In this document: positions 1-64,000 of the stretch, one piece after another
Layout of the letters: each line of letters opens with the position of its first letter
Position numbering within the stretch: the stretch's first letter is position 1
Source of the DNA: Desulfurococcus amylolyticus Z-533
GTDB lineage: Archaea; Thermoproteota; Thermoprotei_A; Sulfolobales; Desulfurococcaceae
Reading direction: 5' to 3'
DNA length: 64,000 bases
Assembly (NCBI RefSeq): GCF_000513855.1
Contig: NZ_KI911318.1
Coordinates: 328,087-392,086 of the forward strand
Notes under the pieces: generated by a model
Seen by the model: only the letters and a program-made list of their open reading frames with translations
Told to the model about the DNA's origin: nothing
The model's database searches: none
Program-made: the position numbers and the translations under genes

Positions 1-126
1 GATGATCACCTTCTCATCGCTTCTAACTGTTTTCCCCAATATAGTAATAGACCCCTTGAGGATGCTTATTGACATAGGACCGAATACCCTGACAGCCTCT
101 CCCTTTGAGAGGTTTAAACGAGGCAG
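1..126 (-). CDS. Clp1/Grc3-like polynucleotide kinase, N-terminal fragment (runs off left edge)
   Basis: Only the first 42 codons lie in the window. The peptide contains a glycine-rich β-strand stretch (VRVFGPMSISILKGSITILG) typical of the N-terminal β domain that precedes the P-loop kinase of archaeal Clp1/Grc3 proteins, which phosphorylate 5'-hydroxyl RNA ends. No ATG, GTG or TTG lies between the in-frame stop at 141-139 and residue 18. A CTG at 126-124 sits about seven bases behind GAGGTG (139-134), so a CTG start is proposed. The frame opens within two bases of the stop of the upstream gene, suggesting one transcript. The kinase domain itself is not visible, so the family call rests on the N-terminus only. 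Confidence 0.5.
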   Translation of the reverse strand, partial: MPRLNLSKGEAVRVFGPMSISILKGSITILGKTVRSDEKVII

Positions 127-127
127 T

Positions 128-772
128 TTAAACCACCTCTATTCCCTTCTTCATGGCGATCTTGTAGGCAGCATATACGTCTTTCTCTCTAAACGGCTTT
201 ATCCTTCCTATCCTCGACCCCAGTAACCTAGCGTCATCAATCTTTACGGAGCTAGGCGTGGTGTCGTCTTCACTGACAACTTCCACCTTCACCCCTGTGT
301 CTTTTTTAAGTATTGACGCTAATTCAATGCCTCTGTGTCTTGAGCCAACTCTTATGATTATTCTCTCAGCGGGTACGCACTTCTTCAAGTAGTTGACCAC
401 ATGGATTAAGTCTATGTATTCTCCTATACCATGTATTATGTATTCGCCGTCACCTACCACTATATAGCCTATTCGCCTACCAGGATCCACGCCGACCACT
501 AGCTCATTATATATATCTTTCAAGTAGCTGGCTAGGATAGCCTTCTCTAAGATCCTGCAGTCATGGGTAGGGTCATAGAAGACGAGTATATCGCTTCTAC
601 CGGCTACCTCCTCAGAGAACAGTGAGTAGTCCGTGTATAGGATGCTACCGTATGGGACTTCATCCCTGGTATAGTAATGGCTAAAAAAGATGTTTCTCTC
701 ACGTAGAACGCTGAGTACATGTATAAACCACTTGGGCTCGTATATGGCTATAACCAATGGCCGCCTTTGCAA
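128..772 (-). CDS. Conserved archaeal protein, RNase H-like fold suspected
   Basis: A 214-residue soluble protein with no signal peptide or membrane segment. The central part (about residues 90-115, VGVDPGRRIGYIVV) has the Asp-containing first strand of RNase H-like/YqgF-type folds, and acidic residues recur near residues 168-180 (SEDDTTPSSVKIDDARLLGS) and at the C-terminus. Such proteins are conserved in Crenarchaeota without an assigned reaction. It is the gene directly upstream of the Clp1-like kinase, which would fit a nucleic-acid role. The fold is an inference from motif shape. Start is ATG at 772; divergent from the RadB-like gene with 50 bp between. Confidence 0.6.
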   Translation of the reverse strand: MQRRPLVIAIYEPKWFIHVLSVLRERNIFFSHYYTRDEVPYGSILYTDYSLFSEEVAGRSDILVFYDPTHDCRILEKAILASYLKDIYNELVVGVDPGRRIGYIVVGDGEYIIHGIGEYIDLIHVVNYLKKCVPAERIIIRVGSRHRGIELASILKKDTGVKVEVVSEDDTTPSSVKIDDARLLGSRIGRIKPFREKDVYAAYKIAMKKGIEVV

Positions 773-822
773 ATCAGTGAGTCACCAATATTACTCCTCT
801 CAATACATAGAATACTTGGAAG

Positions 823-1443
823 GTGATTTTTATAGAGTTTTATACTGGTAACAGGGATATTGATGAATTGATCAGGAATGCAGCTACAATATTGTTTTAC
901 GGTGTAGCCGGCTCTGGGAAGACATCTATGCTGATAACCATAGCCGGTAACTATTGCAGGAATGTGAAGTGCCTATATATGTCCACTGAGGAGACCTTAC
1001 ACTATGAGAAGGTGGCTGTAAACCCGGATAAATACCGTGATGTATTATTCACCGAGGTATATGATTTCAATAAACTTGTTGAGCTAGCTACATTAATCTA
1101 CCTCTATGGATCCAATGTTATTTTCGTAGATAGCTTAAACTCCTTATTCAGGCTTGAACCACTAGCGGAGAATTCCATGTCGAGGCTCGCATACGTGGTG
1201 GCATCAATTAGGAGGGTTGTCGAGGATGCAGGTGGAAAAATGTTCGCCTCGGCACAGGTGAGAACCCGGGAGGGTGAGAGTGAGCCTGTGGGTAAACCTG
1301 TATTAGAATACTACTTTGACGTGATAATAGAGCTAAATATAGGGGACTCAGTGAGATATGCTAGGATAGTTAAGCCAAAGCACATGGGCGGGGAGAAGAT
1401 TCATCGCTTTAGAATAACAAGGGAGGGTATAGAATGGATATAG
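823..1443 (+). CDS. RadB/RadA-paralog RecA-superfamily ATPase
   Basis: A 206-residue protein made almost entirely of a RecA core. Walker A is GVAGSGKT (about residues 27-34), a Walker-B-like strand is NVIFVDSLNSL (about residues 98-108), and AGGKMFASAQVR (about 136-147) resembles the sensor/L1 region of archaeal RadA paralogs. It lacks the N-terminal helix-hairpin-helix domain of RadA, as RadB and crenarchaeal RadA paralogs do. These proteins modulate recombinational repair by RadA. The start is GTG at 823 in an AAGGTG context. It overlaps carS by ten bases. A KaiC-like function is the main alternative. Confidence 0.7.
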   Translation: MIFIEFYTGNRDIDELIRNAATILFYGVAGSGKTSMLITIAGNYCRNVKCLYMSTEETLHYEKVAVNPDKYRDVLFTEVYDFNKLVELATLIYLYGSNVIFVDSLNSLFRLEPLAENSMSRLAYVVASIRRVVEDAGGKMFASAQVRTREGESEPVGKPVLEYYFDVIIELNIGDSVRYARIVKPKHMGGEKIHRFRITREGIEWI

Positions 1444-1946
1444 AGTCCTATATTGCCTGGATCGTTAAATACTACTTGCCAGCAATGATCGCTAATGCCT
1501 CTCCACTACTAGTGAAGGGTGATAAAGTCATAGATAAGGGGAGACTGTTCATTGATGGTAAACCTATTCTAGGGAATCACAAGACCTGGGAGGGGTTTGC
1601 AATAGGGGTGATCAACTCATATTTAACTGGTTCAGCCGTGGGGATAGCCTTCAGGGATCCCTGTATACAAGTACTCTCAGTAGTAGCTGGTGTTTCAAGC
1701 ATGCTCGGAGACCTAGTAGGGGCCTTTATAAAACGAAGGCTTGGATTAAAACCGGGGAGACCTCTACCTATAATTGACCAGCTTAGTTTTACATTGATGA
1801 CGACTCTCTCATACCTTCTTCTCGGTGTAGTGGATGTTATAAGCCGTCCCGACTACGTGCTGTCAACGCTCGCGTTAATATTCATCCTACACGTGGCGGC
1901 GAACAATATCGCCTACATGCTTGGAGTGAAGGAGACAAGGTGGTAA
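1434..1946 (+). CDS. carS: CDP-archaeol synthase
   Basis: CarS transfers CMP from CTP to 2,3-bis-geranylgeranyl-glycerol phosphate, making the activated intermediate for archaeal polar lipids. The 170-residue length is typical. The family signature is present: GNHKTWEGF (about residues 47-55), GDLVGAFIKRRLGLKPGR (about 92-109) and IDQLSF (about 113-118), with several hydrophobic membrane segments. The ATG lies inside the end of the RadB-like gene, so the two are co-transcribed. The geranylgeranyl reductase at 13.5 kb acts later in the same lipid pathway. Confidence 0.92.
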   Translation: MDIESYIAWIVKYYLPAMIANASPLLVKGDKVIDKGRLFIDGKPILGNHKTWEGFAIGVINSYLTGSAVGIAFRDPCIQVLSVVAGVSSMLGDLVGAFIKRRLGLKPGRPLPIIDQLSFTLMTTLSYLLLGVVDVISRPDYVLSTLALIFILHVAANNIAYMLGVKETRW

Positions 1947-1949
1947 CTC

Positions 1950-3173
1950 TCAGCCAAGAGCGCTCCTCGTAATTATATCTAGTAGTCTTTCAACTTCTCT
2001 CTCCACAGTTAATGGTATACCCGGTGCCTTTATACTCATGAAGCCTTTGACAAGAACTGATTTAGCCTCATCCTCAGTGAACCCCTTGCTCATCAAGTAC
2101 TGTATCTCCTTCTCAGCTATCATGCCTATGGCTGCTTCATGGGTTAAAATAGCCCCTGGCTTCCTTGATGTTATCATGGGTATTGAGGATATTAACGCGT
2201 TCTCCGAGATAAGTAATCCAAGACACTCTATATGTCCCTTACTCTCTGCCTCGAATGCCTCAATGCTGCCCCTGGCATATATTTCTGAATACCCACCGGC
2301 CACGGCACGTGAAACCACTTCGGCTGAACTATTCTTACCCTGTAGAATAGCGGCTGAACCCTGATCATATATCCCATTACCACTGCCAGCTATGATTGAT
2401 GCAAGGTATGCTCTCGCTCCTGTGGATAATTCTACCCTTGGATACGTTTGCAGGCTCGCCACCGGGCTATATATGATATAATAGCTAACGTACTCACCCC
2501 CCTCTTCAACTCTCACGGCTGTACGAGGCCTTATATGCATACCTTCGGCCCATGCATGCATCATTGTAAATGTAAGCCTCGCGTTCCTGGAGACATAGAA
2601 CTCTGAAATACCTATATGGACGCCTTCCCTTACCCCGTGGGGTACGGCGCATCCTGTTACCACGTGGGCTTCGGCGCCCTCATCCACGAATACTATATTA
2701 TGCGCGTACTGTATTCTACGGTTACTAGTTATAGCTAGGCAGGTATATATGGGAACCGGTACCCTAACCCCTCTCGGAACATAGATAAAGTACCCTACCT
2801 CACCGCCATGAAGAAAGGCTGATGCCGTATACTTGTCGCTACGTGGATCTATGAGCCTCCATGAAACCTCCCTCCCTAGATCAGTCTTCTCAAGAGCTAG
2901 CCTTGTAGGCATTATTTTCACACCGTATTTTCCAAGGGCCTTCTCAAGTGAGCGGTATAGTGCTGACTCATCAACCTGTATATACATCGCTGATTCAACG
3001 TTTATACCGAATCTCTCACCAGCCTTCCTGGCTTCAACGGGAATTTCGTCTCTGCCACTGATTTCAGTCGTCTTCGCTGAGTCACTAGTATATAGTCCTA
3101 AATCTACGTCGGGACCGTAAGTGGATGGCTTATATAGTGCTTTCTCAACTTCCTCAAGACTATATTTAACCAT
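1950..3173 (-). CDS. sufB: Fe-S cluster assembly protein SufB/SufD family
   Basis: A 407-residue SufB/SufD β-helix scaffold protein. The C-terminal half carries the family run of conserved blocks, including EAFEAESKGHIECLGLLISE and LTHEAAIGMIAEKEIQYLMSKG, where Fe-S scaffold proteins place Cys, Glu and His ligands. With SufC (overlapping upstream by eight bases) it forms the minimal archaeal SufBC system that builds [4Fe-4S] clusters in the cytoplasm. No second SufD gene is visible nearby, so a SufB homodimer with SufC is likely. It is shorter than bacterial SufB, as expected for archaea. Confidence 0.9.
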   Translation of the reverse strand: MVKYSLEEVEKALYKPSTYGPDVDLGLYTSDSAKTTEISGRDEIPVEARKAGERFGINVESAMYIQVDESALYRSLEKALGKYGVKIMPTRLALEKTDLGREVSWRLIDPRSDKYTASAFLHGGEVGYFIYVPRGVRVPVPIYTCLAITSNRRIQYAHNIVFVDEGAEAHVVTGCAVPHGVREGVHIGISEFYVSRNARLTFTMMHAWAEGMHIRPRTAVRVEEGGEYVSYYIIYSPVASLQTYPRVELSTGARAYLASIIAGSGNGIYDQGSAAILQGKNSSAEVVSRAVAGGYSEIYARGSIEAFEAESKGHIECLGLLISENALISSIPMITSRKPGAILTHEAAIGMIAEKEIQYLMSKGFTEDEAKSVLVKGFMSIKAPGIPLTVEREVERLLDIITRSALG

Positions 3174-3897
3174 TCTTACCGCCCTTCAGAATTTCTACTC
3201 CACGCCTATACCCAAACTTGAAGACTACAGGGAGCACTTCATCTGGTGAGCCACTGTAGGCTATACTACCGTCTATTAATAAATGGACCCCATCTATTCT
3301 GTTCAGCTTATTGGTTATCAAGCCCGTATGGGTTACAAGTATAACTGAGCTCTTCTTATGGATCAATAATTCTATTGCATGGGCAATGATCTCAGCACTC
3401 TCCACATCAACACCGCTGTCGGGTTCGTCCAGCATAGCTAGCCTAGGCGACTGCAGTAGTGAAAGAAAGAGTTCAGCCCTCTTCTTCTCGCCTCCACTGA
3501 ACCCAAGGAAGAGATCTCTATCCAGTAAAGGATCTATTTTAAGTAGCTTTGAAAACATGGCTGAGTCATCGCATCTATATTTCTCGAGCATGAACCTCGC
3601 TATCTCCCTTAACTTAACTCCCTTGACCTCTGGAGGGTTCTGATGTGCTAAAGTGATACCTAGCTTGGCCCTCTCATACGGGGGTAGCTTGGTGATATCT
3701 CTTCCATCAAAGTATATCCTGCCGGAAATAATTTTCAAGTAGGGTAGCCCCATTAATGATGCCAGGAGAGTTGATTTCCCACTGCCATTAGGGCCCATTA
3801 TGATATGCAGCTCACCCTGCGGAATTGTTAATGAGATGTCTCTAAGTACTATCCTATCGTCTACAGCCACTGAAAGCCCCTGTACCTCCAGGCTCAT
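3166..3897 (-). CDS. sufC: Fe-S cluster assembly ATPase
   Basis: An ABC-type ATPase of 243 residues. Walker A is GPNGSGKS (about residues 35-42), the signature is FSGGEKKRAEL (about 133-143) and Walker B with the catalytic Glu is LAMLDEPDSGVDVES (about 152-167), all intact. The FSGGEKKR form and DEPDSGVD are characteristic of SufC rather than transport ABC proteins. It drives conformational changes of SufB during cluster assembly. First gene of a two-gene operon, starting at ATG 3897; an AT-rich stretch just upstream (3898-3932) can hold the promoter. Confidence 0.93.
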   Translation of the reverse strand: MSLEVQGLSVAVDDRIVLRDISLTIPQGELHIIMGPNGSGKSTLLASLMGLPYLKIISGRIYFDGRDITKLPPYERAKLGITLAHQNPPEVKGVKLREIARFMLEKYRCDDSAMFSKLLKIDPLLDRDLFLGFSGGEKKRAELFLSLLQSPRLAMLDEPDSGVDVESAEIIAHAIELLIHKKSSVILVTHTGLITNKLNRIDGVHLLIDGSIAYSGSPDEVLPVVFKFGYRRGVEILKGGKNG

Positions 3898-3932
3898 AGT
3901 CGATCCCTATATCTCTAAATACATAATCCTAC

Positions 3933-6584
3933 TTAATTAACGGTATTCCACGTATCCATGTTAGAACTGGATAACCTCTCCTTAACGAGCTCGTGGAGTC
4001 TTATAAGCATTCTACGCATATCCTCCATTAACACCACGTCACTGTATCCATGCACGACTATGCTATGCGCGAAGGGACTTGGTACATCAAGTGGTCCTAG
4101 TAGTGCCACCTCTATCTCCCCGTTTCTGACCATACTAAGGACCTCTATCGCTTCATCTATATGCATGTAATCCATTAAGATCTCCCTATAAGTCTCCTTG
4201 AGAACCGGAAATCCCTGTATCTCTTCGACGGCCTTCAGTAATTCCTCAGCATTAACCTGTAGCCTGTTAACGCTTTTCTCCGTATCCCTGTATTTTCTCA
4301 ATAGCATAAAGCTCCTGACAGCAGTATGCCTGAACCTCCGTTTGAGTAGATCTGTTCTTCTAATAATTCTCTCCAGCATGTCCCACGCTTGATCCGGTGG
4401 TATTGATTTAAACCACTCAACCCATTTGCCTTGCGGATGACCGGGGATCGTAAGCATGAAGCCGTTATCGGTTACCGTTAACCTGATATTCACCCCTAGT
4501 CTCTGCCCCACGGTGTAAGCATATAGCCTGGCAAGAGCGTCGTTTGCTTTTCGTCCAAAGATCGAGTGTACGATTATATTTCTCCGTGTTGGCTCATCAT
4601 ATATTTCTATAAGTATCAATTTATCTGAAGGCACGAGTCCCTTTGTATAGAGCTTTTGATCCATTATGTAGTCGCAAATAGTCTCAGCCGCATGTTTTTG
4701 TAGCTTATACTCCTTTACAAGGTACTCGACCACTTCTTCACGGTCCTTCTCATCAAGCATTTCAGCGATTACACGTCTAAAGCATCCAACCTCCCTGGCT
4801 GAGTCATAGGAGAGGGGCAGCATCTCGCTGAACCAGGAGGGAACCGTGGGTCTTTGTCCATCCGCCGGCTTAACCACGACCTTGAGACCCCTGCTATATA
4901 GGTACTCATATACTCTACCACCTAGCACGAATAAGTCTCCCTGTGATAAGTACTCTACGAATCCCTCCTCGAGGTCTCCAACGTACTTATTATCCACCGT
5001 GAACACGTGTACTTTACTTTCATCTGGTATAACCCCTATGTTTTGATAGTATATCATTCGTGTGGATTTCTTCCTGCCGAATACGCCTTCTTCTTCATCC
5101 AGCCATATCTTGGAGTAGACTCTTTGATACTCGTAGAAATCTCCCAGTTGTCCAGCCAAGTATCTCAGCGTCGAGAGGAAGTCATCGTAGCTTAGATCAT
5201 GGAATGTATATGTTCTCTTCACAAGACTATAGGCTTCATTGATCCTCCATTTCCGCTCTAACGCCATTCCAACGATGTGTTGGGCGAGGACGTCAAGTGG
5301 ATTACGCGGTATCCTGATCCTATCTATCTTCCTCTCGAGGGCTAGTTTAGATAGTACAGTGCACTCAAGTAGGTCATCGCGGTCTACTACAATTATCCTA
5401 CCCTTACTAACCTCCCTGATATGGTGTCCAGCCCTCCCAATTCTCTGTAGAAGCCTTGTAACGCTCTTAGGGGAGCTAAGCAAGACCACGATATCGATGT
5501 AGCCTATGTCTATCCCGAGCTCCAGTGATGTCGAGCTCACTATGGCTCTTAATTCCCCGTTCTTAAGCTTATTCTCTATCTCAATCCTGGTATCCCTGCT
5601 TAGACTACTATGGTGTGCCTCTATATCATCTATATCTATTACTCCCTCCTTCTCAAAGATCTTCCTGAGCTTGAATACTACTCTCTCGGTAGCGCTCCTA
5701 GTGTTGGTGAATACTAGTGTTGTACGGTGCCTTGATATTATCTTCTTCAGTTCTCCATATATTGACTCATTGATTTCCTCGGCGGATGCTCGCGCTAAAT
5801 CCCTGATTGGGGAAACAACCCTTATATCCATCTTCTTATCGAATCTAGCATCAACTATAATGCAGTCCCGGGGCTCTCCTTTATCATTGTAACCGGCTAG
5901 GAATAATACAACTTCTTCAAGAGGAGATATCGTTGCGCTTAACCCAATTCTTTGGAGGGGCCTTCCGGCTAGGTTCTCAAGTCTCTCTATACTTACAGCT
6001 AGATGACTCCCCCTCTTACTTGAGGCTAGTTCATGTATTTCGTCGACCACGAGTATCCTAGTGTTAGCTAGCTTCTCCCTAAACTTAGGGGCATTCAACG
6101 ATATTGCAAGGCTCTCAGGGGTCGTTATCAATATGTGCGGGGGATCCCTGTTCATGCGTTGCTTCTCGCTCTGAGTGGTATCGCTGGTTCTAACAGCTAT
6201 CTTTATAGGGGGGAGTTCCAGTCCCATGCGCCTTGCCTCGTTAACAATGCCTTCAATTGGATCCAACAGGTTCTTCCTCATGTCGTTGTTAAGTGCTCTA
6301 AGCGGGCTCACATATACCACGTAAATACCTTCAGGCATCTTACCTGTTTCCTCATATTGCTTGTAGATATTATCTATTATCCCGAGGAAGACTGCCAGGG
6401 TCTTACCGGTTCCAGTAGGGCTTGAAACCAGTATGTTAAACCCTTCTTTAACGAGGGGTATGGTCTTCCTCTGAACGGGCGTTGGTTCCCTGTATTTCCT
6501 GGTGAACCATTCCTTTACATATGGTCTTAATCCATCCATGGCCTCCGCAACTGTGAAATCCCCATTAAATACGCTTATAGTCAT
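3933..6584 (-). CDS. lhr: Lhr-type superfamily 2 ATP-dependent helicase
   Basis: A large SF2 helicase (883 aa from ATG 6584; a GTG three codons upstream is possible, but GGTGGGG is well spaced for the ATG). Motifs in order: Q-motif region (TPVQRKTIPL), Walker A SSPTGTGKT, DEIHEL (motif II), LSATISP (III), STSLELGIDIG (V) and LLQRIGRAGHHI (VI). The long C-terminal half contains the winged-helix and Lhr-specific domains. Size and motif form fit archaeal Lhr proteins, 3'-5' translocases acting in DNA repair and recombination. It is monocistronic or follows sufC loosely. Assignment to aLhr1 or aLhr2 is not settled. Confidence 0.88.
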   Translation of the reverse strand: MTISVFNGDFTVAEAMDGLRPYVKEWFTRKYREPTPVQRKTIPLVKEGFNILVSSPTGTGKTLAVFLGIIDNIYKQYEETGKMPEGIYVVYVSPLRALNNDMRKNLLDPIEGIVNEARRMGLELPPIKIAVRTSDTTQSEKQRMNRDPPHILITTPESLAISLNAPKFREKLANTRILVVDEIHELASSKRGSHLAVSIERLENLAGRPLQRIGLSATISPLEEVVLFLAGYNDKGEPRDCIIVDARFDKKMDIRVVSPIRDLARASAEEINESIYGELKKIISRHRTTLVFTNTRSATERVVFKLRKIFEKEGVIDIDDIEAHHSSLSRDTRIEIENKLKNGELRAIVSSTSLELGIDIGYIDIVVLLSSPKSVTRLLQRIGRAGHHIREVSKGRIIVVDRDDLLECTVLSKLALERKIDRIRIPRNPLDVLAQHIVGMALERKWRINEAYSLVKRTYTFHDLSYDDFLSTLRYLAGQLGDFYEYQRVYSKIWLDEEEGVFGRKKSTRMIYYQNIGVIPDESKVHVFTVDNKYVGDLEEGFVEYLSQGDLFVLGGRVYEYLYSRGLKVVVKPADGQRPTVPSWFSEMLPLSYDSAREVGCFRRVIAEMLDEKDREEVVEYLVKEYKLQKHAAETICDYIMDQKLYTKGLVPSDKLILIEIYDEPTRRNIIVHSIFGRKANDALARLYAYTVGQRLGVNIRLTVTDNGFMLTIPGHPQGKWVEWFKSIPPDQAWDMLERIIRRTDLLKRRFRHTAVRSFMLLRKYRDTEKSVNRLQVNAEELLKAVEEIQGFPVLKETYREILMDYMHIDEAIEVLSMVRNGEIEVALLGPLDVPSPFAHSIVVHGYSDVVLMEDMRRMLIRLHELVKERLSSSNMDTWNTVN

Positions 6585-6627
6585 TTCCCCCACCTATTAC
6601 TTAATTTTTCAACCAGTGTAGGCACTA

Positions 6628-8040
6628 CTAATTGAAGAATACATCTTTACGCCACCTATAAACAACATAGCTATATGCACTGGAGTTGGCAATCAACCAT
6701 AGGCCTGAGAGGATAGCATTATTGAGTAAATATATTATTCCTGTGACAGCGTAGAGGACGGCTAGTATTAGCTCCCATGGTATTCTAATCCTGGATGAAC
6801 TCAGCTGATACATTCCCTTAGGTGTTCTAGCGTATTGAACCCTGATCCTTAACAGGGCTTTAAGAGTCGAGTACAGGTAGTAAGGTGATAAAGCAGTTGT
6901 TACAGCTGCGCTTCTCCCCATGTTCACAAGGGTCCTCCAACTTGAGCCGATATGTCTCTTCACCTCTCTATAGTAGTATCTGCCGAAAAACCATTGCGAG
7001 ATAGCTAGCGCTATGATCAAGTAGGCATGCCTCATTAACACATCGAATGGCTTTATGAAGGCATTTACCGCAAGCATTACTGTTCCAAGGAATACTATTG
7101 AGGGCACAACGTACTGCGAGAGAAAGAGTATGGCCTCGATCTTCCCTAGAACTCCTTGCCTAGAGCCAAGGATATGCCTCCACCTTGCAATCAATACATC
7201 AGTGGCTCCGTAAGCCCATCTAGACTGCTGGATCCGTAGTGCCTTATACGTGGAGGGGTTTTCAACGTAGACGGCGCAGTCGCTGAGGTATCTAACCTTT
7301 AATCCGTGATACATTATTCTAGAGCCGATCTCCATATCATCCTGTATCCTCTCCTGATCCCATCCATTCAGGATCTCCTTAAGATACCTGGACTTGAAGA
7401 GGGTGCCGGTGCCAAGTGGGAACACGTTTAAACCCATACAGTTTCTACCATGATATATGGCTCCAACAATAAACCTCATCGAGTAACCCAGTGCCTCGCT
7501 TAACCTGGTATCGAGGTTCAATGGTTCCCATCTCCCTACAACGGCTACTGTGTCTTCATGTGAACTAAGTATTTCCATGGCACAGTCTAGGAGGCATTTA
7601 TCGAGTCTGGAATCCACGTCCAACACGTATATGTAGTCACCCCTCGAGAGCCAGAGGGCTGTGTTTAAAGCACCTGTACGATACCCTACTGGTCTACTCC
7701 TCCATATAATCCAAACGTTTAATCCTCTTCTTCTCCATTCATAGAGCTTGTCGAAAAACACCTGTTTGAAGCCCTCGTCATCATCCGATACAATTATGAT
7801 CTCATAGTCCCGGATGCCGAGGCCATGTATGTATTCTACTGCTTGCTCAAGGTATTCCAACGGCTCACGCCTTACTGGGATTATGAATGATATACTGGCT
7901 TCTCCGGGATTACAGCTAGTAGTATGCTGTCTACAGTTGGCGGCTCTCCAAGCGAACACGGCGTATACTATGTAAAACCATAGTTGTGGCAGTGTTATCA
8001 TTAATACTATGGCTAGATCCAACACTAGAAACACCTGCAC
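6628..8040 (-). CDS. Membrane family-2 processive glycosyltransferase
   Basis: A 470-residue protein of the cellulose/hyaluronan synthase-like branch of GT2. An N-terminal membrane helix is followed by the GT-A domain: EIIIVSDDDE (about residues 78-87), the metal-binding DVDSR (about 139-143), GTGTLFKSRYL and QQSRWAYGA, which is the Q-x-x-R-W processivity motif. Four or five C-terminal membrane helices follow. It should transfer sugars from nucleotide-sugars to a growing chain across the cytoplasmic membrane, for example in S-layer glycan or exopolysaccharide synthesis; the sugar is not predictable. Starts at GTG 8040 or GTG 8025. Confidence 0.8.
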   Translation of the reverse strand: MQVFLVLDLAIVLMITLPQLWFYIVYAVFAWRAANCRQHTTSCNPGEASISFIIPVRREPLEYLEQAVEYIHGLGIRDYEIIIVSDDDEGFKQVFFDKLYEWRRRGLNVWIIWRSRPVGYRTGALNTALWLSRGDYIYVLDVDSRLDKCLLDCAMEILSSHEDTVAVVGRWEPLNLDTRLSEALGYSMRFIVGAIYHGRNCMGLNVFPLGTGTLFKSRYLKEILNGWDQERIQDDMEIGSRIMYHGLKVRYLSDCAVYVENPSTYKALRIQQSRWAYGATDVLIARWRHILGSRQGVLGKIEAILFLSQYVVPSIVFLGTVMLAVNAFIKPFDVLMRHAYLIIALAISQWFFGRYYYREVKRHIGSSWRTLVNMGRSAAVTTALSPYYLYSTLKALLRIRVQYARTPKGMYQLSSSRIRIPWELILAVLYAVTGIIYLLNNAILSGLWLIANSSAYSYVVYRWRKDVFFN

Positions 8041-8096
8041 TAGTTAAAGATAAAAACATGTAGAGGTAATATATACGTTGAAGGGGGTAAAGGCTG

Positions 8097-8747
8097 ATGC
8101 TCCCGGTAACATGGTATGGCCATGCATGTATATCCTTAAGGAGGGATGATGGATACACTATTGTAATCGATCCCCATGATGGATACAGTATAGGAATAAA
8201 GAGGCCTGAGGTTAAGGCAGACCTTGTACTGGTCACGCATGATCACTTCGACCATAATGCAGTGGACGTTGTCGCCAGAGACAAGGTGAAGACTAGGATC
8301 CTGAAGTCTTTCAGGGGCGAAGTCGTGATAGATGATGTAAAGATAACCGGCCTGCCAACATACCATGATAAACAAAGAGGGAGGAGGAGGGGTGAGAATA
8401 CCGTATACATAGTGGAAGTCAGCAACAAGAGGATCGCGCATCTAGGGGATCTAGGTGAGAAACCTGGCTGGGATATAATCTCCAGGCTTAAGGGAGTAGA
8501 CTTACTAGCCATCCCGGTTGGAGGTACTTTTACCATAGAGCCCGAGGAGGCGTGGAGCATAGTAGAGGAGGTGAGACCCGTAAACATACTACCAATACAC
8601 TACTGGTTCACGGGTGTCTCACTGCCGTTGAAGCCTATTGACGAGTTCTTGAAGCATGTGAAGGGCTATAGTATAGTCAGGCTCGACTCCAACAGCTTCA
8701 CTCTGGAGAACTACTCGAATAGTATTATTCAGCTTAAATACGTTTAG
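8097..8747 (+). CDS. UlaG-like metallo-β-lactamase-fold hydrolase
   Basis: A 216-residue MBL-fold protein. Near the N-terminus WYGHACISL is the UlaG-type opening, followed by VTHDHFDHNA (the HxHxDH zinc motif), a downstream HLGDLG block carrying the metal-bridging Asp, and a C-terminal LPIHYWF with the last metal His. UlaG-like proteins hydrolyse cyclic phosphodiesters, lactones or other small substrates; the substrate here is unknown. GGGGGT upstream of the ATG supports the start. It probably heads a transcript with the next two small genes. Confidence 0.8.
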   Translation: MLPVTWYGHACISLRRDDGYTIVIDPHDGYSIGIKRPEVKADLVLVTHDHFDHNAVDVVARDKVKTRILKSFRGEVVIDDVKITGLPTYHDKQRGRRRGENTVYIVEVSNKRIAHLGDLGEKPGWDIISRLKGVDLLAIPVGGTFTIEPEEAWSIVEEVRPVNILPIHYWFTGVSLPLKPIDEFLKHVKGYSIVRLDSNSFTLENYSNSIIQLKYV

Positions 8748-8760
8748 GTGGAGTATTAGA

Positions 8761-8988
8761 ATGGGGTTTAGACACGAGGAAAGCCTGATTAGAGAGTTAG
8801 AGTTCCTTAGAAAGGCCTCAACCAGGTTTCTCACACAGCGATATGGGTTACCAAGATACATTGTGGAATACAGATTGAATAAGGCACAGTTATTATTCAA
8901 TCTTTTAAGAGACTATGCTAGATGGTTAAGAAGCAGTGATGAATGCCCACAACTGAGTCCCCGGAATGAGGAGGGATCAACCGGCTGA
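8761..8988 (+). CDS. Small helical protein of unknown function
   Basis: A 75-residue hypothetical protein. A well-placed GGTGGAG lies seven bases upstream of the ATG and only 13 bases separate it from the preceding gene, so it is probably translated. Residues 5-58 look like two amphipathic helices rich in Leu, Arg and Glu; the tail is polar. No motif is recognised. Confidence 0.55.
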   Translation: MGFRHEESLIRELEFLRKASTRFLTQRYGLPRYIVEYRLNKAQLLFNLLRDYARWLRSSDECPQLSPRNEEGSTG

Positions 8989-8999
8989 GGTGATGCTGT

Positions 9000-9284
9000 G
9001 TGGCATATACCTGGGAGCCCAAATGGGAGCCCTTCGAGATAAATGTAGATGGAATAGTGATTAAGACATGCAGGGATAGATACACTGGGTTAATAGCATG
9101 CCCTATATGTATACATGCCGTGTCAAGCTGCCTAGGTGGTAAACCACCTGAGAACTATCAATTCGAGAACTCCTATTTCTTCACAGTAGATGATCTCATC
9201 TCACACCTGAAAACATATCATGTAAGGGGATGGCATAGGAGGATTGAGAGTGTAGTTAGTAAGTCTAGTGAAGAGGAGGATTAA
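9000..9284 (+). CDS. Small zinc-finger-like protein
   Basis: A 94-residue protein starting at GTG 9000, preceded by GAGGTGA. It contains CPICIHAVSSC (about residues 34-44) and SHLKTYHVRGWH (about 68-79), so Cys-x2-Cys followed by His-x4-His could form a C2H2-like zinc site, with a linker longer than the classical one. A further Cys lies near residue 23. Related small C2H2-like proteins occur in Crenarchaeota, mostly uncharacterised. It follows the helical protein by 11 bases and probably shares its transcript. DNA or protein binding is inference. Confidence 0.55.
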   Translation: MAYTWEPKWEPFEINVDGIVIKTCRDRYTGLIACPICIHAVSSCLGGKPPENYQFENSYFFTVDDLISHLKTYHVRGWHRRIESVVSKSSEEED

Positions 9285-11030
9285 TGGAGATCGTGTGTAT
9301 CTATGTAAACCCGACATTAGACTACATGGTATGACCCTCTGGGGACAAACGAATTGAAACGGATTGGAAAGCCGTAGATGTTCCTGTAGCTGGCTGTATT
9401 ACGCGTTTAATTTTTAAGTTATTAGATGTAGAAAGTTGATTTGAAGCTTCTGTTTGCTGGGTCTATTAGTGTTTTCTCCTAGTAAATACTATTGCTACTA
9501 CGATAATAATTAAGATGTATATAAATTATGCTTAGCAAAAGCAATGACATGGTACCTAACCTTCTATGTGTAGACTATAACAGCTCCAATCCCATATCCA
9601 AGTTACCATCCATAACTACGTTCTAGACTATGTGAAGAATCTACGAGAAGAGATTTCAGGGGCAGACGCAGTCTACGGCGTTAACGTGAAATATAGTAGA
9701 GTTGCAAAGAAGTACGAAGAGTTGCCAGCGAGAGATCCGGCCTCCTACTTTGCACAACTAGATGTGTTTGGCGCTAACCGCAAAAGGAAGTATATGCTCT
9801 GAGAAGTTATAGAGAAGTTGTGTAGAGATGAATCTATAAAGAAGCAAAAATTGTTAAATGGAAAGAGGTACACCTACATAAGCATAGACAAGATGCTTAC
9901 AAACCCAGCAGTATCGATTCAGGGCATTGAAGAGATTAAGAAGCTCATATATGAGAACAGGACAAGGCATTTCATAGAGAGGATAGTTAAACAAATGAAC
10001 ATAAAGAACATTGTAGCAGAAACAGATACCTTGAGAACCTTATTTAGTGGACGTGGATGGCAAAACATTGAAAACCCATTCAATACCTTAAATCAAAAGA
10101 GATAGCGAAAATAGATGAAGAACTAATCAAGAGATTAGAAAACTTCACAAAAGCTGTTAGATCCAAAGACAGGAAACTAACTGACTACATGAATTAGATC
10201 ACATGATGTTTCTATATAATTATTATAGCTATTTCGCTTAAGTAGCCGAAATCGTATGCCAACACTCCTCTGAACGTAAATCGTAGAAGCCCACCTGAGG
10301 ATCAACTATGGACTTTCCTATCTCCACGTGGTACTTCTCCTTATGGCTTCATCTCTCCTTAGTCTTCAAAACACCCGGTGATAAGAAATCTAAGTTCGTC
10401 ACCAGAGTAAAACCTAGAAAGAGGTGATGATGTGAGTGTAACACCAGCGTACGTCTAGATGAGGTGCTTAACAAGATCTTAGAAGTAGCTAAGAGGGTAG
10501 CGAAGGAGGTGTACGTATAGGGCTTTAAAGAAGCTTAAAGATATACTTGGAGGAACTATAGTGATTGCACGAATGGACTAAGCCGATTCACGTGTTGCCA
10601 AGCAACACTGTAGAGACTATAAGCCCTACAGCAACTTCATTAAGGATATTGGGAAGGTTATGAGGAGACAGGCATGTGGCTTAAGGAGAAAAATGCTTCA
10701 TCGCCACCCACCATCTTCCTAAATTACTGACATCTCGATGCCTCATCAGCTGGGTCGGCACCGTATTCTAAATTGTCCGCTTTACTCGTGTATGTTTTAA
10801 ACACTGAAAACAGCATATTACTTAAAAATAATTATTGTAATACTGTATACTTGCTTTTCTCCCATGATGGTGGGCGGCTCTGCAATAATATCTTTGTTTA
10901 AATCCCCTTATATATTTTTTGAATATATTTTCACCAAGACACTTTAACTATTTTAAGTAATTGATTCATTATTTAAATCATAAATATATTGAGAAGAGCA
11001 GGGTTAGACGTGTAAAGAGGATAAAGTCCC
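9285..11030. other. Gene-poor, decayed region
   Basis: About 1.75 kb without an intact gene. It contains an interrupted reading frame (separate entry), minus-strand fragments around 10240-10420 that read as broken peptides with several stops, and a short plus-strand fragment near 10455-10540. A-T content rises towards 10790-10990, where nothing coding is seen. The pattern fits an old insertion or a lost gene cluster under decay. No tRNA, intact transposase or CRISPR array is visible. Confidence 0.6.
9581..10105 (+). pseudogene. Interrupted gene remnant, family unknown
   Basis: One continuous frame opens after a TAA at 9578 and reads through 174 codons with a single TGA at 9800. Both halves look protein-like (HNYVLDYVKNLREEISG before the TGA; an ATG at 9818 opens a Lys/Ile-rich stretch with GKRYTYISIDKML after it). 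No start codon with a Shine-Dalgarno site is evident for the first half. The simplest reading is a gene with a nonsense mutation and lost ends; the second half could still be made as a 95-residue peptide. I do not recognise the family. Confidence 0.45.
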
Positions 11031-11399
11031 CTATGCGATCAGGACGGCATCGCCTACTCCGCCATCATATAGTCTGGTTACATTGATACCGCTTTCCTCT
11101 TTATTAACAGGGGTTACTCCAACACGCTCCATTATGGCTGACTTTAACTCCTTCTTAGAGGGAACTTTCCCAATAAAGCGTAGCTTGCCGTTTATGAATA
11201 TGCGTGGTAGATCCATGGATTCAGCTTCCAAGGGATCGTCCAGCCATATGTGGACGGGTATTATTTCAACCCATATGCCATCCCTGTCTAAGAGTTCCTC
11301 AGCTACCTGGAATAAGAGCCTCAACGCTTCATCGCTCTCCCCGCTGAAATCCAATTGTATCTCCACTATAACTTTACTGATATTCTCTAACTCACTCAT
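11031..11399 (-). CDS. Thioredoxin-fold protein lacking the CxxC active site
   Basis: A 122-residue protein. The segment DLPRIFINGKLRFIGKVPSKKEL (about residues 63-85) has the cis-Pro and β-hairpin-helix pattern of thioredoxin/glutaredoxin C-terminal halves. The expected CxxC is absent, and the protein has no cysteine at all. A redox reaction is therefore unlikely, and a structural or binding role is inferred. The start is ATG 11399, with a TATA-like CTTAAAAG on the minus strand near 11436 giving a short leader. Confidence 0.6.
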   Translation of the reverse strand: MSELENISKVIVEIQLDFSGESDEALRLLFQVAEELLDRDGIWVEIIPVHIWLDDPLEAESMDLPRIFINGKLRFIGKVPSKKELKSAIMERVGVTPVNKEESGINVTRLYDGGVGDAVLIA

Positions 11400-11440
11400 A
11401 TATGCCCCGTAAGCAACATCTTCTAGGAATAGCTTTTAAG

Positions 11441-11454
11441 GAGTGGGGCCACTC
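11441..11454. promoter_or_regulatory. Perfect palindrome upstream of the thioredoxin-fold gene
   Basis: GAGTGGGGCCACTC is a perfect 14-bp palindrome overlapping or directly upstream of the minus-strand TATA element of the gene starting at 11399. That position suits an operator for a dimeric archaeal regulator. Function is inferred from position only. Confidence 0.35.
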
Positions 11455-11461
11455 TGTTTCT

Positions 11462-11509
11462 CCCTAGGTGTTCGCTCTAATTATACTATGTTCATGGTTT
11501 CACCTAGGG
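11462..11509. repeat. Inverted repeat with 30-bp loop
   Basis: CCCTAGGTG (11462-11470) and CACCTAGGG (11501-11509) are perfect inverted nine-mers around a 30-bp AT-rich centre. It could be a two-site operator or the end of a mobile element; it lies beside the IS605-like remnant but outside its recognisable ends. Confidence 0.4.
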
Positions 11510-11599
11510 GGACTCCACCCAGCCCACCAACCCATATAAACCCCTCCTCTAAACACCAACAAACATCAAAAAGATTCCAGCCCCTCTCGGAGGTGTGTC

Positions 11600-11841
11600 T
11601 GACCTCCTCACTGCCCTTTAGGGTAGGGTTTTGTGGGATGGTTTGGGGCTTCATTCCAGGCTCTTGCCTGGTTTAGCCCCGCGCCCGAGACCGGGCGCGG
11701 GGCTATGGTTTCCAGTGATCACCGCCTCGAATATAGCTGAGGCTCGTAAACACTAAAGACTCATCACCAAGAAACACAAGAGAAAACAAAACCCGTAAAT
11801 CTCCAACCCCACCCTAAAAGACGGGGGCTTTCAATTGTAAA
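11600..11841 (-). mobile_element. IS605-like remnant with ωRNA-type right end and no tnpB body
   Basis: Read on the minus strand, the end GAGGAGGTCAG (about 11610-11600) matches the right-end tip of the tnpB pseudogene at 60.66 kb and of the remnant at 32.77 kb. Inside it are two perfect hairpins: AGCCCCGCGCCCG/CGGGCGCGGGGCT (11675-11687/11692-11704, 13 bp, 4-nt loop) and CCAGGC/GCCTGG (11656-11661/11666-11671). The same AGCCCCGCG...CGCGGGGCT stem occurs at the end of the tnpB pseudogene. The other border is CTTTCAATTGTAA (11828-11840). The TnpB coding body is absent, so this is an internal-deletion derivative whose RNA portion persists. It ends just upstream of the AMP phosphorylase promoter. 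Confidence 0.6.
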
Positions 11842-11842
11842 T

Positions 11843-11852
11843 GTTTAAAAAC
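11843..11852 (+). promoter_or_regulatory. Probable TATA box of the AMP phosphorylase gene
   Basis: GTTTAAAAAC lies about 60 bases upstream of the ATG at 11910, and GGGTGGGAT just before the ATG is a good ribosome-binding site. Transcription would begin around 11870-11880. The element sits only a few bases past the border of the IS605-like remnant. Confidence 0.4.
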
Positions 11853-11909
11853 TCTTATGGGTAATCATAGCTCTTTTTGCCCGGTGCATGGGATTAGGGT
11901 GGGATAGTA

Positions 11910-13439
11910 ATGGGGTTTGAGAGTAAGTCTAAGCTATTTAATGTAAAAATAATTGACCTGGATATACATAGGAATTTAATTATAATGAATAGTGGTGATG
12001 CTGAGGAATTAGGTGTAGTTACAAACAACATTGTTTTAGTTACTGCTGGAGACTACTCGGCTTATGCAATGGTTATAACTAGTAGGACGGTTACTCAACC
12101 CGGTGTAGTAGCTTTATCAACGCAGACGGCTTCGACGCTAAGGGTTTCAGAAGGAGATATGGTTGGTGTTAAACCCATTGGGTTACCGGCTAGCTTCAAT
12201 GCGTTAAAGAAGAGGATAAGTGGTGTTAAGCTCTCTGAGAGCGAGATGAAGAGTATTATACAGGATGTTGTGAACGGGATCTATGGCGAGGCTGAGATAG
12301 CGGCTTTCCTCATTAGTCAGCTCTACAATGAGTTAAGCGAGGAGGAATTAAGCTATCTTGTTAAAGCAATGGTTGAAACGGGAAGTAAACTCATATTTGA
12401 GGAGACGGTATACGATGTGCATAGTATTGGAGGGGTACCTGGTAATAGTAAGGTGGCTTTGATAACAGTACCAATAGTTGCCGCTTCAGGGTTATTAATA
12501 CCTAAAACCAGTAGTAGAGCCATAACGAGCCCGGCTGGCACAGCTGATACTATGGAGGTCTTAGCTAGGGTTGATCTAACGATCGATGAGATAGTTGAGA
12601 TAGCTAGGAAGGTTAAAGGCGTTTTAGCCTGGGGAGGTAGGCTTAATCTGGCTCCAGCGGACGATATATTTGTTAATATTGAGAGAAGGCTCTCCATAGA
12701 TCCCGAGCAACAAATGGTTGCAAGTATATTATCCAAAAAGCTCGCTATGGGTGTGGAGAGACTAGTGATAGATATACCAGTGGGGCGTGGGGCAAAGGTT
12801 GAAAAGGTTTCTCTTGCTGAAAAATTGGCAGGATTATTCATAAGGCAAGCCGGTTTACTAGGGGTTGCAATGAGGGTCGCCTTAACCTATGGTGGGCAAC
12901 CCATAGGTACATCGGTTGGCCCGGCCCTAGAGGCGAGAGAAGCTCTAGAAGCCCTTATTGAGAGAAAGGGAAGCAGGAGCCTTATTGATAAAGCCATACT
13001 CCTAGCTGGATTAGTTATGGAGTTAAGCGGGAGGGTTCAGCCTGGGCAGGGTGAGGAGGTGGCTAGGGAGATATTCGTATCCGGTAAGGCATATGAGAAG
13101 TTCAAGCAGATAATAGAGGCTCAAGGAGGGAACCCTGAGACCAAGCCAAGCGATATACCCATAGGCTCTCACACATATACTCTCACCTCACCGCTTGAGG
13201 GAGCTGTTACACATATAGATAACACTGCTATCTCTCTAATAGCTAAGGCGTGTGGAGCCCCCTATGATAAAAGAGCTGGCGTGAAACTCCATGCAAAGGT
13301 AGGCTACAGGGTTAACAAGGGTGATCCATTAATAACGTTATATAGTGACAGCGCGTCAAGACTTGAGACAGCTGTGAAGCTTCTGAGAGACCTACAGCCA
13401 GTGATAGTTGAGGGGATGCTTTTAAGGACTCTGCCATAG
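11910..13439 (+). CDS. deoA: AMP phosphorylase
   Basis: A 509-residue archaeal nucleoside-phosphorylase-family enzyme, longer than bacterial thymidine phosphorylase because of an 80-residue N-terminal β domain. The family core is visible: GGVPGNSK (phosphate-binding region, about residues 173-180), TSPAGTADTMEVL, AWGGRLNLAPADD, and a C-terminal GVKLHAKVGYRVNKGD barrel-sandwich motif. AMP phosphorylase converts AMP and phosphate to adenine and ribose-1,5-bisphosphate, the entry to the archaeal nucleoside/Rubisco pathway. No Rubisco or R15P isomerase is in this window. Monocistronic. Confidence 0.88.
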   Translation: MGFESKSKLFNVKIIDLDIHRNLIIMNSGDAEELGVVTNNIVLVTAGDYSAYAMVITSRTVTQPGVVALSTQTASTLRVSEGDMVGVKPIGLPASFNALKKRISGVKLSESEMKSIIQDVVNGIYGEAEIAAFLISQLYNELSEEELSYLVKAMVETGSKLIFEETVYDVHSIGGVPGNSKVALITVPIVAASGLLIPKTSSRAITSPAGTADTMEVLARVDLTIDEIVEIARKVKGVLAWGGRLNLAPADDIFVNIERRLSIDPEQQMVASILSKKLAMGVERLVIDIPVGRGAKVEKVSLAEKLAGLFIRQAGLLGVAMRVALTYGGQPIGTSVGPALEAREALEALIERKGSRSLIDKAILLAGLVMELSGRVQPGQGEEVAREIFVSGKAYEKFKQIIEAQGGNPETKPSDIPIGSHTYTLTSPLEGAVTHIDNTAISLIAKACGAPYDKRAGVKLHAKVGYRVNKGDPLITLYSDSASRLETAVKLLRDLQPVIVEGMLLRTLP

Positions 13440-13486
13440 GATAATAGATTATTCATGCCCCTAACCGGAGTGCTTTTTATTTTTAT

Positions 13487-13505
13487 TTAACTATAACATA
13501 GTTAA
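13487..13505. promoter_or_regulatory. Perfect inverted repeat upstream of geranylgeranyl reductase
   Basis: TTAACTAT and ATAGTTAA are perfect inverted octamers separated by three bases, 24 bases before the TTG start at 13529. The AT-rich dyad overlaps where TATA box and transcription start are expected, so it is a candidate operator. No regulator can be assigned. Confidence 0.4.
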
Positions 13506-13528
13506 GTATTATAAGGGGTGCCAGTGCT

Positions 13529-14899
13529 TTGAAGTATGATGTAGTAGTTGTGGGAGCTGGTGTTGCTGGATTATACTCCTCATTAGTCTTGGCTTCAAAG
13601 GGGTTCAGGGTCGCGTTAGTGGAGAGCAAGCCAGCCAGTAAAATAGGGGATAAGACATGCGGAGACGCGATAGGTGTACATCATTTCCAGCACATAGGGT
13701 TGAAGCTGCCTGAAGACATCATAGACCATGTCTACAGGGGAGTGAAGATATATAGTCCAAGCGAGAGGCATGAGATAATTGTTCCCGGTGAGGGAGTAAG
13801 CGTTAACAGGGTTAAACTGGGACAATGGCTGCTTAAGCAGGCGTTTGATAGGGGTGTGGAATTACTCGACCAGCATAGTGTCATAGGGGTGAATATGATG
13901 GGTGATAGGGTAGGTTCTATTATAGCAAAGAAGGTTGGCGGAGGCACAGTGGAATTAGAGGCAGAAGCATTCATTGATGCAAGCGGCTCAAAACCAGCTT
14001 TAAGGAGCAGGCTTCCCGAGACATGGCCTATTTCTGATAAACCCTATACAACAGACTTCAATATAGCTTATAGAGAGGTAGTAGAGTACGATGGCGGTGT
14101 AAGGGAGGAGGATAGGGATTACGCTGTAATATACTTGAACACTATTATAGCCCCAGGCGGCTACTGGTGGCTCTTCCCCAAGTCACGTGATGGCAGGGTG
14201 ATCAATGTCGGGTTGGGAGTAATATGGAATGGACTCCACAATCCAAGGCATAACTATGATAAGTACCTCAGACAAAGATTCAATGGTAAAGTGCTACATG
14301 CAGGAGGAGGAATCGTACCTACACGGAGACCGCTGCCAACCATGGTCTGGAGGAACGTCGGTGTTGTTGGTGATGCAGCATATACAGTAAACCCTGTGCA
14401 TGGAGGTGGCATAGGTTCATCACTGGAGGCAGCTGATATAGTAGCTAGACATGTAGGGGACGCCCTTGAGCAGGGAGAGGTCAGTGAGAAGACAATGTGG
14501 GAGGCAAACATAGAGTATATGAGGGCCTATGGGGCTAAGCAAGCAGGACTAGATATCCTAAGGATGTATATGCAGAAGCTCTCCAATGAGGATTTCGAAT
14601 GGTTGATGGCGAATAAGATCGTTGACGGTGCATCCGTCTATGATATAGGCGTTAAAGGCGAGTTAGGTGAGAAAATAACTCACATGATACTCTCAGTGTT
14701 GAGAGCCTTAAGTAGGCCGAGCCTGCTAAACCAGTTAAGGATTGTGAGAAACTACATGAAGAAGGCAAGCGAGCTATATCTTGATAAATACCCCTCGACG
14801 CCTAACGAGCTACCAAGCTGGATGGGGATGGTTGAAGATATGGTTGAAGAATACAGGAGGATAATAGGATTCAATAAGGGAGAAAGAGTTAAATGGTGA
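13529..14899 (+). CDS. Geranylgeranyl reductase family FAD-dependent enzyme
   Basis: A 456-residue flavoprotein. The N-terminus has the dinucleotide fold VVVVGAGVAGLYSSLVLASKG with the acceptor Glu in VALVESK, then the GGR-type block KTCGDAIG with a cysteine, WWLFPK in the substrate domain, and VGVVGDAAYTVNPVHGGGIG (second FAD motif, about residues 275-295). Such enzymes hydrogenate the geranylgeranyl chains of archaeal lipid precursors; some family members act on other isoprenoids. Start is TTG 13529 behind GGGGTG. It overlaps the DUF429 gene by seven bases. Confidence 0.88.
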   Translation: MKYDVVVVGAGVAGLYSSLVLASKGFRVALVESKPASKIGDKTCGDAIGVHHFQHIGLKLPEDIIDHVYRGVKIYSPSERHEIIVPGEGVSVNRVKLGQWLLKQAFDRGVELLDQHSVIGVNMMGDRVGSIIAKKVGGGTVELEAEAFIDASGSKPALRSRLPETWPISDKPYTTDFNIAYREVVEYDGGVREEDRDYAVIYLNTIIAPGGYWWLFPKSRDGRVINVGLGVIWNGLHNPRHNYDKYLRQRFNGKVLHAGGGIVPTRRPLPTMVWRNVGVVGDAAYTVNPVHGGGIGSSLEAADIVARHVGDALEQGEVSEKTMWEANIEYMRAYGAKQAGLDILRMYMQKLSNEDFEWLMANKIVDGASVYDIGVKGELGEKITHMILSVLRALSRPSLLNQLRIVRNYMKKASELYLDKYPSTPNELPSWMGMVEDMVEEYRRIIGFNKGERVKW

Positions 14900-15438
14900 T
14901 ATATGCTGGTATAGATCTAGCTGGTTCACCGAGGAATCCAACAGGCGTAGCATTAATCAAGCACAACGGTAGGGCCAGAATAGTTTTTATAGGAGTCCTT
15001 TACAGTGATGGAGAAATAATTGATTTACTGGGGACATTTAAGCCCAATATAGTTGCACTAGACGCCCCCTTAACGCCTGGCCATGGTTACCGTGAAGTGG
15101 ATCTCTTACTCCTGAATAATGGATACAGGGTATTGCCCCCGGGTTGGCATGGTATGAGGCTCCTCTATGAGAGGGCTGCTAGATTATCTAGAATACTTTT
15201 CAATATGGGTATTAGAGTCGTAGAGACTCATCCACGGAGTGCTTTAAAGTCAAGTGGATGTAGGAGCATTTATGAGTTAGCAGAGAAGATGAGTCTCCCA
15301 GCTAGAACTGGCCTAACCAGGGATGAGGAGGACGCTTTAATAGCTTCTATTGTTGCAATGGAGTATGCTAGAGGAGAAGCTGTCTCATTCAAGGCTCCTG
15401 ACGGCGAGATCTTCCTTCTTAAACCCCTGTGTGGTTAA
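14893..15438 (+). CDS. DUF429 family protein, RNase H-like fold
   Basis: A 181-residue protein with the DUF429 pattern: YAGIDLAGSPRNPTGVALI at the N-terminus (first Asp of an RNase H-like fold), VALDAPLTPG (second Asp, about residue 56), THPRSALKSSGC, and RDEEDALIASIVAMEY (acidic C-terminal block). All acidic positions of the fold appear kept, so nuclease activity is possible but untested for the family. Co-transcribed with geranylgeranyl reductase by overlap; convergent with the DHH gene. Confidence 0.75.
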   Translation: MVIYAGIDLAGSPRNPTGVALIKHNGRARIVFIGVLYSDGEIIDLLGTFKPNIVALDAPLTPGHGYREVDLLLLNNGYRVLPPGWHGMRLLYERAARLSRILFNMGIRVVETHPRSALKSSGCRSIYELAEKMSLPARTGLTRDEEDALIASIVAMEYARGEAVSFKAPDGEIFLLKPLCG

Positions 15439-16391
15439 ATTGGCTGTAAAAGCCTTGAGTACTCTTCTATTCTACTGGCAATATGTTTTAACAATGCTTC
15501 CCTCGAAATCTTGGATAAAACCCTGATCCTCCATGGTATATTGACCCTGGCCCCTGAAGCGGTTAGATGCCCGCCTCCCCCCAGTGCTACTGCTATATCC
15601 CTCACGTTTACACCTCTGCTTCTAAAGCTTAGTTTTCCATCGCTTGAGGCGATGACAGCAACATCGGTGTTGAAGCGCCCCATTATAAATGAGGCCAGGA
15701 AACTATTTTCCACATTCTCATTTGACTCAACGATACATACCCTGAAACCATTCATCTCTCTGATGATTTTTCTAATATCATCTCTGAACAACCCTAGTTC
15801 CAAGTCTATTGTGGCTGAGATTTTTTCATTGAAGGATGGATCCCAGTAGACGCCTTCGGTAAGCCTGCTGAGGACCCGTCTTCTCCACTCATTGCTATCC
15901 TTTCTCCTGATCAGCCTTATATAGTATGGGCCCAGCCAGTGATCGAATCTCCATAAGTCGCCTGCGCAAACTCCGTTGACAAGGTTGGAGACGAAGTCTT
16001 CATTAGCGTCTACCCCGTGCTTACTATACTTGTATACCACTCCTGTGGCACATGTGGATTCATCAATGTATAGTTCAACCCCTATGCTTCTCACCTCCTG
16101 GATCCACTTGGTGCTCCATACATGGTGGTCGAACCAGTATATCCTGCTCCCTCTTCTACGATAATTGTCTAGTAGTTCCTTAACTCTCTCGAATACTGTT
16201 GGATTAACCCCTATGTCTGTGATTACTATATTCGAATATTCTTTGCCATTATTCCTCTCGAGTGCTTCGTTGAGGTTATATGGCTCAGCGAAGTATACAC
16301 GGTAGTCCCTTAGATTATTTAAATATATGTATAGTGCTGCCGATGCAACGCCATCCATGTCTGTGTGTGTTATTATCAATGTATTACTCAT
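15435..16391 (-). CDS. DHH-family phosphoesterase (RecJ/NrnA-like superfamily)
   Basis: A 318-residue protein from ATG 16391; the frame stays open 22 codons further but that extension looks non-family. Motifs: THTDMDGVASA (motif I, D-x-D-G), VITDIGVN (II), WFDHHVWS (III, DHH), then after a linker the DHHA1 domain with VALGGGGHLTASGARV. Such Mn2+-dependent enzymes hydrolyse phosphodiesters in nanoRNA, cyclic dinucleotides or single-stranded DNA. The motif set is complete, so it should be active; the substrate is not predictable. Ends overlap DUF429 by four bases. Confidence 0.82.
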   Translation of the reverse strand: MSNTLIITHTDMDGVASAALYIYLNNLRDYRVYFAEPYNLNEALERNNGKEYSNIVITDIGVNPTVFERVKELLDNYRRRGSRIYWFDHHVWSTKWIQEVRSIGVELYIDESTCATGVVYKYSKHGVDANEDFVSNLVNGVCAGDLWRFDHWLGPYYIRLIRRKDSNEWRRRVLSRLTEGVYWDPSFNEKISATIDLELGLFRDDIRKIIREMNGFRVCIVESNENVENSFLASFIMGRFNTDVAVIASSDGKLSFRSRGVNVRDIAVALGGGGHLTASGARVNIPWRIRVLSKISREALLKHIASRIEEYSRLLQPI

Positions 16392-16478
16392 GGTGAACCA
16401 CACTACAATCCTTATTCTTCCCTGATTTAGGAGTGAACCCTTATAAGTAAATCTCATCTAGATAAATACTGGGAACAG

Positions 16479-17297
16479 GTGTATTATGTTTTGAGCGATT
16501 TTCAGGATTTAACAGGGTTGAAACACGATCCAAGTAGTCTTAATTTACTTGAAGACCCTGTTAAAGAGGCTGAATTATTTTTAAGAGGACAGTATGTTGA
16601 AACCGTTACCATTACATTGGCTGATTTCGTAGAACTTATCTCTTCAAGGCTCTCAAAGGGCTCCTACCTGCTCTCCTGCCGGGATGACATCAGCTACACC
16701 ATACTAATCGAGGACGGGGTAATCAAGTCAATAGTCGAATATTTTGAGACATCGATTAGAATACCGGGGTATATGGCTCTAAGGGATTTCAGTAGAAAGC
16801 TTGCATCATCGATGATTGAGTGCCGCGTATTCAACCTCACAGCTAAGCAGAGAGAAGGGGAATCAGGAGCACAGGTTAGTGTGCAAGCTGGGGAAGTAAA
16901 AGTGACACAACCTGTAGAACCCGGTGGTAAATCTATAGAGAGTGTGAAACCAGCTGCCCCACTAGCAGGAGAGGGGGCTGCTCATCGAATCACCGAGACT
17001 GTGAAACTAGTTGTCCCGCCAGCTATAGATCAAGATAGATTAAAGGGATTTGTAAAGCATTTAAGAGATATTATAAGTGAGACAGCTGAACTATATGGAT
17101 GTATGATGATTGATGATATCTCAACCGATCTAAGCAACGAGGTATTAGTGGTTAAGGTTAAGCTCAGAAAGAGGGGGTTGTTTGGTAAATGTAGAGATAG
17201 CGAATTAAAGACTAATATAGAGAAGGATTTACCGATACTAAAGGAGTTACATGAGGTGGGCTTGGAGGTTAGAATAGAGTTTCAACTAATCGGCTAA
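16479..17297 (+). CDS. Two-domain protein with flexible Val/Pro/Gly linker, unknown function
   Basis: A 272-residue protein. Residues 1-120 form an α/β-looking N-terminal domain with two Cys (near 66 and 114). Residues 125-185 are low-complexity (Gly, Glu, Val, Pro, Lys), and the last 80 residues form a second α/β domain ending in alternating β strands. Start taken as GTG 16479; a TTG at 16491 is possible. The protein at 47844-48800 has the same layout (domain, proline-rich linker, domain) although sequence similarity is not obvious. No membrane segment. Neighbours give no clear role. Confidence 0.5.
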   Translation: MYYVLSDFQDLTGLKHDPSSLNLLEDPVKEAELFLRGQYVETVTITLADFVELISSRLSKGSYLLSCRDDISYTILIEDGVIKSIVEYFETSIRIPGYMALRDFSRKLASSMIECRVFNLTAKQREGESGAQVSVQAGEVKVTQPVEPGGKSIESVKPAAPLAGEGAAHRITETVKLVVPPAIDQDRLKGFVKHLRDIISETAELYGCMMIDDISTDLSNEVLVVKVKLRKRGLFGKCRDSELKTNIEKDLPILKELHEVGLEVRIEFQLIG

Positions 17298-17328
17298 CCT
17301 CTAGGTGCGAGATTTAATGCTATTAAAT

Positions 17329-19035
17329 CTACCCAGCGTCAGGCCTGGTTTCTGCTGTGATCTCCTCACTGATCTTCTCCTTACTCTCCCCTCTTATCTC
17401 TGTCAATCGTTTAACAGCCTTCTCATACACTAGTTGCGGCTCATAGTAGTAGTCAAAGATTATTCTTGAGACATCCCAGGCATCTTTAATCCCCTCCTCC
17501 TTCATCCACTCGAGGACAAGTGCTCTCCTCTTTATCTCCTCTATGACATCTTCCAGGTCCCATCCTTTCTTTGCCGCGACATCCTCTAGGTGGATGCTCT
17601 CTTTCAGGCCTACTTTATGTGTATCTGTTCTCGGATCCCATACGCTTATCGACCTATATTTTTCAAAGTCCTCGACCTCCTGTACCACGGTTATTCTTCT
17701 CCTAACCTTTACCACTCCTTTCTCCACCCTAGTGATCACTCTCTGGATATGCATAAATACATTCATAAGCTTCATATATGCTGGAGAGATATTCATCGGA
17801 GGGCTTGTAAGTCTTTTAATAGCGTAGTCAAGTGTTTCAGCATGGATGGTGCTGGCACCACTGTGCCCAGTTGCCATTGCCTGGAATAATACAGATGCCT
17901 CCTCGCCACGCACCTCTCCAACAATCACGTAATCGGGCCTATATCTAAGGCTTAACTTTACCAGGTCATAGAGCTTCACACTTGTCCCAAGACTCTGCGT
18001 CCCCACAACATAGGTTTCCCTGCTGGTTAACTGAACCCAGTTGACATGGGGCAGGTTTAGTTCTGGTGTATCCTCGATTGTCACTATTTTCATACCTGGC
18101 TTAATGAACATTGAAAGCGCGTTCAGCATTGTTGTTTTACCTGTACCGGTGCCACCAGCAATCATGAATGTCTTACCATGCTCTAGAAGCATCCATAGGT
18201 ATGCTGCAGATAAAGCATCTATGTTACCCTGCTCGATAACTTCTATGATGCTGAATGGTTTCTCACGGAACTTACGTATAGTGAAGGATGGCCCCTTGGT
18301 GGAAACCTCTCTACCGTAGGTTGCTGCAACACGGTGTTTCTCGGGTAGCATTGCGTCTAGAATAGGGTATGCTATGCTTATATGCTTACCCGCCATATGA
18401 GCCATTTTCATTATCAGCTCATTCAATGCCTCCTCAGCGGTGAATGTGATGTTGGAGGGTATGCTCTCGTACTTCCTGTGCCAGACGAATACTGGTATCC
18501 CCACGCCGTTGCAGGAGATATCCTCTATATTGGGATCCTTCATTATCGGGTCTAGTACGCCGTAACCGAGGAGATTCCTCTCGATATAATACATCACCTT
18601 AAGCCTTCTAGATCCAACCATACCCAGTTTCTCACGGTATTTCTCACCGATCCTCTCGACCTCCTTAAACACGTATCCCCTTAGATCAGCCAGATCCTCT
18701 CTTCTCTGGGGCGGTCTTATCTCATCCATAAGGATCTCGTAGAGTTTCTCCAGAGCCATCTTATCTTCTTCGTCCAGCCCCTGCTCCTCCACGAAGTACA
18801 TGGGTCCCTTAGGTGTTTCAGCAATGGTTATCTTAACGAATGGCTTATATATGTAGTATGAATCGAGAATGCGCCAGGATGGATCTCTCGTCGATACCTG
18901 TACTAGTTCCTCGATAGCTGTAATACTCTCCTTTAATATCTTCGCTTTCTTCGCTTCGGATTTCTTTTCCACAGGTTCCTTCCTCAGCTTAATCAATGGC
19001 ATCTTTAATTTCAAGCTTGATACCTCCATATCCAA
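17329..19035 (-). CDS. Type II/IV secretion-pilus assembly ATPase (GspE/TadA/FlaI family)
   Basis: A 568-residue hexameric motor ATPase. After a charged N-terminal region and the N2-type domain come Walker A GGTGTGKTTM (about residues 294-303), the Asp box KIVTIEDTPELNLPHVNW, Walker B DYVIVGEVRGEEASVLFQAM and the His box TGHSGASTIHA. A 130-residue C-terminal extension follows. It should power assembly of the pilus-like proteins encoded divergently (19.1-27.7 kb). It lacks archaellum neighbours (FlaH, FlaG/F), so a pilus or secretion role is preferred. Start ATG 19035. Confidence 0.85.
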   Translation of the reverse strand: MDMEVSSLKLKMPLIKLRKEPVEKKSEAKKAKILKESITAIEELVQVSTRDPSWRILDSYYIYKPFVKITIAETPKGPMYFVEEQGLDEEDKMALEKLYEILMDEIRPPQRREDLADLRGYVFKEVERIGEKYREKLGMVGSRRLKVMYYIERNLLGYGVLDPIMKDPNIEDISCNGVGIPVFVWHRKYESIPSNITFTAEEALNELIMKMAHMAGKHISIAYPILDAMLPEKHRVAATYGREVSTKGPSFTIRKFREKPFSIIEVIEQGNIDALSAAYLWMLLEHGKTFMIAGGTGTGKTTMLNALSMFIKPGMKIVTIEDTPELNLPHVNWVQLTSRETYVVGTQSLGTSVKLYDLVKLSLRYRPDYVIVGEVRGEEASVLFQAMATGHSGASTIHAETLDYAIKRLTSPPMNISPAYMKLMNVFMHIQRVITRVEKGVVKVRRRITVVQEVEDFEKYRSISVWDPRTDTHKVGLKESIHLEDVAAKKGWDLEDVIEEIKRRALVLEWMKEEGIKDAWDVSRIIFDYYYEPQLVYEKAVKRLTEIRGESKEKISEEITAETRPDAG

Positions 19036-19143
19036 ATATTAGCTATGTTTAACGGGTATACCTCTTACAAAATATTTATTAGACTAGTTAATAATATAAA
19101 TAAGCCTGCATTTTTAAGTTAAAGTTAAGTTGAAAGTCTAGAT
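19036..19143. promoter_or_regulatory. Divergent promoter region of the pilus locus
   Basis: A 108-bp, strongly AT-rich spacer between the minus-strand ATPase and the plus-strand membrane protein. On the plus strand, TTTTTAAG near 19112 is a plausible TATA element; on the minus strand TATTTATTAG-like sequence near 19070-19085 faces the ATPase. Shared regulation is likely from the arrangement. Confidence 0.4.
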
Positions 19144-20907
19144 GTGGTGGTAGGTGTATATATTATGGGGTTTTGGAACTGGATCTACCGTCATTTCCAC
19201 TGGATCGGTGAGTGGATTTTAAAATGGTTTCCAAACATATCTGACTCTGTGAAGAAATCAGGTATACACGTTCACTCAGAGGTCTATGCGTCTTTCACGG
19301 GCTTCATGTTCCTGGTTTCCCTAGTTGCATCAATATCTTTAATTGTTTTGGCTGTATTCTTATTTCACAACCCGCTCCTCGTAATCATACTGGTCATTCT
19401 TCCCACTATAGTCTTATTACTCATGGTGTCCCTCCCATCCCTCATCGCGAGTAGCTGGGCTTCATCGATTGATGGAGAGTTCCCGTTTCTATCAGCTTAT
19501 CTCAGTACGATGGTTATGAGTGGTCTTTCGCCATACATAGCTTTTGAGAGGGTTTTGAGGGGCAGTATTATATTTAAGAGGAGTAGTGAGCTGGCTCAGA
19601 GATTCATATTGTTAAGCAGGGTTCTCGGAAGGGATCCATTAACGGCTTTCGATGAGCTCTCTCAGAGGGTTGCTAGCTCTAGGGTTAAGGAGACTTTGTC
19701 AGGTTATATAGCCACAGTGAAGGCTGGGGGAGACGTTATTGATTACCTCAATAAGAGATCTAGGTTGCTCTTCAACGAGATGCTTGTCGGCATGAAAATT
19801 ATTGCCGACAGGCTTGGTGGGCTCCTCGAGGCTTACTTAGCCATGGTTTTATTAACCATGATAAGCTTTACCGTGCTATACTTCGTGACCACGGGATTTG
19901 CTGGGGTGGTGCCTTTTGGTTTATCAAGTGGGGGAATGTTCTTCTTCCTTTACATAGTTATGCCTTTGTTAAGCGGCGTCATAATATATTTGGCCGAACT
20001 ACTCCAGTATAAGGATCCATATATGGATTGGAAGCCCTACATGGTGTTCTTCGCCACCTTTATACCTATAATACTAGTCCTCTCATTATTCGGTATATTC
20101 TTCTACCTAATGCTTCCACCATATAATCCATTGAGATTAAACCCCGTTACCCAATTCATTGGGGAAATGCTCCTGTTATTCGGCGTGGGCAACCCACCCG
20201 ACTACATGTACTCAACTATAGCTTTATCAACAGCGTTAATTATAGCTACCATACCCGGCTTCATCTACTATTTGTATGTATCAAGGGAGTATAAGGTGGT
20301 GAGAGGTATAACAAGGTTCCTCAGAGACCTAGTCGAGGTAAGGAAAACTGGGTTACCACCTGAGAGAAGCATTATAGAGCTCAGTAGTAGGGACTACGGT
20401 GTCTTCACCCAATACCTTAGGAAGGCGGCTATGGAGCTAAGCATAGGTGTTCCATTAAGGAGAATTATTGATGAGTTAATGAAGAAGATAAGGTCTTGGA
20501 CGGGGCAGGTACTATTATTCATACTCACTGACTCCATAGAAGTCGGGGGAGGAACAGTAGAGGTGCTTGAGAACCTAGCATGGTTCGCAGAGAGCGTTGA
20601 AGCAATAGAGGATGAGAAGAAGAGGAGCCTAAGGACCCTCATGATAGTCCCATACATGGGCGGGATACTCTCAGCGGTTACAGTAATATACATGGTTAGC
20701 TACATGGCTAAACTACCGGTGCAGGTGGGGGCATTTGGTCAGGCAGCTGGACTGGTCTTACCTAGCATAGTATTAAATAACTATATCATGGGGCTTGTCG
20801 CGGGTAAAATATCCTCGGGTAGATTGATAGCTGGATTATTCCACGCCATACTACTGACCCTAATAACTCTGGCGGCGATACTGGTTTCACCATTATTCAC
20901 GGGGTAG
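19144..20907 (+). CDS. Type II secretion F-domain membrane protein (TadC/FlaJ family)
   Basis: A 587-residue polytopic membrane protein carrying two GspF-like halves (roughly residues 95-260 and 385-545), separated and flanked by membrane helices, as in archaeal FlaJ/PilC-type platforms. Recognisable F-domain blocks are FPFLSAYLSTMVMSGLSPYIAFERVL and EVRKTGLPPERSIIEL, only parts of which are needed for the family call. It anchors the assembly ATPase at the membrane. GTG 19144 or ATG 19165 may be the start; GGTGG precedes the ATG. The stop overlaps the next gene. Confidence 0.82.
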   Translation: MVVGVYIMGFWNWIYRHFHWIGEWILKWFPNISDSVKKSGIHVHSEVYASFTGFMFLVSLVASISLIVLAVFLFHNPLLVIILVILPTIVLLLMVSLPSLIASSWASSIDGEFPFLSAYLSTMVMSGLSPYIAFERVLRGSIIFKRSSELAQRFILLSRVLGRDPLTAFDELSQRVASSRVKETLSGYIATVKAGGDVIDYLNKRSRLLFNEMLVGMKIIADRLGGLLEAYLAMVLLTMISFTVLYFVTTGFAGVVPFGLSSGGMFFFLYIVMPLLSGVIIYLAELLQYKDPYMDWKPYMVFFATFIPIILVLSLFGIFFYLMLPPYNPLRLNPVTQFIGEMLLLFGVGNPPDYMYSTIALSTALIIATIPGFIYYLYVSREYKVVRGITRFLRDLVEVRKTGLPPERSIIELSSRDYGVFTQYLRKAAMELSIGVPLRRIIDELMKKIRSWTGQVLLFILTDSIEVGGGTVEVLENLAWFAESVEAIEDEKKRSLRTLMIVPYMGGILSAVTVIYMVSYMAKLPVQVGAFGQAAGLVLPSIVLNNYIMGLVAGKISSGRLIAGLFHAILLTLITLAAILVSPLFTG

Positions 20908-21671
20908 TGTATGATATGGTTAGAAGCAGTAGAGCTGTAAGCGAAATATTGGCTGGAGTAATATTATTCACAGTGGTAACCCTGATATCCCTCGCCATAT
21001 TCTTTTATGCCATATTCTACGTTGACTACGCTAAGGCTTTAACAGAGTATGGTTATGCAGTATCCATGTTCAACAATATTGCTGAAGCCATTATCACTAG
21101 GTTCACTAACAACACAGCCATGGATTTCACCTATCCTCATGAAGCCGTTTCAATAGGATATAGCTACCGGGATGTAAACCTATCTATAATATTGCGTGAT
21201 GCAGGAAACAATAGTCTTATATGGTCCCTAAATACAACTAGATGCTATGTCTTAAGGGCTGGTGTACCGAGGCCTGTTGTAACTAGTTTAACCCCTGTGA
21301 AGCTAAGGGGTGATAATATTACAGTAGTTAATGATATTAATACTGTTCCATTAATCTACGAATACTATTCCAACGGCTGGAGTATACTTGTACTGGATTT
21401 ATGCAGGATATACTACTCTATTAAATCACTGAACAACACCAGGATGCTGGAGATATGGTTGTTTAATCTAACCGGCGTGAATGGTGAGGACACACCTCCC
21501 ATGGTGACTGGGCAGGGACATATAGTAGTATTGCCTAGAGTAAGGGATATTGTTTTTAGTAATGTAAAAGCTACGATCACCCCTCTTGATCAAACGGTTA
21601 CCTCTGGTTTTCCAGCAGTGTTTACAACAGTTGTCATTCGGTTCGTAAACATAGGGGTTTTAATAGGTTAA
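20907..21671 (+). CDS. Pilin-like membrane-anchored surface protein 1
   Basis: A 254-residue protein, or 251 from the likelier ATG at 20916 (MVRSSRAVSEILAG). A short basic head followed by VSE and a 20-residue hydrophobic stretch is the archaeal type IV pilin N-terminus, to be cut by a PibD-type peptidase in the SRAVSE region. The rest is an exported β-rich domain with several N-x-S/T sites. It is the first of six membrane-anchored or pilin-like genes behind the F-domain protein. A partial copy of the end of its coding sequence follows the stop. Confidence 0.65.
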   Translation: MYDMVRSSRAVSEILAGVILFTVVTLISLAIFFYAIFYVDYAKALTEYGYAVSMFNNIAEAIITRFTNNTAMDFTYPHEAVSIGYSYRDVNLSIILRDAGNNSLIWSLNTTRCYVLRAGVPRPVVTSLTPVKLRGDNITVVNDINTVPLIYEYYSNGWSILVLDLCRIYYSIKSLNNTRMLEIWLFNLTGVNGEDTPPMVTGQGHIVVLPRVRDIVFSNVKATITPLDQTVTSGFPAVFTTVVIRFVNIGVLIG

Positions 21672-21694
21672 GCATCGGTTTTCCAGCGGTGTTT
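21606..21694 (+). repeat. 18-bp direct repeat across the end of pilin-like gene 1
   Basis: GGTTTTCCAGCAGTGTTT (21606-21623, coding for the GFPAVF segment) recurs with one mismatch at 21677-21694, after the TAA at 21669. This suggests a partial duplication or an altered 3' end of the gene. Confidence 0.5.
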
Positions 21695-21818
21695 CCATAA
21701 CTATATAGGTAGTGACATTAAGATATAAATTTGGATGAAATATTGGAAAAGTAAGTTGTAAATTATTATTAGGGTTAAAATAAATATTGATATACTAAAA
21801 GATGATTTGGTGGTTTTC

Positions 21819-22583
21819 GTGGACGGTGTTTCCGAAGTATTTTCCACGATCTTACTGACATCGATATTCTTGGCCCTAGTATTTATACTCCTACCATTCA
21901 GCTATTACACTATCATGGGTAGTGTAGCTAAAACAGAGTACGAGTATGTTAAACATGGATTTTACTCTATCGCCGCTTACTTCCCTATGATAGCTACCGG
22001 TGGTGAGTATAGTATTGATTTCCCATCGCAGTATACTTCACGAGGATATATTGAGATCGGTAGGATAGATATATATTTAAACAGTAGTTCCCAACCCACA
22101 CTATCTTTCTCATGTATGGCTTTAACCCAGGGAGCTAATGTAGGCGGTGCTCCAAGAGGACTACTTTACGGCGTGGATACACATATTGTTAATGATTCAA
22201 GGATGATACCGAGGATATACGAGTACAGGGATGACAACGGCTTAATGATTATAACGCTTGATACTTGCAGGCTCCTCCTAGACGTCAATACAATTCCGAC
22301 CGGTAATTATAGTGGCTACTACTATGTCCTTACATACTATAATTTGATCATAAGTTTTAGAGGATCTGGGTCTTTAAGGATAGAACCTGTGAGAACGTAT
22401 ACTGCATATTCCAATATTGGTGGAAACCTATGGAATATAACTATAGTGGTCTCCGACTATATTCTCGGTAAATCATCCTCATACAACGTGATAGACCTGG
22501 TTAAAACTGGTTTTGGAAAAGAATACGCTGGTATCCCGTTTTCACTTACCATAGCAGTAGAGGAGTTAGTTGTGGAGGTGTAG
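21819..22583 (+). CDS. Pilin-like membrane-anchored surface protein 2
   Basis: A 254-residue protein starting at GTG 21819 behind GGTGG (the frame also opens at TTG 21807). It begins DGVSEVFSTILL and continues with a long hydrophobic helix, the same VSE-plus-helix plan as the preceding protein, and shares a similar exported domain layout including two short Cys-containing blocks (SCMALTQG; DTCRLLLDV). It looks like a paralog. Function as a minor or major pilin is inferred from the locus. Confidence 0.62.
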   Translation: MDGVSEVFSTILLTSIFLALVFILLPFSYYTIMGSVAKTEYEYVKHGFYSIAAYFPMIATGGEYSIDFPSQYTSRGYIEIGRIDIYLNSSSQPTLSFSCMALTQGANVGGAPRGLLYGVDTHIVNDSRMIPRIYEYRDDNGLMIITLDTCRLLLDVNTIPTGNYSGYYYVLTYYNLIISFRGSGSLRIEPVRTYTAYSNIGGNLWNITIVVSDYILGKSSSYNVIDLVKTGFGKEYAGIPFSLTIAVEELVVEV

Positions 22584-22587
22584 TGAA

Positions 22588-25206
22588 GTGGCTTCACCCA
22601 TTATAACACATGTTATCGGCGCCACGGTTATGATAGCTATTATTATAGCATTAATGAATTACGCGTCAATAGTGTATAATACTACCAGGTATAACAATCT
22701 ACAAGCTTTATACGAGGAGCTATCATCTAGGATAGCGGCTAGAATAAATGGGGCTGTCATGGATGCTTATATTTGGAGAATAAATAATACGCTTATACAA
22801 TTAGCGAACCCGGTGGAGTCGGCTTTTAACGAGGGTTACAATGTCTATGTAGGTAAGGGTGTTTACTTAAACCGGGTTTTCTCACGTGTCCCACCAGATA
22901 CATCAATATATGTTGTTGTCTCAACACCTGATAACACAATATATGGTTATGCATTGGTGGGCAATATAGGTAACCTAGAGGTGGCGAGAGGAAGCTTCAT
23001 AGTTGACAGGTATAGGACGGGCTTTGATGCTGGAAACAGTTATGTGGAGAACGGGGTTCCATTTCTCTGCCGTATGCCAATCAATATAAGTGAGAGAGCT
23101 GGGGTGTATCTAAGTGATTATCTAGTGCTGGTGAACCTCTCATATAGTAGTGTAAACTGTACGTATCTAGGTAAAATATATGCTCCAAGTAGGAATGATG
23201 TGAGATTCACAGACTCCGATGGTGTGACGCCATTGGACTACTATATAGAATACTGGAATGATACAAGTAAACAGGCATTGATATGGGTTAAAATACCCTC
23301 GCTAAGCGCGTCAAGTAGTAAAACAATATACATGTATTGGGGTAACCCATATGCCGTGGATAAGAGTAATCCAGGCATCTTCACCCTAATAGACTACCTC
23401 GGTAGATACCAGGATCTAGGGGATTTACTGCTTGGAGGCGTATGGGGCATTAAGTATAATAACACTGTGGGTGAACCAAGCATAGTTGGGAACACCACTA
23501 GCCTAATGGTATCGACAAAATATACTAACTACGGCTACGTGAACATATATTCGTTAAGGCCTTTCAATTTGACTGGACGACAGGGATGGATCATCGAGGC
23601 TGTAGGGACACCGGTCGACACAAGCGTAAATAGCCAGAACTACCGGGTAGGATTCTACATGTGGAACACTACTACTAGTGAGAAATATGGTATACAGCTT
23701 ATACCGCCAGTAATAGATCCATCAATAGATCTCACCCCATACACTATTATTTATGGGGGCTGGAACATAACCTCGGAGATCACTGGTGACGAAATAAATA
23801 TTGTTATAGCCAATACTAATTTATCAATACTCCCCGCATCTAAGTCAAAATCTAATGTCTCTATAGCGATTGCACAGAGAAGCATAGGGTCGACCGGTGA
23901 AGGTGGATATGTAAGTATATTATATAAGGTAAAAGTAGCCCCAGACAATATATATCGTGGATTAGTTTTAAGCAATAATCTAGTGAATCAGTCTAATCAG
24001 GCATACGCGATACTGCTCGCAGCTGATACATCTGGGAATTTACAAGTGTGCACGTTAGATGTTGACCAATTATTAAATAATAATGTTGAATTCCTCGAAT
24101 GTCAACCAACAAACGTAGACATTAATGGTGAAGAATGGTTCTACATCAACGTGACAATTAGAAATCCGGCGCAGGGGCAGGGTAATCCGGATATGGATCT
24201 ATATATTTATAGAACTGATGGCTCAGTAGTATATAGTAAATCAAGGGTTGGTACAGTGGGACTACCCGGTAGGCCTGACTATATTGGACCAATAGTATAC
24301 TATAATGGTGTATTAAGTAGCTATAACGGATCAAGATTCGACGACCTCATCGCGATAAGGTATAGTGAACCAGTTGATCTAACCACAGTGAAAGTCGTGG
24401 GTTTAACCCCTGGATTAATCGTTGAATTAGATGACGGGGATTTCTCAGTTAACAATACAGCTGACGACAATGGTGTCGCACTACTCAATGTCTCTACAAG
24501 GCCAATCCTAGGTATCAATAACCCCATCGACTTATTCATTTACGCTGAGAATGGAACGTTACTGGACTACTTCCAGATCAATAAAACTATCTCAGGGGGC
24601 ACAATAATAGTTTACACACCGGAAATAAGGGAGTCCACGAAATCGTTCTCTGCAATGATACATGCATCAGGTAATAATATCGGTAGCTGTACTCTTAATA
24701 GGAATCAATATGTATACCTAGCTAGCTACCCCAGCAACACCGGGTTCAATACTGTATGTAAGACATCCTGGCTGAACTGGGGCAGGTATTTGACGAGTAT
24801 AGGTTATTATAATGGTTCGTTCTACTACTTCATATACACAGTGAACCGTGAATTAAGGGATAGTAATAGTATTGCATTACCAGCTAATACTACTCCTCTA
24901 TTATTCAGGGTTGTTTTCGGTGTATCATTAGAGGGCAAACTTTCGGGCCAGGTGAATCAGGTTAACACCACGGGTGTCTTTGAGAAGATATGGGTGAGAC
25001 CATTCGTGTATCCTGAGCCAGCGGTATCTTACAGCGTGCTCGGCATTCAGAATATCTCATTTCCTAAGCAACCGACGGTGATAGTAGATGAGTATACTGG
25101 TTATATTGTTTTCTCAAGTAAGTTAATGGTGGATATTGTTGTAACAATAGACAATACTGGGAGAATAATTATTATCGAGGTTCCCAGGGGTGTAAGGGCA
25201 CCGTGA
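22588..25206 (+). CDS. Large pilin-like surface protein with DUF2341-type domain
   Basis: An 872-residue exported protein from GTG 22588, eight bases behind a perfect GGAGGTG. N-terminal residues 1-30 are a membrane helix of pilin type (SPIITHVIGATVMIAII). A DUF2341-like region follows at about residues 155-270, with WVKIPSLSASSSKTIYMYWG, then long β-rich stretches with many N-x-S/T sites, a few scattered Cys, and no second membrane helix. DUF2341 occurs in archaeal and bacterial surface proteins and resembles sugar- or protein-binding jelly-rolls. An adhesive or tip subunit of the pilus is the likely role. Confidence 0.68.
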   Translation: MASPIITHVIGATVMIAIIIALMNYASIVYNTTRYNNLQALYEELSSRIAARINGAVMDAYIWRINNTLIQLANPVESAFNEGYNVYVGKGVYLNRVFSRVPPDTSIYVVVSTPDNTIYGYALVGNIGNLEVARGSFIVDRYRTGFDAGNSYVENGVPFLCRMPINISERAGVYLSDYLVLVNLSYSSVNCTYLGKIYAPSRNDVRFTDSDGVTPLDYYIEYWNDTSKQALIWVKIPSLSASSSKTIYMYWGNPYAVDKSNPGIFTLIDYLGRYQDLGDLLLGGVWGIKYNNTVGEPSIVGNTTSLMVSTKYTNYGYVNIYSLRPFNLTGRQGWIIEAVGTPVDTSVNSQNYRVGFYMWNTTTSEKYGIQLIPPVIDPSIDLTPYTIIYGGWNITSEITGDEINIVIANTNLSILPASKSKSNVSIAIAQRSIGSTGEGGYVSILYKVKVAPDNIYRGLVLSNNLVNQSNQAYAILLAADTSGNLQVCTLDVDQLLNNNVEFLECQPTNVDINGEEWFYINVTIRNPAQGQGNPDMDLYIYRTDGSVVYSKSRVGTVGLPGRPDYIGPIVYYNGVLSSYNGSRFDDLIAIRYSEPVDLTTVKVVGLTPGLIVELDDGDFSVNNTADDNGVALLNVSTRPILGINNPIDLFIYAENGTLLDYFQINKTISGGTIIVYTPEIRESTKSFSAMIHASGNNIGSCTLNRNQYVYLASYPSNTGFNTVCKTSWLNWGRYLTSIGYYNGSFYYFIYTVNRELRDSNSIALPANTTPLLFRVVFGVSLEGKLSGQVNQVNTTGVFEKIWVRPFVYPEPAVSYSVLGIQNISFPKQPTVIVDEYTGYIVFSSKLMVDIVVTIDNTGRIIIIEVPRGVRAP

Positions 25207-26306
25207 AGGAGATTGTTGAATATGTGTTAGCGGTATTGATAGTATTATCTATAGTACCATTCTACAATATGGTTGTCACGCAATTCTATACGCCGGAGAA
25301 AAGCATTGGGTATAGCGAGGTATCTGATCTATTTGTATCGATTATTAATCAGGTTTTCATAGACATGTATAATTATGGCAATATATCTATAGAGCTAACA
25401 GATATTAAGGCTAGCCTCGAAAACATTATAAAGAAGTATGCCGGCTCAATATATGACGACTATTACTTCTATGCGAGAATATATACTCCGCTCAACGTCA
25501 CGGTGGATCCTGGCTCAAGCAGGGTAATCATCTCCTCACCCTACAATATGTCAATGCTCCTACTATTAGTATCCCTGAACGGTACTGTAAGCTATAACGC
25601 AATGCCTACAGCCACCGGAGCCGGGGGCAACGTATTCAATTATATATTCGATTATTCTAAACTACCAGTTAAAAGCTTCTCAGCTATAATTGCTGTAAGC
25701 GGTTATGGAAGCACCTGGTTCATAGGCCATTGGCTTAACACAACAGTGGAGAAAGGTTATGCTATATCGGATACCAATAGAAACCTTGCTGTGATAGCTC
25801 GTAACATAGGGCTGAAGGCCACTAAATTCTACGGTTTCACAGGCTATAATACAACACTATACTATTTCACCGGGAAAGCCATAATGAACTACACTAGCTC
25901 ATGGACTAATATATCATGGGAGTTTGTGCAGTATAATTATATAAGGTATAATATCACTGAGACTATGTACATGAGTCGTATCAATGGTCGATATAATGAA
26001 ACCCTATACATGTATAATGTCTACCTTGTTAAAGGCAGGAACTATACCATATACTACTATAACAATGGAACGACTAAACCTGTTGAATCCACTTATGAAT
26101 ACTCAAGTATAAGCAATCCCGTCTACAATATGGTGCTTGTATCAATATATGATGGTACTAAGACTATTTCTGTCCCCATTTATAGCAATGTCTACGAGGT
26201 GTCGAATACGGTGAATCCCCCGCCTCAAGGTGGAAGTAAGATATCATCTTATATAAGAATTGGCATGTTTACTTATATGGTTGACTTATGGAGCTGGAGG
26301 AGGTAG
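25203..26306 (+). CDS. Membrane-anchored, glycosylation-rich surface protein
   Basis: A 367-residue protein starting at GTG 25203, overlapping the previous gene by four bases. Residues 4-24 form one membrane helix (VEYVLAVLIVLSIVPFYNMVV); the remainder is Tyr/Asn/Ser/Thr-rich with numerous N-x-S/T sequons, as expected for a heavily N-glycosylated extracellular domain. There is no homologous domain that I recognise. Position within the pilus operon suggests a minor subunit. Confidence 0.58.
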   Translation: MKEIVEYVLAVLIVLSIVPFYNMVVTQFYTPEKSIGYSEVSDLFVSIINQVFIDMYNYGNISIELTDIKASLENIIKKYAGSIYDDYYFYARIYTPLNVTVDPGSSRVIISSPYNMSMLLLLVSLNGTVSYNAMPTATGAGGNVFNYIFDYSKLPVKSFSAIIAVSGYGSTWFIGHWLNTTVEKGYAISDTNRNLAVIARNIGLKATKFYGFTGYNTTLYYFTGKAIMNYTSSWTNISWEFVQYNYIRYNITETMYMSRINGRYNETLYMYNVYLVKGRNYTIYYYNNGTTKPVESTYEYSSISNPVYNMVLVSIYDGTKTISVPIYSNVYEVSNTVNPPPQGGSKISSYIRIGMFTYMVDLWSWRR

Positions 26307-26308
26307 TT

Positions 26309-26698
26309 TTGAGAGGGCAGCTACAGGTTCTGGTCTCATCCATGGCGCTGGCTTTAACGGTTGTGGTGATCGCATTGTTGTTTACATCTATATACGCGTA
26401 TACCTCGAACTACAGGATTGTGGTTAGAGGTGGTAATGTATATGATGTACTGAGGGAGAAACCCTACTGGAGTGCCTGTAGCCTAGCCAATGAATTATTA
26501 ACAAGACTCAATGCAATACAGGTCTCCGTCAATATCACTGAGTACAAGTTAACTGGCGGTGTAAGCCTGGTTAGGAGCGAGAACTGTACTGCCAGCGTAG
26601 AATCGAGGAGTGGCTCAGGGTACACCTTGAGCTACGTTTACAGCATTGGCACCATCTATGGCACGGTTATAAAATATGGCGTCAGGGTGATATATTGA
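26309..26698 (+). CDS. Small pilin-like protein
   Basis: A 129-residue protein from TTG 26309, directly behind GAGGAGGT. It starts RGQLQVLVSSMALALTVVVIALLF, a basic head and hydrophobic helix of pilin type, followed by a compact domain with two Cys (near 58 and 93) that could form a disulfide outside the cell. An ATG 21 bases upstream is in frame but would overlap the preceding gene. Confidence 0.58.
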   Translation: MRGQLQVLVSSMALALTVVVIALLFTSIYAYTSNYRIVVRGGNVYDVLREKPYWSACSLANELLTRLNAIQVSVNITEYKLTGGVSLVRSENCTASVESRSGSGYTLSYVYSIGTIYGTVIKYGVRVIY

Positions 26699-27657
26699 TG
26701 AGGGCTCAGCTTCCACTTGTAATAGCGGTTACACTACTCGTGTTCGTGATCACTACAACCCTGTTCTACATGACGTCAACGCTAACACATACATCCAGTA
26801 TATGGATGAAGGAGAGTGAAGAGTCTACATGGAGGAGCATAAATGAACAATTAGACAGCGTGATAATATCGGCGATCTCAGGCGCTAATGAAACAGCATA
26901 CATGGCGTTCAAGCAGAAATGGGGAAGACAGGTGATGTCATATAATGATATAAATCAGAGTAGCATCACATATGTGAGGAGATGCGGCAGATCAAGCATC
27001 ACTTATTACACTATATATGATTATACTAGTTTTGTGAGACCAGGATACCTTACCAGAGACTATGATGGGGTTGGAGTATGGTATGCTCTTAATAATTTCG
27101 CGGGTATATTATATAATCAAACACTCCAGGTTGACTATGCTAACGCGATTTCAAGCAGTGTTTACTCAGTGCTGAATAACTGGGCAAGCCTAGTAAGGGA
27201 TATAGGTATCACAGTGATAGTATATCCGCCAACCGTTAAATACGAGTACGTGTTCGAAGGTGACCCCTCTACACCGTTCTCCAGGTTCAGTAACAGGCTT
27301 AGGGTAAATGTCAGCTTAGACGTGTTCTCGGTGAATGCCGGGTACAAGCATTTTGTTAAAAACAAGGTTCGAGTTAATCGAGCCCCGTATCCTACCGTTC
27401 CTGATATGTGTTTTCACAGCACTAAGCATCCTATCATATTTATCGAAGCCATTTATAGGAATAGTTTTCCATGCGATATCTATACTAGTAGGTATACTAC
27501 TCATCACATCCACAACAAGCCCGGGACTCATCAAAGCCCCGCTAGTCACTGGAGAAAACAATATAGAGGTCTATATAGATACCACGCCACTACTGCTAGT
27601 AATCTTAGGCATCATAACGGTATGGGGCCTCACCGGGATCCTCGAGAGACTAGTTAA
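26698..27657 (+). CDS. Pilin-like protein with aberrant C-terminal extension
   Basis: Starts at ATG 26698 (MRAQLPLVIAVTLLVFVITTTLF), a pilin-type helix, and has an exported domain with two Cys near residue 100. Up to about codon 220 (near 27360) the composition matches its siblings. The last 95 residues are His/Arg/Pro/Ser-rich and read as an out-of-frame translation of the membrane gene at 27353-27670. The natural stop therefore seems lost, by frameshift or mutation, and the true C-terminus is uncertain. Confidence 0.5.
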   Translation: MRAQLPLVIAVTLLVFVITTTLFYMTSTLTHTSSIWMKESEESTWRSINEQLDSVIISAISGANETAYMAFKQKWGRQVMSYNDINQSSITYVRRCGRSSITYYTIYDYTSFVRPGYLTRDYDGVGVWYALNNFAGILYNQTLQVDYANAISSSVYSVLNNWASLVRDIGITVIVYPPTVKYEYVFEGDPSTPFSRFSNRLRVNVSLDVFSVNAGYKHFVKNKVRVNRAPYPTVPDMCFHSTKHPIIFIEAIYRNSFPCDIYTSRYTTHHIHNKPGTHQSPASHWRKQYRGLYRYHATTASNLRHHNGMGPHRDPRETS

Positions 27658-27670
27658 AGAAGACAACTAG
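27353..27670 (+). CDS. Small three-helix membrane protein overlapping the pilin-like gene
   Basis: About 105 residues from TTG 27353 (ATG 27335 also in frame). Three hydrophobic segments: ILPFLICVFTALSILSYL, IGIVFHAISILVGILLI and TTPLLLVILGIITVWGL. The amino-acid pattern is clearly that of a real membrane protein, unlike the other frame over the same bases. No strong ribosome-binding site is seen, so it may originally have been joined to, or coupled with, the preceding gene. Confidence 0.5.
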   Translation: MLKTRFELIEPRILPFLICVFTALSILSYLSKPFIGIVFHAISILVGILLITSTTSPGLIKAPLVTGENNIEVYIDTTPLLLVILGIITVWGLTGILERLVKEDN

Positions 27671-27743
27671 ACATCAACACTCCAGAGTCTTCAACATAAT
27701 TAATTAATAAAAATCAAGAGCATATTATAATCAAGAGGAATAC

Positions 27744-27818
27744 GGGCCCGTTGCCTAGCCAGGATAGGGCGCCGGCCTCCGGAGCCGGAGGACCCGGGTT
27801 CAAATCCCGGCGGGCCCG
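27744..27818 (+). tRNA. tRNA-Arg (anticodon CCG)
   Basis: A full cloverleaf without intron. Acceptor GGGCCCG pairs with CGGGCCC, D stem GCCT with GGGC, anticodon stem CCGGC with GCCGG around loop CTCCGGA (anticodon CCG, reads CGG), and T stem CCGGG with CCCGG around TTCAAAT. Discriminator is G; CCA is not encoded. An AT-rich TATA-like stretch lies about 30-40 bases upstream. Confidence 0.95.
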
Positions 27819-27852
27819 TTGAAGCAATTCTATTGTTTCATGGTGGTTGCCC

Positions 27853-27960
27853 ATGCCTATCACTCTAGCACCACTAGAATTGGATCCCGCAAGGAAGTTG
27901 GAGAGGCTTCATCATTATTTATACAACAGGTATACCTTGGATACTACTGAATCGAAGTAG
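27853..27960 (+). CDS. 35-residue small ORF downstream of tRNA-Arg
   Basis: ATG 27853 lies six bases behind GGTGG and opens MPITLAPLELDPARKLERLH, ending at TAG 27958. The amino-acid mix is plausible for a real peptide or for the N-terminal remnant of a lost gene. Nothing else in the 205-bp gap apart from the promoter of the next operon is recognised. Confidence 0.3.
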   Translation: MPITLAPLELDPARKLERLHHYLYNRYTLDTTESK

Positions 27961-27971
27961 ATTTCAAGGTG

Positions 27972-27983
27972 TTTTATATATAA
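27972..27983 (+). promoter_or_regulatory. Probable TATA box of the SPFH operon
   Basis: TTTTATATATAA lies about 50 bases upstream of GTG 28025; transcription would begin near 28003, leaving a short leader with GAGGTG as ribosome-binding site. Confidence 0.45.
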
Positions 27984-28024
27984 TTGGGATAATATAATTA
28001 TTTAATAGAGGTGCTAAAGCTGTC

Positions 28025-28534
28025 GTGAATGCTAAGCCATCCCCGGATTTAAGGCTTTACGAGAAGCTGATGATGCTTTTCCCAGGCTACAGAGGATATA
28101 AAGAGAAGGAGCTTGTTAGAGAGACTGATCGTGTTGTACGCGATGAGCTTCATCGTAGGCTTAAGAAATGTGTTAATGGCTTGAAAAACTATTACTCGAA
28201 CACTGTTTCGTCTACTGTCTCAATGCCTCTCGCGGAGAGGCTGGAAAAATTAATTTACAAAATCGATTCTCTTGCAGAGAGGACGATGCATGCCCCCTAC
28301 GGTTATAGGCCCCTCTTCCACGTGATTAAGGTGGACGATGAGGTTTTGAACAAGATGTTGGAGCACGATTTAAAGCTCGGCGAGATAGCGGAAACGCTAG
28401 AGAAAGCCGCTTCAAACCCGCCTTCAAGCATCACAGATGCAGAGAAATTCTTAGAGAACATCGAAAGACTAGCAAAAGAATACGAGGCAATGCTCGAGGA
28501 AAGGGATAGCCTGCTGTCAGGGTATAGGAGGTGA
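28025..28534 (+). CDS. Helical protein, first gene of the SPFH operon
   Basis: A 169-residue soluble, mostly helical, charged protein. Its opening (LMMLFPGYRGYKEKELVRETDRVVRDEL, of which PGYRGYKEKE is the key part) resembles small helical proteins found next to PspA or SPFH genes in bacteria; this is recalled pattern similarity, not a search result. The C-terminal 70 residues have heptad-like spacing that could form a coiled coil. The stop overlaps the frame of the SPFH gene, so the genes are translationally coupled. Start GTG 28025. Confidence 0.6.
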   Translation: MNAKPSPDLRLYEKLMMLFPGYRGYKEKELVRETDRVVRDELHRRLKKCVNGLKNYYSNTVSSTVSMPLAERLEKLIYKIDSLAERTMHAPYGYRPLFHVIKVDDEVLNKMLEHDLKLGEIAETLEKAASNPPSSITDAEKFLENIERLAKEYEAMLEERDSLLSGYRR

Positions 28535-28539
28535 CGGGC

Positions 28540-29532
28540 TTGAGCAAGACTAATGTTATAGAGTGGGTTAATTCAGGGCCAGAGGATCTCCTCTGGGTTT
28601 ACCCATATGAGGAGATCCGCTGGGGCAGCGTATTGATAGTCCACGAGTATGAGACGGCAATATTCATGAGGGACGGGAAGATCTACGATGTACTTCCACC
28701 AGGAAGACATATGCTGACAACTCAAAACCTACCCCTTCTCACGAGGGCCTATAGGCTGGTAATGGGCTACGGCGAGTCGCCTTTCAAGGCGAGGATTGTA
28801 TTTGTATCACTCAAACAGTTCAAAGGTAAATTCGGTCTATCCACTAGGGTTAAACTTGGTCCTAGAACATTATACATGACTGAGCTTCAAGTGTATGGCG
28901 AATTCTGGTATAGAGTTTCAGATCCAGTCTTATTCCTCACCCAAATAGCTGGCTCAGTGAGTAATCTGACTTCATCAGCTGTGGCGGAATTTATTCGAAA
29001 CTATTTTACCGAGACATTGATTCAGGAGATCAGCAAATATACCGCAATAGACATCTACTCAAATCTATCTCAGACGACCTCGAGGCTTAAAGCAGGAGTG
29101 ATACAGGAAGCTTTTGTCCAGAGGGGGCTGGAGCTCATAGATGTCAAAATCGCCGGAGCAAGCCTGCCGCAACTCGAGAGGATGGAGAAAGAAGACCCTA
29201 CCTACGGTCTCCCGCTCTTATTGGCTATTCAGAAAGGCGAGGAGGATAAAGTACTGGAGATCGTTAAAACGGTTGAAGTCATGAGAGCACTGGGTAAATC
29301 GCCTGCTGCTGGCTGGATGGGTGCACTTGTGGCAATGCCCAGCCTAATGCAACAAGTTGTCCAGCCTACTCAACAATCCCAGCAACCTAGTCAGCCGTCT
29401 CAGCCAGCCGAGAGCCCGACGATCGCTAAGCTTAGGGAGTTGAAGAATATGCTCGACGAGGGATTAATCACAAGGGAAGAATACGAGCAGTTGAAGAAGG
29501 AGATCCTTGAAAAGTTCAAGAAGGAGATATAG
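28540..29532 (+). CDS. SPFH (band-7) protein with C-terminal SHOCT domain, COG4260-like
   Basis: A 330-residue protein from TTG 28540, six bases behind AGGAGGTGA. Residues about 30-210 match the YdjI-type SPFH domain (VLIVHEYETAIFMRDGK, DVLPPGRHML). A Gln/Ser/Pro-rich linker follows (about 270-290), then a SHOCT-like helical hairpin LKNMLDEGLITREEYEQLKK. No membrane helix is present, so attachment would be peripheral or through the partner at 32013. In Bacillus, the related YdjI works with PspA in envelope stress. Role here is inferred. Confidence 0.75.
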   Translation: MSKTNVIEWVNSGPEDLLWVYPYEEIRWGSVLIVHEYETAIFMRDGKIYDVLPPGRHMLTTQNLPLLTRAYRLVMGYGESPFKARIVFVSLKQFKGKFGLSTRVKLGPRTLYMTELQVYGEFWYRVSDPVLFLTQIAGSVSNLTSSAVAEFIRNYFTETLIQEISKYTAIDIYSNLSQTTSRLKAGVIQEAFVQRGLELIDVKIAGASLPQLERMEKEDPTYGLPLLLAIQKGEEDKVLEIVKTVEVMRALGKSPAAGWMGALVAMPSLMQQVVQPTQQSQQPSQPSQPAESPTIAKLRELKNMLDEGLITREEYEQLKKEILEKFKKEI

Positions 29533-29534
29533 CC

Positions 29535-30521
29535 TTGCACTTGTTTAAAAGCGATAGAGAGAAGTTTGAGAACGAGTTGAACAAGGCTTTAAGTGAGAGG
29601 AATAAAGGCAACTTAGAGAGCGCTGTGAAATACTTTCTAAACGCCTACGAGATAGCTTTAGGGGCGAAAGATCCAGAAATCTCCAAGAGAGCCGACGAGA
29701 CGTTATTCTACGCATTATTCTACGATGCGTTGGTCAAAAAGACGGCTGAATCATTTTCTAAAGCATCGCAGCAATGCAAGAAGCTGGACCCCAGTTGGCA
29801 GCTTGACATAGGCCTAGCTAGCAAGCCCACAGCTAGCGAGTTATGCAGGGATCTTGAGATCGCTTCGATGATAGTGAGCCTCCCTGAGTTCAGCATAGAC
29901 GTGGCTAGGCGCATGGATGAGTCGCTTGCCTCAAAGTACGAGGAGATAGGTAGTAAACTTCTAGCAGAAGGATCGAGGAGGCTGATAATCGAAGACTATT
30001 TGAAAATCAACGATCCACTGTCTACAATAGGATTCAGGTTCCTTGGTTACTCTAGAATTGTGAGGGCTTTGAAGATAGAAGCCGATAATCCAGCAAATGC
30101 AATGGAGTTATACAGCGAAGCAGCAGCCTACCTCCAACAGGCTCCAGCCGAGATTAAGAAGTTTGTTGACAGCAGGATGGGCAAGCTGTCTAAAACCACC
30201 AAGTGTTGGGTTTGTCACAGAGAGATTCAAGGCGAAGAGATCAACTACATATATCTTCCAGCATCGATTAATAAGTATATCATTGAGAAGTACGGGAATG
30301 ACTCCCCATATATAATAAATAATGGGACGATCGCTGTCTGCAGAGTTTGTTACACGATGATATACAATTTAAGTGACGCCCTTGCGAAAAAATACTACGA
30401 GCAGGCTATGAAAGCACTGCAAGAGGTTGAGGCAAGGTTAAACGCTAGGATAAGCATACTTGAAGCAAAGCTGATGAGCCTAAGTATCCAAGCGGGACGC
30501 AGGTACTATATGAGGGATTAA
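29535..30521 (+). CDS. TPR-like protein with treble Cys-x2-Cys zinc site
   Basis: A 328-residue protein, starting at TTG 29535 two bases after the SPFH gene. The N-terminal 210 residues are helical with a TPR-like opening (GNLESAVKYFLNAYEIALGA). A zinc-binding insert follows: CWVCHREI (about residues 226-233) and CRVCYTMI (about 270-277), four Cys spaced like a zinc ribbon. The C-terminus is a long helix. A scaffold or adaptor role in the operon's complex is likely. Confidence 0.6.
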   Translation: MHLFKSDREKFENELNKALSERNKGNLESAVKYFLNAYEIALGAKDPEISKRADETLFYALFYDALVKKTAESFSKASQQCKKLDPSWQLDIGLASKPTASELCRDLEIASMIVSLPEFSIDVARRMDESLASKYEEIGSKLLAEGSRRLIIEDYLKINDPLSTIGFRFLGYSRIVRALKIEADNPANAMELYSEAAAYLQQAPAEIKKFVDSRMGKLSKTTKCWVCHREIQGEEINYIYLPASINKYIIEKYGNDSPYIINNGTIAVCRVCYTMIYNLSDALAKKYYEQAMKALQEVEARLNARISILEAKLMSLSIQAGRRYYMRD

Positions 30522-30525
30522 AGCA

Positions 30526-32001
30526 GTGGAGACGGTAGCACTCCGCTGCACTAACTGCGGGGCTCCACTCCCTAAGCCCAAGCCTGGCGAAGAATGGGTT
30601 AGATGTGAGTACTGCGGCTTCCTGAACAAGGTTGTTGATGCTACAGCATACGTCGAAAAGCTTAGAAGAGACCTTGAAAAATGGATTCGAGAAATTCTCC
30701 CTTCTACAACGATCTCGTCGACGGTGGCAGATCTTGCGGCTAGACACCAGATCTTCCAGGAGATTATAAAGCCGAAGGTAATGATCGCGAGGAGCAATTT
30801 AAGAGCCAAGTACCTGCTTTATCTTTCAACTCCTCTAACGCCGATCTTCCCATCATCTTCTTCAAGCGATGATCCTAAACCGATCTTTGAGGAAACGCTA
30901 AAAATCCAAGCCGTAAGAGACCTCGCCGTATCAGAAGATGATTTGAAGCTGATACAGGAGACGATAATATACGGCAACACAGCAGGCTATCTGCTCAACG
31001 CGGTTAAAGCACTATCCAGGTTCGACGTCAAATCGGCATTGAAGAATATCGAAGAAGCGCTAGCAGACATCCCCGACGAGCCTGGATTCAACCTCGTTAA
31101 GCAGAGGTTTAAGGCTGCAAGGTCTGTGCTAACAGCACTCAGCCTCTTATACGATAGGGATACCCAAGCAGCCATTGATATCGCGAAGACGGGGATAGAC
31201 CAGTACAATACGCTCTTGGATAGTGTAGGATCGCCTGCCTCGCCAGAAGTCAATAGAGGGGTTTTAGAGGCCGAGAAGATGATTGCGGAGATAGTGTATA
31301 AAATCTCTGAAGCATCACACGAGTTTTTCAGAGCTGGCAAGGATCCCTTGGAGGTATTGAGGTTTATCGAGGCATATACAAAGGTTTTCCAGCTAATTAG
31401 AGAAACCTATAAGAGGCCTTTGAGCGATCTCGTGGAGATTGTTGAGAACCTTAGGGGGATCGTGCTTGCTAAAAACGGGTCACCTCAAGTCTACGTTGTT
31501 TCAGGCAGCGGAAATTTCTATCTACCGTTCTACGTGGTTGAATCCAGGTTTTCCTTTGTTAAAGGCATGTTTCTGAAGAGGGGTGAGGAGTTGAGGCTGA
31601 CAATGCTTGTCTCGGCAATAGCACCATATGCTGCAAACCCTGTGACAGATGTCTTTGGAGTGTACTCAGGTAAACCTGTGAAGCTAGAGAAGGTCGAGGA
31701 GGCACCACTTTACCCGGTTTTAAAGAATATTATCTCATCGATAAAAGCCTCGGGTCTGCCGACCGATGCTAGAGTAACCCCACCGCTTATATCAAGCGTG
31801 CTCGCTGAGAAGATCTTCGACAGCTACATGAATATAGTCAGTAACAAGTATGGTGGGAAAATAATATTCGTATCCTCCCAGGCAACAGGCATTATATACA
31901 TTCCGTTCAACCCTGTCAACCAGCGGACACTAGCCTACGAGAGAGGCCTAAGCATTAACCTTATAACAGACTTGGATAATCTGGCTAAACTGAGTGTATA
32001 A
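30526..32001 (+). CDS. Zinc-ribbon protein with long helical body
   Basis: A 491-residue protein from GTG 30526, four bases after the previous stop. The N-terminus is a zinc ribbon: CTNCGAPLPKPKPGEEWVRC followed by EYCGF, giving Cys-x2-Cys/Cys-x2-Cys. A helical repeat-like middle (about 120-290) and an α/β C-terminal domain follow; the latter has a repeated YIPF/YLPF pattern (FYLPFYVVESRF and IIYIPFNPV). No membrane segments. Zinc-ribbon partners accompany SPFH/PspA modules in bacteria; the precise family is not recognised. Confidence 0.6.
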   Translation: METVALRCTNCGAPLPKPKPGEEWVRCEYCGFLNKVVDATAYVEKLRRDLEKWIREILPSTTISSTVADLAARHQIFQEIIKPKVMIARSNLRAKYLLYLSTPLTPIFPSSSSSDDPKPIFEETLKIQAVRDLAVSEDDLKLIQETIIYGNTAGYLLNAVKALSRFDVKSALKNIEEALADIPDEPGFNLVKQRFKAARSVLTALSLLYDRDTQAAIDIAKTGIDQYNTLLDSVGSPASPEVNRGVLEAEKMIAEIVYKISEASHEFFRAGKDPLEVLRFIEAYTKVFQLIRETYKRPLSDLVEIVENLRGIVLAKNGSPQVYVVSGSGNFYLPFYVVESRFSFVKGMFLKRGEELRLTMLVSAIAPYAANPVTDVFGVYSGKPVKLEKVEEAPLYPVLKNIISSIKASGLPTDARVTPPLISSVLAEKIFDSYMNIVSNKYGGKIIFVSSQATGIIYIPFNPVNQRTLAYERGLSINLITDLDNLAKLSV

Positions 32002-32012
32002 GATGGGTAGAG

Positions 32013-32429
32013 ATGACTGAAGTATTAATCATTCTGGGAGTTATTTCAACAATAGTTTACACAGCCATATCTTTCACAAGGCTGAAGCTTGCAACGGCAT
32101 TCCGAGATTTCACAGCCATAATCACATCACTAATAACTGGAGTGTCTTCAACAATACTTCCTACAGGAGAAGACCCCTTAATCCTATTTCTAATAGTATT
32201 CTTCTATATTACTTCACTCTGGTTCTACGGGGTAGAGAGGCAAGGACAAGTAAGCAAGAGACTGGTAAACCCGGCTTCATCGAGGATATTAGTTGGGGTG
32301 ATCGCGTTTGTTATAGCGACTTGGATCGTTTTTTCAAAAATAGACTCCAGGCTGGCATTGATCATAATCTTATCCTCATTACTCCTCGGAGCATATAGAT
32401 TAAGAATTATTGAGAAAAGCAATTGTTGA
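32013..32429 (+). CDS. Four-helix membrane protein, last gene of SPFH operon
   Basis: A 138-residue protein with four hydrophobic segments (about residues 3-20, 32-50, 58-75 and 90-125 as a pair) and a short polar tail. It begins 12 bases after the zinc-ribbon gene and is the only integral membrane product of the operon, so it may anchor the soluble partners. No family recognised. Confidence 0.6.
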   Translation: MTEVLIILGVISTIVYTAISFTRLKLATAFRDFTAIITSLITGVSSTILPTGEDPLILFLIVFFYITSLWFYGVERQGQVSKRLVNPASSRILVGVIAFVIATWIVFSKIDSRLALIIILSSLLLGAYRLRIIEKSNC

Positions 32430-32611
32430 ATAATGATGAGCTATATATTATAATTTCTCATGAAGTTGATCCTGGAGATCCTCGAGCCCCGACATGGACA
32501 CCACGTAGAATATGGTTTGCCAAGTGTTTCTTAGTTGTAGGCTGCTTAGCGTTCTCCCTGCCTTAATTTCAAGCATAAATATTAGTATTTCCCCTCCAAG
32601 CCATGAGTAAA

Positions 32612-32768
32612 GTCAACCGCTCCTGTAGGGCAATGGGACGGTTGTCACAAACGAGCCCCTAAACCACAGTAAAAGACTACTCTCAAGTGGACGATTCTCC
32701 CTCTGGTTCTAGGGTTGTTACTTTACAGCCGAAAGCCCCCTGCTCTCCGAAACGTGGAGGAGGTCAGT
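32612..32768 (+). mobile_element. TnpB right-end (ωRNA-like) remnant
   Basis: The 348-bp gap 32430-32777 has no gene. Its right part ends in GTGGAGGAGGTCAG (32755-32768), the same tip as the tnpB pseudogene right end. Just before the tip is a hairpin CTCC/GGAG (32745-32748/32756-32759), and the upstream part reads like a TnpB C-terminal tail (RLSQTSP-like). The tnpB body is missing. The remnant lies between the convergent SPFH operon and the surface-protein gene. Confidence 0.5.
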
Positions 32769-32777
32769 GATTCTAGT

Positions 32778-33532
32778 CTAGTATAGAGGTACAGTTATTT
32801 GGAAATCGCTTTTTTCATCCCCGTAGAGGCTTGCGAAAATAGTATATGATGTAGATGTATATGATTTACTAGTTGCATTAAAATACGTCTTCCACACTAT
32901 TTTAACCCCGCTGAACATTGTTAAACCATTTATATCCAGTGAAAGAAGCCCGGCGAACAAGTAGGCTTGCGTAGTCGAAGAATAGCAGCTTGATCCTGTC
33001 CCACAGCATGTATTACTATCGAGTCTTCGAGGTGCCATGTAATTAATGAACCATGAGCTGTCTCGACAGAATACCGTGGCATTCAGGATTTTATCTATTA
33101 CAATTGTATCCCAGTATTTATACGTATCTATGGTTACCGGTATCTTGAATAAGAGTAGTGTTGTACCATTGTCATAGTAGTATGAGGCATATAGGTATCC
33201 ATTAGCGTAGTTGCTGCCCCATTCATCACTAGTTAAATTAATGAAGCCTATTCTCTCAAGCATTTTACTATATATTCTCAGCGTCACCGTGGATGGATCT
33301 GGTATATACATCGACCTCTGCCCATTGATATCAACGTAGGCGGTGATGTATAATGGAATAATGAAGCTGTCATTAATCATCCTCCCCCTGTAAAACGTTA
33401 CGTTAAACCTGTATTCAACGTATTTATCGCATAGCCTAGTACACCTGGTACTATGATGGTGAATACAGTATAGTATATTAACCCGGTTATAAGCCCCTTG
33501 ATGATACTGGTCACGATTTTCCCTACAGCCAT
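32778..33532 (-). pseudogene. Surface protein gene with probable N-terminal frameshift
   Basis: The long frame (to GTG 33545) is coherent from about MINDSFIIPLYITAYVDING onwards: an exported β-rich domain with a Cys cluster (NTCCGTGSSC) and N-x-S/T sites. Its first 45 residues, however, are His/Arg/Cys-rich nonsense. In the other frame, ATG 33532 encodes MAVGKIVTSIIKGLITGLIY and a further hydrophobic stretch, a proper membrane anchor that stops after 43 codons near 33401. One frameshift near 33430-33460 would join anchor and domain. It may be a genuine mutation or a sequence error. Confidence 0.55.
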
Positions 33533-33541
33533 TACGCCTGG

Positions 33542-33913
33542 TCACCCTGTCTTAATCACTATCTTGTATAAGCCTAGAACTTTGAACTCAATGTAGTTGA
33601 TGCTTGGGACCTCATTAACATCTAGGCTGATCTCTATCCTCTTCTCTCCTTTATCTAGCTCTGGGATCGAGATACTGGTTGTACTGAGGTTTACCTTGAA
33701 GTCCCTTAGCTTTATATATGAGCAATATGAAATAATTAATGAAACCCTGTAGGTATTATTGTCGAGGACCCGGAGTCCACCGGTGTCAACACTGATTGAT
33801 AGGCAGGATGTATTGGTAGCGAAATCACGCATCAATATAATCAGCGGGGATATCAATAGAATAACCACTGTAATAGATGCCACGAGCAACACATACCTGA
33901 ACGGGCCGAGCAA
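33542..33913 (-). CDS. Signal-anchored small extracellular protein
   Basis: A 123-residue protein with one N-terminal membrane helix (YVLLVASITVVILLISPLII) and a 90-residue β-sandwich-like exterior domain with two Cys (near 36 and 64) and N-x-S/T sites. It sits between a two-helix membrane protein and the frameshifted surface gene in a three-gene minus-strand cluster divergent from cdvB. No family recognised. Confidence 0.55.
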   Translation of the reverse strand: MLGPFRYVLLVASITVVILLISPLIILMRDFATNTSCLSISVDTGGLRVLDNNTYRVSLIISYCSYIKLRDFKVNLSTTSISIPELDKGEKRIEISLDVNEVPSINYIEFKVLGLYKIVIKTG

Positions 33914-33923
33914 GCTACTTCCC

Positions 33924-34298
33924 TTACTTCTCTTCTCTCATCTTAGACTCAGGCTTCTCTTCAGACCTCTTCTCTTCTCCTTCACAAGGCTTACCCTCAG
34001 ACTTTAATCCTTTGATTCCGTGCCCTATTAGAAGGGAGCCCGCCCACACGGTTATACCTAGGAAACCGAGTCTCACCGCTATATCGACAAGTGTATTCAC
34101 TAGTTTGACTACTGCTTCCTCTATGCCTGAACCCTCGATCCCTGGTAATCTATAGCTGTAGAACGATGACAAGGCTATTGATACAGCTAGAACTATGAAT
34201 ACTAATCCCAGTAGTATCAAAGCTAGGAAGATGAGCGGGGCCCGCTTAATGAGATCCATCTTTATATCAACTCCACTAGTAAACATATTGTGATCCAT
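33924..34298 (-). CDS. Two-helix membrane protein with charged tail
   Basis: A 124-residue protein; hydrophobic segments at about residues 22-45 and 75-95, then a Glu/Lys-rich cytoplasmic tail of 25 residues. ATG 34259 (MDLIKRAPLIF) may be the true start. First gene of the minus-strand cluster, divergent from cdvB with about 140 bp between. A link to the division machinery is only positional. Confidence 0.55.
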   Translation of the reverse strand: MDHNMFTSGVDIKMDLIKRAPLIFLALILLGLVFIVLAVSIALSSFYSYRLPGIEGSGIEEAVVKLVNTLVDIAVRLGFLGITVWAGSLLIGHGIKGLKSEGKPCEGEEKRSEEKPESKMREEK

Positions 34299-34436
34299 AA
34301 TATTTAATATTTAAGGCTTGTGAATCCCTTGGTTGACCAATAATGCCGGGTACCCCTAGTGTATTACTATACCCGTTATTTAAAAACCGTTCACAAGGGA
34401 TATGTTGGTGGAAGCGTGTGATAAAGGGGTTTAGGC
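34299..34436 (+). promoter_or_regulatory. Divergent control region of cdvB
   Basis: GTTATTTAAAAACC (34375-34388) is a good TATA element for cdvB. Upstream, CCGGGTACCC (34346-34355) contains the GGGTACCC palindrome core that recurs twice directly behind cdvC. This shared motif at both ends of cdvBC makes it a candidate regulator site. Confidence 0.45.
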
Positions 34437-35315
34437 ATGTCTATCTCTATTACTGGCTCTAGGGGTGGCTTCTTCAGTAAACTGCTGTGGGCGTTTAAGC
34501 CCAAGGATCCATTTGTCAGGAATATTGAGGAATCCATAGTATTAATGGATAGGATGATAAGGAGTATTGAGGCATCTAAGAGAAGCCTTGAGATCACTCT
34601 CGAGGAGCATAAGAGGAAGCTTAAGCTAAGTGGTGTACAAGACAAGGAGCTTCAAGAGATAATAGATGAGGAGAACAGGAATATAATGGGCTACCTCAAC
34701 CTCTTCACAAAGGTATACTATGATTTAACAAGGGTTAGGCTCAGGCTTGAGACAATCACGCAGGTCCAGGAACCAATGAAGGTGTTACCGGAGGTACTAG
34801 AAGAATTAAAGAGGATCGAGCCCGAAGTAGAGAAGATCAACCCACAACTGGTAAGCCTGATAAAGATGATTGAGCAGAAGGTTGGAAGCATAAAGGTGTC
34901 AACCGATAGTTCATCTATACCCCAGCCCCTCATAAATAAGTATATGAGTCAGAAAAACGAGGAAAAGACTCCTGTAAAGCCGGTTGAAAATATTGAGGCA
35001 CTAGTCCCACCAGCTACAGTGGATGAGAGAGCCAGGGCGGCTGTGAAAATACCGCCTCCACCACCCTCGAACAATGGGCAGCAAGCATCGAAACCGGTGG
35101 AGGTTGAACCCGAGTTTCAGCGGGACAGTATAGAGAGCAGGAACGAGGTACCGTTAAATATTGTTGAGCAATGGGTGCTGGCTGAGCTAAGGAGTAAGGC
35201 GGGTATACTCGACATCCAATACTTCACATCGAAGTATAGGGTTTCACGCGACACGGTTTATGAGGTATTGAGGCGGCTAGAGGAGAAGGGATTAGTGAGG
35301 TTAAAGCGCTTCTAA
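34437..35315 (+). CDS. cdvB: CdvB, ESCRT-III homolog with winged-helix C-terminus
   Basis: A 292-residue protein. Residues about 15-165 form the basic, helical ESCRT-III core (KPKDPFVRNIEESIVLMDRM, long charged helices). A linker follows with a Pro-rich stretch IPPPPPS (residues about 203-210), which would be the MIM-type site bound by the MIT domain of CdvC, and a C-terminal winged helix (ILDIQYFTSKYRVSRDTVYE) as in crenarchaeal CdvB, which there binds CdvA. It polymerises at the membrane during cell division. CdvA is not adjacent. Confidence 0.9.
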   Translation: MSISITGSRGGFFSKLLWAFKPKDPFVRNIEESIVLMDRMIRSIEASKRSLEITLEEHKRKLKLSGVQDKELQEIIDEENRNIMGYLNLFTKVYYDLTRVRLRLETITQVQEPMKVLPEVLEELKRIEPEVEKINPQLVSLIKMIEQKVGSIKVSTDSSSIPQPLINKYMSQKNEEKTPVKPVENIEALVPPATVDERARAAVKIPPPPPSNNGQQASKPVEVEPEFQRDSIESRNEVPLNIVEQWVLAELRSKAGILDIQYFTSKYRVSRDTVYEVLRRLEEKGLVRLKRF

Positions 35316-35340
35316 GCCGGATTAACCCTGGCTACTGGGT

Positions 35341-36513
35341 GTGATTGCTGTGAGCATGCAGTATCTCGTTGATAAAGGTATAGAGTACGCTCACAAGGCT
35401 GTCTCAGCAGATAAGGCAGGGGACTACGAGACAGCTATAAAATACTATAACTCTGCCATAGACCTCTTATCAAAGTACCTTAAACTATACCCTGACTCCC
35501 CTCTAGCGGAGACGTATAGGGACCTGGTGCAGAAGTATAAGAATAGGGTAGCACTGCTAGAAAAGTATCTATCTAACTCAGTGAAGATAGGTGGTTCTCA
35601 GGGCGAGGAGGGCAGTATAGATGACGTTGTCGAAGTACTGGAGCCTGAGAAGAGGAGTAATAAGAACACGTTTAAGGATCTAGTAGACCTGGAGGAAGTA
35701 AAACAGGCTTTGAAACGCTCAGTAATATACCCTGTGAAAACACCACACCTCTACCCTCTTGGATGGGCCCAGGGAATACTCTTGTTTGGTCCACCTGGAT
35801 GCGGTAAAACAGAGCTGGCGATAGCCCTTGCCAACGAGGTAGACGCTGTCCTTATAAATGTAAGCCCAGCCACAGTTATGAGTAAGTGGCTTGGTGACGC
35901 AGAGAAAAACGTTAAGAAGATATTTGATAAGGCCAGGGAATATGCTTCGCAAGGTAAACCAGTGATCATATTCATTGATGAAGTAGACAGCTTACTACAG
36001 CCCCTGGGAAACGAGGTGGGTGGCGAGAAGAGGATGAGAAACCAGTTCCTGATCGAGATGGATGGATTAAAGAGCAAGGAGAACAAGAAGATGCCGTTAT
36101 TCGTAGTGGGTGCAACGAATAAGCCGTGGACCCTTGACATAGGCTTCATAAGGAGGTTCGAGAAGAGGATATATGTCCCACCACCAAACAGTGAAGTCAG
36201 GAAACAATTATTCATACACTTCATCGGTAAATTGAAAGACATCTACACAATCGATAACATAGACTATGAGAAGCTAGCGGACTTAACAGAAAACTATAGT
36301 CCAGCAGACATAGCCAGCATAGTTAAAGAAGTACAGAATAATGTGGCAGAGGAATTAAACGAGAAAGGATTATCGAAGCCTGAGGACATAAAGCAAAGCA
36401 GGCCACTAACCACAGAGGACTTCGTAAAGGTAATAGAGAAGAGGAAGCCTAGTATAGATCCCTCATGGCTGGAAGCATACAAGGAATGGCAAGAGAAATA
36501 CGGTGCACTCTAA
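35341..36513 (+). CDS. cdvC: CdvC, Vps4-like AAA+ ATPase
   Basis: A 390-residue ATPase that disassembles CdvB-family polymers. The first 75 residues are a three-helix MIT domain (YAHKAVSADKAGDYETAIKY). The AAA core has Walker A GPPGCGKTE (about 144-152), pore loop MSKWLGDAEK, Walker B IIFIDEVDSLL and the arginine-finger region GFIRRFEKR. The Vps4-type start and end helices are present. A start at ATG 35356 (MQYLVDK) or the GTG 35341 is possible. Separated from cdvB by 25 bases; one transcript. Confidence 0.93.
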   Translation: MIAVSMQYLVDKGIEYAHKAVSADKAGDYETAIKYYNSAIDLLSKYLKLYPDSPLAETYRDLVQKYKNRVALLEKYLSNSVKIGGSQGEEGSIDDVVEVLEPEKRSNKNTFKDLVDLEEVKQALKRSVIYPVKTPHLYPLGWAQGILLFGPPGCGKTELAIALANEVDAVLINVSPATVMSKWLGDAEKNVKKIFDKAREYASQGKPVIIFIDEVDSLLQPLGNEVGGEKRMRNQFLIEMDGLKSKENKKMPLFVVGATNKPWTLDIGFIRRFEKRIYVPPPNSEVRKQLFIHFIGKLKDIYTIDNIDYEKLADLTENYSPADIASIVKEVQNNVAEELNEKGLSKPEDIKQSRPLTTEDFVKVIEKRKPSIDPSWLEAYKEWQEKYGAL

Positions 36514-36515
36514 AG

Positions 36516-36561
36516 AACCGGGTACCCGGTTAAACTATAAATTGGTCACCGGGTACCCGGT
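36516..36561. repeat. Paired GGGTACCC palindromes behind cdvC
   Basis: AACCGGGTACCCGGTT (36516-36531) is a perfect 16-bp palindrome three bases after the cdvC stop codon's last base; ACCGGGTACCCGGT (36548-36561) is a second perfect copy of its 14-bp core. In RNA the two copies could pair across a 16-nt loop as a strong terminator-like stem; in DNA they could be protein sites. The core also occurs upstream of cdvB (34348-34355). Confidence 0.6.
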
Positions 36562-36814
36562 ATCCCGGTTTTCACATTCTATAATAGACTTCTGTTTTCA
36601 CAGCTAGCGATTGAATGGTTTCACTCATGAATCATCTAAGCTATTTCTTTGAACACGGTCGCATTATACAAGCAATGGCTTACTAATGCGTGAACACATT
36701 CCATGTCATCCTACTGATTCATTCATATGCCTTGTACCTGGTTTTCATGGTTGTTTCCAACGATATCTGTGGGAATAGTTAAATCCATGTCTCGGAATAA
36801 ATAATATAATGTGC

Positions 36815-36884
36815 GATGAGGAGAGTCATGCCGAGGGATCCCTAGGATGACCTCAGCCCTGGGGTAGCTGAGCGGTTCTCCATC
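36815..36884 (+). ncRNA. Predicted three-way-junction RNA between cdvC and cren7
   Basis: Seventy bases fold completely by eye. P1: GATG/CATC (36815-36818/36881-36884) plus GAGA/TCTC (36821-36824/36877-36880). P2: GTCAT/ATGAC (36825-36829/36847-36851) extended by CC/GG and AGG/CCT to a GATC loop. P3: CTCAGC/GCTGAG (36852-36857/36867-36872). P1 stacks directly on P2 and P2 on P3, leaving only four unpaired junction bases. A TTAAAT element near 36777-36783 is correctly spaced as a TATA box. A C/D guide RNA is an alternative (GATGA and CTGA are present, but box C is imperfect). The strand is inferred. The rest of the 590-bp gap holds nothing else I recognise. Confidence 0.5.
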
Positions 36885-37060
36885 TATAGGATCACACTTA
36901 GGAATGGATATTGTAGAACATCTCTAAGACCCGCTAGGGTTTTGAATAGTGCTGATACCTTACTATTTCTCAATATAGTTGAATATATGTAATAACATTG
37001 TTATGTACATAGATAGTGTTGTATCGAGAAAAATCGAATAATTACTAAGCTATGGGAAAA

Positions 37061-37070
37061 ATTATATAAG
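37061..37070 (+). promoter_or_regulatory. TATA box of cren7
   Basis: ATTATATAAG, preceded by an A-rich BRE-like GGGAAAA, lies about 38 bases upstream of ATG 37104, so transcription would begin near 37091. GGTGA at 37094-37098 then serves as ribosome-binding site for ATG 37104; use of ATG 37092 would be leaderless. Confidence 0.5.
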
Positions 37071-37103
37071 GGTTTAACATATTAATTTACAATGGTGATC
37101 CAT

Positions 37104-37289
37104 ATGCCCTGTACAGAGAAAGTAAAGGTGAAAACCCCAGGCGGTAGGGAACTAGAGCTAGTTCCTGTAAAGGTATGGCAGCTGAACCCAAGGGGTAGGA
37201 AAGGAGTTAAGATAGGGTTGTTCCAGGATCCTGGAACCGGGAGATACTTTAGAACCAGGGTACCAGAGGAATACCCGCTCTGCAGCTAG
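37104..37289 (+). CDS. creN7: Chromatin protein Cren7
   Basis: A 61-residue protein that is clearly Cren7, the conserved crenarchaeal DNA-bending chromatin protein. The SH3-like β-barrel core is intact: VKVKTPGGRELELVP, VWQLNPRGRKGVKIGLF and DPGTGRYFRTRVP, including the Trp and Leu residues that intercalate in the minor groove. Cysteines lie at residue 3 and near the end (YPLCS). The frame also opens at ATG 37092. It is monocistronic with a strong TATA box, as expected for an abundant protein. Confidence 0.93.
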   Translation: MPCTEKVKVKTPGGRELELVPVKVWQLNPRGRKGVKIGLFQDPGTGRYFRTRVPEEYPLCS

Positions 37290-37530
37290 CCGGTTACTAT
37301 AGCATATTTTTAACCCTCTATCTCTGTTTCGAGGATAATGATCCTCTTCCAAGATAGTACCCATCCAGACCTCTATTGATCCTGGAAAGAGGGCCAGCTG
37401 TTACCAGGGTTCTAGCATGATTGATTATGTCTCTCTCCATCCTGGGGGACAGGATTTTTAGTTGCAATGTTAGCGCTTATTTACCTGTTTTAACAATATA
37501 TATTCATAATAAAGATTGGTGGGAGAGTAT

Positions 37531-38742
37531 ATGGCTGACCTAAGTGTTGAACTAGCCGGGTTGAAGCTAAGAAATCCGATAATGAATGCTGCCTGTCCTG
37601 TATCAAGGGATGCCGATGCCATGAGGATGTTAATAGATAATGGCGTTGGTGCAGTCGTGGCTAAGACTATAAGTGTGAAGCCGGCTATAGTCCCACGCCC
37701 CAGCATGGCAGCAGTTGATCGTGGATTAGTGAGGGCCCACCTACTGAAAACCCTGAAGCCTGGCGATGTAAGGATTACGCCGGTGGACAGCGGGAACCAC
37801 CGCTTCATATATGCTGTTCTTAATGCTGAATTATGGAGTGATATACCGGCTGAGCATTATTTAGAGAGAGAGTACCCGCTTGTTAAGAGTTATTGCGAGG
37901 AGAGGGGGGCAGTGTTTATAGCGAGTATAGGGTATACACCCGAGGAGCTATCTTTGCTCGGCCCGAAGGTTGAGAAAGCCGGCGTCCAGGCGATCGAGTT
38001 TTCAACACATTACATAGGCAGGGATTATCGTCCAGTAATAGAGGCTGCCAAAGCCCTCAGGGAGAGCGTTGACATACCAATATTTCCGAAACTAAGTCCC
38101 TTCACCCCCAACATTCCCGAACTAGTGAAGGAACTTGAGAAAGTGGGCGTTGATGGGATCGTTGCTACGAATACTATTGGCCCAGCCCTACACATAGATG
38201 TTGAGACCGGCTTACCGATCGTTGGTGGTCCATACGGCTATGGATGGATGAGTGGCCCAGCCCTTAAGCCACTCGCATTGGCAGTTGTCTCACAGGTGGC
38301 TTTGAATACAAAGCTACCTGTGATAGGTGTTGGAGGGATTAGTAGGGGTGTGGATGTCATAGAGTACTTCATGGCTGGTGCTTCAGCAGTACAGATATGT
38401 ACAGCGGCGTTGATTGAGGGCCCACAGGCATTCGCTAGAATAATTAGGGAGGTGAATGAATGGCTCGATAGACACGGATATACAAGTATCCTTGATGTAA
38501 AGGGCTTGGCATTGAAGTATTTAAAGCCGGAGCCTAGAAGAGTGTGGGCCCAGCCACCGGTAGTAGACGAGAAGAAGTGTATTGGATGCGGGTTCTGTGA
38601 GCAGGTATGCAACTATGATGCTGTACATGTTGAGGAGTCAAGTGGTAAGCGTGTTGCAAGGGTTAGTATAATGAAATGCTATGGATGTGGATTATGTACA
38701 AGTGTATGCCCCACTAGAGCTATACACTTTATTGAGAAGTAG
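37531..38742 (+). CDS. Dihydroorotate dehydrogenase-family flavoprotein with two [4Fe-4S] motifs
   Basis: A 403-residue enzyme with the class-1 DHOD/PreA FMN barrel (LRNPIMNAACPVSR, FPKLSPFTPN, GVGGISRGVDVIEYFMAGA with phosphate-binding glycines) and a C-terminal ferredoxin domain with CIGCGFCEQVC and CYGCGLCTSVC, ligating two [4Fe-4S] clusters. This layout is that of PreA of dihydropyrimidine dehydrogenase and ferredoxin-linked DHOD-like enzymes. Pyrimidine synthesis or breakdown cannot be told apart here; no other pyr gene is adjacent. Start ATG 37531 behind GGTGGGAG. Confidence 0.8.
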   Translation: MADLSVELAGLKLRNPIMNAACPVSRDADAMRMLIDNGVGAVVAKTISVKPAIVPRPSMAAVDRGLVRAHLLKTLKPGDVRITPVDSGNHRFIYAVLNAELWSDIPAEHYLEREYPLVKSYCEERGAVFIASIGYTPEELSLLGPKVEKAGVQAIEFSTHYIGRDYRPVIEAAKALRESVDIPIFPKLSPFTPNIPELVKELEKVGVDGIVATNTIGPALHIDVETGLPIVGGPYGYGWMSGPALKPLALAVVSQVALNTKLPVIGVGGISRGVDVIEYFMAGASAVQICTAALIEGPQAFARIIREVNEWLDRHGYTSILDVKGLALKYLKPEPRRVWAQPPVVDEKKCIGCGFCEQVCNYDAVHVEESSGKRVARVSIMKCYGCGLCTSVCPTRAIHFIEK

Positions 38743-38904
38743 GAGTAGTTTTAATCAGATATCATAATTTTTCTTAATTCTTCATTTTATTGTGTTTATG
38801 TAAAAAATCATGTAAGAATTCTCGTTGATTAGTTTTAAATATTTAAATAAACCCTTCCATTGGAAGTTATAAACGCTGACGTTAATGGAATAAATGGTGG
38901 AACA

Positions 38905-40143
38905 ATGAGCCACTTAGAGATCCCCAGGCTACCCACAATAAGGGATATTGATATAACGGGTAGAAAAGTCTTCATGCGCATAGATATAAATGTCCCCATA
39001 GATCCCGACACAAGTGAAATACTTGATGATCGACGGATTAGAACACATGCATCTTTTATCAAAAGACTAGTGGAGGAGTATAGGCCTGCACTGGTACTTG
39101 CATCACACCAGGGTAGACCCGGTGACAGCGATTTTACATCAATGGAGAAGCATGCCGAGTTGCTATCAAAGTACACTGGGATAAACATACGTTACATTCC
39201 TGACGTAATAGGTCCAAAGGCTCTTGAGGAAATAAATAACTTAAAGCCAGGCGAGATCCTCTTGCTGGATAACCTGAGGCTCCTTTCAGAGGAAGTATTA
39301 GAGGCTCCACCCGAGAGGCAGGCATTAACTATTATGGCCAGGAGGCTTTCATCGGTGATCAACATATATGTGAACGATGCATTTGCAACAGCTCACAGGA
39401 GCCAGCCAAGCATCGTGGGATTACCACTCCTCATGCCGAGTTGCATCGGCCCCCTGTTCGAGCGTGAGATAGAGGCAGTTAGAAAGGTATTCGGCTCCGG
39501 TGAGTCGCCCAGGATATATGTTCTAGGCGGCTCCAAGGTTAGGGAATTATTAAGGGTCATCGAGAACCTGATGAGGAATAAGTTAGCCGATAGAATACTT
39601 ACAACAGGCCTCCTAGCACATTTATTCCTAGTCGCCAAGGGAGTGAACATAGGGACAGAGAACATGAAAATCCTGGAGGAGAAGGGGGTACTATCCCTTG
39701 TCCCCAGGGCTAGATATATACTGCTACGGGGAGCACCGGTTGAGACACCAGTTGATCTCAAGGTTGAAGTAAACGGTGATGTGAGGAACACATATATAGG
39801 TGAGGTTAGAGGTGTGGTTAAGGATATAGGTGAAAACACAGTCCAGATATACAGCGACCTCATAAGGGATGCCAGGATCATAGTTATGCGTGGTCCCGCA
39901 GGCGTTATAGAGGATGAGAGATTTAGAGATGGAACACTTAGGATACTCGACGCTGTATACAGTTCCAACGCTTTTACATTGATAGCTGGAGGACACCTGG
40001 CCTCTATGGTGAATGAATCAAAGTTATCGAATAGAATACATGTGTCAACAGGCGGCAACGCACTCCTACTATTCCTCTCCGGCGAAGAACTCCCAGCGCT
40101 AAAGGCACTGGAGTTATCGGCTAAAATGTTCCTGGGATGGTAG
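38905..40143 (+). CDS. pgk: Phosphoglycerate kinase
   Basis: A 412-residue PGK catalysing 1,3-bisphosphoglycerate plus ADP to 3-phosphoglycerate plus ATP. Family blocks are present: FMRIDINVPI, ASHQGRPGD, LLLDNLRLLS, YVNDAFATAHRSQPS, YVLGGSKV and the C-terminal GGHLASM with STGGNALLLFLSGEELP. ATG 38905 with GGTGG is preferred over the TTG 38860 upstream. Its stop overlaps the gap start region, so the two glycolytic genes are one unit. Confidence 0.94.
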   Translation: MSHLEIPRLPTIRDIDITGRKVFMRIDINVPIDPDTSEILDDRRIRTHASFIKRLVEEYRPALVLASHQGRPGDSDFTSMEKHAELLSKYTGINIRYIPDVIGPKALEEINNLKPGEILLLDNLRLLSEEVLEAPPERQALTIMARRLSSVINIYVNDAFATAHRSQPSIVGLPLLMPSCIGPLFEREIEAVRKVFGSGESPRIYVLGGSKVRELLRVIENLMRNKLADRILTTGLLAHLFLVAKGVNIGTENMKILEEKGVLSLVPRARYILLRGAPVETPVDLKVEVNGDVRNTYIGEVRGVVKDIGENTVQIYSDLIRDARIIVMRGPAGVIEDERFRDGTLRILDAVYSSNAFTLIAGGHLASMVNESKLSNRIHVSTGGNALLLFLSGEELPALKALELSAKMFLGW

Positions 40144-40145
40144 CC

Positions 40146-41198
40146 ATGCCTGTTAAAGTAGCTGTAAATGGCTCGGGAACCATAGGTAAGAGAATTGTTG
40201 ACTCAGTATTGTTGAACAAGGACTTTAAGCTAGTTGGAGTCGCCAAGTATAAGCCGGATTACCAGGCATACCTAATGATAGAGAAGGGTATACCAGTGTT
40301 TGTTCCACGGGATAGAGCAGGGGAATTTATTAACTCGGGCATCGAGCCAAGTGGATACATAGACTACTTGTTTGAAGAAGCAGATTTAATATATGACGCC
40401 TCACCAGGTGGTAAAGGTGTATTAAATAAGAAGATATATGAGAAACACGGCAAACCAGTTGTCTTCCAGGGAGGTGAGGACCCAGAGATAGCTGAGATCA
40501 GCTATAGTACGTTCTGTAATTACAGTGATGCAATAAATAAGAAAAATGTAAGGGTCGTCAGCTGTAATACAACAGGTATGCTGAGACTGCTATGTATACT
40601 AGAAAAGGAGTATGGTGTCAAGAAGGCGCTGGCAGTAATTATCAGGAGAGCGGCGGATCCCAAGGAGGATAACAAGGGCCCCGTCAACTCCATACTACTG
40701 GATCCCCCGGAGATACCTAGTCACCACGGGGTAGATGCCCGTACAGTGGCTCCATGGCTTAATATCACGAGTGCTGCCGTCGTGGTTCCAACAACCCTTA
40801 TGCATATGCAGTTTATAGAGGTCGAGCTAAAGTCCCCTGTCAAGAAGGATGAGGTGCTGGAGGTGCTAGGAAGATATAGGAGGTTTCTACTTATAGATTC
40901 AACTCGGACAGGCATTGATTCCACCAGTAAGCTCATGGAACTAGCCAGAGATGCTGGTAGGATGCGTGGTGACATATATGAGAACTCAGTGTTCATCGAT
41001 ACAGTCAAGATCGAGGATACACGACTCTACATGTTCCAGGGGATCCACCAGGAGTCAATTGTTATCCCGGAAAACATGGATGTAGCATACGCGATACTGG
41101 GCCTTGAACACGACCAGTATAGGGTTGTGGAGAAAACAGATAGCCTACTGGGAATCGGTTCCCTGGAAAAATTGATTAAGACAAGTAGACATAGATAA
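40146..41198 (+). CDS. gap: Archaeal phosphorylating glyceraldehyde-3-phosphate dehydrogenase
   Basis: A 350-residue archaeal class II GAPDH. The Rossmann motif VNGSGTIGKRI is at the N-terminus, and the catalytic Cys lies in VSCNTTGMLRLL (about residues 137-148); HMQFIEVELK and the C-terminal region match the archaeal form. It works with Pgk, mainly in gluconeogenesis in hyperthermophilic archaea, where glycolysis bypasses it by GAPOR or GAPN. Start ATG 40146; an ATG at 40137 overlaps pgk. Confidence 0.94.
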   Translation: MPVKVAVNGSGTIGKRIVDSVLLNKDFKLVGVAKYKPDYQAYLMIEKGIPVFVPRDRAGEFINSGIEPSGYIDYLFEEADLIYDASPGGKGVLNKKIYEKHGKPVVFQGGEDPEIAEISYSTFCNYSDAINKKNVRVVSCNTTGMLRLLCILEKEYGVKKALAVIIRRAADPKEDNKGPVNSILLDPPEIPSHHGVDARTVAPWLNITSAAVVVPTTLMHMQFIEVELKSPVKKDEVLEVLGRYRRFLLIDSTRTGIDSTSKLMELARDAGRMRGDIYENSVFIDTVKIEDTRLYMFQGIHQESIVIPENMDVAYAILGLEHDQYRVVEKTDSLLGIGSLEKLIKTSRHR

Positions 41199-41211
41199 AA
41201 AGGTGAGAACC

Positions 41212-41628
41212 ATGAGTGAAGCACCTACATACGAGATAAGCTTCTACTTCAGGAAAATCCTTGTCCCAGTGGATGGGAGCGAGAATAGTTTAAAAGCGTT
41301 GGAGTTCGCTATTGACCTGGCAAGGCACTATGGCTCCAAGATAATTGTAGTATACGCTAAACCGAAGGGAGATCTACGGGGAGACCCCTTTGAACGCGTG
41401 AAACTAAGGGCGGCTAAGGAGGGTATGGATATACAGTATAAGCTGATAGAGTACGATCCCTCTAGTAGTAACACTCCCTCGGTCCTTGTCAGGGAGGTTA
41501 TTGAAGGGGGTTATGATGCAGTGGTAGTGGGGGCTAGGGGTCTAAGTCTCTCGACAGAAATACCTATAGGGAGTACGGCTTTATCCCTAGTAATAAACTC
41601 ACCGGTTTCAGTGTTCATTGTGAGGTAG
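41212..41628 (+). CDS. UspA-family universal stress protein
   Basis: A 138-residue single-domain Usp: FRKILVPVDGSENSLKALEFA at the N-terminus and VVVGARGLSLSTEIPIGSTALSLVINSPVSVFIV at the end, of which GARGLS...GS corresponds to the ATP-binding G-x2-G-x9-G-S/T motif. ATP binding is therefore likely. GGTGAG supports ATG 41212. It trails pgk-gap closely and is probably co-transcribed. Confidence 0.82.
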   Translation: MSEAPTYEISFYFRKILVPVDGSENSLKALEFAIDLARHYGSKIIVVYAKPKGDLRGDPFERVKLRAAKEGMDIQYKLIEYDPSSSNTPSVLVREVIEGGYDAVVVGARGLSLSTEIPIGSTALSLVINSPVSVFIVR

Positions 41629-43147
41629 TTCCACTGAAATAATATTTTTTCAGGACACCAGTCATATCTACTTTTTCAGGAGTCCTCTTCCAGGCATTCA
41701 TTGAGATCTCTAGGTATTTCTCCGGGTCTTTATGATACATGTCTATTATCCATAGTAACTTGCTTCTGAACTCCGCGTATTCCTTTTCATCTATCTCCCT
41801 GGCTCTAGGATCAGTATATATGTTTATGAAGTCCCTGAGGTCCTGGCCAAAGAGCCAGCCTGTAACACCGTCTTCAACCACCTCGAGTACTCCTCCATCC
41901 CTACTAGAGAGCACCGGTACTCCATTGACCTGTGCCTTCATAAAGCTCGTTCCACATGCCTCCCACCCGCTGAACGGGGTGAAGAGCCACAGGTCTGATC
42001 CCTGTATTATTAAACGGGCTGTCTCAACATCGTATTCTGGAAGATATACTACATTAGCCAGCTTCAAATCTAGCTCCCTGAATTTCCTTAGATACTCTAT
42101 TCCATCCTGGTCTCTTGGATGGGGTTTCCCAGCTATTATGAAGAATGCGTTGATATCCGGGTTTTCCTCGATGAATCTAGCTATAAAGTATGGCCTTTTG
42201 TATCTAGCTAAACGCCTTGTCCACACAATAATTGGTTTCCCCTCAGCGTTTACATTATTTTTCACTGCTTTAACTAGTGAGAGAAGCTTCTCCCGTGACT
42301 CAGCCCTGGCCTTCACTAGTATTTCTTTCTGGAACAGACCCTGTTTCCACGCCATATATAGCTCTGGATGCATCCACCTTGGTAGATATATGCCGTTGGT
42401 TATCCCCTTGAATTTACCAGCGTGCGCCGGGAAGATCCTGCCTATTATCTCCTCCTGCTTCCTGGATACAACGATTGCTGATTTAAGCCGTGACAAAGCG
42501 TACTCGGAGAGGTTTACGTTGTCTCCCAGGAACAGCCCGAATTCCCTCGCTATATATTCCCCTGGAAACCCTGGATGACCCCAAGGTCCGGGTGTGTGGA
42601 TTATTATCCTAGCTTTATCGCTTACATCGAGCATGCTTAGGATGAGTGCGGTGTATGACTCCTCAAGGTCTATTACGTTGATCTTATCTAGGCCTATAAC
42701 ATTCCTTATATAGTATGAGGATGCCTTCGCCAGAAGAGCATACTTGAGGAAACTCTCCTCTGCACTGTCTTCAAGGTATACCCTATCGGTTAGCTTCCTC
42801 GCCCATTGAGGGCAGACGGCCTCGAATAATACGGCTTTCGCCGTCTTATATTTGTAGACCCAGGGCCTGACTATTACCTCAGTGTTCCTAAGAGTTACTA
42901 CGAACTCCTCCTCAGGGGTTAGTTTTTCAAGGAACTCCCTATTCTGTCTTTCAGGAGCTAGTAGTGGTTGAATGCCCTGGAAAGACACAGACACATATCC
43001 ATGTCTATAATAGAGGGAGAGCACTGTGTAATCGATACCCATATCACCTGCCCCATATAGCTTATCCCCTTCTAGGACGCCTAGTCCGCCAGCATATATG
43101 TGTGATTTATCGAGGGCTAACTCGGGTGTTATACTTACAATGACCAT
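41615..43147 (-). CDS. Short-form α-glucan phosphorylase (GT35-like)
   Basis: A 510-residue protein. GGLGVLEGD near the N-terminus, TRRLARYKRP, AGKPHPRDQDGIEYL and a C-terminal block WEACGTSFMKAQVNGVPVLS match the glycogen phosphorylase/AgpA line, with the Lys expected to hold pyridoxal phosphate in TSFMKAQ. It is much shorter than bacterial GlgP (about 800 aa), lacking much of the N-terminal domain, as many archaeal members do. It would release glucose-1-phosphate from glycogen or maltodextrin; a GT5-like starch synthase is the alternative. Convergent overlap with the usp gene. Confidence 0.75.
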   Translation of the reverse strand: MVIVSITPELALDKSHIYAGGLGVLEGDKLYGAGDMGIDYTVLSLYYRHGYVSVSFQGIQPLLAPERQNREFLEKLTPEEEFVVTLRNTEVIVRPWVYKYKTAKAVLFEAVCPQWARKLTDRVYLEDSAEESFLKYALLAKASSYYIRNVIGLDKINVIDLEESYTALILSMLDVSDKARIIIHTPGPWGHPGFPGEYIAREFGLFLGDNVNLSEYALSRLKSAIVVSRKQEEIIGRIFPAHAGKFKGITNGIYLPRWMHPELYMAWKQGLFQKEILVKARAESREKLLSLVKAVKNNVNAEGKPIIVWTRRLARYKRPYFIARFIEENPDINAFFIIAGKPHPRDQDGIEYLRKFRELDLKLANVVYLPEYDVETARLIIQGSDLWLFTPFSGWEACGTSFMKAQVNGVPVLSSRDGGVLEVVEDGVTGWLFGQDLRDFINIYTDPRAREIDEKEYAEFRSKLLWIIDMYHKDPEKYLEISMNAWKRTPEKVDMTGVLKKYYFSGTTSQ

Positions 43148-43237
43148 GTATATCTCCCTGGTATTATTTTTAATGGCCTGTCACACTTTATTATCTCTAT
43201 AGATTATTAAGTATTACTTACATGGGGATTGACGAAT

Positions 43238-44875
43238 TTGATTAAAGAAGTAATGGAGTCTCTTAGGAGAAATACACGTGGTTTAATGACATTAGACGTC
43301 TTAAACATGTTGACAAGGCATCATAGAATACAGGGTAGTAGCGGTCTCGAGAACGCTTTAATGGATCTACGCGAAATACTTGAGGGGCTGGGCTACTCTA
43401 CACGGATGATAGAGATACCCAGCGATTCCAGAAAAGGATTCATCGACACCCCTGTTTCATGGGATATCGACGAAGCCTTTCTACAATTCAAAACAGGGGG
43501 TAATGTGATAGAGGAGTATCGTTTTAATGAGCATCCAACACTTGTTGCAGCCCACTCGCCTCCAGGGGAGGGATGTGGCGTTCTCTCCCTGTGCAGTGGA
43601 GGAAAATGTGAGGGTGAGGTAGTTTTAACTAAGGGCCCTGCCTACGAGGCATATATTAAAGCAGATGCCAGGTTGGTGTTGGTCTATGATTCTAAGAGAT
43701 ATAGTGAGGCAGTACCTTACATGGGGTTGTTCCTCCATAGCGATGAGGTGAAGGATAAGGTTGTGATGAATATACCGTATAAAACAGCTCTTAAACTAAT
43801 GTCGATGCTGATAGAGAACCCTGGGAGGAAGATAGAGGTTTGCTGGAGCAGTAGGACAAGGTATACGGGTAAACCTATGCACGCACTTATTGCTTGTAAT
43901 AAATATGAGGAGCCCGGTATAGTGCTTGTAAGCCATATATGTCACCCTAAACCGGGGGCCCATGATAATGCCAGTGGTAGTGTCGTAAACTATATGGCGG
44001 CTTTCGCATCACGGTTAACCGGGTTGGAGGTACCTTTATGTCATGTATGGGTTCCAGAGCACACTGGGACTGTATTCCTCGATAACGCTCTACCGTGGCA
44101 GCCTCTTGGAGTAATCAACCTAGACATGGTGGGCTCTAAGCAATGGGTGACCGGGTCCACGCTCAACATAGTTAACACGCCATTATATATGGAGTCGATG
44201 ATTACCCCCTACATGTATCTAGCTGTGAAAGCTGTATTTGATACAGCACAGTCATTCGGAGGCTTTAATCTACCAGGGGTGAGATACTCGCTGTCACCGT
44301 ATACTGTTGGAAGCGATCACGATATCTTTATTTCATGGGGGCTTGACACAGTCATGCTTAACGAGTGGCCGAGTAAATACTATCATACAGACATGGATAC
44401 CGTGGAGACTCTTTCACAACATTACCTACAGGAGACGACAGTGGCTTCACTACTGGCCACACTTCTAGCTTATAGGAAGCTCCATGGTAACGAGGTTTCC
44501 TCGGTGTTCAGGGATTATTTAAAAACATGGTATGCCATAGAAGCCGTTAAAACAGGCTTCGGCACCAGCCTGGGAGATCTATCAAGAGTGATCGATGGAT
44601 TCCCGAAGCTGAGGTCTGACAATATCGTGAAACTACCATCACCAATATCAACAAGGAGTATTCGGGGAATACTGGGATTTGAAACATATAAGAGGGTTTC
44701 AGAGATAAAGGGAGCTCTCACATATTTATCGCTCTATGCACCCTTAGCCTATGTTAACGGCTTAAATAATGTTGCACAATTATTCCAGGTTGAAAACCTG
44801 ATTAAATGGAGCAGTGAGGAAGAAACATTAATCAATAACGCCTGGGAATTAATTAGAAATAAATTATTGAAGTGA
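43238..44875 (+). CDS. M28/DUF4910-type aminopeptidase-like protein
   Basis: About 545 residues from TTG 43238 (TTG 43229 also possible; GGGGAT precedes). The metal-peptidase pattern of M28-like enzymes is visible: SHICHPKPGAHDNASGS (His and bridging Asp), VPEHTGT (Glu), NLDMVGS (Asp), and YYHTDMDTVETLS (last His). DUF4910 and related proteins couple this core to a protease-associated-like domain in the first 200 residues. No signal peptide is seen, so it acts in the cytoplasm. Substrate unknown. Confidence 0.72.
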   Translation: MIKEVMESLRRNTRGLMTLDVLNMLTRHHRIQGSSGLENALMDLREILEGLGYSTRMIEIPSDSRKGFIDTPVSWDIDEAFLQFKTGGNVIEEYRFNEHPTLVAAHSPPGEGCGVLSLCSGGKCEGEVVLTKGPAYEAYIKADARLVLVYDSKRYSEAVPYMGLFLHSDEVKDKVVMNIPYKTALKLMSMLIENPGRKIEVCWSSRTRYTGKPMHALIACNKYEEPGIVLVSHICHPKPGAHDNASGSVVNYMAAFASRLTGLEVPLCHVWVPEHTGTVFLDNALPWQPLGVINLDMVGSKQWVTGSTLNIVNTPLYMESMITPYMYLAVKAVFDTAQSFGGFNLPGVRYSLSPYTVGSDHDIFISWGLDTVMLNEWPSKYYHTDMDTVETLSQHYLQETTVASLLATLLAYRKLHGNEVSSVFRDYLKTWYAIEAVKTGFGTSLGDLSRVIDGFPKLRSDNIVKLPSPISTRSIRGILGFETYKRVSEIKGALTYLSLYAPLAYVNGLNNVAQLFQVENLIKWSSEEETLINNAWELIRNKLLK

Positions 44876-44880
44876 TAGAT

Positions 44881-46554
44881 ATGCCGGTTATCAGGGTAAG
44901 CATTAGCGATATAGAGGCCCTGCTGGGTAGTCGTGTTACATTGGAGAAATTGTATAAAGGGTTAACGAAGCTTAAATGCGAGGTTGACAATGTTGAGGGA
45001 GATATATTAGAGTACGAGGCAAACCATGACCGCCCCGATCTCTTTAGTGCAGAAGGTCTTGCAAGGGCTCTGAGGCCCTTCCTAGGACTGGAGGGGAAGC
45101 AGTACCATATCGTCAATTCAAGTATTAAAGGATATAGTGAGGGCATTCCTGGGAGACCCTATATAGCTCTCGCCGTGGTAAGGGATGTGGTTTTGAATGA
45201 GGAGGCCATTGTCCAAATAATGCAATTACAAGAGAAACTGGCCTCTACATATGGCCGGGCGCGTAGGAAGGCGAGTATAGGTGTATACGATCTCGACAAG
45301 ATTAAACCACCGATATACTATCGAGCTGTCAACCCCTATGAAACCAAGTATAGACCTTTAAATGAAAACCGTGAAATGACGCTTAGAGAGGTGCTTAGTG
45401 AAACCGAGAAGGGGAGGTTGTATGGGTATATAATTGAGTCCATGGAGAGGTACCCAGTGCTAATGGACTCTGAGGGGACGATACTCAGTCTAGCACCTAT
45501 ACTTAACTCCGATGATAACAAGGTCACCACTAATACACGCAACATATTGATTGATTCAACAGGTTTAAACCCAGAGATCGTCGTAGACATGGTTACTATA
45601 ATGGCTGTAAACATCGCCGAGAGATCCAAGAACAGGATAATCGAAGTTGTTGGAGTAGAGCATCCCAGCGGATTAATCATTGAGGCACCTAGGAGAAGGG
45701 GCAACTTTATCAGTGTTAATTTAAGTGATGTCAGTAGACTCATAGGCGTCGATATCAGTGTAGAAGACGCTGTAAGGTATCTCTCACTCCATTATTATAC
45801 AGTGAGAAGCATTGAGGGAAGAGTCCTCACAGTGGAAGCACCTATCTACAGGCTTGATGCTAGAAGCTGGGTTGATGTCGCAGAAGATATAGCTATATCC
45901 CATGGCTACGATGCTATAGGAAGGCAGGCAGACTCCCTACCCTACTCAACCAGCATTGGAAAGATACATCCATTAGAGTATATATCGAGGAGGGTCAGGG
46001 ATATACTAGTAGGACTCGGATTCATCGAGATAGCAAACTACATGATGACTAGTATCGAGTCCCAGACTACATTAATGGGATATAACCAGGGGATCTTCGT
46101 TGTCGAGAACCCTAAGTCAGATAGGTATACAGCTATAAGGTCATGGCTGACGCCCGGCATAATAGAGGCGATAATTGAGAACAAGGGTAAGAGGGCCAGG
46201 CTTGCAGTGTTTGAAATCGGGGATGTGGTGCTCCCCGACGAGTCAATGGAGACGAATGCACGTGTGGAGAGGAGGATAGGTATCGCTGTTTCCCATGAGA
46301 AGGCCACGTTAACCGATGGCCTCGCAGTGGTTAGAACACTCTTCAAAGAGCTAGGTGTAACATTATCCTTTGAAAAAACCATGGTCCCCGGCTTACTCCC
46401 CGAGAGGACAGCTGCTATCAATGTAAACGGGGAACAGATAGGCTTTGTCGGGGAAGTGAAGCCTGAGATACTGTATAAGCTGGGATTAATGAATCCTGTC
46501 ATCGTATCTGAAATAAACCTGAATAAAATTATTAAATTACTCGCAACCAATTGA
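44881..46554 (+). CDS. pheT: Phenylalanyl-tRNA synthetase β subunit
   Basis: A 557-residue archaeal-type PheT. It begins with the short archaeal N-terminal module (VIRVSISDIEALLG, then EANHDRPDLFSAEGLARALR), followed by the B3/B4 editing region (ISVNLSDVSRLIGVDI, DVAEDIAISHGYD as B5) and the catalytic-like core (VRDILVGLGFIEIANYMMTS). Start ATG 44881; a GTG at 44872 overlaps the peptidase gene. pheS is not in this window, so the two subunits are unlinked here. A TTCGAG/CTCGAA hairpin follows the stop. Confidence 0.93.
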   Translation: MPVIRVSISDIEALLGSRVTLEKLYKGLTKLKCEVDNVEGDILEYEANHDRPDLFSAEGLARALRPFLGLEGKQYHIVNSSIKGYSEGIPGRPYIALAVVRDVVLNEEAIVQIMQLQEKLASTYGRARRKASIGVYDLDKIKPPIYYRAVNPYETKYRPLNENREMTLREVLSETEKGRLYGYIIESMERYPVLMDSEGTILSLAPILNSDDNKVTTNTRNILIDSTGLNPEIVVDMVTIMAVNIAERSKNRIIEVVGVEHPSGLIIEAPRRRGNFISVNLSDVSRLIGVDISVEDAVRYLSLHYYTVRSIEGRVLTVEAPIYRLDARSWVDVAEDIAISHGYDAIGRQADSLPYSTSIGKIHPLEYISRRVRDILVGLGFIEIANYMMTSIESQTTLMGYNQGIFVVENPKSDRYTAIRSWLTPGIIEAIIENKGKRARLAVFEIGDVVLPDESMETNARVERRIGIAVSHEKATLTDGLAVVRTLFKELGVTLSFEKTMVPGLLPERTAAINVNGEQIGFVGEVKPEILYKLGLMNPVIVSEINLNKIIKLLATN

Positions 46555-46611
46555 ATATTTTCGAGGATGAGGCTTGGAAGGGATGACTCGAAAGGGGATG
46601 AATGCACGGGC

Positions 46612-47772
46612 CTAGCTGAATCCTCTCCTAGATAATAAGGCTACAAGTATTATTGAAGCAGCGATAGTGGAGAGGGCAACAGCCACCACGGTGTTAAATA
46701 TCTCTAGTGATACAACCCCTAGTTCAAAGCCCTTAACCAGCAGGGTTAGCTCTAATACCCCCCTTCCCGTCATTGATGCCCCTGCAACCAGGCTTGTAAA
46801 TGTTTCTTCACCACGAAGCTTGAAGAATGAGAAATACACTACCGTTTTAACAGATAATCCTATGGCTAGAAGCAGGATGAAGAGTAACGTGTTGACGGCT
46901 GATACTGTTATATGGAGCCCTACATATAGCATGAATAAGGGGGTGAAGACACCATCTATTATGGTACTCAATATATTGGTGAAATCATTTATCCTGGTTC
47001 TATATCTTAACATGGGGTCATGTATCCATATTCCTCCCGAGATGAATATTCCAGCTAGATAAGCAGCTATAAAGGGACTTACACCGGAGACATAGGCTAC
47101 TAGTAGCATTAGTGATAATAGTAGCAATGCTATATCAGTGAAAAACGCTATGTCCCTAGACATATAGATAAACATGTTTTTAAGGACGCTCCGCCGCCTC
47201 GATAATAATGTGAAGACCAGTATCGTGAGCGCCATAGAAACCAGTATTGGTAGTGCAACATTACTGACGTTCCCCGTTACATACCAGATATAGTATGCAG
47301 ACGTGGTAAACAACATGAAGAGGTCATCAACGAAGCTTGCCGAGACCAGTATCGACCTGATGTGTATGGGGAGCCTCTTTATAATCATAGATACTGTTTC
47401 AGTCGCGGTGTTAGATAATAATAGTGCAATAATGAATGCTAACTCCAGGGAGAATCCAATATATGTTACAGCCAGTAAAACGAATGCCATAGTGAAGGCT
47501 ACGGAGAGCAGCGAGACCATTGTTGATGACTTGAAATTCTCGATGATAGTCTCTAGATCACTCGAAACACCTGCATAGAATACTACAAATATAGCTGCCA
47601 CATTTGAGATAAGCATTAGATCACGTATATACTCGCCCTTACCCAGGGTTAATCCAAGTAGAATAGCTGTTGCTAAATAACCAGCTACCTCGTTTATATT
47701 TAGTCTACGTGCCATGTGTCCAGTGATCTTCGAGATTAGAAAACCTAGAAACACATATTCTATTGTTTGCAT
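46612..47772 (-). CDS. CPA2-type cation/proton antiporter (Kef/NapA-like)
   Basis: A 386-residue protein of about 11-12 membrane helices with the CPA2 pattern: SASFVDDLFMLF (paired acidic residues of the ion site, about 144-155), an N-terminal GYLATAILLGLTLG and GRGVLELTLLVKGFELG near the end. The DD pair indicates electrogenic Na+/H+ or K+/H+ exchange. No regulatory TrkA domain is fused. Convergent with pheT. Start is ATG 47772. Confidence 0.85.
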   Translation of the reverse strand: MQTIEYVFLGFLISKITGHMARRLNINEVAGYLATAILLGLTLGKGEYIRDLMLISNVAAIFVVFYAGVSSDLETIIENFKSSTMVSLLSVAFTMAFVLLAVTYIGFSLELAFIIALLLSNTATETVSMIIKRLPIHIRSILVSASFVDDLFMLFTTSAYYIWYVTGNVSNVALPILVSMALTILVFTLLSRRRSVLKNMFIYMSRDIAFFTDIALLLLSLMLLVAYVSGVSPFIAAYLAGIFISGGIWIHDPMLRYRTRINDFTNILSTIIDGVFTPLFMLYVGLHITVSAVNTLLFILLLAIGLSVKTVVYFSFFKLRGEETFTSLVAGASMTGRGVLELTLLVKGFELGVVSLEIFNTVVAVALSTIAASIILVALLSRRGFS

Positions 47773-47843
47773 TTAATCGGTGCCACCGTATATTATACTG
47801 CTTATAGAATAGCTTTTAAGCCTTGCCCAATTAAAAACAAGCC

Positions 47844-48800
47844 CTAAACCCCTGGCAGTTGCTTTACACCCCATAGCCTGTATGTTATCTCTATTGCTGG
47901 AAGAGATTTCTCGAGTGATACTAGTTCATCTGCGAGGCCTTTGACGGAGAGGTTTTCGATTCTACCGTAGAAGCCCATGGGCTCTCCATTCCTGTTAACA
48001 AATATCACTAGATCCATTGTATCGCTTTTATCCTTTACGGAGAGTATCCCTATCTTATACTGCGAGAGCATGCCTTTCTTTTCACGTGCCTTATTTATAA
48101 GGGTATTGATATCCCAGGGCACGGTTAACTCACCTGTTGACACTAGGTCTGAGTTTATGAGTGCCATTGCAATCAATACCTCGTCAAATAATTTAGTAAT
48201 ATCTACAGTTTCTTTTTCCTGGGGAACCAGTATCCTCTCTGGTTGAGTAGGCTTAGGTGGAGTGGGAGATAACGTGGGTGGGGGAGGCTGGGGGGTTTGT
48301 GGCTTTACTGCTTCCTGTGGCGGGGTTTCAACTCTTTGAGGTGTTACTTCGGCTGGCTTTGGGGCTGGCTTAGGTGGAGTTATCATTGGCTTTACCGGCT
48401 TCTTTAATACATCCTCTAACTCCTTGGTGAATGATTCGATGACGCTTGTACACAACACCGTGTTTCCTCCCTCGCACACAGCCCTTAAATTAATATGTAA
48501 GGCATAGAAGACTGGTACAAGCCTATACTCTATCTGTGCCTTAAATGCATCTGAGTTGAAGTACATTAGGATTATGTCATCACTCTTGACCTCGCTTCTT
48601 ATCTTCAGGGGAATCCTTGTTACTCCTAGAATAGACCTCCTGCTTAAGACGGCTGAGACCTCGTTTGTGGATGGATCGCGTGCTGTTATTGTGAAGGATT
48701 TCATGTTTGATATAAGAGTGGCTACATCATATAGTAATGCGTATGCTTCCTCCTTAGATATAGGCCTTATTATTACCTTCTCGAAGCCACTTGATGCCAC
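47844..48800 (-). CDS. Two-domain protein with Pro-rich linker, unknown function
   Basis: A 318-residue protein from GTG 48800 (GTG 48812 also open; AGGTGG is spaced for 48800). The N-terminal domain (about 1-125) has a β-rich pattern that may be SRPBCC-like. Residues 130-195 are a Pro/Thr/Lys-rich linker (PPKPAPKPAE, PPPPTLSPTPP), and the C-terminal 110 residues form a second α/β domain. The organisation parallels the protein at 16479-17297. No membrane segment. Function unknown. Confidence 0.52.
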   Translation of the reverse strand: MASSGFEKVIIRPISKEEAYALLYDVATLISNMKSFTITARDPSTNEVSAVLSRRSILGVTRIPLKIRSEVKSDDIILMYFNSDAFKAQIEYRLVPVFYALHINLRAVCEGGNTVLCTSVIESFTKELEDVLKKPVKPMITPPKPAPKPAEVTPQRVETPPQEAVKPQTPQPPPPTLSPTPPKPTQPERILVPQEKETVDITKLFDEVLIAMALINSDLVSTGELTVPWDINTLINKAREKKGMLSQYKIGILSVKDKSDTMDLVIFVNRNGEPMGFYGRIENLSVKGLADELVSLEKSLPAIEITYRLWGVKQLPGV

Positions 48801-48948
48801 GGAAAATGCCACCTAAAATAGATTTACTCCTTCAAAATATTTAAAATGGTAATCATGAGCAAATATATCTTTATCCCGGCTTTAAATCAACTATAACCCG
48901 ATATAAATAATTCCTGGAACCAGCCTCCTCTCCGCCCCAAGGGACAAG

Positions 48949-48962
48949 CTTTCAGTTGTAAT
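48949..48962 (+). repeat. CTTTCAGTTGTAA motif, IS605-border-like
   Basis: The motif CTTTCAGTTGTAAT matches, with one change, the border CTTTCAATTGTAA of the IS605-like remnant at 11828. GC-rich CCGCCCC and AAGGGAC precede it. No transposase or right-end tip is found near, so at most one end has survived. Confidence 0.4.
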
Positions 48963-48977
48963 GTATCGTGTGCGAGA

Positions 48978-49355
48978 TTAAAGCCTACCAACTCTACTGA
49001 TCTCTTCAATAGGCTCGTCAACAGCGTTAAGAACCTCCTTGTAGAGGCCTCTCGAGAATAGGGAGCGGCATATACTGCATTGATCCAGGTTTCTCACTCT
49101 TCCCTTCCTGAAATCCTCTACAGTATCATCAAGCAAGTTCTTAAGGCCTGGTATTCCAAGGACTGATTCATAATACTTAGGCTTCCTCTTTCCCGTTAAA
49201 GCATAGTTTACGGCTGACTGCTTCATACCTAGTGCTCTGGCTGCTTCAAGTTGTGTGAACCCTAGTTCTTTAACTAGCCTCACCGCTAGATAGGATTTAA
49301 TAACTGGCATTATCTTCCTGTTTAACACCATGCAGAAAGCCTTCAAACTCACCAC
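48978..49355 (-). CDS. XRE-type HTH transcriptional regulator with Cys pair (COG2522-like)
   Basis: A 125-residue protein. The HTH is LGFTQLEAARALGMKQSAVNYALTG (about residues 30-54; quoted core TQLEAARALGMKQSAVN), followed by GKRKPKYY. A CSIC pair near residue 94 could bind metal or sense redox state. This domain plan is known in archaeal regulators of COG2522. Targets are unknown. Start GTG 49355; TTG 49346 possible. Confidence 0.72.
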   Translation of the reverse strand: MVSLKAFCMVLNRKIMPVIKSYLAVRLVKELGFTQLEAARALGMKQSAVNYALTGKRKPKYYESVLGIPGLKNLLDDTVEDFRKGRVRNLDQCSICRSLFSRGLYKEVLNAVDEPIEEISRVGRL

Positions 49356-49445
49356 CTATAACCATGTTATTTAAATGCGACCAGGATATTAAAATAATTA
49401 GTTGTTCTTCACCTAGCCCGGGATTCATTATACTGGATAAAAACT

Positions 49446-49817
49446 CTAAGAGGTTTTACTTAGGATGCTGGATTCCAGGTCCATTATATAGTCTTCTTTA
49501 ACGTGTCCATCCAGGAATTCCACACCTTCCAGGCTTAATAGCTTCTTCTTCACATGGCTACCTCCTAGTGAAAAACCACCTATTCCTCCATCACTATAAA
49601 CGACCCTATGACAGGGGATGATAACCGGGTGTTTATTAATGGAGAGGCAGTAAGCTACTACCCGGGGATGTATCTTGAGTAGCCTAGCTATACTCGAGTA
49701 TGATGTTGTTTTACCGGGGGGTATGATCATAGTCAACGTATAGACAGCTTCACATATATCTCTCATCGACGCTTTATATGCGGTGACCTCTCTGCCTTTG
49801 ATCTCGATTACTATCAA
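49446..49817 (-). CDS. ogt: Methylated-DNA-protein cysteine methyltransferase
   Basis: A 123-residue DNA-repair protein that removes alkyl groups from O6-alkylguanine. The active-site motif IIPCHRVV holds the acceptor Cys (about residue 70), preceded by the winged-helix TTSYSSIARLLKIHPRVVAYCL and followed by the GGFSLGG loop. It lacks most of the usual N-terminal domain and is shorter than typical archaeal Ogt (about 150-170 aa), but the active-site domain is complete. Confidence 0.88.
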   Translation of the reverse strand: MIVIEIKGREVTAYKASMRDICEAVYTLTMIIPPGKTTSYSSIARLLKIHPRVVAYCLSINKHPVIIPCHRVVYSDGGIGGFSLGGSHVKKKLLSLEGVEFLDGHVKEDYIMDLESSILSKTS

Positions 49818-49850
49818 GGCTTACACCTTTAAGGGCTTCTAACAGGATTA

Positions 49851-50074
49851 AGCGTTTCCCTGCTGATGTTTTGTTAGCGGGGTTAGCCCCTGGCCTGGGC
49901 TCACTTGCTTCACCTAGACTGCATGGGGCTCGGTCGAGCCCAACGCCGCAGGGCCCCATCCGGGTTTCTAGCACGACCCTCACCGCACAGCGGATCACAG
50001 GAGCTCTAAGTACCCTAGAGATATCTACAGGTATTTAAAATTATCTATAAATCCACAGCACCCTATATTAAATA
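49851..50074 (-). repeat. Structured 224-bp element, copy B
   Basis: On the minus strand this matches copy A (58427-58651, plus strand) with seven substitutions and one indel. The element has an AT-rich head (TATTTAATATAGGG; TTTTAAAT) that could be a promoter, then a chain of hairpins ending in CCCGCT...AGCAGG. Two substitutions fall in the loop of a CCGC/GCGG hairpin and one turns a C-G pair into U-G, while two weaken stems. A short ORF across it is a by-product. It fills most of the ogt-moaB gap. Non-coding RNA or IS605-type right end are the options. Confidence 0.7.
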
Positions 50075-50218
50075 CTATTCAACACATTCCTCGGGATCCG
50101 TATCTATATCTGCTCTCTTACTCTACGCTGAGCGATAAATTCATGTAAAGTAGGAATAGTGTTGATACAGCTAGGTTAATTAAACATGTAGTGGTTCTAG
50201 ATATCAATGGTGTTGAAT

Positions 50219-50701
50219 ATGGCTGTGAAATTCCATATTGTAGTGGTTAGTGATAGGGTTGCCAGCGGGGAATCTATGGATGTTAGCGGTGAGAAAGCCG
50301 TTGACTACATTACTGCGAGGGGGCATATGGTTACAGGGAAAACCGTGATAGGTAATAATTATAGAGACATAGTCAGGGTAATACGTGAGGCTAATAGCAA
50401 AGTCGTATTATTCATTGGTGGTACAGGCCCCAGTCCCAGGGATATAACCGTGGACGTTATTGAATCGCTTGCATGGAGAACGTTACCCGGCTTTGGTGAA
50501 GCCTTTAGGAGAATATCGTATGAGAGAGAGGGGTCGAGAGCGTTACTGTCTCGTGCAGGCCTCTATATACTGCCGGATGGGAGAATAGCTGTTGTGCTAC
50601 CAGGCTCCCCCAGCGCGCTCGAGATAGGTTTAAAGATACTAATGGATATTATTGAACACCTCGTTGAAGAAGTGGAGAGATTTGAGGGTCCGCATAGGTG
50701 A
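50219..50701 (+). CDS. moaB: MoaB/Mog-type molybdopterin biosynthesis protein
   Basis: A 160-residue MoaB-fold protein. FHIVVVSDRVASGESMDVSG opens the fold, and FIGGTGPSPRDITVD (about residues 65-80) and LPGSPSALEIGLK are the molybdopterin-binding loops. MoaB/Mog adenylylates molybdopterin before metal insertion; in hyperthermophiles it serves tungsten enzymes. No other cofactor genes are adjacent. Start ATG 50219 behind GGTG; ATG 50207 also in frame. Confidence 0.88.
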   Translation: MAVKFHIVVVSDRVASGESMDVSGEKAVDYITARGHMVTGKTVIGNNYRDIVRVIREANSKVVLFIGGTGPSPRDITVDVIESLAWRTLPGFGEAFRRISYEREGSRALLSRAGLYILPDGRIAVVLPGSPSALEIGLKILMDIIEHLVEEVERFEGPHR

Positions 50702-50707
50702 TTAGGT

Positions 50708-51436
50708 ATGGCTGGTTGCCTGGCTATAAGTTTCGATATATGGGGTACGCTTGTGGATCTCGATAAAACCCTTGATCACCTCTCAGAGATAGCTTCTAAT
50801 AGGCTGGGTTTAAGCATCGATGAAGCGCGGAAAGCAATATACGTATCACATGAGGAGGCCCGGAAGCTCAGGAGGTTCACGCCGAATATTCCACCACTTG
50901 AGCTCATTGCACGTGGCAAAGAGATAATCGCGGCAAAGCTCTCAACCAGCCTCAATACTGTTGACTCCATCCTAATGGAAGCGTTCACAACCGTTGAACC
51001 GGGATCGATAATCTACCCTGATGTTATACCGGTTTTAAGTAAGCTCCATGATGAAGGCATCTATATGGGTGTAGTGGGCAATGTTCTATTCTGGCCCAGT
51101 GTTTACACAATGATCATATTGGATAAAACCGGGCTCTCAAAATACTTTAGGGTAGCCGTATTCTCGGACATTATAGGCTATAGCAAACCAGATAGGGAGA
51201 TATTCCTGGAATTCGCTAAGATCTCTGGTTTCGAGCCAAACAGGGTAATACATGTAGGAGACAATGTTATCGAGGATGTTGGTGGAGCATTGTCATCGGG
51301 ATTCCTGGGTGTATTGATAAATAGGAGGTCTAATAGGAGTATATATGTATGGGAGCTCAACGCGGCCGTAATTAACGACATGAGGAACCTAGTAGACCTC
51401 TACAGGGAGGCATCGCTGAAGATATGTCGTAAATAG
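50708..51436 (+). CDS. HAD-superfamily hydrolase
   Basis: A 242-residue HAD enzyme. Motif I is ISFDIWGTLVD with the second Asp replaced by Trp (D-x-W instead of D-x-D), motif II near GVVGNVLFW, motif III Lys in YSKPDREIF and motif IV HVGDNVIEDVGGA. D-x-W is unusual because the second Asp normally acts as acid-base in phosphatases, though some haloacid dehalogenase-like members lack it. It follows moaB by seven bases. Confidence 0.8.
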   Translation: MAGCLAISFDIWGTLVDLDKTLDHLSEIASNRLGLSIDEARKAIYVSHEEARKLRRFTPNIPPLELIARGKEIIAAKLSTSLNTVDSILMEAFTTVEPGSIIYPDVIPVLSKLHDEGIYMGVVGNVLFWPSVYTMIILDKTGLSKYFRVAVFSDIIGYSKPDREIFLEFAKISGFEPNRVIHVGDNVIEDVGGALSSGFLGVLINRRSNRSIYVWELNAAVINDMRNLVDLYREASLKICRK

Positions 51437-51463
51437 TGTATTGATTTACTGGTGATCGAGAAA

Positions 51464-52864
51464 ATGATGAGGATAGAGGAAAACAGGGAGAGAATACTTT
51501 ACGGGTCCATTGGTAGAACACTCCTATGGCTTGGGCTACCATTAATGGTTGTCCAATTAGTGAACGTATCATACAATATAGTGGATACATATTGGCTAAG
51601 CCGTTACAGTGAGATAGCCTATGCTGTACCAAGGCAGGTCATGCCAACTTTCATGTTATGGAACTCGATAGCGCAGGGATTAATGGCAGCGAATCTAGCA
51701 TTGATAACTCAATTGATAGGTGCGCGCAGGTATGATGAGGCCAGGAAATACGTGTCATTCTTTGTCTCGGCAACGCTTCTCATCAATTCTGTGGTTTCTA
51801 TAATATACTTTATTCTAAGACCCATGATATTCAGCTATATAGTGCGGACACCGCCTCTCCTCTACAATGATACCTTAACTTATTCCGGGATAATCACGCT
51901 GGATATAGTTTTCTCAGCATTCACTCTAACCTACTCGACAATTCTTCAATCAATAGGTGATACACGTACACCTGCATCAATAAACTTCGGAGCCGCATCC
52001 ATGAATATGGTTTTAGACCCCATATTCATTCTAGGGGTTGGAATCAATGGATCGATGTTGATACCGCCTATGGGGGTTGCCGGAGCAGCGTACGCTACAA
52101 TACTTTCAAGGTTCATCGGACTATTACTCCTGTATGATAGATTGAATAAGAAATACCCATATCTAAAGCCCAGGTTAACACTTAAAATAGAGTTGGACTG
52201 GCTTGCTAAAAACCTGAGGATCGGGGCTCCAGTGACGTTAATGATGGCTTCAAATAGCTTGGCATTTATGTTTCAGAATGGCCTTATAAACCAGTTCGGT
52301 GAGTATGTTGCTGCTGCAGCAGCCATAGGGCTTATAATGATGGATCTAGCTGATGCAACGTTATGGGGTTTCACAAGCAGTGTCGCAGTTATGGTGGGAC
52401 AGGCACTTGGGGCTGGATTAATTGATAGGGCAAGGAAGGTTGCCTTTAAATCAATGCTCTATATAGGGGTATCAACACTGATAGGGTCATCCATAGTTTA
52501 CATGTTGAGGGAGGCATTCATCTCAGTGTTCACCGATAACCAGGTTATATTATCTGAGGCAGATAGATTCATCACAGTTTTCCTACCATCAATAGTGTTC
52601 TTCGCGTTATTCTTCATAGGCATGAGTGTTGGCAGAGGTTCAGGGCATACAATGGTTCCAACAATAATGGGGATAATTCGTCTATGGGGCATAAGAATAC
52701 TATTAGGCTATATACTAGCATTCACCATAGGCCTCGGTAGTCTAGGGGTATGGATCTCAATGAGTTTAAGCAACGTGGTTGCCGGCCTCTTAATGATAAT
52801 ATGGGTTGCTAGAGGTGGGTGGGCTATCCCAGTTATAAAGACCAGGGAGCCTGAAACGGTTTAA
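51464..52864 (+). CDS. MATE-family multidrug/cation efflux transporter
   Basis: A 466-residue protein with 12 predicted membrane helices in two similar halves, each starting with the MATE pattern (LLWLGLPLMVVQLVNVSYNIVDTYWL; LAKNLRIGAPVTLMMASNSLAFMF, only parts diagnostic). It exports organic cations or other compounds using Na+ or H+. ATG 51464 behind GGTGAT is preferred to GTG 51452. It lies 27 bases beyond the HAD gene. Confidence 0.86.
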   Translation: MMRIEENRERILYGSIGRTLLWLGLPLMVVQLVNVSYNIVDTYWLSRYSEIAYAVPRQVMPTFMLWNSIAQGLMAANLALITQLIGARRYDEARKYVSFFVSATLLINSVVSIIYFILRPMIFSYIVRTPPLLYNDTLTYSGIITLDIVFSAFTLTYSTILQSIGDTRTPASINFGAASMNMVLDPIFILGVGINGSMLIPPMGVAGAAYATILSRFIGLLLLYDRLNKKYPYLKPRLTLKIELDWLAKNLRIGAPVTLMMASNSLAFMFQNGLINQFGEYVAAAAAIGLIMMDLADATLWGFTSSVAVMVGQALGAGLIDRARKVAFKSMLYIGVSTLIGSSIVYMLREAFISVFTDNQVILSEADRFITVFLPSIVFFALFFIGMSVGRGSGHTMVPTIMGIIRLWGIRILLGYILAFTIGLGSLGVWISMSLSNVVAGLLMIIWVARGGWAIPVIKTREPETV

Positions 52865-52947
52865 CAGTATTCTATCACTCTATAATAGTTAAATCCGATG
52901 CTTAATATCACATTTTCCACTTAGTTATGGTTTAGGGGGATCCCGAA

Positions 52948-54150
52948 ATGCCCAGAGTACTAGGTATGGATCCTGGCTCTAAGAGTATTGATATATGTGG
53001 TCTCTGCGATGGGAGAATATGCTTCGAGAAATCAATAGATACCGTTGAGGCGAGTAAGAATCCCCTCAGAGTAGTGGAGCTTGTTGAGGGCTTCCCAGGG
53101 GTTGATCTAATAGCTCTCCCCTCGGGCTATGGTGTAGAGCTCACATATCTGGATCATGTAGAGGACAACATGTTGGAGGACTGGTATTACACTTTCATAC
53201 TAGCCACCACCAAGGAGGAGATAGTGGAAGGCTTAAACAGGAATAATATTGGGGCATTCATCTACGATGCAATGGGGAAGATAGTGAGGGAGTTGAAGAA
53301 GAGAAGGGTTAGAGGGATGTTCATTCCAGCAGTAATAAACCTTGAAACAATCCCCCTACATAGGAAGCTCAACAAGATCGATATGGGTACAGCTGATAAG
53401 CTAGCCGTTGCAGTCCTAGGGATACACGAGGTATCTCAGGAGCATAAAATACCCTATGATAGAGTTAACTACATACACGTAGAGATGGGGTTCGGCTATA
53501 ACGCAGTGATAGCAGTTAGGAATGGGGTCATAGTTGATGGTGTCGGCGGCACCTTAATGCCTGGCCCAGCATTTCTAACTTCAGGTGCACTGGATCTGGA
53601 AGTAGTACAGGCCGTAGGGTTATTCAGCAAAACAGATGTGTTTTCCACTGGTTGTAATGTATTAACTAATACTATGTCACCGGAGGAATTCATATCTAGG
53701 ATAAGCGAAGATCCATTAGCAGAGATCTGCTTCGACGCGATGATTGAGTCTATTGTAAAGACGGTTTACTCTATGATCCCGCTGGTGGGCGAGGTGCGTG
53801 AGATACTGTTATCAGGCAGGGTTTCAAGAAACCCTGTCGTTAAGGATTACATAGAGGATAAACTCGGGGACTTGACGAGCATCAGGGCGATGAAGGGGTT
53901 GCCGGATGCATCCATAGTAAAAGAGACCGCACAAGGATACGCTGTAATAGCTGATGGCATAGCTGGCGGCGTCTTCAAAGAACTAGTTGATCACGTTGGA
54001 ATAAGAAGTGCTAGGGGCACCTCTCTTGACTACATAGTTCACCCGAGATTCATGAAATCGAAGCTTGGAAAGAAGTTCGCTGAGTTAAGGAGGCTAATGC
54101 ATGGGGAAGCATTTAATATAAGATGGTGGAGTAGCCTTGGCTCTAATTAG
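52948..54150 (+). CDS. DUF1464 family protein (ASKHA-like kinase fold)
   Basis: A 400-residue protein with the ASKHA opening RVLGMDPGSKSIDICGL (phosphate-1-like loop), a YIHVEMGFGYNAVIAVRNG block (about 175-195) and GGTLMPGPAFLTSG. DUF1464 proteins were annotated as possible butyrate kinases; experimental proof is lacking. It overlaps the DUF447 gene by 14 bases and is therefore in an operon with DUF447 and β-RFAP synthase, which hints at a pterin-linked role. That link is inference. Confidence 0.75.
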   Translation: MPRVLGMDPGSKSIDICGLCDGRICFEKSIDTVEASKNPLRVVELVEGFPGVDLIALPSGYGVELTYLDHVEDNMLEDWYYTFILATTKEEIVEGLNRNNIGAFIYDAMGKIVRELKKRRVRGMFIPAVINLETIPLHRKLNKIDMGTADKLAVAVLGIHEVSQEHKIPYDRVNYIHVEMGFGYNAVIAVRNGVIVDGVGGTLMPGPAFLTSGALDLEVVQAVGLFSKTDVFSTGCNVLTNTMSPEEFISRISEDPLAEICFDAMIESIVKTVYSMIPLVGEVREILLSGRVSRNPVVKDYIEDKLGDLTSIRAMKGLPDASIVKETAQGYAVIADGIAGGVFKELVDHVGIRSARGTSLDYIVHPRFMKSKLGKKFAELRRLMHGEAFNIRWWSSLGSN

Positions 54151-54760
54151 GGAGGGGATACTCTACGAGGCGATAATATCTCTACTAGATGATCTGGACA
54201 AACCCTATGCAACACCATCGGGGTTCTGGAAGTCAAAGGGGAGAATACTGGTGAAGTTCTACAAAGGGTTTAAAACACATGAGTTATTAGTGGCTGTGAA
54301 AAACCCAGTGCTCAACATTGTCAGGGATCCGTTTCTATACTATAGGACAGCTTTTAAGGCGGAATCCAGTGGGTTGACCCCAGAGGACTACATGGTTGAT
54401 GAGGTGAGTGGACGTGTTTTCCTGAGGAATGCTGAAGCCTACTTGCTACTAGACCTTATTAGAATCGTGGATCATGGGAAATATAGCTTATTTGAGTATG
54501 ATTTAAGGGAAATAAGAGTGAATCCACATATCCACCTGGTGCTCGAGCCATACTCAAGGTGCTATAGCTCTCTCATAGAGATGATTATATACACTACCAA
54601 GATAAGAGCACGGGATCAGCTCTCAACCACAGAGCTTGAAACAGCTTTAAGAAGTATTGAGTATTCATATAATGTGGCAGTGAAGACCTGTATGGATAGT
54701 GCTTACATGGATTTAGCCAATAAGATTAGAAAGGTGGTGGAGGATTGGCTAGGGAAGTAA
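54137..54760 (+). CDS. DUF447-like protein (flavin-reductase split-barrel suspected)
   Basis: A 207-residue protein from TTG 54137 behind GGTGGAG. REGILYEAIISLLDD at the start and PVLNIVRDPFLYYRTAF (about 56-72) match the pattern of DUF447, whose members fold as flavin-binding split barrels and in methanogens often neighbour methanopterin-related genes. The overlap with DUF1464 upstream and β-RFAP synthase downstream (16 bases) makes a tight three-gene operon. Confidence 0.65.
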   Translation: MALIREGILYEAIISLLDDLDKPYATPSGFWKSKGRILVKFYKGFKTHELLVAVKNPVLNIVRDPFLYYRTAFKAESSGLTPEDYMVDEVSGRVFLRNAEAYLLLDLIRIVDHGKYSLFEYDLREIRVNPHIHLVLEPYSRCYSSLIEMIIYTTKIRARDQLSTTELETALRSIEYSYNVAVKTCMDSAYMDLANKIRKVVEDWLGK

Positions 54761-55677
54761 AGATTAACACACCTTCGAGACTGCACTTCGGCATGGTTAA
54801 CCCGTTTATCAGGGGAGCTAGGAGATATATCTCAGCAGGGGTTGCAGTATCATACCCCAACAACGTTGTTATCGTTAAGGAGGGAAGCGAATTACGCGTC
54901 GAGGGCTGCAGATCCGATGAGGTGTTTACCAGAATAAAAGACTTCGCCGTTAAACATGGTTTAAAAGGAATCATTGAAATAAGGGAATGCATACCCAGAC
55001 ACATAGGACTAGGTTCCACAACGCAACTAGTGCTCGCAGCTGGATATGGGCTTGCATTAGTGAATAACCACCTGATAGATCCTGTCGAAATAGCTGTTGA
55101 GACAGGACTTGGCAAATACTCCGGTGTTGGAACATATGTGTTTAAACATGGTGGATTCGTGGTTGACATGGGTAGATCCGAGTCCACAGCATTCCCGCCC
55201 CTCCTAACCAGGCTTGAATTCCCTGAGGAATGGGTTTTCATCATTGCAATACCTTCAGGTAGCGGGCTCGATGAGGAGAGGGAAGACAGGATTTTCGCTG
55301 AAGAAAACTGGAATATTCCCGTAGAATTAACATGGAAGGCCTCATATCATCTAATCGAGTTATCCTCAGCTGTGGCTGAAAGGGACTTCGACTCATTCGT
55401 GAAGGCGTTGACAGCTTTGCAGGAAACCGTTGGCTCTATGTTTTCCAGATATCAGGGCGGTGTTTTCTCGGTTAATTCTGCTAGGGCCATTAAGCTACTC
55501 AGAGAAAACGGTGTAGAAGGGGTTGGACAAAGCTCGTGGGGTCCGGCTGTCTATGGGGTTGTAAAAGGATTAGATGAGGCTGAGGCGATCTTGGAGAATT
55601 TGATGCCAAGACTCGACGGGAAGGTATTCATTACTAGACCACGTAATAAAGGGGCCGAGGTTGTGGAGGAAAAATAA
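54745..55677 (+). CDS. mptG: β-ribofuranosylaminobenzene 5'-phosphate synthase-like GHMP enzyme
   Basis: A 310-residue GHMP-superfamily protein. INTPSRLHFGMVNP is the typical opening, PRHIGLGSTTQLVLAAG is the GHMP phosphate loop (about residues 88-104) and FIIAIPSGSGL is present downstream. β-RFAP synthase joins 4-hydroxybenzoate or p-aminobenzoate to PRPP, the first committed step to methanopterin or sulfopterin-type C1 carriers. Such cofactors are known in some Crenarchaeota. Start TTG 54745. Confidence 0.82.
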   Translation: MAREVKINTPSRLHFGMVNPFIRGARRYISAGVAVSYPNNVVIVKEGSELRVEGCRSDEVFTRIKDFAVKHGLKGIIEIRECIPRHIGLGSTTQLVLAAGYGLALVNNHLIDPVEIAVETGLGKYSGVGTYVFKHGGFVVDMGRSESTAFPPLLTRLEFPEEWVFIIAIPSGSGLDEEREDRIFAEENWNIPVELTWKASYHLIELSSAVAERDFDSFVKALTALQETVGSMFSRYQGGVFSVNSARAIKLLRENGVEGVGQSSWGPAVYGVVKGLDEAEAILENLMPRLDGKVFITRPRNKGAEVVEEK

Positions 55678-55686
55678 CGCTGTAAT

Positions 55687-57195
55687 CTAGTTTATGGCTA
55701 TAGCTATTCCCTCGCTACGTGGGTCGCCGGCAAGTATTAATTTCTCATCGTCTAGGATGGCTACATGTACATGTCCATGGCTTCCAAAATACTCTACTTC
55801 TTCGATACTTATGCCTCCAACCGTATTAGCCTCAAGTGGTTTCTCTAAGACGAGTCTTTGGCTTCCACGGGGTTCCACATAGATGAATCGGGGGGCTGCA
55901 ACTGCTTTTACGGGGTCCATTCCATATACGAACATGTTTTCATATACCCTTAGATGTAGTTGGGGCCTGTAGTCTCCTCCTACACAGCCTATAATATATT
56001 TTTTATCGTCTTCAACTACGCCTAGAATTGATAACGTGTGGAGGGGTAATTTCCTGGGTGCAGGGCTGTTAGGTAATCCATGCTCCTTCGCGAATCCTAT
56101 TCCTCTATTCTGCACTGGGAAGCCGCCCATCATTAGCCCTGAGCCGAATGGATGGAAGAGGCTTTGAATGAATCCGATCAATGATTCTCCATCGGAGACT
56201 ATGAAGAATGTTGTATCTCCTCCATGTTTTACACGTGTACTGCTTTGACTTACACTGTGTTCGATAAGCTTCTTTACCCTACTATATCTCAAATACTCGT
56301 TTACATCTATCTCCATGTAGTCGGGGTCACCTAGATAGATGTCTCTGAATGTGTAGACGATATCAACTGGTTTACTCCAGGCGCTAGCCCGCTGAGGATC
56401 ATGGAACCCGTACCTGGATAACTCTTCCTCATAGAGCGCGCTGATCAGCTGGAGCGTTGATGCTCCTTGAGTGTTTGGCGGGAGCTCATAGAGTATTCTT
56501 CCTTCCACCTCTAGCCTGAGGGGATCTACTTTAAAGCCTTCGTGGGTCATAAGGTCTTCAAGCCCTGTATTAACTCCTTGATCCTGTAGTTCCCTGGTTA
56601 GTTCCTCAGCTAACTCCCCCTGGTAGAATTCTTCCCAGCCCCTCGACGCGATTAGCCTAAGGGTTCTAGCAGCATCTTTATTGGTGATTTTGCTGCCTAG
56701 TTTAACCCCTTTATAGTATTTAGCCCACTTGAACCCGGATAATTCTTTTTCAACCGCCTCAATGGATCTCGCCAGGGTATATCCAGCGTTAAATCCATTA
56801 TATGCCAGTGATATTGCTGGCTTCAATAGTGTCGCTAAATCAAGTGTTCCATACTCCTCGTTAACCATACCCCATAGGTATACGAGCCCGGGGATCGTTA
56901 CTGTTAGAGATCCTCTTAGAGGTTTTTCCCTAATGTATTCATCGGCGTTGAATCCGCTGGGCGAGCGGCCTGAGGACGCGTAGGCAACAACCTTGTCTCC
57001 TACGAAGCCTAATAGGAATCCATCGCCTCCGGGCCCGCCCATTTGGGGCTGTACAACCGATAAAACAGCGCTAATGGCTATGGATGCATCAAATGCGTTG
57101 CCTCCTTCCTCCAGCACGTCTAACCCGGTCTTTACAGCTAAGGGATGGTCAGCTACTACACCCTTAAATCCTATGCCGAGCTTAGCTACGGGCAT
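55687..57195 (-). CDS. γ-glutamyltransferase family protein
   Basis: A 502-residue GGT-like Ntn hydrolase. The self-processing/catalytic Thr lies in KHGGDTTFFIVSD (about residue 330), and PQMGGPGGDGF near residue 50-60 and GSGLMMGGFPVQNRG carry the family glycine loops. No signal peptide is seen, so it would act in the cytoplasm, where hydrolysis of γ-glutamyl or related amides is possible; several archaeal relatives act on other substrates. AGGAGGTC directly precedes the ATG. Nine bases after the CoA-transferase gene; one operon. Confidence 0.85.
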   Translation of the reverse strand: MPVAKLGIGFKGVVADHPLAVKTGLDVLEEGGNAFDASIAISAVLSVVQPQMGGPGGDGFLLGFVGDKVVAYASSGRSPSGFNADEYIREKPLRGSLTVTIPGLVYLWGMVNEEYGTLDLATLLKPAISLAYNGFNAGYTLARSIEAVEKELSGFKWAKYYKGVKLGSKITNKDAARTLRLIASRGWEEFYQGELAEELTRELQDQGVNTGLEDLMTHEGFKVDPLRLEVEGRILYELPPNTQGASTLQLISALYEEELSRYGFHDPQRASAWSKPVDIVYTFRDIYLGDPDYMEIDVNEYLRYSRVKKLIEHSVSQSSTRVKHGGDTTFFIVSDGESLIGFIQSLFHPFGSGLMMGGFPVQNRGIGFAKEHGLPNSPAPRKLPLHTLSILGVVEDDKKYIIGCVGGDYRPQLHLRVYENMFVYGMDPVKAVAAPRFIYVEPRGSQRLVLEKPLEANTVGGISIEEVEYFGSHGHVHVAILDDEKLILAGDPRSEGIAIAIN

Positions 57196-57204
57196 GATGA
57201 CCTC

Positions 57205-58389
57205 CTATGGATAATATATGATGCCCGCCTCTTTAAGCCTGCTTATTTCCTCCGGGGTGTATCCAAGCTCCTGAAGTATCTCTACTGTGTGTTCCCCGAG
57301 TCTTGGTGGGTGTAGTTTCGAGTTGTATTTTTCATTATTAAAATATCCTGGCTCGCTTAACTGGGGGATCTCGCCTAGTACTGGATGATGTATCTTATAG
57401 ACTATTCCCTGCTCGCTAACATACCTGTCTTGAAATACCTCGTCTAGCTCATATACTGGTGCAGCAGGAACACCAGCGTCCTCCAGCTTCCTAAGCCAGT
57501 TATCCCTTGTATCGATCTCGAATATTGATTGAAGCATGTTAACAAGGGCCTCTCTATTAGCCACTCTATCGGCATTTGTTCTGAAGCGCGGATCATTTAC
57601 AAGGTCTTCCCTGCCAATAGCCCGGCATAGAGAACCCCAGAGCCTATCGTTTGCTGCTGCCACGATGAACCATTTCCCATCCCTATCTCTGAAGGCTTGG
57701 TAAGGCACCATGGAGGGATGGGCGCTACCCATCCTTCTTGGCTTTCTACCTGTCGTGAGGTACATTATTGGTAGGTAGCACATTGAGAATATTGCAGTGT
57801 CATACATTGGAACCTCTATTTTAACAGGCCTTTTACCTGCGTAGAGGGCGCTTAAAATATATATTGAGGACATTAATCCAGTGATCACATCAAATAACGC
57901 AAAACTAACCCTCACAGGAGGTCCCCCCTCCTCGCCAGTGGACATCATGAGGCCTGACATGCCTTGTAGAACCAGGTCATATGCTGGCTTATCCTCGTAT
58001 ATGCTTCCCTGTCTAAACCCCTTAATACTCAGATATATGATCTTGGGATTGATTTTTACGAGGCTTTCATAGTCGACCCCAAGTTTCTCAGGCACCCCGG
58101 GCCTATAGTTCTCTATCACGACATCGCTTCTCTCTACTAGCTTGTAGACTATCTCCCGCCCCTTAGGGTTTTTCAAGTCCACTACAATACTCTTCTTCCC
58201 CCTATTTATCGAGAGATAGTAAGCGCTCTCCCCCTTGATGAACGGGGCCCAGCTCCTGGTTTCATCTCCATGTGGGGCCTCAACCTTTATTATCTCGGCT
58301 CCTAGGTCAGCTAGCACCATGGAGGCAAAGGGCCCGGCAAGTGTATGGCTTAGATCAAGTACCTTGATATCCTTTAACAACATTTTCAC
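57205..58389 (-). CDS. Family III CoA-transferase (CaiB/BaiF)
   Basis: A 394-residue CoA-transferase. LDLSHTLAGPFASMVLADLGAEIIKVE is the family opening (parts diagnostic), VVIENYRPGVPEKLG follows, and the catalytic Asp is expected in FALFDVITG (about residue 165). These enzymes move CoA between carboxylic acids such as succinate, formate or carnitine derivatives. Paired with the GGT-like gene downstream in one operon, a pairing without an obvious shared pathway. Start ATG 58389. Confidence 0.87.
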   Translation of the reverse strand: MKMLLKDIKVLDLSHTLAGPFASMVLADLGAEIIKVEAPHGDETRSWAPFIKGESAYYLSINRGKKSIVVDLKNPKGREIVYKLVERSDVVIENYRPGVPEKLGVDYESLVKINPKIIYLSIKGFRQGSIYEDKPAYDLVLQGMSGLMMSTGEEGGPPVRVSFALFDVITGLMSSIYILSALYAGKRPVKIEVPMYDTAIFSMCYLPIMYLTTGRKPRRMGSAHPSMVPYQAFRDRDGKWFIVAAANDRLWGSLCRAIGREDLVNDPRFRTNADRVANREALVNMLQSIFEIDTRDNWLRKLEDAGVPAAPVYELDEVFQDRYVSEQGIVYKIHHPVLGEIPQLSEPGYFNNEKYNSKLHPPRLGEHTVEILQELGYTPEEISRLKEAGIIYYP

Positions 58390-58426
58390 GCCCTCCGTTC
58401 ATAATTCGATTTGTGATGTAAAACGA

Positions 58427-58651
58427 TATTTAATATAGGGCTGCTGTGGATTTATAGATAACTTTAAATTCCTGTAGATATCTCTAGGGTACTTAGAGCT
58501 CCTGTGATCCGCATTGCGGTGAGGGCCGTGCTAGAAACCCGGATGGGGCCCTGCGGCGTTGGGCTCGACCGAGCCCCATGCAGTCTGGGTGAAGCAAGTG
58601 AGCCCAGGCCAGGGGCTAACCCCGCTAACAAAACATCAGCGGGGAAACGCT
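58427..58651 (+). repeat. Structured 225-bp element, copy A
   Basis: Plus-strand partner of the element at 49851-50074 (about 96% identical). Hairpins by eye: CTCTA/TAGAG (58482/58494), CCGC/GCGG (58509/58516), GGGCC/GGCCC (58523/58547), CTGC/GCAG enclosing GGGCTC/GAGCCC (58551-58583), CTGGG/CCCAG (58585/58603) and CCCGCT/AGCGGG (58621/58638). CTTTAAAT at 58462 is a possible TATA box. Homology ends abruptly at GGGAAACGCT. It occupies most of the CoA-transferase/surface-protein gap. Confidence 0.7.
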
Positions 58652-58705
58652 GGGATGTTATATAGAGCTATAGAGCTTAGGTTTATAAGTAGGGGTTGAT
58701 GATGT

Positions 58706-59500
58706 ATGATAGCTAGAATACCTTTACTTCTACTCTTTACCACCATGGTATTTTCAAGCATCATCAGTGTATACACTGGCTCTGTCACCGTTAATATAGC
58801 TGGGCTTTATGCTTCGATAATATATGATCCATTAGAGGATAATGGGATGTTCGATCTAAACATCACTCTTTCAAGTAGGAGTGAAACCCCTGTTGAACTG
58901 ACGCTGGATAATCCATTTGATCCATCTGTAAGCCTCTCCTTGGTCTCAGTGGATTGTGAGCCAGGTGGAAACGTTGTTGTAGATTATGGTGTCGATAGTA
59001 TCACTATATTATTTAACAATACGAGCTGGGTGATGTTGTACTTCACTATAGAGGGCTTCATGGAGTCCAGTAGCCTTGGGTCTTACGTTGCCTACATAGA
59101 CTTAACTGGTTATAATGATGTAGCGAACCTATTGTTAACGCTTCAAATACCATATGGATACCAGGTAAATGTAATGCCTTCAACAGGTGTCACTGTATCG
59201 CAGGGTAATGAATCAATAATAGTGAACTTATCCCAGGCGCTTCTCTACACTGTAACAACATGGGTTTCTGTAACAGAGGCTACCACATCACCCACGGCAA
59301 CTATGACGACAATTACTAGCAGCACCACGTTAACTACCATTGGTACATCGGCTACAGCTATTACTACGTCTACAGAGCCAGCTACTGAATCGATCCCTGT
59401 AACTCATGGAGTATTAGGCAGTATCTTACCATTGGCGATAGGTATAATAATTATAGTGATGATCATTGTAATACTGGTTTTCTATGGGTATAGAAGATAG
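58706..59500 (+). CDS. Cell-surface protein with Ser/Thr-rich stalk and C-terminal anchor
   Basis: A 264-residue exported protein: signal peptide (RIPLLLLFTTMVFSSIIS, residues 4-21), a β-rich domain with N-x-S/T sites (about 25-190), a Thr/Ser stalk of about 45 residues likely O-glycosylated, and a C-terminal membrane helix (LPLAIGIIIIVMIIVILVF) ending in basic YRR. This is the usual form of archaeal S-layer-associated or binding proteins. No specific family is recognised. Confidence 0.68.
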   Translation: MIARIPLLLLFTTMVFSSIISVYTGSVTVNIAGLYASIIYDPLEDNGMFDLNITLSSRSETPVELTLDNPFDPSVSLSLVSVDCEPGGNVVVDYGVDSITILFNNTSWVMLYFTIEGFMESSSLGSYVAYIDLTGYNDVANLLLTLQIPYGYQVNVMPSTGVTVSQGNESIIVNLSQALLYTVTTWVSVTEATTSPTATMTTITSSTTLTTIGTSATAITTSTEPATESIPVTHGVLGSILPLAIGIIIIVMIIVILVFYGYRR

Positions 59501-59544
59501 TTTCCTCTCTTAATGGACTTTTTAAATGCCTATCCTATATAGGT

Positions 59545-60630
59545 TCAGCCACTACACAACAAGTTCTAAATAAGAACGACGAGGCTTGGAGGTCATTCTT
59601 CCCGCTACTAAAAGCTAAGAAAGAGGGAAAACCACCGTCATTCATGACAGGAGTTAACCCGCCGGGGTATAGGAAGAGAGGTGGTAAGAGAGTTCTATGG
59701 GTTGTTCTGAGAAATGATCAGTATAAGTTTGAGGATGACTATGTTATATTGAAGGGTTTGAGGGCTCTCGGGTCTATCAGTGTTAGGTACTCTGGGAGAA
59801 TACACGTCTTCGGGAAACAAGGTAGGGCTGAGATATGCTACGACCTTGATGAGAAGAAGAGTGGTATATGCATATATCCTTCGAAGTTGAGGAGAAGATC
59901 GTTAGAGACAAAATGATTAAAGTACCTGTGAACCCTCCTGGAAATAAGAGTGCTGGGATAGATATTGGCATTAACAATCTCTTGGCTGTATATGTTGAGG
60001 ATGGTTCTGCATTGCTTGTAAGCGGGAGACCTCTAAAAGCTATTAGTTTCTATTGGAGGAACCGTATCTCAGAATATCAAAGCATGCTAAACAGATATGG
60101 GTTCAAGACGTCTAGGATGCTTAGGAAGATGTATAAGAAGTGGAGGAAGCAGATTAGAAGCTATATCAACTGGGCTGTGGGAAATACTGTTAAATGGCTC
60201 TATCTGAGAGGTGTATCAGAGGTAGTTGTTGGGTACCCGAGGTATATTGTTCAAGAGCCGGGGGAAGAGCCCTATGGTTAACTTTGAGATAGCCCATGTC
60301 TGGAGCTATAGATACCTGCTCAGAAGAATAACCGAGGTAGCAGAAGAATACAGGATCAAAACAGAGTTTGTAAGCGAGGAATATACGTTAACAACATGCC
60401 CATTATGCAGAACTCATGATAATCATAAGAGGATAACTAGAGGGTTGATCAAATGCTTCATACATAACAAGGTATTCAACGCATATCTTGTAAGAGCATA
60501 CAACATACTCTTGAAGAGAAAACCCATAGCCCCGAGCCCCGCGTTAAGCTGGGTAGGGGTAGCGCGCCTAAGACCAGGCGCGGGGCTGAACCAGGCTAGA
60601 GGAGGTGTAGCCCCAACCTCCCTACCCTAA
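59545..60630 (+). pseudogene. TnpB (IS200/IS605 family) pseudogene
   Basis: Three successive frames together give a TnpB without its N-terminal part: TTQQVLNKNDEAWRSFF onwards, a frameshift near 59870-59910, then AGIDIGINNLLAVYVEDG (RuvC-I Asp present), a second frameshift near 60240-60280, then VNFEIAHVWSY and the zinc-finger region TTCPLC...CFIHNK. RuvC-III normally reads NAD; here it reads VFNAYLVRAYNI, with Asp changed to Tyr, so even the frame-corrected protein should be nuclease-dead. No tnpA is near. Confidence 0.85.
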
Positions 60631-60668
60631 AGGGACCCCTCGCTCTTTAGGGCGAGGAGGAGGTCAGA
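60531..60668 (+). mobile_element. Right end of the tnpB element, ωRNA-type hairpins
   Basis: The TnpB C-terminal coding region overlaps a structured 3' end: AGCCCCGCG/CGCGGGGCT (60535-60543/60579-60587) and CCTCGC/GCGAGG (60638-60643/60652-60657), closing with GAGGAGGTCAG. In TnpB systems the guide RNA is made from this part of the element. The tip is shared with the remnants at 11600 and 32768. The left end was not found. Confidence 0.6.
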
Positions 60669-60682
60669 TAATTTGTTGCCCA

Positions 60683-61441
60683 CTATTTTTTCTCAACCTT
60701 TAATATCACCGGCTTAACTCCAGTGTTGTCAATTGCGTAGAGAACCCATCCATGTCTATATGTCACACCCTTTATCTTCCTTATCATTATCTGGCGTACC
60801 TGTATAGGTAGCTGTAGGGATAACCCCTCTTCTAGACCGCGTGTTTCAATTATACCGTCAACTAGGTGTTCTATAGTGTACAGGTATTCTTTAAAGCCTT
60901 CTGTGGAGGTGTGGAGCGTTGCTATTATAGGTATTTTCAGTGTCTTAGAGATATTGGCTCTTAGAAGCTTGATGAACTCCATGAACCGTGTGGGATCGAG
61001 TGAGATCATTGCTTCGTTTAATGAATCTATAATGATTAATCCCTTACCACTTAACCTCGTTGAATCCAGTACACGTAGGATAGCGTTGGCAAGGTTCTCA
61101 GGGTTCCGTGGATCAACATCTTCTACTACGAGTGGATGAATCCTTCCTTTCTTGCCTCTGATCAGATAACTGAATCCATCTATTAAGAGTAGCCTAGAGG
61201 AGATATTGTCATCTATTCTTAAACCAAAGGACTCTAATTGCTCTATTATAGTTAAAGGATCATCGTCTAGACAAACATATATCACTGGTTCATTGTTCTC
61301 TATGATGTTCTTAGCTATATTGGCTACTATCACGCTTTTCCCGGAACCTCCTTCCCCAGCTAACACTATAAACGAGTTCCTTGGGACGCCCTCGGGTAGT
61401 ATGTAGAGGAACAAGTCCAGTGTAATAAGGATCTTCTCCAA
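60683..61441 (-). CDS. KaiC-like RecA-superfamily ATPase
   Basis: A 252-residue single-domain ATPase. Walker A is GEGGSGKS (about residues 29-36), the catalytic-glutamate-like region is DDDPLTI, and Walker B is KGLIIIDSLNEAM (about 131-143). KaiC-like and GvpD-like proteins of archaea have this plan; roles range from signalling to regulation of motility. There is no second domain. The neighbouring dehydrogenase operon is divergent. Start ATG 61441. Confidence 0.72.
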   Translation of the reverse strand: MEKILITLDLFLYILPEGVPRNSFIVLAGEGGSGKSVIVANIAKNIIENNEPVIYVCLDDDPLTIIEQLESFGLRIDDNISSRLLLIDGFSYLIRGKKGRIHPLVVEDVDPRNPENLANAILRVLDSTRLSGKGLIIIDSLNEAMISLDPTRFMEFIKLLRANISKTLKIPIIATLHTSTEGFKEYLYTIEHLVDGIIETRGLEEGLSLQLPIQVRQIMIRKIKGVTYRHGWVLYAIDNTGVKPVILKVEKK

Positions 61442-61561
61442 GGCTACTACCCCCGGTTTTATTTAATCCCAGGGGCATTAAATATTTATTTCCGGTAGCA
61501 TCCTAGTGTATATATATTGTATATATTATTTAAGGAGCTGCTTAATACGTGGTGGGAGCTG

Positions 61562-63031
61562 GTGCTAGATTATAGGATATATGAACACCCCATAATAGAT
61601 TTCAAGCGGGGACGGCTCATCAAGTTCACTTATAATGGCAACATTATAGAGGCATATGAGGGAGAAAGCATACTTGCCTCTCTATATGCTTTAGGCTACA
61701 GGGTTTTCTCCAGGAGCCCCGATGGTAGCAGGCCCCGGGGCGCTTTCTGCATGATTGGCAAGTGCTCTAGCTGCCTCTCATATGTTAACAGTGTTCCAAA
61801 TACAAGGATATGTATTGAGCCAGTGAGAGATGGAATTAATGTGGTAAGTGGAGACGGTATCCCGGAGCCGCCAGCTAATATTAGTAGTGCATCCGTGAGA
61901 AAGGAGATAGTGGATACGGATGTCCTTGTAATTGGTGCTGGTCCAGCTGGGCTCCAAGCAGCTTTAAAGCTGGGTGAGAAAGGCGTTGATGTGGTCCTCG
62001 TTACAGATCACTTCAGGCTTGGAGGCCAGCTGGTTAAGCAGACCCATAAGTTCTTCGGTGATACAAGATACTATGGTGGTGTAAGAGGCTTCAAAATAGC
62101 TGAGAAACTGGTCAACGAGCTCAAGAAGTATTCGACCATTAAAACATATACAAGAGCTTTTGCCTACGGGTTCTTCGGTGAGGGTTATATGGGTATAGCT
62201 GTCCAGGGGGAGGAACCTGTTAACCTACTTGTCAAACCCAGGTACACTATAATCGCAACAGGTGCAACTGAGAGGATGATTTTATTCGAGAACAATGACC
62301 TACCAGGTGTCATGGGGGCTGGCGGTGCTCAGACACTTATGAATGAATATGGTGTTAGACCAGGTGAGAATGCGTTGGTTGTGGGTAGCGGTAATGTTGG
62401 ATTAATAGTGGCTTATCAATTACTGCAAGCCGGGGTAAGGGTTCACGGTATAATCGAGATAATGAGAGAGATCGGTGGCTGGATCGTCCACGCAGCAAAG
62501 GTGAGGAGGTATGGAGTGCCAATCCTCACTGGTCATACAATTACAAGGGTTGAGGGGGCAGAGAAAGTTGAGAAAGCAATAGTAGCGGCTGTCGACGATA
62601 AGTTGAACCCTATCCAGGGCTCGGAGAAGGAATATAGCGTAGACCTAGTCCTCCTAGCGGTTGGTTTACAACCTAATTATGCACTCCTGAGTCAAATGGG
62701 GGCTACTATGAAGTATATTCCAGAAGCCGGCGGCCTCGTACCAGTTAGAACGAAATACATGGAGACAAGTATACCAGGTGTTTTCGTGGCAGGCGATCTA
62801 ACGGGTATTGAGGAAGCCACAACAGCCTTCATAGAGGGAGAGATTGCGGCATATACGATCCTTGAGAGAATGGGGTTTACGGATGTGATCACTGAAAGAG
62901 ATAGATTGGTGGATTTCCTGTGGAACGAATACAGGATGAGCCCTGTTATCTCAAGGGCTAGGCAGGGCAAGCTCAAAGCCACTGTAACAGAGGAGGAGAT
63001 GGAGAAGCTTAGGAAGGGGATCGATATATGA
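61562..63031 (+). CDS. FAD/NAD(P)-dependent oxidoreductase with N-terminal [2Fe-2S] domain
   Basis: A 489-residue subunit from GTG 61562 (GGTGGGAG behind it; a TTG at 61517 lies in what is probably the TATA region). The N-terminal domain has the ferredoxin-type Cys set in GAFCMIGKCSSC and TRIC. It is followed by VLVIGAGPAGLQAALKLGEKG (FAD), ALVVGSGNVGLIVAYQLLQAG (NAD(P) fold) and VFVAGDLTGIEEATTAFIEG. This is the α subunit plan of sarcosine oxidase/dye-linked proline dehydrogenase complexes. It heads the four-gene operon to the window end. Confidence 0.82.
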   Translation: MLDYRIYEHPIIDFKRGRLIKFTYNGNIIEAYEGESILASLYALGYRVFSRSPDGSRPRGAFCMIGKCSSCLSYVNSVPNTRICIEPVRDGINVVSGDGIPEPPANISSASVRKEIVDTDVLVIGAGPAGLQAALKLGEKGVDVVLVTDHFRLGGQLVKQTHKFFGDTRYYGGVRGFKIAEKLVNELKKYSTIKTYTRAFAYGFFGEGYMGIAVQGEEPVNLLVKPRYTIIATGATERMILFENNDLPGVMGAGGAQTLMNEYGVRPGENALVVGSGNVGLIVAYQLLQAGVRVHGIIEIMREIGGWIVHAAKVRRYGVPILTGHTITRVEGAEKVEKAIVAAVDDKLNPIQGSEKEYSVDLVLLAVGLQPNYALLSQMGATMKYIPEAGGLVPVRTKYMETSIPGVFVAGDLTGIEEATTAFIEGEIAAYTILERMGFTDVITERDRLVDFLWNEYRMSPVISRARQGKLKATVTEEEMEKLRKGIDI

Positions 63032-63510
63032 GCTCTAAGCGGACAGGCATTATAACTAAAGAGGAACTAGTAGAGAAGAAGCTGCTTCCATCCATGGAGA
63101 GGCTCTCCAATGGACCCATAGCCATACTTGAATGCCCTGAGGAAATACCATGCAACATATGCGTATCGGCATGCCCCTTCAACGCTATCTCCAAGAGCAG
63201 GATATACGAGGTACCCAGATTAAACCCGGATAAATGCATCGGTTGCGGGGTCTGCGTGGGCAAGTGCCCCGGCTTAGCCATATTCGTCGTTGACTTAAGT
63301 AAGCCTGGTAAGGCCTATGTCACACTGCCATATGAAATGTTGCCGTCGCCCTCCAAAGGAGCCCGGGTGGAGCTACTGGATAGGGAGGGCAGGGTCATCG
63401 GGGAGGGGACAGTAGTTAAGGCGTGGGTCTATGAGAAAACATGGGTTGTGACAGTTGAAGTACCAGGTGATTTATGGTTTGATGTACGCGCGGTCAGGAT
63501 TGTAAGGTGA
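63028..63510 (+). CDS. Polyferredoxin-like subunit of amino-acid dehydrogenase complex
   Basis: A 160-residue electron-transfer protein overlapping the upstream gene by four bases. CNICVSACPF and CIGCGVCVGKCPG (about residues 34-43 and 71-83) are the Cys motifs for two [4Fe-4S] clusters. A β-rich C-terminal half of 75 residues follows. It would carry electrons between the flavin subunits. The gene order FAD-ferredoxin-BFD-DAO is known from archaeal dye-linked proline dehydrogenase clusters. Confidence 0.78.
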   Translation: MSSKRTGIITKEELVEKKLLPSMERLSNGPIAILECPEEIPCNICVSACPFNAISKSRIYEVPRLNPDKCIGCGVCVGKCPGLAIFVVDLSKPGKAYVTLPYEMLPSPSKGARVELLDREGRVIGEGTVVKAWVYEKTWVVTVEVPGDLWFDVRAVRIVR

Positions 63511-63794
63511 TGAACGTGGGCATTGATCCAAGGAAAGTAATAGTTTGTAGATGCGAGAATGTTACATTAGCCGATGTATTAAACGCTATAGAGAGCGGGC
63601 TAGATAACCTGGAGGTATTAAAGAGGAAGCTGAGGATAGGGATGGGTCAGTGCCAGGGACAGACATGCCTCCTCCTGGTTGCAGGCATTCTAGCGAGGAA
63701 GACTGGGAAAAGCTTCGATGAGGTCCTCATCCCCCGTAATAGACCCCCGATCTCTCCTGTGAAAGTGAAGTACTTTATAGGTGATGAGAGATGA
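63507..63794 (+). CDS. BFD-like [2Fe-2S] subunit
   Basis: A 95-residue protein with the BFD pattern VIVCRCENVTLADV (CxC) and IGMGQCQGQTC (C-x4-C), which holds a [2Fe-2S] cluster. It overlaps both neighbours by four bases. In related complexes the small BFD-like subunit links the α and β subunits. Start ATG 63507 or 63510. Confidence 0.8.
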   Translation: MMNVGIDPRKVIVCRCENVTLADVLNAIESGLDNLEVLKRKLRIGMGQCQGQTCLLLVAGILARKTGKSFDEVLIPRNRPPISPVKVKYFIGDER

Positions 63795-64000
63795 AGACGG
63801 ACGTGTTAATTATTGGGGGCGGGGTAACCGGGTTATTCACCGCTGTAAGCCTTCTGGAGCAAGGGTGCAGGAATATAGTGATTATAGAGAAATCATACAT
63901 TGGTTCAGGCGGTACATTTAGATGTGCAACTGGGATAAGGGCGAGCTTCACTAGTAGGGAGCATGTTAACGTGATGAAGAGGGCTATAGACTTATGGCCC
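63791..64000 (+). CDS. FAD-dependent DAO-family oxidoreductase, N-terminal part (runs off right edge)
   Basis: The first 70 residues are visible: VLIIGGGVTGLFTAVSLLEQG (FAD-binding), VIIEKSYIGSG and a TGIRASFTSREH stretch as in the β subunit of sarcosine oxidase/proline dehydrogenase complexes. It overlaps the BFD-like gene as ATGA. It is the probable substrate-oxidising subunit; proline, sarcosine or another amino acid is possible. The rest lies beyond the window. Confidence 0.75.
   Translation, partial: MKTDVLIIGGGVTGLFTAVSLLEQGCRNIVIIEKSYIGSGGTFRCATGIRASFTSREHVNVMKRAIDLWP

What the first reader, a model, noticed from the sequence alone, without database searches (positions are those of the whole stretch)
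49851..58651. A 225-bp hairpin-rich element present twice in inverted orientation
49851-50074 (minus) and 58427-58651 (plus) match with seven substitutions and one indel, in intergenic spaces. Homology starts in an AT-rich promoter-like head and ends sharply. The body folds into at least six hairpins. Two substitutions lie in one loop and one gives a wobble pair, but two weaken stems, so selection on structure is suggested, not proven. It could be a small RNA family, a TnpB-type ωRNA end, or a MITE. The inverted pair brackets 8.4 kb that could flip by recombination.
Basis: partly seen in the sequence, partly recalled or inferred. Interest (0 to 1): 0.75.

Follow-up and report, generated by a model that had tools for sequence, protein, structure and literature searches.

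The report
Gene-less IS607 elements carrying guide RNA
The repeat is a tiny jumping element that has lost both its genes but kept its two ends, a probable promoter and the guide-RNA scaffold of a TnpB (Cas12-like) nuclease, and the same stripped-down design arose several times in hyperthermophilic archaea, which suggests that such elements survive by borrowing other elements' enzymes.

Summary
In detail: the two copies differ by 7 substitutions and 1 indel. The genome holds five near-full copies plus fragments. The element proper is about 212 bp (58439-58650 +; 49852-50062 -). It is a non-autonomous derivative of IS607-type transposons. It keeps (i) the left end with a TATA-like box, (ii) an island around a TGATCCGC..GCGGTGA hairpin from inside tnpB, and (iii) the tnpB 3' end/right end, i.e. 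the presumed omegaRNA scaffold, ending exactly where the flank (the would-be guide) starts. tnpA, most of tnpB and a 90-115 nt spacer are gone. Sixty-seven matches to the hairpin-linker-scaffold signature occur in 22 of 229 genomes of the class, none for a reversed control. They interleave with tnpB-bearing elements in a tree, so the architecture arose repeatedly. The RNA fold covaries across 39 copies, but single-copy folding is unremarkable and some copies here have broken stems. The published Staphylothermus marinus 'MITEs' follow the same logic. Best reading: trans-mobilised elements reduced to promoter + omegaRNA that use TnpA, and probably TnpB, of other elements. Trans use of TnpB is inferred, not shown. 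Flipping of the 8.4 kb is unsupported.

The parts
58439..58650 (+). Element copy 1 (about 212 bp), left end to right end
   Evidence: Boundaries from 41 left and 67 right ends in many genomes; 5 copies in genome
49852..50062 (-). Element copy 2 (about 211 bp)
   Evidence: 7 substitutions + 1 indel to copy 1; G001 and G002 have only 93 and about 147 nt where this genome has about 404-468 nt
58439..58470 (+). Left end with TATA-like TTTAAATT at about 58463-58470; equivalent to the tnpA promoter region of full IS607 elements
   Evidence: TATA-like box 20-28 nt from the left end in 37 of 43 heads, 0.6 expected; full element L015 has the same left end before tnpA
58505..58522 (+). Hairpin TGATCCGC..TGCGGTGA, an island from inside tnpB, presumed 5' domain of the omegaRNA
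   Evidence: Retained in the deletion derivatives compared; 21-58 nt blocks in pairwise comparison with full elements
58542..58650 (+). omegaRNA scaffold = former 3' end of tnpB plus transposon right end
   Evidence: 95% identical over 59 nt to a decayed IS607 (L012), 77% to the intact one (L015); covariation
58620..58644 (+). Terminal stem CCCCGCT/AGCGGGG just before the right tip AAACGC
   Evidence: Stem arms change together across the family; 3' arm broken by one G>A in copy 2
58651..58670 (+). Predicted guide of copy 1 (flank immediately after the right end)
   Evidence: Inference from TnpB biology; flanks are random beyond the boundary
49832..49851 (-). Predicted guide of copy 2
   Evidence: As above, inference

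Best explanation
Each copy is a deletion derivative of an IS607-type transposon (serine-recombinase tnpA plus tnpB) that moves with TnpA supplied in trans. Shown: internal deletions removed both genes but left the left end with its promoter-like box, a hairpin from within tnpB, and the right-end scaffold whose fold covaries across the family; this architecture arose more than once. Inferred: the box drives a short transcript that starts near the hairpin, reads through the scaffold and runs into the flank, making an omegaRNA whose guide is the insertion site. A TnpB from an autonomous relative, where present, binds it and cuts alleles that lost the element, so that the copy is restored by homologous repair. 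That would explain why the RNA part is kept although transposition by a serine recombinase should need only the ends.
For: Parents: intact IS607 at G000:C1:236674-238579, TnpA with HTH_17 + Resolvase domains and TnpB matching TIGR01766/guided_TnpB. Right end 95% identical over 59 nt to a decayed IS607 in the same genome. Signature hairpin + short linker + GATGGG: 67 hits in 22 of 229 genomes, reversed control 0. Sharp ends. Gene-less and full elements intermix: 10 changes, 0 of 200 bootstrap trees with one clade, at least 3 changes forced by well-supported branches; G060 gene-less element sister to G060 full element, 98/87. Pairs compared show the hairpin as an island between two deletions. 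Covariation in 39 copies: 84 double-change cells against 24.5 shuffled and at most 11 when slid; within one head type found only in gene-less elements 19 against 7.8. TATA-like box 31-43 nt before the hairpin in 30 of 43 heads, 0.8 expected. Carriers more often hold a close TnpB: 12/22 against 15/207, p about 2e-7.
Against: No RNA data. Single-copy folds are no better than shuffles. G.U and A.C are equally common, so the helices give no strand signal, though tnpB-bearing elements behave the same. At least three of the five copies in this genome carry unpaired stem changes. Four signature-bearing genomes have no TnpB of this family at E 1e-10, and several only remote ones; some of these are incomplete. 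In this genome the closest parent is dead. Insertion core and an exact empty site were not resolved. The co-occurrence test ignores relatedness of genomes.
Confidence: 0.6

Rival explanations
1. Plain non-autonomous IS607 derivative: the right-end sequence is kept only because TnpA needs it as DNA (binding sites, palindromes) or by recent common descent; no guide RNA function remains.
For: Some copies in this genome have broken stems. G.U is not favoured over A.C. The terminal-stem loop inverts between copies, a sign that hairpin-mediated template switching could create paired changes without RNA selection.
Against: The hairpin lies about 140 nt inside the scaffold boundary of the parent, away from the ends, and is kept in lineages that interleave with full elements while the spacer is removed. 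TATA-like boxes sit at a set distance before the hairpin.
Confidence: 0.3
2. Host-domesticated small RNA family (for example a guide for a nuclease-dead TnpB acting as regulator).
For: Solo RNA scaffold with promoter-like head, intergenic.
Against: Copies sit at different, species-specific places with sharp transposon ends and random flanks; absent at the same place in congeners; tnpB-bearing relatives keep D189, E324 and D376, a candidate catalytic triad.
Confidence: 0.05
3. Recent simple duplication of an intergenic segment.
For: The two window copies share 11-12 bp of left flank beyond the element.
Against: Five near-full copies plus relatives in many genomes with the same boundaries.
Confidence: 0.02

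Closest known systems
Staphylothermus marinus ~260-nt MITEs (PMC2678158, 2009; genome G023 here, identified by its size from memory)
   Same: Many copies in a Desulfurococcales genome, tied to IS607-assigned single-ORF elements. Checked here: they too carry a TATA-like box followed by an omegaRNA-like right end shared with the 3' end of local tnpB genes.
   Different: Different TnpB type (about 22% identity), different sequence, described without reference to a guide RNA and said to be flanked by inverted repeats; no TGATCCGC hairpin seen.
IS607-family autonomous elements with reRNA (ISXfa1, PMC10711439; RAGATH-18-type, PMC11061315)
   Same: Serine recombinase TnpA + TnpB, guide RNA at the right end reading into the flank.
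   Different: These repeats have lost both genes; no matching Rfam family in the loci searched; the cognate TnpB is archaeal, lacks the zinc-ribbon cysteines and has G where the usual RuvC-II glutamate would be, with E324 as likely substitute.
IS200/IS605 PATEs (palindrome-associated, non-autonomous derivatives; term found in PMC7290912, details from memory)
   Same: Gene-less derivatives that keep the ends of TnpB-carrying transposons.
   Different: PATEs belong to Y1-transposase IS605 elements; here the parent is IS607. My searches of the held library found no paper on IS607 versions with omegaRNA.

Membership tests
IS607-derived non-autonomous element | Both ends shared with a tnpA(serine recombinase)+tnpB element | tested here: met
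   Left- and right-end blocks align to full elements; TnpA has HTH_17 + Resolvase domains
IS607-derived non-autonomous element | Insertion at a shared dinucleotide core | tested here: inconclusive
   GC occurs at both tips and flanks are otherwise random, but no exact empty site was found
MITE (strict) | Terminal inverted repeats | tested here: not met
   Ends GGCTGCTG... and GCGTTTCC... do not match
MITE (strict) | Target-site duplication | tested here: inconclusive
   No duplication beyond the possible 2-bp core was seen
MITE (strict) | Short, gene-less, multicopy, internally deleted | tested here: met
   212 bp, 5 copies, deletions against parents
TnpB omegaRNA | Lies at tnpB 3' end and ends at the transposon boundary, followed by a variable guide | tested here: met
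   Overlap with tnpB 3' end in full elements; boundary then random flank
TnpB omegaRNA | Conserved covarying fold | tested here: met
   RNAalifold on its own predicts the same helices, the middle and terminal ones in shorter form
TnpB omegaRNA | Transcribed and bound by TnpB | not testable with these tools
   No RNA or binding data
RAGATH-18 / other Rfam family | Reaches curated score | tested here: not met
   Only a tRNA in 8 element-bearing loci at gathering threshold; nothing over the element in window 49000-61000 at E<=1

The most novel reading that the evidence does not exclude
Guide-RNA-only transposons: independent lineages of IS607 elements converge on promoter + 5' hairpin + scaffold + site-specific guide and persist as parasites of both TnpA and TnpB, so that one TnpB serves many dispersed guides, a trans-acting arrangement like a scattered guide array.
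Probability: 0.45. Interest if true: 0.75.

Novelty: new variant of a known kind. Interest (0 to 1): 0.58.

Why it matters
Why transposons keep RNA-guided nucleases is an open question. Gene-less elements that repeatedly discard everything except ends, promoter and guide-RNA scaffold are a natural test: if the RNA part is under selection in elements that make no protein, the RNA-guided homing function is valuable in trans. The recurrent deletions also mark which parts of an archaeal IS607 omegaRNA may be dispensable (the RuvC-III coding spacer) and which are kept (the 5' hairpin), which is useful for defining a minimal guide.

Tried and rejected
Exact empty sites in congeners and in genus g7: intergenic spaces not alignable, so only absence was shown. 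Strand inference from G.U against A.C: no preference, and the tnpB-bearing elements behave alike, so not informative. Single-sequence folding: not better than shuffles. Rfam: no match to the element. Viral contigs: 10 matches to the degenerate signature, not examined one by one and treated as chance; none to a scaffold pattern. Genome-contig scan: many bacterial hits to the degenerate signature, treated as chance; the archaeal ones were used. PDB profile search with the TnpB alignment: none at 1e-3. Inversion of the 50.1-58.4 kb segment: not supported.

Full report
Observation. The match is real and as described: 7 substitutions and 1 indel between 58427-58651(+) and 49851-50074(-). The genome (1,307,099 bp, one contig) has five near-full copies, one left-end-only piece and more distant relatives. 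One congener (G001) has the size of Desulfurococcus mucosus DSM 2162, known to me from memory. The congeners G001 and G002 lack the 49851 copy: intergenic 93 nt and about 147 nt where this genome has about 404-468 nt.

Origin. The more distant relatives are the 3' ends of tnpB genes. An intact parent type lies at G000:C1:236674-238579. It has a TnpA with HTH_17 and Resolvase domains (IS607-type serine recombinase) and a 428-aa TnpB that hits TIGR01766 above its cut-off and guided_TnpB below its cut-off. No Y1 transposase was found in the genome. The closest parent is a decayed, rearranged element at 1073.5-1074.2 kb whose right end is 95% identical over 59 nt. The repeat is thus an internally deleted IS607 element. 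Its left end corresponds to the region just before tnpA in the full element.

Boundaries. Over 41 left ends and 67 right ends in many genomes the flanks are random up to (A/G)|GGCTGTT and after GGGGAAACGC|. There are no terminal inverted repeats. GC occurs at both tips and may be the recombination core, but no empty site resolved it.

Family and distribution. Among 229 genomes of the class, the signature hairpin + 4-34 nt + GATGGG occurs 67 times in 22 genomes, with zero matches to the reversed control pattern. Named carriers include Desulfurococcaceae, Acidilobaceae, Ignisphaera, Thermogladius and one Thermoproteaceae bin. In tnpB-bearing elements the same hairpin starts about 141-149 nt before the scaffold; in the gene-less elements it starts about 33-55 nt before it.

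Recurrent origin. In a tree of 51 gene-less and 18 tnpB-bearing right ends the two kinds intermix: 10 changes, at least 3 forced by well-supported branches, none of 200 bootstrap trees with one clade. A G060 gene-less element is sister to the G060 full element (98/87), and those of G098/G101 group with G098/G101 full elements. Pairwise comparison shows blocks (left end, hairpin island of 21-58 nt, right end) separated by two deletions; the left-end block was weak or not detected in some pairs. The second deletion removes about 90-115 nt of RuvC-III coding sequence. The tree rests on 142 columns and its bootstrap had not settled, so the number of origins is rough.

Structure. On 39 gene-less copies, five helices are paired in 92.1% of cells. 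There are 84 double-change cells (24.5 in shuffles, at most 11 with slid partners) and 17 pairs with double changes. RNAalifold predicts the same helices on its own, the middle and terminal ones in shorter form. Within one head type found only in gene-less elements, 19 double-change cells against 7.8 shuffled remain, though exchange with full elements is not excluded. Against this, single-copy folding is not better than shuffles, G.U is not favoured over A.C, and copies in this genome carry broken stem pairs.

Promoter. 37 of 43 heads have a TATA-like box 20-28 nt from the left tip (0.6 expected), and 30 of 43 have one 31-43 nt before the hairpin (0.8 expected). With the usual archaeal spacing (own knowledge) this predicts a transcript starting near the hairpin. 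The heads are related to one another, so these counts are not independent.

TnpB in trans. Gene-less elements occur more often in genomes with a TnpB of this family (18/22 against 72/207) and with a close one (12/22 against 15/207) (counts taken). Four carriers have none at 1e-10, some of them incomplete genomes. The TnpB family keeps D189 and D376, has G where the usual RuvC-II glutamate would be, and a nearly invariant E324 that may replace it, as in the Ealt arrangement described for Fanzors and related TnpBs (PMC10711439). Nuclease activity is therefore plausible, not shown.

Known relatives. S. marinus was reported in 2009 to have 14 MITEs of about 260 nt alongside IS607-type ORFs (PMC2678158). 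In about half of that genome I recovered a multicopy repeat that fits them. It has a TATA-like box followed by a right end shared with the 3' ends of local tnpB genes, so the same promoter + omegaRNA logic recurs with a distant TnpB type. That paper described similarity to regions upstream of the ORFs; the part I find shared overlaps the 3' end.

Flip. A congener (G002) has colinear gene order over 49.6-57.2 kb, and the order break in G001 lies inside the bracketed interval. Nothing here suggests that the inverted pair has recombined; PCR or long reads could still test it.

Verdict. Identity as a non-autonomous IS607 derivative carrying the omegaRNA end: about 0.93. Trans use of TnpB as the reason for keeping it: about 0.6 at most. 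No RNA evidence was available.

Noticed in passing
L027 vs L042; L013 vs L014/L015; L029/L034: The loop of the terminal right-end stem is inverted (reverse complement) between otherwise near-identical elements, with the stem unchanged; three apparently independent cases. Probably hairpin-mediated template switching.
   Followed up: partly
window 59644-60680 (+): A broken tnpB of another type (PF01385 and PF07282 pieces in separate frames) with an Rfam HgcC match (41.9 bits, below gathering) over its 3' end, suggesting that HgcC-like RNA there is a TnpB omegaRNA.
   Followed up: partly
window 58427-58438 and 50063-50074: Only the two window copies share 11-12 bp (TATTTAATATA) of left flank outside the element; unexplained (same target motif or flank carried along).
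   Followed up: no
alignment A2 (L015 TnpB and relatives): The cognate TnpBs lack the zinc-ribbon cysteines and have G in place of the canonical RuvC-II glutamate, with nearly invariant E324 as candidate replacement.
   Followed up: partly
L276-L315 (G023, S. marinus by size): The published S. marinus MITEs carry an omegaRNA-like right end shared with local tnpB 3' ends.
   Followed up: partly
G000:C1:258864-258892 (-), L016: A solo left end of the element next to a gene end, without the rest.
   Followed up: no
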